Under the pieces are notes generated by a model. That model saw only the letters and a list, made by a program, of their open reading frames with translations, did no database searches and was not told where the DNA came from. A program made the position numbers and the translations under genes. From assembly GCA_028865305.1 (NCBI GenBank), contig JAGWKM010000012.1:1-34869 (forward strand): a stretch of DNA of 34,869 nt, read 5' to 3'. This stretch comes from Patescibacteria group bacterium. Its GTDB lineage: Bacteria; Patescibacteriota; Minisyncoccia; UBA6257; 2-01-FULL-56-20. Of this stretch, positions 1-34,869 are shown piece after piece (the stretch's first letter is position 1; every line of letters starts with the position of its first letter).

Positions 1-29
1 CTTGCAATTTTATTGCGAAAAAATTGCTG
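1..29. repeat. Left copy of a 29-nt perfect direct repeat (CTTGCAATTTTATTGCGAAAAAATTGCTG)
   Basis: Identical to 2014-2042; contains the GCAATTTT/AAAATTGC hairpin. Confidence 0.95.
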
Positions 30-135
30 TGAAAGTGGAATGACGTGGGAACCGCCTTAACTATGGCCATTGCTTAGAAATTGCTACTAGAAAATCTCAA
101 AAAAGTGAGTACAATTAAGTTAAATTAGCGTTCCC

Positions 136-945
136 ATGAGCCAGTCCACTACCACAAAAACCCGTGCCGTTACTCGTAATAAAAAAGCATCCAAGATGCC
201 AAAGTTTCCTAACGATTTTGTCAATAAAATTGTTTGCGGCGATGCGGTCAAGATTATGAAACAGATGCCGGACGGCTCGATAGATCTGATTGTTACTTCG
301 CCGCCATACAATCTCAAAAATTCTACGGGGAATGGCATGAAAGATGGCCGTGGCGGAAAATGGGCTAATGCTGCACTCCAAAATGGTTACTCGCACCATG
401 ATGATTGTATGCCACATGATGAATACGTGAAATGGCAACGCGATTGTCTTGTCGAAATGCTGCGCCTTATCCCGGAGGATGGTGCGATTTTTTACAACCA
501 TAAATGGCGTGTGCAAGGCGGCTTACTTCAGGATCGGCAAGATATAGTAGCTGGCTTTCCCGTCCGACAGATTATCATTTGGCGACGCAAGGGTGGTCTT
601 AATTTTAATGCTGGGTATTTTTTGCCCACGTATGAGGTAATCTACCTTATCGCCAAACCGGAATTTAAACTTATACCAAAGGCAAACGCGCACGGTGATA
701 TTTGGGAATTCACGCAAGAAATGAACAATGAGCACCCCGCCGCGTTTCCAGTTAATCTTATTGACCGAATTGTATCTTCTACAAATGCAAAAATTGTTTT
801 AGATCCCTTTATGGGATCAGGGACGACGGCGATTGCAGCGATAAATCACGATCGGAATTATGTCGGGATCGAACTTTCGCCGGAGTATTGTGAAATGGCC
901 GAAAAACGAATCAAAAAACATAAAGCGCAGGCCAAGCTTTTATAA
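136..945 (+). CDS. Site-specific DNA methyltransferase, beta-class (likely N4-cytosine or N6-adenine)
   Basis: Motif IV TSPPYNL precedes motif I DPFMGSGTT in a 269-aa ORF; SPPY is typical of N4mC/N6mA MTases. Confidence 0.93.
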   Translation: MSQSTTTKTRAVTRNKKASKMPKFPNDFVNKIVCGDAVKIMKQMPDGSIDLIVTSPPYNLKNSTGNGMKDGRGGKWANAALQNGYSHHDDCMPHDEYVKWQRDCLVEMLRLIPEDGAIFYNHKWRVQGGLLQDRQDIVAGFPVRQIIIWRRKGGLNFNAGYFLPTYEVIYLIAKPEFKLIPKANAHGDIWEFTQEMNNEHPAAFPVNLIDRIVSSTNAKIVLDPFMGSGTTAIAAINHDRNYVGIELSPEYCEMAEKRIKKHKAQAKLL

Positions 946-949
946 TGCC

Positions 950-1747
950 ATGCCGAAAAAGCCCGTTGTTTATACTAAACCTGCTTTAATCAAAAAACTG
1001 AAAGCGATAGCCGCGATGGGTTGGATTCCAAATGCGCGACGCGGCAATCATGGTGGTATTGGAAACTCGCTTGAAGATTTACTTGGTATTAAGGAAAACA
1101 ACTTGCCGATTCCGAACGCCGCAGAATGGGAATTAAAAGCGCAACGCATTAATTCATCGTCGCTATGCACGCTATTCCACACCGAACCATCGCCGCGCGC
1201 CATTCGTTTTGTTCCGGCCGTGCTGCTGCCAAAATATGGATGGGGCCACCAAGAAGCTGGTAAGAAATATCCGAAAACTGAGATGAGCTTCCGGCAAACG
1301 ATTCATGGATTGTCGAGGAGCGATCGCGGTTTTATGGTGAAAATCGATCGCACGGAAAAGAAGGTGCTTATTTCATTCGACGCCACAAGCGTCGACGTAC
1401 GCCATAAGAAATGGCTTAAGGCAGTTGAAAAACGCATCGGTTTGGGCGAACTGAATCCGCAACCGTATTGGGGTTTCGATGATCTTGAGCATATCGCCGG
1501 AACTAAACTTTTAAATGCCTTTTATGTTCAAGCCGATGTTAAGCTTGTGCGTGGTAAAGAATATTACCATTACAGCAAGATAATGATGTTGCAGAAATTC
1601 AGCTTTGATGGATTTTTAAAAGCTATCGAGGAAGCAAAAGTGTTGGTAGATTTCGACGCTCGTAGTGGGCATAACCACGGTACAAAATTTAGAATGAGGC
1701 AGGACTGTTTGCCGACGTTATACGATAAAAAGACGATAATTTTATAA
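950..1747 (+). CDS. MvaI/BcnI-family type II restriction endonuclease
   Basis: GGIGNSLEDLLGIKENNLPIPNAAEWELKAQR motif block; ATG at 950 lies 4 nt after the MTase stop. Confidence 0.82.
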   Translation: MPKKPVVYTKPALIKKLKAIAAMGWIPNARRGNHGGIGNSLEDLLGIKENNLPIPNAAEWELKAQRINSSSLCTLFHTEPSPRAIRFVPAVLLPKYGWGHQEAGKKYPKTEMSFRQTIHGLSRSDRGFMVKIDRTEKKVLISFDATSVDVRHKKWLKAVEKRIGLGELNPQPYWGFDDLEHIAGTKLLNAFYVQADVKLVRGKEYYHYSKIMMLQKFSFDGFLKAIEEAKVLVDFDARSGHNHGTKFRMRQDCLPTLYDKKTIIL

Positions 1748-1881
1748 GATAGACTACTGGTAACACTGGTACCTCTTCCGGCAAAATTAGCTTGTGCGGT
1801 AATGCGCCCAAGCGGTCAAGGCGCACGGAACGACAAGCTGATTTTTACTCCGAAGCGCGAAAAATATATTTCTTCAAACTC

Positions 1882-2014
1882 GGGGCTTGGATTCGAACAA
1901 AATTCGCCACAAAATTGTGGCGAATTTTTTGGAAACCCACGGTTTCCAAGGCCTTCCTACACGGGGAACCGGAGCCGGTTCCCCGGCCCCCTCCGGCGTT
2001 CGAATCCAAGCCCC
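1882..2014. repeat. Cloverleaf-like palindromic element with 17-nt terminal inverted repeats derived from the tRNA-Gln 3' end
   Basis: GGGGCTTGGATTCGAAC (1882-1898) and its reverse complement (1998-2014) enclose three perfect hairpins: 1899-1910/1917-1928, 1929-1937/1941-1949, 1963-1972/1975-1984. Confidence 0.85.
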
Positions 2015-2042
2015 TTGCAATTTTATTGCGAAAAAATTGCTG
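2014..2042. repeat. Right copy of the 29-nt direct repeat
   Basis: Perfect match to 1-29; overlaps the last 3 nt of tRNA-Gln. Confidence 0.95.
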
Positions 2043-2110
2043 CGGGGCTTGGATTCGAACCAAGATAAACGGCTCCAAAGGCCGCGGTCCTACCATTAGA
2101 CGACCCCGCA
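2040..2110 (-). tRNA. tRNA-Gln (anticodon TTG)
   Basis: Minus strand TGCGGGG...GCGGC-CTTTGGA-GCCGT...CTTGG-TTCGAAT-CCAAG-CCCCGCA+G folds as a cloverleaf; CCA not encoded; downstream GCAATTTT/AAAATTGC hairpin. Confidence 0.92.
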
Positions 2111-2264
2111 ATTCAGATGATAAATGGAGCAGGAAGGATGGAGAATGGAAATTCAACCAACTCTTGTTTCATATTTTCATCATGAATCTTGTATAATGTA
2201 TAATAAAACAACAATAGTCGCAAATAAACTTTGAATTCCGGCCGGGTGGCTCGGATGATATAAA

Positions 2265-2885
2265 ATGAAATACGAATTGCCCAAACTTCCTTACGCTTAC
2301 GACGCCCTGGAGCCCTACATCGACGCGAAGACGATGGAAATCCACCATACGAAGCACCATCAGACGTACGTAAACAAACTGAATGAGGCGCTTGAGAAAC
2401 ATCCGGAAATCGCCGACCATTCGCTTGAAAAATTACTGCGCGAAATCGATTCTGTTCCGCCGGATATCCGCACCGCCGTCCGCAACCATGGCGGGGGAAA
2501 CGCGAACCACGCTTTCTTTTGGACGATCATGGGACTGAATGCCGGGGGAGAGGCGGCGGGCAAGGTTGCTGATGCGATCCGCGAATCGTTCGGCGACTTC
2601 GCCAAGTTCAAGGACGAATTCACGAAAGCGGCCGCCGGCGTTTTCGGTTCCGGCTGGACATGGCTTACGCTTGACGGCGAGAATAAGCTGAAGCTCATTA
2701 CGACGCCGAATCAGGACAGCCCGCTGATGCAGAATCTGAAGCCGGTGCTCGGTATCGATCTTTGGGAACACGCGTACTATCTGAAGCATACGTCTGACCG
2801 TCCGGGGTATATAGCGGATTGGTGGAACGTGGTGGATTGGAAAGCGGTGGATGCGGGATACCAAAATTTGATTGCGGCGAAATAG
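2265..2885 (+). CDS. sodA/sodB: Superoxide dismutase, Fe/Mn family
   Basis: MKYELPKLPYAYDALEPYIDAKTMEIHHTKHHQTYVNKLN...DLWEHAYYLKH. Confidence 0.97.
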   Translation: MKYELPKLPYAYDALEPYIDAKTMEIHHTKHHQTYVNKLNEALEKHPEIADHSLEKLLREIDSVPPDIRTAVRNHGGGNANHAFFWTIMGLNAGGEAAGKVADAIRESFGDFAKFKDEFTKAAAGVFGSGWTWLTLDGENKLKLITTPNQDSPLMQNLKPVLGIDLWEHAYYLKHTSDRPGYIADWWNVVDWKAVDAGYQNLIAAK

Positions 2886-2901
2886 GCGGCGTTTCGTTTT
2901 T

Positions 2902-3780
2902 TTATTTCACCTCCTTCGGTTTTTCCCCTTCCTTTTGGATTTTTCTGAGCCGCAGCGTGCCGTTTGTTACTTCCGCTTCAAGCAGTTTTATCCGTTTGCC
3001 GTCCCGGATAGTCCAAACTCCCGGATCGGGATTCAACCCGCGGATCCGGCGGTCGGCCATCGCTGTTTTTTCCGCATCGCCGCGCGCGGCGGCTTCCAGG
3101 TCTTCCGGCGAAATGAAGCCGTCCTGGGTCGTGAATTTCCGCGTGAAGGTTGCCTGCGCCTCATCCTGCGGCTGCGGCGTTATTTTGCCTTCCATGAATT
3201 CCGGCAGGATTTCGGCCAGGAGCTCCGCGCCGAGATTCGCGAGTGCGTCGTGCAGTTCGGGATAGGCCGTTTTGGCCATCGGCCACGGGCCGTTCGCCGT
3301 TCCCAATGTCCGCGTCGCGAGCATTGGCCCGTGGTCCATTTTTTCATCCATCAAATACAGCGTGACGCCGGTTTCTTTTTCGCCGTTCAAGATCGCCGAT
3401 TGGATGGGGGACGCGCCGCGCAGTTTCGGCAGGAGCGAAGGATGTACGCCGATCGCGCCGAGCCGCGGAATTTCAAGTACGGCTTTCGGGATTATTTTTG
3501 CGTAAGCGGCCACGACGAAAAAGTCCGGGCGCAGTGATTTCAGCGTTTCAACCAATTCCGCGTCCAGTTTTTCCGGCTGGAGTATCTGGATCTTTGCTTC
3601 CGGTCCTGTGCCTTCCGCCTTCGTGACCAATTCCTTCGTTGCCGGCGCCGTCAAAATCTTTTTCCGCCCTACCGGCTGGTCCGGATTGCACACCAAAGCC
3701 GCCGGAGGAAAGCCGGCGTCAAGCAGCTTTTGCAAAATGATTTCAGCAAAGCGGGGAGAGCCGAAGAAGATGTAGTTCAT
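2902..3780 (-). CDS. fmt: Methionyl-tRNA formyltransferase
   Basis: IFFGSPRFAEIILQKL..., GAIGVHPSLLPKLRGASPIQSAILNGEKETGVTLYLMDEKMDHGP. Confidence 0.97.
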   Translation of the reverse strand: MNYIFFGSPRFAEIILQKLLDAGFPPAALVCNPDQPVGRKKILTAPATKELVTKAEGTGPEAKIQILQPEKLDAELVETLKSLRPDFFVVAAYAKIIPKAVLEIPRLGAIGVHPSLLPKLRGASPIQSAILNGEKETGVTLYLMDEKMDHGPMLATRTLGTANGPWPMAKTAYPELHDALANLGAELLAEILPEFMEGKITPQPQDEAQATFTRKFTTQDGFISPEDLEAAARGDAEKTAMADRRIRGLNPDPGVWTIRDGKRIKLLEAEVTNGTLRLRKIQKEGEKPKEVK

Positions 3781-3931
3781 TTAAATGTCTAATGTCTAAT
3801 TAATAATTAATAACGAATGTCGAATGATAAATTTTCAACGGACATTCTGGCATTAGGCATTCGCTATTAATTAGACATTATTAATTAGTCATTCATAAAC
3901 CCTGGATTCCGGGTCGGCTCGGGATGACAAT

Positions 3932-4432
3932 TTATTTTTCTTTTTCCGCTTCGAACACCTTCTTCGCCCGGTCTAAAAACAGTTTCCCGTTCAAATGGTC
4001 TGTTTCGTGCTGGAACACCCTTGCGAGCAATCCCCATGCTTTAATTTTGATCGCTTTGCCGTTTTTATCGAAACCGCTCAAGGTCAGCCGCTCCGAGCGC
4101 GCTACTTCGCCCCATTTTCCCGGTACGCTCAAGCAACCTTCTTCCGCCTCGGTAAGTTCCTCGCTTCTTTTCTCGATCTTCGGATTAAAAACGGCGTAAA
4201 ATTTATTGCCGCCATCGCCGTCCGGCACCTCCGCGACGAACATATTCAGGTTGAGTCCGATCTGGTTCGCTGAGAGTCCGATGCCGTTTGCCTCGCGCAT
4301 GATGCGCCGCATATTGGAAAGGAGCGCCGTAATCTGCTTCCGGTCGTATTTTTTGAAATCAAAATCCGCGGTTTTTTCCCTTAGGAATTTATGTTCTTTC
4401 TTGTTATCAATGATGAGGATGTTGTTCAGCAT
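3932..4432 (-). CDS. def: Peptide deformylase
   Basis: GIGLSANQIG, EEGCLSVPG and QHETDHLNG motifs. Confidence 0.97.
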   Translation of the reverse strand: MLNNILIIDNKKEHKFLREKTADFDFKKYDRKQITALLSNMRRIMREANGIGLSANQIGLNLNMFVAEVPDGDGGNKFYAVFNPKIEKRSEELTEAEEGCLSVPGKWGEVARSERLTLSGFDKNGKAIKIKAWGLLARVFQHETDHLNGKLFLDRAKKVFEAEKEK

Positions 4433-4679
4433 TTTGGATTACGCTCATGAAATACGCTCCTTTATTTTTTACTTCCTTCCGTTCGGCAACCGCTTTTGCC
4501 GCCTGCAGCAATTTTTCGCTGTCGCCTTCCTTCGCGAGCTTTATATAGAGCGCCTTGTGTTTTCGGTCTTTCAGGATGTCCGCGATCTCGAGTCCTATAA
4601 GCTGAAACTTGCGGTAAACCTTGGATTCTTCGCTTCTTTTGGCCAGCTTTTCCGCATATTTTTCCTTCATTCCGGCCAT
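4407..4679 (-). CDS. Conserved-looking hypothetical protein, 90 aa
   Basis: Same strand as def and overlaps its start; coding-like composition. Confidence 0.65.
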   Translation of the reverse strand: MAGMKEKYAEKLAKRSEESKVYRKFQLIGLEIADILKDRKHKALYIKLAKEGDSEKLLQAAKAVAERKEVKNKGAYFMSVIQNAEQHPHH

Positions 4680-4923
4680 GATTTCATCTTATCCAATTTT
4701 AACGAAATTATCCACAGTTAACCCACAGCCCCTTGTGATAAAATTCAGGTTATAGGCAGATTGCAGTCACTGGACCGTTCCATCGCCCGTGTTTTCCGTT
4801 TGTCGGCGGGCCCCTTAAAGAAACAAGGAACAAGAGACATGGAATAAGGAGAAGGATCCTTGCTCCCCGTCCCTTACTCCCAATTTCCCGGAAAGGGCAG
4901 GGAAATGGCGATGGTTCGGGCGC

Positions 4924-6213
4924 ATGGCGTGTTTGCCGCGTATCCACATGCCTCGAAGGACCAAAACCAGGCGCAAGCCGCAAAGTGCAAGACGCAAGCC
5001 GATTACGAAACGCAAAAAAACGAAACGTAAGGTTTCAAGCGTCAAACGGAGGACGGTTTCAAAACCGAAAAAGAAAAATATCAAGCGGCTGTCATTGCGG
5101 CAATCGCTTCTTCGGCATATAAGGACGCGCCGACGTGCCGCTCCCGCCGTTTTCAAATTTAAGGAGCCGCCGCTCCATAAGCACGAATCGAATCCGATCA
5201 TCGAACCGCGCGAGGGGAACTGGTGGGAAATGAAGGCAACTTTCAATCCGGGCGCCGTCTTTGCCGATAACCGCGTGCACCTTTTATACCGCGCGATCGG
5301 CGGAAATGATGTTTCCGTACTTGGTTACGCATCGAGCGATAACGGCATTACGGTCACCGAGCGATTGGATGAGCCGGCGTTCGTGCCGATCGTCAAGAAA
5401 AAACCGGTAAGCCCGTATCCGACGCCGCGGATCGATTACCTTTCCGGCGGCGGCTGGAATGGCGGCTGCGAAGACCCGCGGCTTACCTTGATCGATGACC
5501 GCGTCTATCTGACGTATACCGCTTTCGACGGCTGGGGTTCCATCCGCATTGCGCTCTCGTCGATCGGTCGTGATGATTTTTTGGCAAAACGGTGGAAATG
5601 GAAAAATGCGATGCTTATTTCGCCGCCGGGCGAAGTGCATAAGAATTGGGTATTGTTTCCGGAAAAAATCAACGGCAAGTTCGCGATCCTTACAAGCATC
5701 TCGCCGGAAATCATGATTGAGTACGTGGACGATCTGAATGAATTTGAACGGGATGACCGTTTTATCCGGAGCCATTACGATCGCCATGCGAATACGAAAA
5801 GCTGGGACAGCTGGGTGCGGGGCGCCGGACCGCCGCCGATCAAAACCAAGCTCGGCTGGCTGCTTTTCTATCATGCCATGGACACGCGCGATCCGAACCG
5901 TTACAAACTCGGCGCGATGGTTCTCGACGGAAGCGACCCGACGAAAATCTTATACCGGACACGGGCGCCGATCTTGGAACCCGACGAATGGTATGAAAAT
6001 ACCGGATGGAAATCGGGCGTCGTTTATTCCTGCGGCGCAGTCGTGAAGGACGGCACACTTTTTGTTTATTACGGCGGCGCGGATTCCGTGTCCTGCGTCG
6101 CCATGGCGGATTTGGACAAGTTTTTGGATGAGCTCAAACAGCATGGCGTTCCGAAACTTATTGCGCAGCCGAGACCGGGACGCGGGGTTGATTTACGGAC
6201 GGGTTCAGTATGA
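4924..6213 (+). CDS. GH130-family glycosidase/phosphorylase-like protein with a very basic N-terminal extension
   Basis: FNPGAVFADNRVHLLYRAIG, GGCEDPRL, LYHAMD and YYGGADSVSCVA motifs; Lys/Arg-rich N-terminus. Confidence 0.88.
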   Translation: MACLPRIHMPRRTKTRRKPQSARRKPITKRKKTKRKVSSVKRRTVSKPKKKNIKRLSLRQSLLRHIRTRRRAAPAVFKFKEPPLHKHESNPIIEPREGNWWEMKATFNPGAVFADNRVHLLYRAIGGNDVSVLGYASSDNGITVTERLDEPAFVPIVKKKPVSPYPTPRIDYLSGGGWNGGCEDPRLTLIDDRVYLTYTAFDGWGSIRIALSSIGRDDFLAKRWKWKNAMLISPPGEVHKNWVLFPEKINGKFAILTSISPEIMIEYVDDLNEFERDDRFIRSHYDRHANTKSWDSWVRGAGPPPIKTKLGWLLFYHAMDTRDPNRYKLGAMVLDGSDPTKILYRTRAPILEPDEWYENTGWKSGVVYSCGAVVKDGTLFVYYGGADSVSCVAMADLDKFLDELKQHGVPKLIAQPRPGRGVDLRTGSV

Positions 6214-6245
6214 AGATACCCCGCCCTCACGGACGGGGTATCTTC
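6212..6245. terminator. Perfect 12-bp hairpin overlapping the GH130 stop codon
   Basis: GAAGATACCCCG ... CGGGGTATCTTC. Confidence 0.7.
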
Positions 6246-6253
6246 TCCCTCTT

Positions 6254-6299
6254 CGCCGCCCCGGAGGGGCGGCGTCCCACCGGCCAAAGCGCCGGCGGG
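6254..6299. repeat. Two further GC-rich hairpins
   Basis: CGCCGCCCC-GGA-GGGGCGGCG (6254-6274) and CCCACCGGC-CAAAGC-GCCGGCGGG (6276-6299). Confidence 0.75.
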
Positions 6300-6386
6300 A
6301 CCAAACTTCATCCACACACCTTATGGGTGCGGTTTTAAGTTTGGAGAGTGATAAAACTAGGTTAGTAGATTATCCTGGAGGGACCC

Positions 6387-6830
6387 ATGAAAGCAGCGGC
6401 TGTTTTGTTTTTTGCGCCCGTGATGGTCTTGGCGGCGGGACCCGAGAAGTCAGTGCATCAATGTGCACTGGGAGCGGTCATTTGGCATGATGCGAGCGGC
6501 TATCGGAAAGACCTGACGGATCTTGATCGGTATACGCCGCATGAGCTCATGGAAAGCTGGCGGACCTACACCTTCGGCTGCATCGAGGTCGGGACGGACA
6601 ATATCCTGGTCATCCAGGAGTTCGGCGGCAGCGATGAGGGGTTAAAACCGTCCGATTTTGCCGTCATTCCGAAGGAATGGGTCGAGGGCATCAAGCTTTT
6701 TACGCAGGATTCCGATGGCACCGGCAAGGTGAGGCCGTTCGGAATGTCATTTGTCCGCAAAGACGGCGAACAACCCCGACTGGTTAGCGGGAAGAAAAAG
6801 GTAACGCGGTACAAGCCTTTCGTTCCCTAG
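6387..6830 (+). CDS. Putative exported protein of unknown function, 147 aa
   Basis: N-terminal hydrophobic signal-like segment; upstream GGAGGG; downstream terminator. Confidence 0.75.
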   Translation: MKAAAVLFFAPVMVLAAGPEKSVHQCALGAVIWHDASGYRKDLTDLDRYTPHELMESWRTYTFGCIEVGTDNILVIQEFGGSDEGLKPSDFAVIPKEWVEGIKLFTQDSDGTGKVRPFGMSFVRKDGEQPRLVSGKKKVTRYKPFVP

Positions 6831-6840
6831 GCAGAAAGCG

Positions 6841-6866
6841 GCGCACCATGACGGTGTGCTTTTTTT
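6841..6866 (+). terminator. Rho-independent terminator
   Basis: GCGCACC-ATGAC-GGTGTGC followed by a T run. Confidence 0.85.
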
Positions 6867-6882
6867 GTCGTAAAATAAAGAT

Positions 6883-8832
6883 ATGCTGACCATCAAACGT
6901 TCCGCTGAAAATCCGATTCTACTTCCGGCTCCGCAGTCGCCGTGGGAGGCGGAAGCGGTTTTCAATCCGTCTGTGGTAGAAAAGGACAAGCTGGTTCATA
7001 TGTTTTACCGCGCGGTCGGAAAAAAACCGGACGGCGGGGAGATTTCGGTCATCGGGCATACGGTGAGCAAGGATGGGGAGCGATTTCCGGCATCCGGCGC
7101 CCCGCGAGCATCGGAGGCCGGGAACCGGACGCAGTTTGTCGTTCCGGAATACGATTGGGAAAAATTCGGCTGCGAAGATCCGCGCGTCACGGAATTCGAG
7201 GGGCGCTATTATATTTTTTATACCGCGGTCCGGGAATTTTCGGCGGACGGCATCAAGGTGGCGGTGGCCGTGAGCGATGATCTTCAAAAAGTCGCCGAGA
7301 AGCATCTCGTGACGCCGTTCAACGCGAAGGCGATGGCGCTGTTTCCGGAGCGCGTCAACGGGAAAATTGCGGCACTTTTGACCATCAATACCGATCGGCC
7401 GCCGGCGCGGATTTGCATCGCCCTTTTCGACAAGATCGAGGATCTCTGGTCGGAAGAATACTGGAAGAATTGGTATGCCGACATCGGGAAGCATTATTTG
7501 GACATCGAAATGACCGAAAAGGACCAGGTGGAGGTCGGTTCGGCGCCGATAAAGACAAAAGAGGGCTGGCTCATCTTTTATTCCTATATTTATAATTACT
7601 TCGCGCCGCCGGCGATTTTCGGCGTCCAGGCGATGCTCTTGGATTTTGACGATCCGCGGAAGATCGTGGGCGAGGTGAAGCGGCCGTTTTTGGTGCCGGA
7701 GGAGGAATACGAGCACTACGGCAAAGTGCCGCACATCGTGTTTCCGTCGGGCGCGCTCATCCGCCGTTCGAATGTTTATTTATATTACGGCGCGGCGGAT
7801 ACGACCTGCTGCGTCGCGATCTTCAAATTGGGCGAATTGCTTGAAGAGCTGGTCCGCGTGGCGCGGCGGCAGCTGCAGCGATTCGAAAAGAACCCGATTA
7901 TCATGCCGATAGGGGAGCACGCATGGGAAGCGCAGGCGACCTTCAATCCGGCGGCGATTTACGAAAACCGCAAGGTGCATATTCTGTACCGCGCGATGTC
8001 GAACGACAACACGTCGGTGATCGGCTATGCGTCGTCGCTCGACGGCGTCCATATTACGGAACGGTTGCCGGAACCGATTTACGTGCCCCGCGCCGATTTT
8101 GAACGGAAGGGCGTGCCGGGCGGGAATTCCGGCTGCGAGGATCCCCGCATCACGAAGCTTGGCGACCGGATCTATATCTGCTATACGGCTTACGACGGCA
8201 AGGATCCGCCGCGCGTGGCGTTCGCGTCGATTCCGGTTGGCGATTTTGTGGCGCAGAAATGGGATTGGACCATGCCGGTTTTGATCTCGCCGCCGGGACT
8301 GGATGATAAGGATGCCTGTTTATTCCCGAAAAAGATTGGCGGCAAATATTGGTTCCTGCACCGTCTGGCGTCGGATATCTGGATCGATTCCGCGGATTCA
8401 CTCGATTACTTTGACGGCGAGGAACATTTCCTTGGTGGCAAAATCCTGATGCGGCCGCGCGATACGGCATGGGATTCGAAGCGCATCGGCATCACGGCGC
8501 CTCCCATCGAGACGAAGGGCGGCTGGCTGCTCCTTTATCACGGCATTTCGAAGCGCACGAACCATTATAACGTCCGCGCGGTGCTGCTTGACCTGAATGA
8601 CCCGTCAAAAATTTTGTACCGCACGCACGACACGATGCTGGAGCCGAAGATGCCGTATGAAAAAGAAGGGGTGGTGAATAACGTGGTTTTTCCGTGCGGG
8701 GCGGTCGTACTGCGGAAACAGCTTTTTGTTTATTACGGAGGGGCGGACAAGGTCGTGGGAGTGGCGATGGGAGATCTGCAGGAGATCGTATCAGGATTGG
8801 AGCATGAAGCGCGATATCATAGCAAGCAATAA
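6883..8832 (+). CDS. Tandem two-domain GH130-like protein, 649 aa
   Basis: Two full repeats: EAEAVFNPSVV...MFYRAVG/GCEDPRV/YYGAADTTCCVA and EAQATFNPAAI...ILYRAMS/GCEDPRI/YYGGADKVVGVA. Confidence 0.88.
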   Translation: MLTIKRSAENPILLPAPQSPWEAEAVFNPSVVEKDKLVHMFYRAVGKKPDGGEISVIGHTVSKDGERFPASGAPRASEAGNRTQFVVPEYDWEKFGCEDPRVTEFEGRYYIFYTAVREFSADGIKVAVAVSDDLQKVAEKHLVTPFNAKAMALFPERVNGKIAALLTINTDRPPARICIALFDKIEDLWSEEYWKNWYADIGKHYLDIEMTEKDQVEVGSAPIKTKEGWLIFYSYIYNYFAPPAIFGVQAMLLDFDDPRKIVGEVKRPFLVPEEEYEHYGKVPHIVFPSGALIRRSNVYLYYGAADTTCCVAIFKLGELLEELVRVARRQLQRFEKNPIIMPIGEHAWEAQATFNPAAIYENRKVHILYRAMSNDNTSVIGYASSLDGVHITERLPEPIYVPRADFERKGVPGGNSGCEDPRITKLGDRIYICYTAYDGKDPPRVAFASIPVGDFVAQKWDWTMPVLISPPGLDDKDACLFPKKIGGKYWFLHRLASDIWIDSADSLDYFDGEEHFLGGKILMRPRDTAWDSKRIGITAPPIETKGGWLLLYHGISKRTNHYNVRAVLLDLNDPSKILYRTHDTMLEPKMPYEKEGVVNNVVFPCGAVVLRKQLFVYYGGADKVVGVAMGDLQEIVSGLEHEARYHSKQ

Positions 8833-8966
8833 ATAGGCGCACCGCACATCAATTATTGAATATCGAACAGGCTGGAACGAGGGCGGCGTCCTTTGCCTCA
8901 AAAATGCCTTCCCGCCGCAGGTTTTTCAAGGGGTAACGGCTTTCCGGAATGGTAGAATAAGGGAAT

Positions 8967-10238
8967 ATGAAAGAGAAAAAAACTTCGCGGTTTTCCCGCT
9001 TTCTCCGGATTCTCGGTCCGGGCCTGATCACGGGCGCGGCGGATGATGATCCGTCGGGCATCGCGACCTATTCGCAGACCGGTGCGCAATTCGGCTACGG
9101 CCAGCTTTGGATCGCCGTATTTTTATATCCCTTGATGACGGCGGTGCAGGAGGCATGCGCCCGCATCGGCGCGGTGACGAAGAAAGGGATCGCGGAGGTC
9201 ATCAAAGAAAATTACAGCAAGAAAATCTTGTACGGCGCGGTGCTTTTGATCCTGGTTGCGAATACCGTGAACATCGGCGCGGACATCGGCGCGATGGCGG
9301 CCGCGGTTCGGCTCATCATTCCCATCCCTTTTATCCTTATTACTCTCGGATTCACGGTCCTCATGCTCCTGCTTGAAGTGTTTATTCCGTATAAGCGATA
9401 TGCGAAAATGCTGAAATGGCTGGCCGTCGTGATGGTGGTTTATCCGGTTACGGTGTTTTTAGTGCGCGAACCCTGGGCGGAGATTCTGCATGCTACGTTC
9501 CTGCCGCATATCCGGTTCAGTTTCCAATTTTTATTCATTCTCGTCGGCGTCGCCGGCACGACTATTTCTCCTTATATGTTTTTTTGGCAGGCCTCGGAGG
9601 AGGTCGAGGAGGAGAGGGATAAGCGATCAGCGGCCGGGTCGGTGCCGAAAAGCTTCATCCGGAACATGCGGATTGATACGTTCCTCGGCATGCTGATTTC
9701 AAATGTCATCACCTGGTGCATTATCGTCGTCACGGCGACCGTCTTGAACCAGAATGGCGTGACGAATATCGCGACGGCTGCGGATGCGGCAAAAGCCCTG
9801 GCACCGCTCGTGCATACGTTCCCCCATGCCGGTTTCCTCGCCGAATTTATTTTCGCGGTCGGTATCGTGGGATTGGGATTGCTTGCCGTGCCGGTCCTCG
9901 CCGGGTCCGCAGCTTACGCCTTGGCCGAAGCGTTCCATTGGCACGAAGGGCTTTACCGCAAATTCAGGCAGGCGCACGGGTTTTACGGCGTGATCACGGC
10001 CGCGACGCTCATCGGCCTCGGCATCAATTTCATCGGCATTGATCCCATCAAGGCGCTCGTCGTTACGGCTGTCATCAATGGCGTTGTCGCCGTGCCTTTG
10101 ATCGCGCTCATCATCGCCATTTCGTCCAATCGGCAAATCATGGGCGATTACCGGAGCGGAAACCTGTCGAAGGTGTTCCTGTGGCTCGCGTTCGCAATCA
10201 TGGGTTTGGCGGCCGTCCTGATGTTCGCGACATTATGA
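8967..10238 (+). CDS. NRAMP-superfamily (SLC11-like) metal-ion transporter with a non-canonical TM1 motif
   Basis: GPGLITGAADDDPSGIATYSQTGAQFGYGQLW; ~11 hydrophobic helices. Confidence 0.87.
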   Translation: MKEKKTSRFSRFLRILGPGLITGAADDDPSGIATYSQTGAQFGYGQLWIAVFLYPLMTAVQEACARIGAVTKKGIAEVIKENYSKKILYGAVLLILVANTVNIGADIGAMAAAVRLIIPIPFILITLGFTVLMLLLEVFIPYKRYAKMLKWLAVVMVVYPVTVFLVREPWAEILHATFLPHIRFSFQFLFILVGVAGTTISPYMFFWQASEEVEEERDKRSAAGSVPKSFIRNMRIDTFLGMLISNVITWCIIVVTATVLNQNGVTNIATAADAAKALAPLVHTFPHAGFLAEFIFAVGIVGLGLLAVPVLAGSAAYALAEAFHWHEGLYRKFRQAHGFYGVITAATLIGLGINFIGIDPIKALVVTAVINGVVAVPLIALIIAISSNRQIMGDYRSGNLSKVFLWLAFAIMGLAAVLMFATL

Positions 10239-10253
10239 TTTTCCGGAAACGGT

Positions 10254-10619
10254 TCAGCTGCGTCCATCGTCTTGCTCCTCTAATTTTCTCGCTGCCTCCG
10301 GCGTGGAGACCGGTTTTCCGATCAGTATCAGCCGCACGATGGCCCAGGCGATGATCCAGTAAACCAACATGGCGAGCAGTGTCGTCCATTCAAACACGCT
10401 GCCCGCGACAACCGTAATCCGGAAGACCGCCAGGAACGGTGCAACGAACGGATAGGTGATTGCGTAAACGAAACTGGTGAATCCCGCGGCCGGGTTCGCG
10501 CCGAATAGCTTCAGGAGAAAACGGAAGACGAGGCCGACTTCCAAAATCCAGAGCAGGTACCAAACGACCTGTGTTGCGCGGTAGAGCGGTTTTGTTTCCG
10601 GCGAAGTGGAAGCGTCCAT
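10254..10619 (-). CDS. YggT-family membrane protein
   Basis: LLWILEVGLVFRFLLKLFGANPAAGFTSFVYAITYPFVAPF. Confidence 0.82.
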   Translation of the reverse strand: MDASTSPETKPLYRATQVVWYLLWILEVGLVFRFLLKLFGANPAAGFTSFVYAITYPFVAPFLAVFRITVVAGSVFEWTTLLAMLVYWIIAWAIVRLILIGKPVSTPEAARKLEEQDDGRS

Positions 10620-10702
10620 GGGAAAAACGCTACTCCACCGGGATGGATTTTGCGTGAATCAAAAATCCGCCCCAAGAGCGGTTTTGTTTTTTTGCCGTTT
10701 TT

Positions 10703-11344
10703 CTATCCTTGTTTTTGCGGCACCTGCACCTGCATTTCGCCGTCCGTCGTGGTCGAAACTTCAAAGAAGGTATTTGCCGAATCGCCGGTTGAAATCAAGA
10801 ATGGCGCGCTTGCCGGATCCACCGTGAACGTCACGCTTTCATTGTAAGCCGTGTTTGCGTCGCCTTGGCAGGTGCCGTCGGGCGCCAAGGGGAAATTAGT
10901 CGAAGCGGGAGCGGTTGGCGCGGCCATGTCGCCGTTTTCGTCCGTGATGAGCCGCAGGTTGATCGGCACGCATTGGCCGCTCGGTCCCATTTGGATGTTG
11001 ACGCCGAGCACCAGCTGGTTTTCCTGAAGCATGGCGCTCATGATGCCTAATTGCTGCTGGCCTTCAACCCAGGCGGCCGGATAAGGCGGCTGGAAAATCG
11101 ACTGGTAGGCGGTCTGCGGCTGGCCGGAACCGGCGGAGGATGGGGAGGACGAAGAAGCGGCGGACGCGATGGTCGAGGAAGCCGTGCTCGATGCTTGCGG
11201 GGAACTGGTTGCAATCTGGGAATTGTTTTGCGCCGTTTGGGATGGTTGGATGTATTGGGGGCCGGAGAAGAGGGCGAAATAGGTGATGAAGCCGAGGATG
11301 AGCGCCAATGCGCCGAGGACTATAAGGGCTTTATTTGCATTCAT
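10703..11344 (-). CDS. Membrane-anchored hypothetical protein with Ser/Ala/Thr-rich linker
   Basis: N-terminal TM helix followed by a low-complexity SSPQASSTASSTIASAASSSSPSS linker. Confidence 0.7.
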   Translation of the reverse strand: MNANKALIVLGALALILGFITYFALFSGPQYIQPSQTAQNNSQIATSSPQASSTASSTIASAASSSSPSSAGSGQPQTAYQSIFQPPYPAAWVEGQQQLGIMSAMLQENQLVLGVNIQMGPSGQCVPINLRLITDENGDMAAPTAPASTNFPLAPDGTCQGDANTAYNESVTFTVDPASAPFLISTGDSANTFFEVSTTTDGEMQVQVPQKQG

Positions 11345-11433
11345 TCATTTATTATACCGTATTTGCCTTTTGTAGGCCCTCAAAGCATTGATGCGAGATT
11401 GGAGTCCGTTGATGTTTCCCTATGGGTAAACAT

Positions 11434-11478
11434 AAAAACGGCATCCGATACGTCGAGGCGTCGGATGTCGTTTTTATA
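11434..11478 (-). terminator. Terminator hairpin downstream of the RNR gene
   Basis: AAAAACGGCATCCGAT...GTCGGATGTCGTTTTT, about 16-bp stem. Confidence 0.8.
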
Positions 11479-11492
11479 ATGATCTAAAACCC

Positions 11493-13787
11493 TTAACCAT
11501 TAACCTGTTTTTCCGCTTCCTGCGCGAGCGCGTCATCGATCTCGCACACGCCACCGGCGCATGCCAATTCTTTTTTCACATCCGTCTGGTCCTCGTGCTC
11601 ATAGAGCAGAATCTGCGAGAAGTCGATCCTCGGCATTTTGGCCGTCATCTGTTCGTAGCGCTCTTTCGTAATTTCCTCGTACGGCGCCAAGAGATAGGCG
11701 TGGTCTTCGCGCGGCAGGAAGGAAAGTCCGCCGAGCATGTCCCAATTCTCGTAAAGCCAGTTCGCGACGCCGATCCACTCGTTTTCGCCGACGGAAATCG
11801 TGACTGACGGGTTGTGCTCCGTATAGTTCTGTTTCACTTTTTTCCAGTATTCGAGCTGTTCGATTGCAGTGATGTCGTCTTTCTTTACGGCGTTATCCGG
11901 AGCTTTCACCGGGAACTCTATGACGTAGGTATTTGCCGACGCGACCGACTGGCCGACTTCGGGGAAGTATGGGATCTTTTGGTCCTTCAGCATCTGGAAC
12001 AGGGCGTCGGTTGCCGAAATGCGTACGCGGCGGATGTAATATTGCGCGTGGCGCGGATGGAGGCCCGACGAGGAATCGACGGTCTGCGAAACGGTGCCGG
12101 ACGGTTTCACGCACGTGATGCAGGTCGAAGGCGTGATGCCGAACCGCGCGGCGTATTCCCGGTTTACCTCGAGCGTGTAATCGCGGATTTTCCGCAGGAC
12201 GTATTCATTCCGTACGGCCGGGCAATCCCATTGGCCGGTGATTGAAACGCCGAGCAGCCGCTCAGCTTCGCAGTGCTGTTTCCATTCCTTGGAAAGGTAG
12301 GGGAAATTGGTGAGCGTGGATTGGTAGGTGCCGAGGATGGCCGCGATGCGGGCTTTTTTGATCAGCGTTTCTTCAGTGTCTTCCGCCCGGGCGACTATCT
12401 CAGACAGGTTACAGAACTGTTTCGATTGCAGGATGATTTCGCCGCAGGGATTGGTGCCGAGGAGGGAAACATCGTTTTTCAGGGCTTTTAACCGCCGCGC
12501 CGGGAGCTGTTTCTGCAGGCCGCCGCGGTTGAAAAGGCCGCGTTCGCCGGATCGGCTTTTGACGAGCGAAATCCATTCTTCCATGAAGGTTTCCGCGCTT
12601 GGTTTTTCAAGATATACCGCTGAATTATTAGCCATCGAGCGCTGGGGTTCCGTGAAATAAAACTGGCCCATTTTCGCGGTGCGCATCTCCGGGCTGTCCA
12701 AATCCGAAAGTGAAATCATCGCGCTCCGACGCACGCCGCCCGCAACCACGCATTCGCCGATTTTGCAGGCGATGTCGTGCGCATCGATATCCGAAAGCCG
12801 CCGTCCCTGCTTGCTCAAAACCTTTGCGCGGGCAAAGGTGAGCGCCCGGCGCAACGGTTCCGGCCCGGAGCTTTTGCCGCCCATCGTCTTCAGGCGTGCG
12901 CCGGCCGGACGCAGTCCTGAAAAATCGAAATCGATATCCTTGCCGTCAAACCAGGTCTTGAGGCCGAGGGTCATCGCGTCGCACCATCCTTCTTTGCTGT
13001 CCGGGATCACGAAGGTCGCCAGCTTTTTGCCCGTTTGTTTTTTGATCTGCGGCAGTTTCTCGACATTCGCGCGCTCGACGCTGAATCCGACGCCGGTGCC
13101 GCTCATCGAGATGAACATGATTTCGGCAAAATCTTCCAATTTCTGGATGGCGATGAAGGAACAGTTGTAGGCCGCGATGTTGTTCGTTCGCGCCGCCTTG
13201 CCTGCAAACTGCAAAAGGCGCATGGAGGGCATCGCTTCCTGTTTGAGGATCGCTTCGCGCACTTCCGCATATTCGGTATCGGTGAGCTTCCCGCCGAGGT
13301 TCTCTTTCATAAAGTTCACGTAGCGGTCCACGGTTTCGATCCAGGTCTCGCGGCGGCCTTCTTCTTCAATCCAGTTTGAATAGGTGCGGTAGTAAACGAA
13401 TTCGGCGAGCGGGTTCCGGAAGAATTTTTTGCTTTCATCCGCCAGCTGTTTGACGTTCGCCGGGATCTCGCGCTTGCGTTCGCGGATCTGTGCGCGATCG
13501 TTGCGGTAGAGGATGTATGCCTTTGCCGTTTTCGCGTAATCCATTACGATGAGCGCAGTTTCGACGGCGTCCTGGATCTGTTCGATGGTCGGGATGTGTT
13601 CCGCGGGAAATTTTTTATTCAATTCGAGCACCGCCTGCTCCGCGACCTTCACCCCGTCATCCCGCGAACCTTCGCCCGTGACCGTCATCGCTTTCGTGAT
13701 AGCGTTCACAATGCGGTGATCGTCAAATTGCACGATCCGTCCGTCCCTTTTGCGCACCTGAACAAAATGATTTTTGGAAAAAATCAT
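11493..13787 (-). CDS. nrdJ: Adenosylcobalamin-dependent (class II) ribonucleotide reductase with N-terminal ATP-cone
   Basis: RKRDGRIVQFDDHRIVNAI ATP-cone, LGTNPCGEIIL, CVKPSGTVSQTVDSSSGLHP; start chosen at the MIFSKNHF methionine (13787) rather than the upstream ORF limit at 14060. Confidence 0.88.
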   Translation of the reverse strand: MIFSKNHFVQVRKRDGRIVQFDDHRIVNAITKAMTVTGEGSRDDGVKVAEQAVLELNKKFPAEHIPTIEQIQDAVETALIVMDYAKTAKAYILYRNDRAQIRERKREIPANVKQLADESKKFFRNPLAEFVYYRTYSNWIEEEGRRETWIETVDRYVNFMKENLGGKLTDTEYAEVREAILKQEAMPSMRLLQFAGKAARTNNIAAYNCSFIAIQKLEDFAEIMFISMSGTGVGFSVERANVEKLPQIKKQTGKKLATFVIPDSKEGWCDAMTLGLKTWFDGKDIDFDFSGLRPAGARLKTMGGKSSGPEPLRRALTFARAKVLSKQGRRLSDIDAHDIACKIGECVVAGGVRRSAMISLSDLDSPEMRTAKMGQFYFTEPQRSMANNSAVYLEKPSAETFMEEWISLVKSRSGERGLFNRGGLQKQLPARRLKALKNDVSLLGTNPCGEIILQSKQFCNLSEIVARAEDTEETLIKKARIAAILGTYQSTLTNFPYLSKEWKQHCEAERLLGVSITGQWDCPAVRNEYVLRKIRDYTLEVNREYAARFGITPSTCITCVKPSGTVSQTVDSSSGLHPRHAQYYIRRVRISATDALFQMLKDQKIPYFPEVGQSVASANTYVIEFPVKAPDNAVKKDDITAIEQLEYWKKVKQNYTEHNPSVTISVGENEWIGVANWLYENWDMLGGLSFLPREDHAYLLAPYEEITKERYEQMTAKMPRIDFSQILLYEHEDQTDVKKELACAGGVCEIDDALAQEAEKQVNG

Positions 13788-13812
13788 GTAGAAATGTTTT
13801 TTTCTTATCGCC

Positions 13813-13893
13813 TCACTGAAAATACCTTGTCCATTGTGGTTGTCTTCCCCTCCGCGAGCGGAGTTCCGTATCTTGGACCAGATTTTTTCAGTG
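13813..13893 (-). promoter_or_regulatory. Candidate structured 5' leader of the RNR mRNA
   Basis: CACTGAAAA:TTTTCAGTG closing stem, internal GTCC:GGAC stem and CTCCG-CTCG-CGGAG hairpin. Confidence 0.4.
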
Positions 13894-14333
13894 TCGCGAC
13901 TCAAAAAATAAGGTTTATATTTTCGACTTTCTAATTTTACCATCGAGGGCAACTGAGAACTGTGAATAACATCCTTTTCTTTCCGGACCCCGGCCCGGAA
14001 ACAGATTTTAAAGGGAATTTTTCGTTTCTCCAACCAAAATATTGATTTTTGTAAAGTCATTTTCTTACGAAGCCGGGCATTTTCCCATTCCCCGGGCTTT
14101 CTTCATTTCTTTTTCAGAAATATTCAGAAAAAATTTATTTTTTTGTTATCAAAAATTTAACTTGATTATGGTATTTTCCCCGAGGGGGGATTTAAGAGAT
14201 TAAAAAATTATTAAATTTAAATTAATTTTTTCTAAAAATTATCCAAACATCCGCAATCTCACGGTAAATTCATTGTCATTCAGGTTTTATATAAGAAAAA
14301 GTCGGAAAAAATCTGGAAAAAAATAAATAAAAT

Positions 14334-15041
14334 ATGAAATGCGTCATACTAGCTGCGGGCGAGGGAATGCGGATGCGGCCGCTCACGCTCGAAACCCCGA
14401 AACCGATGCTTGCGATCGACGGCCGGCCGATTTTGGAACATCTTATCGATTCTTTGCCGGGCGAAATTGATGAGGTAATCGTGGTTGTCGGTTATTTGCG
14501 CCATCAAATCCAAAGTTATTTCGGTTCGCGCTATCGGGACCGGCGGATTGAATACGCGGTTCAGCAAAAAAAGGAGGGTACCTACCGCGTGCTCGAACTT
14601 TGCCGGCCGTTTTTGGACGACGAACGGTTCCTGTTACTTTATGCGGACGACTTGCACGGGCGCGACGGGTTGAGGATATGCGTGGAAAGCGGGGAGTACT
14701 GCATGTTGGTCTCGGCGGTTTCCGATCCGCGCCGGTTCGGGGTGGTGGAGGTGGATGGCCATGGCAGGATCCTGAACATCGAAGAGAAACCGGAACGGCC
14801 AAAATCGAACTTGGTACTGCCCGGGCCCATCGTGCTCGATAAGACCATTTTCCATTACGGTGCGCGGCCGCACGCAAACGGTGAATTTTATCTCACTGAC
14901 AGTTTGGCGCAGATGGTCGAGGCGGGCTATCCGATGTTCGCCGTGCGATCGAATTTTTGGCTGCCGATCAATACACCGGATGATCTCGCGAGGGCGAGAG
15001 CGGCGATAGCGCCGGAACGGGTCGGGCAGGAAGTCGGTTAG
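14334..15041 (+). CDS. Sugar-phosphate nucleotidyltransferase
   Basis: MKCVILAAGEGMRMRPLTLETPKPMLAIDGRPILEH. Confidence 0.93.
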   Translation: MKCVILAAGEGMRMRPLTLETPKPMLAIDGRPILEHLIDSLPGEIDEVIVVVGYLRHQIQSYFGSRYRDRRIEYAVQQKKEGTYRVLELCRPFLDDERFLLLYADDLHGRDGLRICVESGEYCMLVSAVSDPRRFGVVEVDGHGRILNIEEKPERPKSNLVLPGPIVLDKTIFHYGARPHANGEFYLTDSLAQMVEAGYPMFAVRSNFWLPINTPDDLARARAAIAPERVGQEVG

Positions 15042-15132
15042 GCGGTGTGCGCGCGGCTGCGGCCTTGGCTGCCGCGAAGATGCGAAAGGACCGGAGATGA
15101 CACGCGGGTACAATTCCGCTACACTGAATTCC

Positions 15133-16308
15133 ATGATTGGATTTTCCATCCGGAAGAGATCAAGGCGCTCCCGGGCGAGATTGGGAATTCTCAAGACTCC
15201 CCATGGCGAAGTGGAGACTCCTTCTTTGGTTCCTGTCGCAACGAACGCCACCATCAAAACTTTGCGGAGCGATGAAGTGCTCGAAACCGGCGCGCAGCTT
15301 TTGATCTCGAATACCTATCATTTGCATCTGCGTCCCGGCGAAAATGTTTTGAAACAGGCCGGCGGAATCAATAAATTCATGCGTTGGCCGAAGCCGACGA
15401 TGACCGACTCAGGCGGTTTCCAGGTTTTCAGCCTGGGGTTCGGCCGCGACTTCGGTGTTGGAAAAGTCGGCGGCATTTTTCCGGGCAAAATAGAGCGTGC
15501 GATCGAAAAAGGCAACCAGCCGAAATTTTTGAAGATCACGCGCGAGGGCGTCCGCTTCAAATCGCCGATCGACGGCCGGGAATTATTCCTCGGGCCGCGC
15601 GAATCTATCGCCATCCAGGAAAAAATCGGCGCCGATATCATGTTCGCCTTCGACGAATGCACGCCGCCCGGCGCCACGCGTGAATATATTGAGCATGCGC
15701 TTCATCGTACGCATGCCTGGGCGAGGACCTGTCTCGAAGCGCGGAAATCGAAGCAGGCGCTCTATGGCATCGTGCAGGGCTCGCATTTCCGCGACTTGCG
15801 CGAATCGAGCGCGCGATTCATCAACGCGCAAGAAGGGTTCGACGGTTTCGGCATCGGCGGCGATTTGGGCGAATCGAAAACGGGCACGCGGAATGTCCTG
15901 CAATGGGTTCTGCCGCTGCTCGACGAAAAGAAGCCGCGCCACTTGCTCGGCATAGGCAGGATCGAGGACATCGAGCTCATTATAAAGGAGGGAGTGGACA
16001 CGTTCGATTGCACGGTGCCGACCCATTACGCGCGGCGGGGGATTGCGTTTGTGAGCCCAAGAGCTGCCCGCAAGGAAAGTTCTCAGAGCCGTTTGGACCT
16101 TAACAAGATTTTTTTTCTCAAGGATCAAAAGCCGCTCGACCGCGCGTGCGGCTGTCTCGTTTGTCAAACCTATAGCCGCAGCTATATTGCGCATCTTATC
16201 CGCGCGCGCGAGATAACCGGCGGCGCGTTGCTCACCTTCCATAATTTATATTTCTTCAATCAGTACGTCGCCAAGGTGCGGGAGAAGATTAAAAAGGGAT
16301 TAATTTAA
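15133..16308 (+). CDS. tgt: Queuine tRNA-ribosyltransferase
   Basis: TMTDSGGFQVFSLG, ALYGIVQGSHFRDLR, FDGFGIGGDLGE, FDCTVPTHYARRG. Confidence 0.94.
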   Translation: MIGFSIRKRSRRSRARLGILKTPHGEVETPSLVPVATNATIKTLRSDEVLETGAQLLISNTYHLHLRPGENVLKQAGGINKFMRWPKPTMTDSGGFQVFSLGFGRDFGVGKVGGIFPGKIERAIEKGNQPKFLKITREGVRFKSPIDGRELFLGPRESIAIQEKIGADIMFAFDECTPPGATREYIEHALHRTHAWARTCLEARKSKQALYGIVQGSHFRDLRESSARFINAQEGFDGFGIGGDLGESKTGTRNVLQWVLPLLDEKKPRHLLGIGRIEDIELIIKEGVDTFDCTVPTHYARRGIAFVSPRAARKESSQSRLDLNKIFFLKDQKPLDRACGCLVCQTYSRSYIAHLIRAREITGGALLTFHNLYFFNQYVAKVREKIKKGLI

Positions 16309-16357
16309 GAATAACGGGCGAGGGAATGGTTCCAATATGCCCGCGACCTCGAAACAA

Positions 16358-16391
16358 AAAATCCCAGCCGCATGGCCGGGAAAAAATTTGT
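16358..16391 (-). terminator. Hairpin terminator
   Basis: Minus strand CCCGGCC-ATGC-GGCTGGG followed by ATTTTTT. Confidence 0.75.
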
Positions 16392-16393
16392 TT

Positions 16394-16879
16394 CTAATCG
16401 GGTTCGATTCCCAGACTTCTGAGGAATAAATTATCCTGCAGGTTCCCCTGCAATTTACGAGTTTTTCTCGATTGGCGTTTTCGGCCGTTGTTAATGGCAA
16501 GCGGCACGCTCACATTCTTGTCGGTGGCGGTTGAATATTCCACCAAAAAAGAAACATCAATGCCCGTCGCTTTTGCTTTGGCGATCTTTCTGCGGAGAGC
16601 GCCGTTGCTTTTGTTGTTTATGAGCGATTCGAGCCCTTGATGGATTTTAAGAATTGCGGGAGGGTGTCGGTGATTCTCTTGTTCTGGCGCGTCCGGCTCG
16701 CCGTTTGATTCTTCGGCGTCTGACTGCGCGACGAGGACTGCGGTCAGGTCAAGCATTAAGCGGAGGCTATTCCGTCGAATTTCCGTATTGAGCGCCAGCC
16801 ATTCCCTATCGGTTTTCAGGAACCGTTCGATAATACGGCTAGCTTCCTCAAGGTAGGGGTGTGAACCAAGTTCGTCCAT
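16394..16879 (-). CDS. Hypothetical protein
   Basis: ORF with AAAGGA upstream of the ATG at 16879 and a terminator downstream. Confidence 0.68.
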   Translation of the reverse strand: MDELGSHPYLEEASRIIERFLKTDREWLALNTEIRRNSLRLMLDLTAVLVAQSDAEESNGEPDAPEQENHRHPPAILKIHQGLESLINNKSNGALRRKIAKAKATGIDVSFLVEYSTATDKNVSVPLAINNGRKRQSRKTRKLQGNLQDNLFLRSLGIEPD

Positions 16880-17042
16880 ATTCAATTCCTTTCACCGAAG
16901 CTGATTTCAGTGTAGCAGATTTTCCGGTTGATGGTAAAATTCTTTTTGCGATAGTATTTAAAATTTTGCCAAATGAAAATTTGGTTATGGATTCAGCAAT
17001 ACATTCCGGACCGCGGATCAATCCCTGAATAGCGGGATGAAC

Positions 17043-17594
17043 CTACTGGATCATCTCCTCATTTTTCAGTTCTTTGCGGTTTGCTTTCCGGAAAAGCTGC
17101 TTCAAGGTGCCGATGTACTTCGGTTCGAAGATGAAACTGATATTGCGCGAGCCGGCGAAAATCTCGACGTCATCGGGAAGATGGAGCCGGCGTTTCAATT
17201 CCGGGAGGTGTGGCAGGAGGGCGTCGATGATGCCGGGTTCTGCGTGCGGCGTTTCGAATTCGAATTCCGGTTCGGCGGCGAGCGTTTCGAGCGGCATCAG
17301 GTCGGCTTCGCGGAAAAGGTAGATGGTGTTCCGGTTCGGCGCGTAAACGCCGTTTATGATGCGCGCGAAAAACCGCTCCTCATCGCGGCCGCCGTCTTCG
17401 GCGGGGATCCATCCTTCATTGCGGAACCATGCGGTATGCGAGCGTGTCCATGGTTCGGCTATGAAAATTTTGTTGCCCTTGATGCAAAAGAGCCGTTCGG
17501 TGTTCAGGAAGTTTTCATCGAGATCCTCGGGTTGCGGTTGCTTCCCGGTTTCCCGATGGCGCATGGCGCGGGAATTCATGATAAGATCAACCAT
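17043..17594 (-). CDS. Hypothetical protein, 183 aa
   Basis: Coding-like ORF; start overlaps the end of the next minus-strand ORF. Confidence 0.7.
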   Translation of the reverse strand: MVDLIMNSRAMRHRETGKQPQPEDLDENFLNTERLFCIKGNKIFIAEPWTRSHTAWFRNEGWIPAEDGGRDEERFFARIINGVYAPNRNTIYLFREADLMPLETLAAEPEFEFETPHAEPGIIDALLPHLPELKRRLHLPDDVEIFAGSRNISFIFEPKYIGTLKQLFRKANRKELKNEEMIQ

Positions 17595-17874
17595 CGTCCG
17601 CTTCCTCGTCTTCGTCGGCTGCGAGCACGAGATCCCCTTCGCGTACCGGTTTTTCCACTTTTATGCCGACTTCCTGATCCCGTTCCGCCCAGGTGATCTG
17701 ATGGTGGTTGTATTCCATCGAGGCAACCGGTTCCGAAAAATCGGTATGCTTGCCGCTGAAGTGCAAATGCTCGCCGAGCACAAGCCCTTCATTAAGCTTC
17801 ACGATGGCAACTCCGATGTGGTTATAAAAATGCGTGACTTTGCCGATGAGCCGGGGTTTGGCTGTGGTGGTCAT
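17587..17874 (-). CDS. Small EF-Tu-domain-2-like translation-factor-related protein, 95 aa
   Basis: GKVTHFYNHIGVAIVKLNEGLVLGEHLHFSGKHTDFSEPVASME...VGIKVEKPVREGDLV. Confidence 0.78.
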   Translation of the reverse strand: MTTTAKPRLIGKVTHFYNHIGVAIVKLNEGLVLGEHLHFSGKHTDFSEPVASMEYNHHQITWAERDQEVGIKVEKPVREGDLVLAADEDEEADDG

Positions 17875-18017
17875 GGTTATACATATTGATTCGACCTTTA
17901 AATGGCGAAAAACCGCCTTGCGCGGTGTTTTGGAGAATTCAAACCTTGTTATTAAAATACAGATTTAAATGAAAAAAGTCAAGTAAAATGGTGCATTTCT
18001 GGTGGATTAAAAGTGGA

Positions 18018-18041
18018 AAACCTCCGACGGATCGGAGGTTT
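18018..18041. terminator. Stem-loop in non-coding region
   Basis: AAACCTCCGA-CGGA-TCGGAGGTTT. Confidence 0.55.
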
Positions 18042-18143
18042 GTATAAAGTGGTCGGCTAACGACCATGATAAAAGAGCTGGAGTTACGATCGGGTGCGGA
18101 CGTGCGGTAATATGAAATTGGAAAAGGACTTTATGAACCTCGG

Positions 18144-18163
18144 ATGTTCTCTTCGGAGAACAT
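18144..18163. other. UUCG tetraloop hairpin
   Basis: ATGTTCTC-TTCG-GAGAACAT. Confidence 0.6.
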
Positions 18164-18319
18164 TCTTCAGTTCAATCTTATCTTAGCGCGCAAATCCGGA
18201 TCGTCAAGGGACAATGTGGATAAATTAATCGGGGCTTCATGAAAAGATGGTAGGATCATCAGATTATGGTCGATAAAATAATAAATTTTTATTGAGTTTG
18301 GAACGATAAGACAAAAACT

Positions 18320-18721
18320 ATGGATCCAGTGGTTCATTTTGAGTTTCCGACAGCGGATCGGGAACGGGCTAAAAAATTTTATTCGGCGGTTTTTGGGTGG
18401 CAGATGCAGGAGACGGGACCGGAAATGGGAAATTATATCGTGGTTTCGACGGTGGAAGCGGATTCTAATGATCCGATGAAGCGGCCCAAGAAGCCGGGCG
18501 CGATCAATGGCGGTTTTTACGGCCGATCGGATGAGGATCCGTGGCGCCAGCATCCGTCGGTGGTGATTGCGGTGCGGGATTTGGAGGAGAGCATGAAGAA
18601 GATAGTGGCGGCGGGCGGCAAGCTGCATGGTGAGGCGATGGATATTCCGGGAATCGGTCGGTATGCGTCGTTTATGGATACGGAAGGGAATATGGTGAGC
18701 GTGCTGCAGCCCAAGATGTAG
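18320..18721 (+). CDS. VOC (glyoxalase/bleomycin-resistance) family protein
   Basis: VVHFEFPTADRERAKKFYSAVFGWQMQ...YASFMDTEGNMVSVLQ. Confidence 0.9.
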   Translation: MDPVVHFEFPTADRERAKKFYSAVFGWQMQETGPEMGNYIVVSTVEADSNDPMKRPKKPGAINGGFYGRSDEDPWRQHPSVVIAVRDLEESMKKIVAAGGKLHGEAMDIPGIGRYASFMDTEGNMVSVLQPKM

Positions 18722-18812
18722 GGGATACGGATTCCCGTTTTGCGTCGTCTGTCGGACTTAGGACCGCTCGAAAATTTTCTGCGCCAGGGCTGGAATATTT
18801 TTGAGACGGGTC

Positions 18813-19310
18813 CTAATTGATTTTCGTTATTTTCCATTCCTGCTTTCCGCGGGCTGTTTTGATTTCGGCAATATCTCCTTCCTTTTTGCCCACGAGTGCC
18901 GCGCCGAGCGGGGATTTATGCGAAATAATGCCTTCGCTCGGATTGGTTTCGAGCGTGCCGAGGATTTGATAGGTCCGCCGTGCGCCGTTTCCGCTTTTGA
19001 TGGTAACCGTCGAACCAAGTTCCACTATTTGCTTGTCGCTTTTTCCTTTTTGTCCGATCTTGATCTCCACCGCATTTTTCAGCTGCGCTTCGATCGTCCA
19101 TATCTGCCGCTGGGTCCGGCGCAGTATCCCTTTGGCCTGTTTGTAGGCGTCGTTTTCCGAGCGGTCGCCGAAGCTTGCCGCGTGTCCGGCTTCCGCCGCG
19201 AGTTCGGGCAGTTCTTGTTTGAGCCGTGCGAGTTTGGCTTTGAGCCGCGCGATGCCGGTGGCGGTCAGATAAACCGGTTCTGGTTCGGCTGGCGGATTTC
19301 TTCTTGGCAT
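18813..19310 (-). CDS. greA: Transcription elongation factor GreA/GreB family
   Basis: YLTATGIARLKAKLARLKQELPE...DRSENDAYKQAK...ISHKSPLGAALVGKKEGD. Confidence 0.92.
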   Translation of the reverse strand: MPRRNPPAEPEPVYLTATGIARLKAKLARLKQELPELAAEAGHAASFGDRSENDAYKQAKGILRRTQRQIWTIEAQLKNAVEIKIGQKGKSDKQIVELGSTVTIKSGNGARRTYQILGTLETNPSEGIISHKSPLGAALVGKKEGDIAEIKTARGKQEWKITKIN

Positions 19311-19315
19311 ATTTA

Positions 19316-19362
19316 AATTTTACGGCATCTGCTGTCCAAAGGGTATCGGATGCCGTAAAATT
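19316..19362. repeat. 13-bp perfect inverted repeat between divergent greA and dedA
   Basis: AATTTTACGGCAT ... ATGCCGTAAAATT. Confidence 0.85.
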
Positions 19363-19367
19363 ACTCC

Positions 19368-19967
19368 ATGTCCTTTGCCGTGCTTGCGCACCTTATCGAG
19401 ACCTACCGCTATTGGATTTTCATTCCACTCGCTTTTCTTGAGGGGCCGATTGTTTCTTTTGTCGCGGGCACGCTGGCTTCGGTCGGCTATTTGAATATTC
19501 CGCTTGCGCTTTTGGTTCTTTTTGGCCGCGATATCATCGTGGACAGCGCTTCTTATTTCCTCGGCCGTTTCGCCGAGCACCTGGCAGTGACGCGGTGGCT
19601 TTTGGGGAAACTGGGCGTTTCGGGCGCGATGATCGATGATGTGCGGCGGCAGTGGAATGAGCATGGCGCGCGGACGATGTTTGTGAGCAAGTTGTCCTAT
19701 GGGGTTTCGGCGGCATTCTTGGTGGTTGCGGGAATGGTCGAAATGCCGTTCCGGAATTTTTTGAAATATGCGGCGCTTGTTGCCGTGACGCAGTACGGCA
19801 TTTTATTTTTCCTCGGTTACTTTTTCGGCATCCAGTTCGGGTCGCTCTACGCGATCCTCGATAATATCCAATTCGTGATTGCCGGCATCGGTCTTTTCGC
19901 GGCGGCGTATTATCTCCTGAGGAGTTATTTGCGGCGGAGGATGCTGGCCGCCGATAGCCATACCTGA
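19368..19967 (+). CDS. DedA-family membrane protein
   Basis: FLEGPIVSFVAGTLASVGYLNIPLALLVLFGRDIIVDSASYFLGR. Confidence 0.9.
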   Translation: MSFAVLAHLIETYRYWIFIPLAFLEGPIVSFVAGTLASVGYLNIPLALLVLFGRDIIVDSASYFLGRFAEHLAVTRWLLGKLGVSGAMIDDVRRQWNEHGARTMFVSKLSYGVSAAFLVVAGMVEMPFRNFLKYAALVAVTQYGILFFLGYFFGIQFGSLYAILDNIQFVIAGIGLFAAAYYLLRSYLRRRMLAADSHT

Positions 19968-19994
19968 ACGGCGGTTAGGATAACGGAATAAAAA

Positions 19995-20017
19995 GCAGGC
20001 GGGAGTTGGCCGCCTGC
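19995..20017 (-). terminator. Rho-independent terminator for the 67-aa gene
   Basis: Minus strand GCAGGCGG-CCAACTC-CCGCCTGC-TTTTT. Confidence 0.8.
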
Positions 20018-20038
20018 GGGACGATGGTGCTGTTGGTT

Positions 20039-20242
20039 TCAGATCCTAATATGAAACGGCGAGATCGGACGGATTTTGGGGGTAATCTCACCGTCCACCG
20101 GGAACGCTCCAAGGCGAACTTCATTGCCTGTTTCTTCGAGTATGCGGGACATCTTGTCGACCGCGCCCGGGCATTTCGTGAGGATTCCCATCAAATCCTC
20201 GTTTAAGGATTTGATTAGGGAAATCAATTCGCTCCGATTCAT
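20039..20242 (-). CDS. Hypothetical protein, 67 aa
   Basis: Strong SD (GAAAGGAGGAGTGAAATG) and downstream terminator. Confidence 0.7.
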   Translation of the reverse strand: MNRSELISLIKSLNEDLMGILTKCPGAVDKMSRILEETGNEVRLGAFPVDGEITPKIRPISPFHIRI

Positions 20243-20346
20243 TTCACTCCTCCTTTCGGGGTGTAATTCTGGACGTAATTACATTTTCTTTGTGAAATTT
20301 GTCAAACCGTTGGCCGGGATGGCGGAAATTTGTTAAACTTTTTCCC

Positions 20347-20664
20347 ATGACCATTGATGAATTCCAAAAGGCGGACCTGCGGGTGGCGACTGTCATTGCG
20401 GCGGAAAAAGTAGAGGGATCCGAAAAATTATTGAAACTCCAGCTTGATGTCGGCGAACCGCGGCAAATTGTTTCGGGCATTGCCAGGCAGTACGCGCCGG
20501 AATCGCTGGTCGGCAAGCAGGTGATCATTATTGCAAACCTGGAACCGCGCATAATGATGGGACTGGAGAGCAACGGCATGCTGCTCGCGGCGCACGGGGA
20601 AAATGGCGAGCCGGTGGTTCTCGGAGTTGAACGGGAAGTGCCGCCGGGAAGCAAGATAAGTTAA
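20347..20664 (+). CDS. Stand-alone tRNA-binding domain (MetG C-terminal / CsaA-like)
   Basis: FQKADLRVATVIAAEKVEGSEKLLKLQLDVG...SGIARQYAPESLVGKQVIIIANLEPR.MMGLESNGMLLAA. Confidence 0.92.
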   Translation: MTIDEFQKADLRVATVIAAEKVEGSEKLLKLQLDVGEPRQIVSGIARQYAPESLVGKQVIIIANLEPRIMMGLESNGMLLAAHGENGEPVVLGVEREVPPGSKIS

Positions 20665-20687
20665 CGGTTGCATCAAATAAAAAAATC

Positions 20688-21233
20688 ATGAACAAAACAA
20701 CATCGCTCGTTCTTTTCGCTATCATCGCGGTTGCCGTCATCATTGGAGCGGTTTGGTACAGCGACAATTTCCTGCAGGGCGCCGGTAATTCGCCCGTTGG
20801 AGCCGAGATTACGGCAGGTGCGCCGGGCGCGAACGTTCAAGCTGCGACAACAACAAATTCTACAAGTTCAACCACTACTACTATGAACCAATCAGCCAAC
20901 GGTTTGATCATTAATGACCTGACGGTCGGGACGGGCACGGTTGCGGAGAATGGCGAAACCGTCAGCGTGCTTTATACCGGCACCCTGGACAACGGGACCG
21001 TTTTCGACGCTTCGTCAAAGCACGGGAACCAGCCATTCAGCTTCACGCTCGGCGCGGGCCAGGTTATTAAAGGATGGGATCTGGGCGTTTTAGGGATGAA
21101 GGTTGGCGGCAAGCGCGAACTCACGATCCCGCCGGATTTGGGCTATGGCAGCCAGGGAGCCGCAGGCGTCATCCCGCCGAACGCGACTTTGCATTTCACG
21201 GTGGAGCTGCTCTCAGTGAATGGGAACCAATAA
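20688..21233 (+). CDS. FKBP-type peptidyl-prolyl cis-trans isomerase, membrane-anchored
   Basis: VSVLYTGTLDNGTVFDASSKHGNQPFSFTLGAGQVIKGWDLGVLGMKVGGKRELTIPPDLGYG. Confidence 0.96.
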   Translation: MNKTTSLVLFAIIAVAVIIGAVWYSDNFLQGAGNSPVGAEITAGAPGANVQAATTTNSTSSTTTTMNQSANGLIINDLTVGTGTVAENGETVSVLYTGTLDNGTVFDASSKHGNQPFSFTLGAGQVIKGWDLGVLGMKVGGKRELTIPPDLGYGSQGAAGVIPPNATLHFTVELLSVNGNQ

Positions 21234-21256
21234 TTTTGGGATCCAGATTTTAGATC

Positions 21257-21706
21257 GTGGCAGGCCGCATGGTCTGGTATAATTGGAAAGTGGATTCTTC
21301 CCGCTCCGGCCAGGCATTTCTTGCCCTGACGCTCCTCATCAGCGCCATTGTCATTGTGGTTGGTGCCACTATCGCCTTCATCACCATTGCTTTCATCGAC
21401 AGCAGCTACGGGTTGCAGGCGGCCGGACAGGCCAATGCTGCGGCTCTGAGTGGGGTTGAAGATGCCGCATTGAATCTCGAACGTTATGGCCTCGCCTGGA
21501 ATCCCGGACCATCGAATACCTACACGCTGTCGCTTCCCGCCGGCTCCGCAACAATCACATTTACGCCGGATTCTCCGACTCCGGATTTGGCAACCGTCGT
21601 TTCCGCGGCGGTCGTGCAGAATCGCACGCAGAAGATCCGGGCCGTGTTTGCCGTGAATCCGACAACGGGGCAGGTGGCGCTCGTGTCAGCCGATAAAATC
21701 CAGTAA
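21257..21706 (+). CDS. Pilin/pseudopilin-like protein (type IV pilus associated)
   Basis: SGQAFLALTLLISAIVIVVGATIAF N-terminal hydrophobic helix; followed by a PilM-like gene. Confidence 0.6.
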   Translation: MAGRMVWYNWKVDSSRSGQAFLALTLLISAIVIVVGATIAFITIAFIDSSYGLQAAGQANAAALSGVEDAALNLERYGLAWNPGPSNTYTLSLPAGSATITFTPDSPTPDLATVVSAAVVQNRTQKIRAVFAVNPTTGQVALVSADKIQ

Positions 21707-21724
21707 AATCATCTTTGCCTGAAC

Positions 21725-23233
21725 ATGAAACTTTCCTCCATTTCCGAAAAGATCCTGAACACCTTCCGCGTCAAGCAGATGACGGGAGGGCTTGAGATCA
21801 CCGACCAGGTGATGCGGCTTGGCATTGCGGAGGGCAGCGCCTGGCAATTTTATGCCGTGCGCATGGAACCGGGCATTTTGGAAGGCGGCAAGATCAAGGA
21901 TCGCATCCGGTTTTTGGAATATTTGGCGGCGTTGAAGGCGAAAGTCTTCGGCAAGCCGGATCCGAAGAACAGAAAAAAACTCCACGTAACGGTTGCCTTG
22001 GGGGAAACGGCGATGTTCAACCAGATTTTCAGTTTACCGTTCATCAAAGGCGAAAACCTGGAGCAGGCGGCAAAACTCAACCTGCAAATGTCCTCGCCCG
22101 CGGATTTCGCGCAGGTATATTCCGGGTGGCAGATCGTGAAGCAGGACGAGAGCCAGGCGCGCGTTGAGCTCCTGGGCGCGTTTACCGACCGCGTGCTGAT
22201 CGATGACTTGGTTGCGGCGCTCTTTGAAGCGGGCTATGTGGCCATCAGCATCGAATCAAAAGCCCTCGCCCTCGCGCGGCTTCTCAGGGAGCAGGGGCGC
22301 GGCATTGATATGGGCGCTCCTTATATTATGGTGGGAGTGGACGATGCAGGGCTCGATTTTCTCATTATCCGCGGCGGCCAGCTTTATTTTGAATATGCGA
22401 ACGTGTGGCGCGACCTGCAAAGCGAGGATGGCACTATTCCCGCGGAACGGTTCCAGGAATCACTCGAGACGAGCCTCCGCCAGGTGATGAATTTCTATCT
22501 CCAGCATTGGGAAGGGCGGGTGGAGGGCGTCATCGTGAGTTCCGGCGTTTTTATGTCGGAGATTGAGCGTGCCGCGGAGGACGCGCTTTCCCTCCAGGTT
22601 TATTCGCTTTCGGCCATGATGGGGGACAGGATAGCGCCCGAATGGTTTGTCGCTTTCGGTACGGGTCTCCGGAGCCAATACGCGCGGAGCAAAGATCATG
22701 AAATCACCCTGCTTGGCGAAGAGGCGCAGGAAACGTATGAGAAGGACCGCATCTTGGGGTTTGCGGAGTTCTGGCGCTTTTTCATCCCGACCATGCTCGT
22801 GATATTGGTGGCTCTTTTCGGTTTGGCCAATTTCATTTTTAGTCGTATCGATGCCGGTTTGCCGAGGCCAAGGGTTGGGCCGTCGCCGCAGGCAGGAGAT
22901 ATAGCGGCATTGCAATCGCAGGCGGCCGCTTTCAACCAATCGGTTGCCATGATTGCATCGATTGAAAACGGCAGCCAGCCGAAATCAGCCATTCTTGATG
23001 CCATTGCGTCCGCCGCTGCGGCGAATGGCGTGGTTCTTTCGCGGGTATCGTATCCTTCCGCAGGCGCGCCGGTTTATGTTGCCGGTACTGCGGCGTCTTC
23101 TTCGGCCATTTTGGATTTCAAGGCAGCGGTAGCTTCGGACACGCAATTTTCATCCGTAGATTTGCCGCTGGCCGGGATCCAGAACGTGGGCGGAAATTAT
23201 GCGTTTTCCATGACTGCGGAAGTAAAGGAGTAA
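21725..23233 (+). CDS. PilM-like actin-fold protein fused to a TM helix and PilN/PilO-like domain
   Basis: ~370 aa PilM-like region, one TM helix (FFIPTMLVILVALFGLANFIF), then ~110 aa extracytoplasmic-like domain. Confidence 0.68.
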   Translation: MKLSSISEKILNTFRVKQMTGGLEITDQVMRLGIAEGSAWQFYAVRMEPGILEGGKIKDRIRFLEYLAALKAKVFGKPDPKNRKKLHVTVALGETAMFNQIFSLPFIKGENLEQAAKLNLQMSSPADFAQVYSGWQIVKQDESQARVELLGAFTDRVLIDDLVAALFEAGYVAISIESKALALARLLREQGRGIDMGAPYIMVGVDDAGLDFLIIRGGQLYFEYANVWRDLQSEDGTIPAERFQESLETSLRQVMNFYLQHWEGRVEGVIVSSGVFMSEIERAAEDALSLQVYSLSAMMGDRIAPEWFVAFGTGLRSQYARSKDHEITLLGEEAQETYEKDRILGFAEFWRFFIPTMLVILVALFGLANFIFSRIDAGLPRPRVGPSPQAGDIAALQSQAAAFNQSVAMIASIENGSQPKSAILDAIASAAAANGVVLSRVSYPSAGAPVYVAGTAASSSAILDFKAAVASDTQFSSVDLPLAGIQNVGGNYAFSMTAEVKE

Positions 23234-23248
23234 ATTCCGTATCCAGGG

Positions 23249-23821
23249 TCAAGCTTGGGTTGAGAGGATCGCTGCAATTTTCCCAAAAACATCTTCCAAT
23301 ATTTTCCGGTCTTTCGGTTTGATCTGCTTCAGCACGAACTCTTCGGCTTTTTGCCTCCGTTCCCCGTTTTTCGTCTCCTGCTCCCTGATTCCGATTTTAA
23401 TCCTTCCGAATTCTTTCGTTCCCAGGTGATCGATGACGGACTGCACGCCTTTGTGGCCGGCTGAGTTTTGCCCGCGGGTGATTTTGAACTCGCCAAGGGC
23501 GAGATCGCTGTCGTCGTGGATGATTGTCAGGTTTTCCGGTGCGGCGCGGAATTTTTTCAGGGCTTCTTTCGCGGCCAATCCCGATTCATTCATAAAGGTG
23601 AGGGGGCGGATAAGGATGAGGGTTGGGAGGCGAGCAGGGAGGGGCGAGGAATAATCGAACAATTTCTTATGCGTTTTCCAGCCATTCTCCATTCTCCATT
23701 CTCCATTCTCCAGTTTCTGCGCCAAATGCTCCACCGCCAAAACGCCCGCATTATGGTAGGTATTTTCGAACTCGGCGCCCGGATTGCCGAGTCCGATGAT
23801 GATTTGCGGCCCTTTCTTCAT
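23249..23821 (-). CDS. pth: Peptidyl-tRNA hydrolase
   Basis: IIIGLGNPGAEFENTYHNAGVLAVEHLA...LILIRPLTFMNESGLAAKE...IIHDDSDLALGEFKI...GHKGVQSVIDHLGTKEFGRIKIGI. Confidence 0.95.
   Translation of the reverse strand: MKKGPQIIIGLGNPGAEFENTYHNAGVLAVEHLAQKLENGEWRMENGWKTHKKLFDYSSPLPARLPTLILIRPLTFMNESGLAAKEALKKFRAAPENLTIIHDDSDLALGEFKITRGQNSAGHKGVQSVIDHLGTKEFGRIKIGIREQETKNGERRQKAEEFVLKQIKPKDRKILEDVFGKIAAILSTQA
23682..23712 (-). repeat. (GGAGAAT)4 heptanucleotide repeat inside pth
   Basis: Minus strand GGAGAATGGAGAATGGAGAATGGAGAATGG, encodes ENGEWRMENG. Confidence 0.9.
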
Positions 23822-23949
23822 CTTGCTTATTATATATTAGTCCTTATAATTGTGGTAAACCCGCGGGACATTTACCATTTTCAATTTTCAATGGATTTCA
23901 TAATTTAAGCGTGCCGGTCGGAAATTGCATCATTGGAATTTATTGAAAA

Positions 23950-24540
23950 TTGAAAACTATGCGCAAATTTTTCTCCTCGCTTCTTGAAGTCCTTGAAATC
24001 GCCCTCATTGCGGTGGTGGCGGTCTATTTGGTCAGGACATTTTTAGTCCAGCCATTTTTGGTTTCCGGTACCAGCATGTACCCCAATTTCCAGAACGGCG
24101 ACTACCTGCTTGTGGATGAGCTCACGTATCGTTTCCGGTCGCCGGAACGCGGCGAGGTTGTCGTATTCCACGACCCGCAGGATTATTCGACTTATTTCAT
24201 CAAGCGCATTATCGGATTGCCGGGAGAGAAAGTCGTGATCAGCAGCAACGCGATAACGGTTTTCGACAAACAGGATCCGAAAGGGTTCGCGCTTGACGAA
24301 TCCTACCTGCCGTCGGGGACGCCGACCGCCATCGACAGCTGCAACGGCGGTTTGCTCTCGGGCGGAACGTGCACTTACGCATTATCTTCGAGTTCCTATC
24401 TTGCGTTTGGCGACAACCGGCCGTTCAGTTATGATTCCCGGAGCTGGGGGCCGCTGCCGACGGGCGATATCGTGGGGCTGGTGCGGTTGCGGTTGTGGCC
24501 CCTGAACGCGATAACGGCTTTTGCGGCGCCGAAGTATTGA
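23950..24540 (+). CDS. lepB: Signal peptidase I
   Basis: FLVSGTSMYPNFQNGDYLLVDEL, YFIKRIIGLPGEKV, FGDNRPFSYDSRSWGPLPTGDIVG. Confidence 0.95.
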   Translation: MKTMRKFFSSLLEVLEIALIAVVAVYLVRTFLVQPFLVSGTSMYPNFQNGDYLLVDELTYRFRSPERGEVVVFHDPQDYSTYFIKRIIGLPGEKVVISSNAITVFDKQDPKGFALDESYLPSGTPTAIDSCNGGLLSGGTCTYALSSSSYLAFGDNRPFSYDSRSWGPLPTGDIVGLVRLRLWPLNAITAFAAPKY

Positions 24541-24547
24541 AGAACCC

Positions 24548-25849
24548 ATGGATAAGGAAAAAATAAAAGAAAAGAAGATAACGTTCCAAGCACCCCGCGG
24601 CATGCACGACATCCTGCCCGCCGACGAGCCATATTGGGAACGGATTGAAAATGCGGCGAAACAGCTTGCGCGGACTTATGGTTTCGGCCGCATCGAGACG
24701 CCCATCCTGGAATTCGCCGACCTTTACAAGAAGACGGCCGGCGAGGAAAGCGATGTCGTGGAAAAGGAAATGTATGTTTTAAAAACGAAGGGCGGTGATG
24801 TCCTCGCATTGCGGCCGGAATATACCGCCGGCGTTTCGCGGGCGTACCTTGAGCACGCGATGAGCCGGATGGGGCAGCCGCAAAGGCTTTCTTATTTCGG
24901 GCCGTTATTCCGCCATGAGCGGCCGCAGCTCGGCCGGTATCGCGAGTTCACCCAGCTCGGATTTGAAGTCTTGGGCGGCGTGAATGATGCGATTTACGAT
25001 GCGGAGGTCATCACGATTGCCTGGGACCTGCTTTCCGAACTCAAGATCAAAAACCCGCTCATTAAGATCAACTCGATCGGCTGCCGCGTCTGCCGCCCCA
25101 TCTATAAGAAGCAGCTTCAGAATTATTACCGGAACCATGAACGGGAACTTTGCGAAGATTGCGGCCGGCGGCTCAAGAACAATCCGCTGAAACTTTTTGA
25201 CTGCAAAAACGCGCAATGCCAGCCGTTCAAGGAGAAGGCGCCGAATTTCTTGGACAAGCTTTGCTCGATGTGCACGACGCATTTCAAGGAGGTTTTGGAA
25301 TATCTCGAGGAGGTCGGCATTCCGTACGAAGTGGATCACCGCTTGGTGCGCGGGCTTGATTATTACAACCGCACGGTGTTCGAGATGTTTGCCGATGGCA
25401 AGGAAGAAGAGCTTGGGGCGTTGCCTGCCGGCGGCCGGTATGATTATCTGATGGAAATGATCGGCGGGCATCTTACGCCTGCGGTAGGTTTTGCGGCCGG
25501 GGTGGAGCGGCTCATCATGGTGATGAAAGCGAAGGAAATCGTGCCGAACGGGAACCGCCTCCAGAAGAGGGTATTCCTCACGCACGCGGGCGACACGGCG
25601 AAGAAAAAAGCGTTTTTGCTGCTGCGCGACCTGAGGAAGGCGGGCATTGCGGTTTCCGAGGCGCTTGCGAAGGAATCGCTGAACGCGCAGCTCCGGGCGG
25701 CCGATAAGGAGGGCATCGGCCTTGCTCTCATCCTTGGCCAAAAGGAGATTTATGAGAAGAGCGTCATCATCCGGGATCTGAAGACGGGATTGCAGGAGTC
25801 GGTGCTGTTGGATAAAATAGTGGAGGAGATTAAGAAACGTTTGAAATGA
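24548..25849 (+). CDS. hisS: Histidyl-tRNA synthetase
   Basis: APRGMHDILPADEPYWERIE...LRPEYTAGVSRAY...FRHERPQLGRYREFTQLG...LVRGLDYYNRTVFE. Confidence 0.97.
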   Translation: MDKEKIKEKKITFQAPRGMHDILPADEPYWERIENAAKQLARTYGFGRIETPILEFADLYKKTAGEESDVVEKEMYVLKTKGGDVLALRPEYTAGVSRAYLEHAMSRMGQPQRLSYFGPLFRHERPQLGRYREFTQLGFEVLGGVNDAIYDAEVITIAWDLLSELKIKNPLIKINSIGCRVCRPIYKKQLQNYYRNHERELCEDCGRRLKNNPLKLFDCKNAQCQPFKEKAPNFLDKLCSMCTTHFKEVLEYLEEVGIPYEVDHRLVRGLDYYNRTVFEMFADGKEEELGALPAGGRYDYLMEMIGGHLTPAVGFAAGVERLIMVMKAKEIVPNGNRLQKRVFLTHAGDTAKKKAFLLLRDLRKAGIAVSEALAKESLNAQLRAADKEGIGLALILGQKEIYEKSVIIRDLKTGLQESVLLDKIVEEIKKRLK

Positions 25850-25871
25850 TAGCTTTCATTTCAAACGTTTC
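25834..25871 (+). terminator. 16-bp perfect stem-loop containing the hisS stop codon
   Basis: GAAACGTTTGAAATGA-TAGCTT-TCATTTCAAACGTTTC. Confidence 0.85.
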
Positions 25872-25873
25872 TC

Positions 25874-26015
25874 AATTTCTAATTGACCTAATTTCTAATT
25901 GACCTAAAAAATGACCCAAGCGATCAATTTTAATGTCTAAGGGCGCTTTGGGATTTAGAATGCATCGATTGGGTCATTGATTAGATCAATTAGGTCAATT
26001 AGAATAATTAGAATA
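25874..26015. repeat. AT-rich compound repeat (2x16-nt tandem repeat plus imperfect palindrome)
   Basis: AATTTCTAATTGACCT twice (25874-25905); AATGACCCAAGCGAT pairs with ATCGATTGGGTCATT; GGTCAATTAGAATAATTAGAATAATT. Confidence 0.8.
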
Positions 26016-26026
26016 ATTTCACTCCC

Positions 26027-26446
26027 ATGGATTGTTTCTTCTGTAAAATCGCGAATAAGGAAGTGCAAACGGCTGTCATCTATGAAGACGAAAAGACGAT
26101 GGCATTCCTCGACATCCATCCGAGCGCGCCGGGGCATGCCGTGGTCATTCCGAAATTTCATGCGGTGACGATTTTGGATTTGCCGGATGCGGAATTGGAG
26201 CCGCTTTTTTCAACGGTGAAAAAAATGGCGGCGCTTTTGAAGGGGGCGCTCGCGCCGGATGGCATCACGATCGGCATGAACCAGGGGCGGGCGAGCGGGC
26301 AGGAAGTTGATCATTTGCACGTGCACCTAATTCCGCGATGGCACGAAGACGGGGGGAGGGCGATCCAGTCGGTGGTGAACAACAAGAGCGGGGAATCGGT
26401 TGAAGAGGTCAAGAACAAAATACTGGAGGCGCAGAAGAACAAGTAG
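26027..26446 (+). CDS. HIT (histidine triad) family protein
   Basis: CFFCKIANKEVQTAVIYEDEKTMAFLDIHPSAPGHAVVIPK...HLHVHLIPR. Confidence 0.96.
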   Translation: MDCFFCKIANKEVQTAVIYEDEKTMAFLDIHPSAPGHAVVIPKFHAVTILDLPDAELEPLFSTVKKMAALLKGALAPDGITIGMNQGRASGQEVDHLHVHLIPRWHEDGGRAIQSVVNNKSGESVEEVKNKILEAQKNK

Positions 26447-26490
26447 CGGCCGGAAACGGCTGCGGCATTTGGAGCCGCTTTGCGCGTAAT

Positions 26491-26526
26491 GACATCCGAT
26501 GTCTCTGTCGACAACGGATGTCTTTT
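26491..26526. terminator. Hairpin between convergent HIT and oxidoreductase genes
   Basis: GACATCCG ... CGGATGTC followed by TTTT. Confidence 0.7.
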
Positions 26527-26675
26527 GCCTGCTTCGAATGGTTTCGGGAATAAAAACGGTGCTTCTCGCAGGACGGCGCCAGCTTATAAAGATTCGCGTA
26601 TGCAAGAATGTCCTAATACGGTTTTAAAGTGGAGTCGATTTGAAGCTGGCGGGGTGTCGGTTGATTGGCCTGAGC

Positions 26676-28157
26676 TCACGCGAACCCGGGGAAAAAGTCG
26701 GTTTTGATCTGCTTTCTCGGTACGCCCATGCGGTGCAATGCCGCTTCAAACGCAACGACCATGCTGCGCGGGCCAGACAAATAGAACACGCGCTCGAGGT
26801 GATCGGGAATCTGTTTGGCGATGAAAGCGGGATCGAGCCGGCCTTCGGCGTAAACGGCCTTCAGGCCGATTTTTTGTCCGGCTTCTTCAAAAATTTCCCG
26901 ATAGGCGAATCCATCGCCGGTTTGCGCCGCATAGATCAGGACGACCGGCCGTTTTTCGCCGCGATCCGACAGGTATTTCGCCATGCTGCGGAACGGCGTG
27001 ATGCCGATGCCGCCGGCGATGAACGCCAATTTTGTTTTCTTATCCCTTGGCAGCGTGAAATCGCCCGCAAGCTGGCCGGCCATGATCTCATCGCCGGGTT
27101 CAAGTTCGCGCAGCCGTTGTTTGAAACTGCTTGAGGGTTCGTAGAATTTTACGCCGAGTTGCAGGTCCGGTTCGGTAGGGGACGAGGCGATCGTAAAGTA
27201 GCGCCGGTTGCCCCGCAAATCGGTTTTTTCGTGGCCGAGCGTCCATTCCATATATTGTCCCGGCCTGAATTTGATCGGCTTCGGCAGTTCGAACGTGAAA
27301 TGGTAAATGTCTTTGCCGACTTCGCTTTTTTCTTTCAACCTCACAAGATATTTTTCTTTAGGACTGAAGAGCCAGGAAAAGACATTACCGGCGAGGAGCG
27401 CCAGCTCCGGCGTCGAATAGACCGGGCCGAAGTGGATGGCCGGCGCGAAGAGGAAACCGGTGAAAAGCCCGTACGCGATCCGTTTATCGCGCGTCGGCGG
27501 CGTCGTCAGCGGTTCGGTGAGCATTATCGAAGCGAAAAAGAAAATAGGCGTATGGAGCGCCATTTTTTGGAGCGTTCCCAGCGGATCGAACTGGTTGGCG
27601 GTGAACGCGGCGGAAACGGCGGCGGCGCCAAGGAATGCGAGGACGAGATCGAACCGCTGTATCTTGCGGACGACCAGGAATCCGCCGGCGAGGACGAATG
27701 CCATGAGCGGCAAATTACCGCCGACCCACCAGCTGGCGGACTGGCCGATGGTGAATGCGGTTAGGGCGACGGCGAACGCGGCCGGGTTGAAGAGGTGTTT
27801 TTTCCGGATGGCAAGGATATATTTCGAAGCCATCGCGAGGATGGCGGTCCAGGCGAGGAAGATGATGCCGTTCAAATCGGTCCAGAAGATCGGGGTAATG
27901 ATGAGCGCCAAGATGAGTGCCGTGATGTATGCCGATTCGGAATTGGTCTGGGTTTTGAATGCTTCGGCAAAGATCTTGTTCGTGATCAGGGCGATTACGA
28001 TCAGCGCGCCGGTCGAGAAGGCGAGCGCGAACGGGCTGTAGGGGAGCCAGCCAATCGCGCCGAAAATTCCCGCAATGACGAGCAGGATGATCAGATAGTA
28101 CAGCACGAGGCGGTACATCGTGATTTTATTCAACAGCTTATCAATAAAGCTTAGCAT
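26676..28157 (-). CDS. Fusion of RnfD/NqrB-like membrane domain with FNR-type FAD/NAD(P)-binding ferredoxin reductase domain
   Basis: N-terminal ~9 hydrophobic helices with KHLFNPAAFAVAL; C-terminal RPGQYMEWTL, RRYFTIASSP, FIAGGIGITPFRSM, YLSGPRSMV; start taken at MLSFIDKLL. Confidence 0.83.
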   Translation of the reverse strand: MLSFIDKLLNKITMYRLVLYYLIILLVIAGIFGAIGWLPYSPFALAFSTGALIVIALITNKIFAEAFKTQTNSESAYITALILALIITPIFWTDLNGIIFLAWTAILAMASKYILAIRKKHLFNPAAFAVALTAFTIGQSASWWVGGNLPLMAFVLAGGFLVVRKIQRFDLVLAFLGAAAVSAAFTANQFDPLGTLQKMALHTPIFFFASIMLTEPLTTPPTRDKRIAYGLFTGFLFAPAIHFGPVYSTPELALLAGNVFSWLFSPKEKYLVRLKEKSEVGKDIYHFTFELPKPIKFRPGQYMEWTLGHEKTDLRGNRRYFTIASSPTEPDLQLGVKFYEPSSSFKQRLRELEPGDEIMAGQLAGDFTLPRDKKTKLAFIAGGIGITPFRSMAKYLSDRGEKRPVVLIYAAQTGDGFAYREIFEEAGQKIGLKAVYAEGRLDPAFIAKQIPDHLERVFYLSGPRSMVVAFEAALHRMGVPRKQIKTDFFPGFA

Positions 28158-28194
28158 GCGTTTGGTTTTGATTTTGCCGATGGCGCAAGGCGGA

Positions 28195-28302
28195 GTGGAG
28201 GATGGAGGATGGAGAATGGAGAATGAAGAATGGAGAATGGATAATGGAGAATGAAGAATGGAGAATGAAAACCTTTTTCTCCATTCTATATTCTTCATTC
28301 TG
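28195..28302. repeat. Degenerate heptanucleotide (GGAGAAT) array with inverted copies
   Basis: GGAGGATGGAGGATGGAGAATGGAGAATGAAGAATGGAGAATGGATAATGG... then CCATTCTATATTCTTCATTCT. Confidence 0.9.
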
Positions 28303-29107
28303 CATGCCTTCCAAACCCGCTCGTCATGGTCGCTATCCCTTCACGGTCGATCATATATCCTTCGAATCCCGGCAGCTGTTCGATGAAACCTATTCCGGCG
28401 GCACCCATGGCAAATGCAGCGGTTGCAAATCGGTCGGCCTCATAAACATTCGGGCCTATTACCGTTAAGCTTACCACGGGTGGATTTCCAGCTTCCAGCT
28501 TCCGATTTCCGGTTTTTTCCTTCGGATTATAAATGTGGTCGCCGCGGATATAGGTTCCGGACGTCGCGATGCCGCAGTCGGTCAGGCAAATTTTTTTGAC
28601 GATTTCGTCCTGCTTGAAAGGATTCCGGATGCCGATGGTCCATTTGCCCCATGTCCCGTTCTCCGTCCTTTGTCTTCCCCGGATTTCTATGTCGCCTCCT
28701 GCATCAACGTAAAAATTTTTGAACCCGTCGCGTTCCAAAATCTGCGCCGCCTGCCAGATCGCCCAGCCCTTCACGATGCCGGATGGATCATAAAAATCGC
28801 CGATCCAATCTTTGCCGAGATCTTTGGCGCCTTGGTTTGATTTCCTTTTAATGTCAAAATATCCGTCCGTCAGCCGCTTTGTTTCTTCCGCCAATCGGAA
28901 AATAGTCTGCATATCCTCGCTCCATGTCCCTCGCTCCATGTTTCCTCGGTTGATCGCCATGATTTCACTTGTCTCTTTATAGGTGCTGAATTTTTCATCG
29001 ATGTACGCGAAATAATCAAAGATCTTATTGATCTCCGCTTGGATGGCGCGGCCGTCGGCTATTTCAACCGTGACCGGCATGCCCATAAGGATGCGAGTGG
29101 ATTTCAT
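28295..29107 (-). CDS. apbE: ApbE-family FAD:protein FMN transferase
   Basis: RILMGMPVTVEI...DEKFSTYKETSEIMAIN...GIVKGWAIWQAAQIL...FYVDAGGDIEIRG...GIATSGTYIRGDHIYNPK...ATAAFAMG. Confidence 0.93.
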   Translation of the reverse strand: MKSTRILMGMPVTVEIADGRAIQAEINKIFDYFAYIDEKFSTYKETSEIMAINRGNMERGTWSEDMQTIFRLAEETKRLTDGYFDIKRKSNQGAKDLGKDWIGDFYDPSGIVKGWAIWQAAQILERDGFKNFYVDAGGDIEIRGRQRTENGTWGKWTIGIRNPFKQDEIVKKICLTDCGIATSGTYIRGDHIYNPKEKTGNRKLEAGNPPVVSLTVIGPNVYEADRFATAAFAMGAAGIGFIEQLPGFEGYMIDREGIATMTSGFGRHAE

Positions 29108-29167
29108 GGGTCAGAGCGAGGAACAAGCAAGAAAAGCATGAAGAGCTTTACTCCTTTTTGCTCCTCA

Positions 29168-29758
29168 TCATTTTGCTTGCGCCAAAGCCGCCGCGAGCGA
29201 CTGTTGGAATGCCTGCGAGGTCTGCGTCGCGCCCGAAACGATATTCACGTTCGCGCTCTGCGATTGGATGGCTTCCTGTCGGAGCTGCGGCAACGCGATT
29301 TGGCTTACCTCAAGCGAATGGCCGCTGTCACTTGGATAAACGGGAAATTGAACATCGGCCAATTTACCGCCCTGGACGACCGCCACCACCTGGAGATTGC
29401 CGTAAAAAGCGTCTGTCACCGGCCCGATGTAGTTGCCGTTTTTATAGAGGCCGGTTGAGGCCGGTGATGGCGCCGGTTTTGGCGCAGGAGGGACGGTTGG
29501 TTTGCTTGCAACCGGCGTGTTTTGAACCGGGGCGCCATCGTCGCCGGATTCATTTTCGCCGTTATTCTCGGAAATGCCGCCGCCGATTGCATTCTGGTTC
29601 GGCGTCGAACCGGCCGGAACGGTTGTCGTTACGGCGGCGCCAGAGCTCGAACCGCCAGTCGAGAGGGGAGAAGCGATGGTAGCCGAATTTTGTTTATTGA
29701 GGGCTACATAGAAGACGAAAAGCAATATGACAGCCAGGGAAACAAGGTATTTTTTCAT
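29168..29758 (-). CDS. Membrane-anchored FMN-binding-domain protein (RnfG/NqrC-like, predicted flavinylated)
   Basis: N-terminal TM; YKNGNYIGPVTDAFYGNLQVVAVVQGGKLADVQF...NIVSGATQTSQAFQQSLAAAL with SGATxT flavinylation motif. Confidence 0.87.
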   Translation of the reverse strand: MKKYLVSLAVILLFVFYVALNKQNSATIASPLSTGGSSSGAAVTTTVPAGSTPNQNAIGGGISENNGENESGDDGAPVQNTPVASKPTVPPAPKPAPSPASTGLYKNGNYIGPVTDAFYGNLQVVAVVQGGKLADVQFPVYPSDSGHSLEVSQIALPQLRQEAIQSQSANVNIVSGATQTSQAFQQSLAAALAQAK

Positions 29759-29948
29759 GGTTCGGTTGGCGATTAATTTGCCGGTGATTTTAGATTTATA
29801 CGATAATCCGGGTGATTTTGATTCAGGAGGGAGTCGACGTGCTCGTCCGCGGGATAGGATTCCGTGCGAAGAAAAAAAAGAATTGAAACTGCCAGATTGG
29901 GAGTAATTTACGGGATAAATCAGGAATCTGACGCTCTAAAATCCCATT

Positions 29949-30022
29949 TGGTGGACCCAGGGAGAATCGAACTCCCGCCTCCGCAATGCGAATGCGGCGT
30001 AATACCACTTTACTATGGGCCC
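29949..30022 (-). tRNA. tRNA-Ala (anticodon CGC)
   Basis: GGGCCCA...CCGCA-TTCGCAT-TGCGG...GGGAG-TTCGATT-CTCCC-TGGGTCC-A-CCA; G3:U70 present; CCA encoded. Confidence 0.93.
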
Positions 30023-30088
30023 TTTTGGCGTAATGCTACCGCAAACCGGCGCTTTCGGCAAACATTTGCAGGGTGTTATAATGGAGCC

Positions 30089-30763
30089 ATGCGTATTCTT
30101 GTGGTCGAGGACGATCAGCAAACCGGGGAGATTTTGAAAGAAAATCTTGAGGCCGAATCATATGCGGTGGACTTGGAGCAGGATGGCGCGAAGGGGCTTT
30201 ACCGGGCAAAAACGAACGATTACGATTTCATCATCCTTGATAATATTTTGCCGAATAAAGAAGGTTCGGAAATATGCCAGGAACTGCGGTATAGCGGCAA
30301 AATGATGCCGATCATGATGCTCACGGTCCAGGACGAGATCAATCGGAAGGTTGGCGCTTTGAATATCGGCGCGGATGATTATCTGACCAAACCATATTCC
30401 TACGCCGAATTTTCCGCACGCGTCCGGGCGCTTTTGCGGCGGCCGAAACAGGTTGAAGGGATGCGATTGGCCGTGGATGATCTTATTCTTGATAAGGAAA
30501 AGGGGATTGTTTCCCGCGCCGGCAGGGAAATTTACCTGACCGGTAAGGAATTCGCTTTACTTGAGTATCTTATGAAAAATCACGGACGGCTCGTTACGCG
30601 CGGCATGATTTTGGAGCACGTTTGGGATAATAATGGCGACCTATTTTCAAATACCATCGAAACCCATATTCTTCGGCTGCGCCGGAAAATCGACCTTCGT
30701 AATAAGCGCCGACTTATCCACACTGTGCCTGGCAGAGGGTATCGGATCAGCCTTGACCCATAA
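30089..30763 (+). CDS. OmpR/PhoB-family response regulator
   Basis: MRILVVEDDQQTGEIL...DFIILDNILPNKEG...LTVQDEINRKVGALNIGADDYLTKPY; C-terminal wHTH. Confidence 0.95.
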   Translation: MRILVVEDDQQTGEILKENLEAESYAVDLEQDGAKGLYRAKTNDYDFIILDNILPNKEGSEICQELRYSGKMMPIMMLTVQDEINRKVGALNIGADDYLTKPYSYAEFSARVRALLRRPKQVEGMRLAVDDLILDKEKGIVSRAGREIYLTGKEFALLEYLMKNHGRLVTRGMILEHVWDNNGDLFSNTIETHILRLRRKIDLRNKRRLIHTVPGRGYRISLDP

Positions 30764-30958
30764 TTTCTCAATGAAAATGGGCTTTATAGAGCGGTAAAAA
30801 AATTCATTTTTTCGTTAGAATTTTGTTATGAAAAATTGATGTCCTCTCCCGCATAATTAGTTCGCGGGTCAGGAAACTAAGTATTTGAAATGCCGGAATA
30901 ATTAACTCGGATTTCACTTGGTTTCCCTGGTCGAGGCCTTATCATTTTTTCCAAACCA

Positions 30959-31066
30959 ATGAAAGAATTACTTGAAAAAATCCTAACGCAAAAAGAATAT
31001 CGGAATGCGGAAGAGGCGGAATCTTTTCTTGCTTCCCAAGATTATTTCCTCACCTGGACGGGATGA
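30959..31066 (+). CDS. Small ORF, 35 aa, translationally coupled to the histidine kinase
   Basis: MKELLEKILTQKEYRNAEEAESFLASQDYFLTWTG*; ATGA overlap with the HK start at 31063; no clear SD. Confidence 0.45.
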   Translation: MKELLEKILTQKEYRNAEEAESFLASQDYFLTWTG

Positions 31067-32478
31067 GGCATTCTTTGGCCATGGATGTTCCCTCTGAGAA
31101 AAGCGGCCGTTCTGCCTATCTTCTTTTAAAGAGAGGCATCCATGGCTTCTATGCAACGGTTCTTGCTCCGAAATCCATGGACGAGGATCGCCGCCGCCGC
31201 GAATACATCCTCAATATTATCCTTGCTGGATCGCTTGTGATGTTGGCTTTTTTCGACGCGCTCGTGTTGTATTACACGGTGAGCGAAGGTGTTGCTTATC
31301 ACGAGGTCTCGTTTTGGCTATTCACCTCGATTTTCCTGTTCTTCGTTTTGCTCTACCTACTTTCAAGAAGAGGATTTCCGGTTTTCGCTTCCTATCTTTT
31401 GATTGGCGCGTATTTGGCGAGTAATACCTATGCGGCCTACCAGTGGGGCGTAGATTTGCATATCGTTGTTTTGAGTTATGCACTCATCGTCCTTATTGCG
31501 AGCATTTTGATTGGCACGTGGTTCGGGTTCGTTACGGCGGGCATCATTGCGGCCGTTATTATTCCGCTGCGTTATTTTCAGTTGACCGGGGCGATCCCTC
31601 TGCAACCGCGCGTCGATGACGTAATGGATGCGGTGACGCTCGCCATAGTCATATTCCTGATTATGACGCTCGCCTGGCTCTGGAATCGGGAACTTGGGAA
31701 ATCGCTGCGCCGAGCCCATGCCTCGGAAAGTGAACTGGAAAAAGAACGCGACTTGCTCGAAATCCGAGTAGAGGAACGGACGCATGCTCTGCGGCAGGCG
31801 CAGTTTGAACGCGTGGAGCAGCTTTATCAATTTGCTGAATTTGGGCAATTGGCTTCGGGTTTATTCCACGATCTTTTAAATTTGGTGAATGCCGCATCGC
31901 TTCAGATGGAAACAAAAATTTCCATGGATAAAGCAACTGTCATGAGCAAGCGTGTGGAGCGGTTCGTGACTGCGGTTCGCCGGCAGCTTGATCGGCAAGA
32001 AGCGCAGGAGCTATTTCCGCTGGCCGAAAGCATTGAAGACGTGATTCAGTTGCTTTCATATAAGGCCATGAAGGAAAAGGTGAATATCATCTTTCCGGAG
32101 CGCGGAGATCGTTCTTTGGCCTATTTCGGAAACCCCTTCAAATTTCATCAGGTGGCGATGAACCTTATCTTCAATGCGTTGGAAGCATATGATGGGATTC
32201 CGCATGGCCGTGAGGGACGTATTATTTCGATTGAATTGAAAAGTGAAGGTGGCGCGGTGCGGTTTGCAGTCGAGGATAAAGGATCTGGCATTCCCGATGA
32301 TGTCCGCAGTAAAATTTTCGAGCCGTTTTTCAGTACGAAAGAAAGCTCTAAGGGGATGGGGATTGGTTTGGCATCGGTTAAAAGAATAGTGGAAAAAGAT
32401 TTTGACGGGATGATTTTCGTGGAGAGCGAAGTTGGTGAGGGTTCTCGGTTTATTGTTGTTTTCCCATGGGTCAAATAA
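31063..32478 (+). CDS. Membrane sensor histidine kinase
   Basis: ~6 TM helices, coiled coil, H-box GLFHDLLNLVNAASL, GSGIPDDVRSKIFEPFFSTKESSKGMGIGLASVKRIVE. Confidence 0.92.
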   Translation: MRHSLAMDVPSEKSGRSAYLLLKRGIHGFYATVLAPKSMDEDRRRREYILNIILAGSLVMLAFFDALVLYYTVSEGVAYHEVSFWLFTSIFLFFVLLYLLSRRGFPVFASYLLIGAYLASNTYAAYQWGVDLHIVVLSYALIVLIASILIGTWFGFVTAGIIAAVIIPLRYFQLTGAIPLQPRVDDVMDAVTLAIVIFLIMTLAWLWNRELGKSLRRAHASESELEKERDLLEIRVEERTHALRQAQFERVEQLYQFAEFGQLASGLFHDLLNLVNAASLQMETKISMDKATVMSKRVERFVTAVRRQLDRQEAQELFPLAESIEDVIQLLSYKAMKEKVNIIFPERGDRSLAYFGNPFKFHQVAMNLIFNALEAYDGIPHGREGRIISIELKSEGGAVRFAVEDKGSGIPDDVRSKIFEPFFSTKESSKGMGIGLASVKRIVEKDFDGMIFVESEVGEGSRFIVVFPWVK

Positions 32479-32514
32479 TTGTTTACCGCTTCGTGTTTTG
32501 AGGAATCCCATACT

Positions 32515-34488
32515 ATGCCAGAAGACGGAATTTTTGCCGCCATAAAAGCGGCAATTCGGTTTATCGCGCAAAACCAAAAATCAGGCGGTGGATTTGAGAG
32601 CGTTTCGAGCGCATCTGCGGAACCATTTTCCGGCGGGACGATTTACCTGACCAATTTTTTTACTGCCAATATTCTTATTTGCTTGAATTCAATCGCAGAT
32701 ATCGGACGGCAATTCGAGTGGAATTTTCCCGGATTAAAACAGGTCTGTCATGATGCCGCAGATTTTCTCTTGAAACAACGGAGTTCTCGGTGGTCCTTCA
32801 ATTATTGGGCCAGGGAATCATTTGAAACAAAAACATTGCCTTATCCGGATGATTTGGATGACACCAGCCTCGCACTTGCGGCTCTTTATGGGTTTGATCC
32901 TGCCTTGGTGGGCGGGTCGGGATTGGCATCATTCGTAAAAATATTAACTTGCCTCGAGGCGCACTCCGGCGGTCCTTATCGTACCTGGCTTGTTGAACCT
33001 GGTTTTCCTGATGAATGGCGAGACGTTGACCTTGTGGTAAATAGCAACATTGGCTACTTCCTTTCTTTGCTTGGTGTACGGTTGCCCGAATTGCGCGCTT
33101 GGATTGAAAGATTCATTTCAGAAGGACGGTTCGATTCGGTTTATTATCCTGGCACTCTTCAAGTCGCCTATGCCCTTGCGCGATTTTACGGACGGGGGAA
33201 GCGGGCGCGGGATGTCGTTCGGGCAATCGTGGCCGAGCGCGAAGGGCGTATTTCAAATCCATTCGAAACGGCGCTGGCTGTCTCTTCTTTCGTCGAACTT
33301 GGGTTTGCAGATAATGTTGCCCTGTGTGATCTTCGTGTTTTGGTGAAAACGGCGTGTAAAAATAATTGGAAGCCGCATGCTTTTTGTACGGATCCGGCGA
33401 AGAACGGAAAGCGATATTATGCCGGTTCTGCGGCACTTACGGCTGCTTTTGCCATGGAGGCGTTGGCAAAATATTATAGCGCAAGGCAATCGATAAGGAG
33501 TTCGGATAAAAATATTTTTGAGCATGATGTCCTCGATGCGACCAAGAAGATTGCGCAAACCCGATGCGACGGGTTGCCTCAAGACCTAAAAAGGATAGTT
33601 TTGCGGCAAATCAGATTGATTACTGACCGGGAAATTGTCATGTTGCCCTATGCGATCAAACAGGCGCTCGGGCGCCGCGGAGAAAATCTTTTGCCGCAAT
33701 TTCTGGAGAGTTTGGCTTTGGCCAACCTCTATGGCTGGATGGCTTACACGATTTATGATGATTTTCTTGACGGGGCAGGAGATCCGGTATCGCTCTCTGC
33801 GGCGAATTATTTTTTACGTGAGTTAACCCTGCTCTATGCTATGAATGGAGGGAGTTCTCTTCGGTTTTATCGAGATCTGGTGAATCTTGCGGATGATGCG
33901 GATATCTGGGAACAATTACATTGCCGAATAACGCCGGAACAGGTGAATTCAATCTGTCCGACCGATCTGTCCCATCGGGCCATTTCCAACCTGGCCGATC
34001 GGAGTTTGGCGCACGCTTTGCCTGCAATAAGCATCTTGCTTACCTGCGGTTTTCCCGAGGATGGTCCGGAGATAAATCAGGTACTTTCTTTTTTTCGGCA
34101 TTACCTGGTTGCCCGGCAATTGCATGATGATGCGCGTGATTGGAGGGAGGATTTGTTGCACGGACGTTTGAACAGTGTCAATGCACGGTTGCTGCGCCGA
34201 TATCCGATATCCCTCCCGCATCGTATGTCGGATGTTCGGAAAGAGATTCCCGATCTCGAAAAATTATTTTGGCGTTCGGAAATAATTGCCGTAGCGGCGG
34301 ATATCCGTTCTTACCTTGCTCTCGCACGGATGGCGCTTGTTTCGATTGATATTTTTGAAAACCAAGAGCCGCTTATGGCGTTGCTTGATCGGTTGGAGCG
34401 GGGGGTTCAGGAAGTGCTTGATGAGCGTGCCTTGGCTTGCGGTTTTTTGGCGCGATATGAAGGCAATAAAAACGAAGAGGCCCGATAA
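32515..34488 (+). CDS. Putative bidomain terpenoid enzyme: prenyltransferase/squalene-cyclase-like toroid (DLDD) plus class-1-isoprenoid-synthase-like domain (DDFLD)
   Basis: PDDLDDTSLALAAL with DLDD at 32851-32862; DVDLVVNSNIGYFL...YYPGTLQVAYALAR; YTIYDDFLDG at 33757-33771; ARQLHDDARDWREDLLHGR at 34126-34140. Confidence 0.65.
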   Translation: MPEDGIFAAIKAAIRFIAQNQKSGGGFESVSSASAEPFSGGTIYLTNFFTANILICLNSIADIGRQFEWNFPGLKQVCHDAADFLLKQRSSRWSFNYWARESFETKTLPYPDDLDDTSLALAALYGFDPALVGGSGLASFVKILTCLEAHSGGPYRTWLVEPGFPDEWRDVDLVVNSNIGYFLSLLGVRLPELRAWIERFISEGRFDSVYYPGTLQVAYALARFYGRGKRARDVVRAIVAEREGRISNPFETALAVSSFVELGFADNVALCDLRVLVKTACKNNWKPHAFCTDPAKNGKRYYAGSAALTAAFAMEALAKYYSARQSIRSSDKNIFEHDVLDATKKIAQTRCDGLPQDLKRIVLRQIRLITDREIVMLPYAIKQALGRRGENLLPQFLESLALANLYGWMAYTIYDDFLDGAGDPVSLSAANYFLRELTLLYAMNGGSSLRFYRDLVNLADDADIWEQLHCRITPEQVNSICPTDLSHRAISNLADRSLAHALPAISILLTCGFPEDGPEINQVLSFFRHYLVARQLHDDARDWREDLLHGRLNSVNARLLRRYPISLPHRMSDVRKEIPDLEKLFWRSEIIAVAADIRSYLALARMALVSIDIFENQEPLMALLDRLERGVQEVLDERALACGFLARYEGNKNEEAR

Positions 34489-34500
34489 CAGGGGCCTCGC
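34475..34500 (+). terminator. Hairpin spanning the terpenoid-enzyme stop codon
   Basis: GAGGCCC-GATAACA-GGGGCCTC. Confidence 0.6.
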
Positions 34501-34734
34501 CATTTTCAACGGAACTTTTGAAATAGCACAAGAATCGCAGCGGCGATCCGACTAAGAAAGCTATCTTTGCTGTCGGAGCTCTCCCAGCCCGGCAGCCAGA
34601 TATTATCTGACAAACGCCGCCGTTTTGTTACGCACCGATGAAAGGCCATAGTAGGAACGCTGTTTTCAGTGTAGCCGTCTGGGATGAACAAAAAATAAAC
34701 AGAAAATAAAAAATTTATGAACAGTCCGGTCTTA

Positions 34735-34869
34735 TTATTCGATTAAGCCGAGCTTTTTAAGCCGGGAGCGGATGGCGCCTGGCTTCCTTTGGAAGGTTTC
34801 GGCCATGGTTTTGGTTTTTGCGCCGGCGAGGAAGAGCTTGACGAGTTCGGCGTCATCATTTTCGGTCCA
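34735..34869 (-). CDS. Partial CDS (5' end beyond window), C-terminal HTH-like segment
   Basis: WTENDDAELVKLFLAGAKTKTMAETFQRKPGAIRSRLKKLGLIE* open to the window edge. Confidence 0.6.
   Translation of the reverse strand, partial: WTENDDAELVKLFLAGAKTKTMAETFQRKPGAIRSRLKKLGLIE

Follow-up and report, generated by a model that had tools for sequence, protein, structure and literature searches.

The described systems closest to the locus presented here are ComQXPA, the Pal system of Paenibacillus alvei and the fusion enzyme ChrPC. ComQXPA is made up of four adjacent genes, which code for a maturase with the isoprenyl synthase fold (ComQ, matched by PF00348), a short precursor with a Trp near its C-terminus (ComX, PF05952), a membrane histidine kinase and a response regulator (ComA, of the LuxR type, PF00196). 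ComX has 52-73 aa, and its Trp lies within 5-10 residues of the C-terminus. In a census made in 2014, comQXPA-like loci turned up in Firmicutes alone (PMC4008528). The Pal system, PalQ/PalX/PalP (PMC10853753), has a class I Trp-peptide prenyltransferase without a cyclase domain, a precursor with an NHLP leader and a strictly C-terminal Trp, and a histidine kinase. ChrPC (Hubrich et al. 2024, as described in the review PMC13290415) is a fusion of a trans-IDS-like prenyltransferase and a cyclase, which cyclises the prenyl group after its transfer to Trp. The same review states that in trans-IDS-like prenyltransferases the acceptor Trp is held by the second Asp region, which is put to this new use together with a Gln upstream of it.

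In the library searched, the papers that bring CPR or Patescibacteria together with terpene synthases or quorum sensing do not, by their titles and abstracts, describe such a system. The present analysis deals with a stretch of 34,869 nucleotides from a Patescibacteria group bacterium (contig JAGWKM010000012.1, assembly GCA_028865305.1), referred to as the window, which encodes an enzyme with two isoprenoid-related domains. We consider it probable that this enzyme is the maturase of a ComQXPA-like peptide signalling cassette, prenylating the peptide on a Trp and cyclising the prenyl group there. On present evidence the cassette would work like ComQXPA, signalling being the step that we infer; it looks like a system for signalling between cells, and would be the first of its type in the ultra-small CPR bacteria.

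Gene organisation of the cassette

The features of the window to which the text refers are the following:

30089-30763, forward strand: OmpR/PhoB-type response regulator, 224 aa, putatively pheromone-responsive (Response_reg, Trans_reg_C and NCBIfam OmpR-type matches)
30959-31066, forward strand: precursor peptide MKELLEKILTQKEYRNAEEAESFLASQDYFLTWTG, 35 aa, with Trp33 as predicted prenylation site
31063-32478, forward strand: membrane histidine kinase, 471 aa, putative receptor (HATPase_c 2e-21; multi-TM N-terminus by hydrophobicity)
32515-34488, forward strand: candidate two-domain maturase, 657 aa, with an N-terminal terpene-cyclase domain and a C-terminal trans-IDS-like prenyltransferase domain
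32851-32865, forward strand: DxDD motif DLDDT, residues 113-117
33754-33774, forward strand: first Asp-rich motif (FARM) YDDFLDG, residues 414-420, kept in every relative covering the region
34117-34152, forward strand: second Asp-rich region (pseudo-SARM) QLHDDARDWRED, residues 535-546, with a Gln just before the first Asp

The reading frame of the enzyme had been placed at 32515-34488 from the sequence alone, and there it is; its length, given then as 658 aa, has to be corrected, as the ATG start yields 657 aa plus stop (a TTG start would give 669 aa).

An all-against-all comparison of the neighbouring genes revealed a recurrent kinase and regulator. Of the 34 loci in which the upstream side of the enzyme is visible, 33 have the kinase immediately before it, often in overlap; the kinase carries a conserved histidine (H269, 96%) and conserved ATP-binding residues. 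A homologue of the response regulator is adjacent in 31/36 loci. Enzyme and kinase are co-inherited (Mantel r=0.76), a correlation that may simply reflect common descent. Between regulator and kinase there is a small peptide ORF, previously unlisted, which was found by reading the gap before the kinase. Its TGA stop overlaps the kinase ATG in the window (ATGA), and a homologous ORF is present in every locus with visible upstream DNA (32/32). A canonical start is missing from the peptide frame of locus L028, and in L051 no kinase adjoins peptide and enzyme. In the peptide alignment an Arg and the Trp are invariant (32/32), a Leu is kept in 31/32 and a Pro before the Trp in 26/32, and Cys does not occur; the peptides are mostly of 35-40 aa and their first Trp is found 1-6 residues from the C-terminus. 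The possibility of a small ORF arising by chance was rejected, as a motif scan of the loci and the window gave 4 matches elsewhere against one in nearly every cassette. The leader pattern occurs a single time in the organism's own genome.

As in ComQXPA, four adjacent genes (30089-34488 of the window, and likewise at other loci) supply an isoprenyl-synthase-fold enzyme, a short precursor with a near-C-terminal Trp, a membrane histidine kinase and a response regulator. The order is nevertheless a different one, being in nearly all loci OmpR-type regulator, peptide, kinase and enzyme, and the CPR enzyme has an added class II cyclase domain. Moreover, the CPR peptides are shorter than ComX, unrelated to it in sequence and without a match to any known precursor family, and a comparison by hhalign gave no statistical link to NHLP leaders. 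Judged by sequence, the CPR cassette is not a member of ComQXPA: the enzyme of the window does not match PF00348 at E up to 1, the two CPR peptides scanned do not match PF05952, and the regulator is of the OmpR type (Trans_reg_C) instead of the LuxR type.

The same gene set would also suffice if the terpenoid peptide were not a pheromone in its own right but a secreted effector, antimicrobial or host-directed, auto-regulated by the kinase and regulator as in lantibiotic operons. Antibacterial lantibiotics, too, act as inducers of their own kinase, and CPR bacteria live on other bacteria. However, neither a dedicated immunity gene nor an exporter, other export gene or protease is consistently adjacent to the cassettes, and each locus holds one short precursor, as comQXPA does. 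An effector role is thus considered unlikely, and a signalling peptide is the preferred reading.

Domain structure of the enzyme

The sequence-only reading had recognised class II-type and class I-type isoprenoid domains in a single polypeptide, and had asked for a check of motifs and fold. Both hold good: AlphaFold, Foldseek and profile searches relate the N-terminal half to terpene cyclases and the C-terminal half to trans-isoprenyl diphosphate synthases, the full-length AlphaFold model (31 aligned sequences) having a mean pLDDT of 89 and a pTM of 0.83. The 31 aligned relatives are 23-39% identical to the window protein, and each of the residues D113, L114, D115, D116, D415, D419, Q535, D538, D539, D542 and D546 is either invariant or kept in 90% or more of them. 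Because of this conservation DLDDT, YDDFLDG and QLHDDARDWRED are not chance motifs, and HDDARD, singled out earlier as the second acidic motif, is also conserved among the relatives. Scans of the window enzyme gave no NCBIfam match and, in Pfam, a sub-threshold TED_complement match only.

The C-terminal class I domain

In the full model the C-terminal half has the fold of hexa-, hepta- and geranylgeranyl-diphosphate synthases (Foldseek against PDB). When modelled alone (pLDDT 88) the domain again matches the trans-IDS fold, and its Foldseek matches include the Trp farnesyltransferase Ord1 and the prenyltransferase domain of PvCPS. The all-alpha isoprenoid-synthase fold with a FARM, which characterises trans-IDS-like Trp peptide prenyltransferases, is found here, with the FARM in all members. 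Every listed relative covering the second Asp-rich region has Q-x-x-D-D-x-x-D-W-x-x-D, and with it the Gln upstream of the pseudo-SARM (Q535); this Gln also precedes the second motif of ordinary prenyl synthases, which makes it weak alone and non-diagnostic. The IPP-binding GKxxR, the RRG after the FARM and KT are absent from the family alignment of the domain, and all three are conserved in the prenyl synthases linked to some cassettes (4 aligned).

A search of 72,556 plasmids gave a single match, a stand-alone 319-aa protein from Paenibacillus cellulosilyticus (E 9e-3), and a phage collection yielded no relative. The Paenibacillus protein is unannotated; next to it are five small ORFs whose last residue but one is Trp, and a histidine kinase on the other strand, the same arrangement as palQ-palX-palP in Paenibacillus alvei (PMC10853753). 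Of these small ORFs one was scanned, and it is an NHLP leader peptide, and a Tolypothrix homologue of the protein also adjoins an NHLP-clan precursor. Compared by hhalign, the CPR C-domain profile aligns with this PalQ-like protein at a probability of 97% (E=5e-11, QLxDDxxDWxxD aligned), against 4% with the cassette-linked prenyl synthases, and the QxxDDxxDWxxD region is common to both proteins. Of the proteins compared by sequence, then, it is one of the PalQ type of peptide-tryptophan prenyltransferases that comes nearest to the class I domain, and not the prenyl synthases beside some cassettes; this nearest match, which is also the nearest non-CPR relative found, is the uncharacterised Paenibacillus protein with its Pal-like surroundings. 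With the Pal system the CPR cassette has in common a class I enzyme, here a predicted Trp-peptide prenyltransferase, a precursor ending in or near Trp and a histidine kinase, but it differs in cyclase domain, leader and exact position of the Trp.

As a separate observation, positions 5339-7840 of locus L062, on plasmid NZ_CP054613.1, encode a PalQ-like prenyltransferase and five tandem precursor-like peptides, none of them in the gene table of the plasmid.

These data bear on the function first put forward, that of a bifunctional class II/I terpene synthase. On this reading the enzyme would cyclise GGPP or FPP and release a small terpenoid, perhaps the ligand of the kinase, the peptide having another role. 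The order of the domains, class II and then class I, resembles that of bifunctional diterpene synthases, both DxDD and DDxxD are retained, and D538, D542 and D546 have the i, i+4, i+8 spacing of the class I metal triad, with DDxxD-like residues and not NSE/DTE. On the other hand, the Trp peptide, invariant in 32/32 loci, would be left unexplained, the C-domain profile lies near a PalQ-like protein whose gene has Trp-bearing RiPP precursors next to it, and the listed fold matches of the domain are almost all prenyl synthases and prenyltransferases. A released terpene is consequently very unlikely. This part of the earlier interpretation, in which the peptide ORF and the kinase/regulator cassette had been overlooked, found no support, the class I half being nearest to the PalQ type.

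The N-terminal class II domain

The N-terminal domain alone matched drimenol synthase, its nearest solved relative, in a profile search of PDB chains (E=1.3e-17); the Foldseek matches of the N-terminal half in PDB were AsDMS (E 4e-9) and squalene-hopene-cyclase-like enzymes (about 345 residues). In the alignment D115 of DLDDT corresponds to Asp333 of AsDMS, which is the middle Asp of its DxDTT motif and the catalytic one; the aligned chain, 9m7d, carries D333N. A class II cyclase is recognised by DxDD or DxDTT on an alpha/alpha-barrel domain, and DLDDT, the profile match and Foldseek place both in the CPR enzyme. AsDMS (PDB 9m7d, 9mhs) resembles it in its class II cyclase domain, motif position and fold, but has a HAD phosphatase fusion and uses free FPP.

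Five members (L049-L053) have lost DxDD and retain both class I motifs and the Trp peptide, from which it follows that cyclisation may be optional and prenylation essential; prenylation looks like the core activity and cyclisation like an optional add-on, few sequences standing behind this distinction. In L029 the motif is DLDCT in place of DLDDT.

A non-catalytic N-terminal domain, that is, an alpha/alpha-toroid which binds the precursor peptide while the enzyme only prenylates Trp, would agree with the fact that members without DxDD keep the peptide, the cassette and part of the domain including GGPY. Nevertheless, in intact domains D113, L114, D115 and D116 reach a conservation of at least 90%, D115 corresponds to the catalytic Asp of AsDMS, and the closest relatives in sequence and fold are active cyclases, so that we regard a purely binding role as quite improbable and favour cyclisation by the intact domain.

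Other variants of the architecture were also seen. The N-terminal domain is shortened or degenerate, without DxDD and next to an intact class I domain, in L013, L014 and L066 as well as in L049-L053. Locus L018 (G349:C3:124171-124881) encodes a 343-aa protein with a class II-like domain only (PDLDD), an N-terminal hydrophobic segment and no class I domain, which is possibly exported.

As far as the review describes it, ChrPC resembles the CPR enzyme in joining a trans-IDS-like prenyltransferase domain and a terpene-cyclase domain in one chain and in acting, or being predicted to act, on a precursor whose Trp is internal. In the CPR enzyme, however, the cyclase domain comes first, whereas the name ChrPC suggests the reverse order, and the CPR enzyme is further set apart from the system so described by its CPR hosts, its 35-40-aa precursor of a new family and the attached kinase/regulator cassette.

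Distribution and host genome

Relatives were found only in CPR/Patescibacteria: 35 loci, plus 5% of the sampled CPR genomes. The 35 loci come from a search with a single conserved pattern against 11.3 million contigs of 84,980 species, which relatives without the pattern would escape; 32 of them are titled as CPR lineages and 3 only as 'bacterium'. The lineages named for the 32 are Saccharibacteria (including the complete chromosome CP025011.1), Microgenomates, Levy-, Davies-, Shapiro-, Roizman-, Colwell-, Moran- and Berkelbacteria, CPR2 and Paceibacterota. The survey of other Patescibacteria that had been suggested thus bears fruit, with a relative in 18/380 genomes sampled from the phylum of the window and in 6/384 from its class. 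The enzyme tree has few strongly supported deep branches, and Saccharibacteria group together in it.

The bin from which the window comes has about 2.0 Mb, 388 contigs and 8% contamination, compared with 0.4-1.0 Mb for genomes of its family; it is probably a mixture, and genome-wide absences are to be read accordingly. A contaminant contig was considered for this reason and rejected because the best match of the window's HisRS, with 76% identity, lies in a genome of the same family, the wider phylum sample reaching at most about 55%. Together with the named relatives, this upholds the assignment to a CPR genome.

What looks like a flavinylation-based module for electron transfer across the membrane, unusual in CPR, is encoded on the reverse strand of the window at 26676-29758: an NQR2/RnfD membrane domain in fusion with a flavin/NAD reductase, an ApbE flavin transferase and a small protein that looks exported and has an SGATQT stretch.

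Prenyl supply

Family searches of the organism's own genome, for which control genomes give matches, found no polyprenyl synthetase (PF00348), UppS, IspH or HMG-CoA reductase, as anticipated for a CPR genome, though in a draft bin such absence is no proof. Since the genome shows no synthesis genes, the prenyl donor is probably taken up; it may come from the host, and a host-derived prenyl diphosphate is a plausible substrate.

The family PF00348 is present in 104/380 CPR genomes and in 10 of the 18 that have a relative of the enzyme (odds ratio 3.6; Fisher p=0.012, uncorrected for relatedness and for the several features examined). A prenyl synthase gene adjoins 6 cassettes, and the 4 of these that were aligned carry the full IPP-binding motifs; one cassette (L032) has a NUDIX protein similar to IPP isomerase nearby. 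The picture is best explained by some members making their own prenyl diphosphate and others scavenging it.

Some fusions of prenyl synthases were also seen. A 672-aa polyprenyl-synthase frame in G249 (L054, 1416-3434) was rejected as a relative of the two-domain enzyme, as it joins a nucleoside 2-deoxyribosyltransferase-like domain to a polyprenyl synthase domain of divergent sequence; a 676-aa frame in G117:C24 is possibly similar. In G218 (L056, 3725-5530) a 602-aa ORF is an apparent fusion of a cis-prenyltransferase (DGNGRWA) and a trans-prenyl synthase.

Proposed mechanism and implications

In the proposed pathway, the prenyl donor would be taken up by the organism of the window, and the C-terminal class I domain would ionise the prenyl diphosphate at the first Asp-rich motif. 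The conserved leader (L..KILTDKxxR) would guide the subsequent transfer of the prenyl group to the Trp near the C-terminus of the 35-aa peptide, after which the N-terminal class II domain, where DxDD is intact, would protonate the prenyl chain via D115 and cyclise it. Following export and cleavage, the terpenoid-modified C-terminal part of the peptide would be released, sensed by the kinase and answered via the response regulator.

With cyclase and prenyltransferase in this order, the few peptide maturases that install a terpenoid would gain a further domain arrangement. The system also raises the question of the source of the prenyl donor in an organism without isoprenoid synthesis. Since peptide, kinase, regulator and maturase are conserved as a cassette in Saccharibacteria, Microgenomates, Parcubacteria-type lineages and CPR2, peptide signalling becomes directly testable in these host-dependent bacteria. 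A far-reaching but rather unlikely extension is that CPR episymbionts signal with a ribosomal peptide bearing a ring-closed terpenoid built on a host-derived prenyl diphosphate; if this were true, such a signal would report how dense the cells are as well as whether they are attached to a living host.
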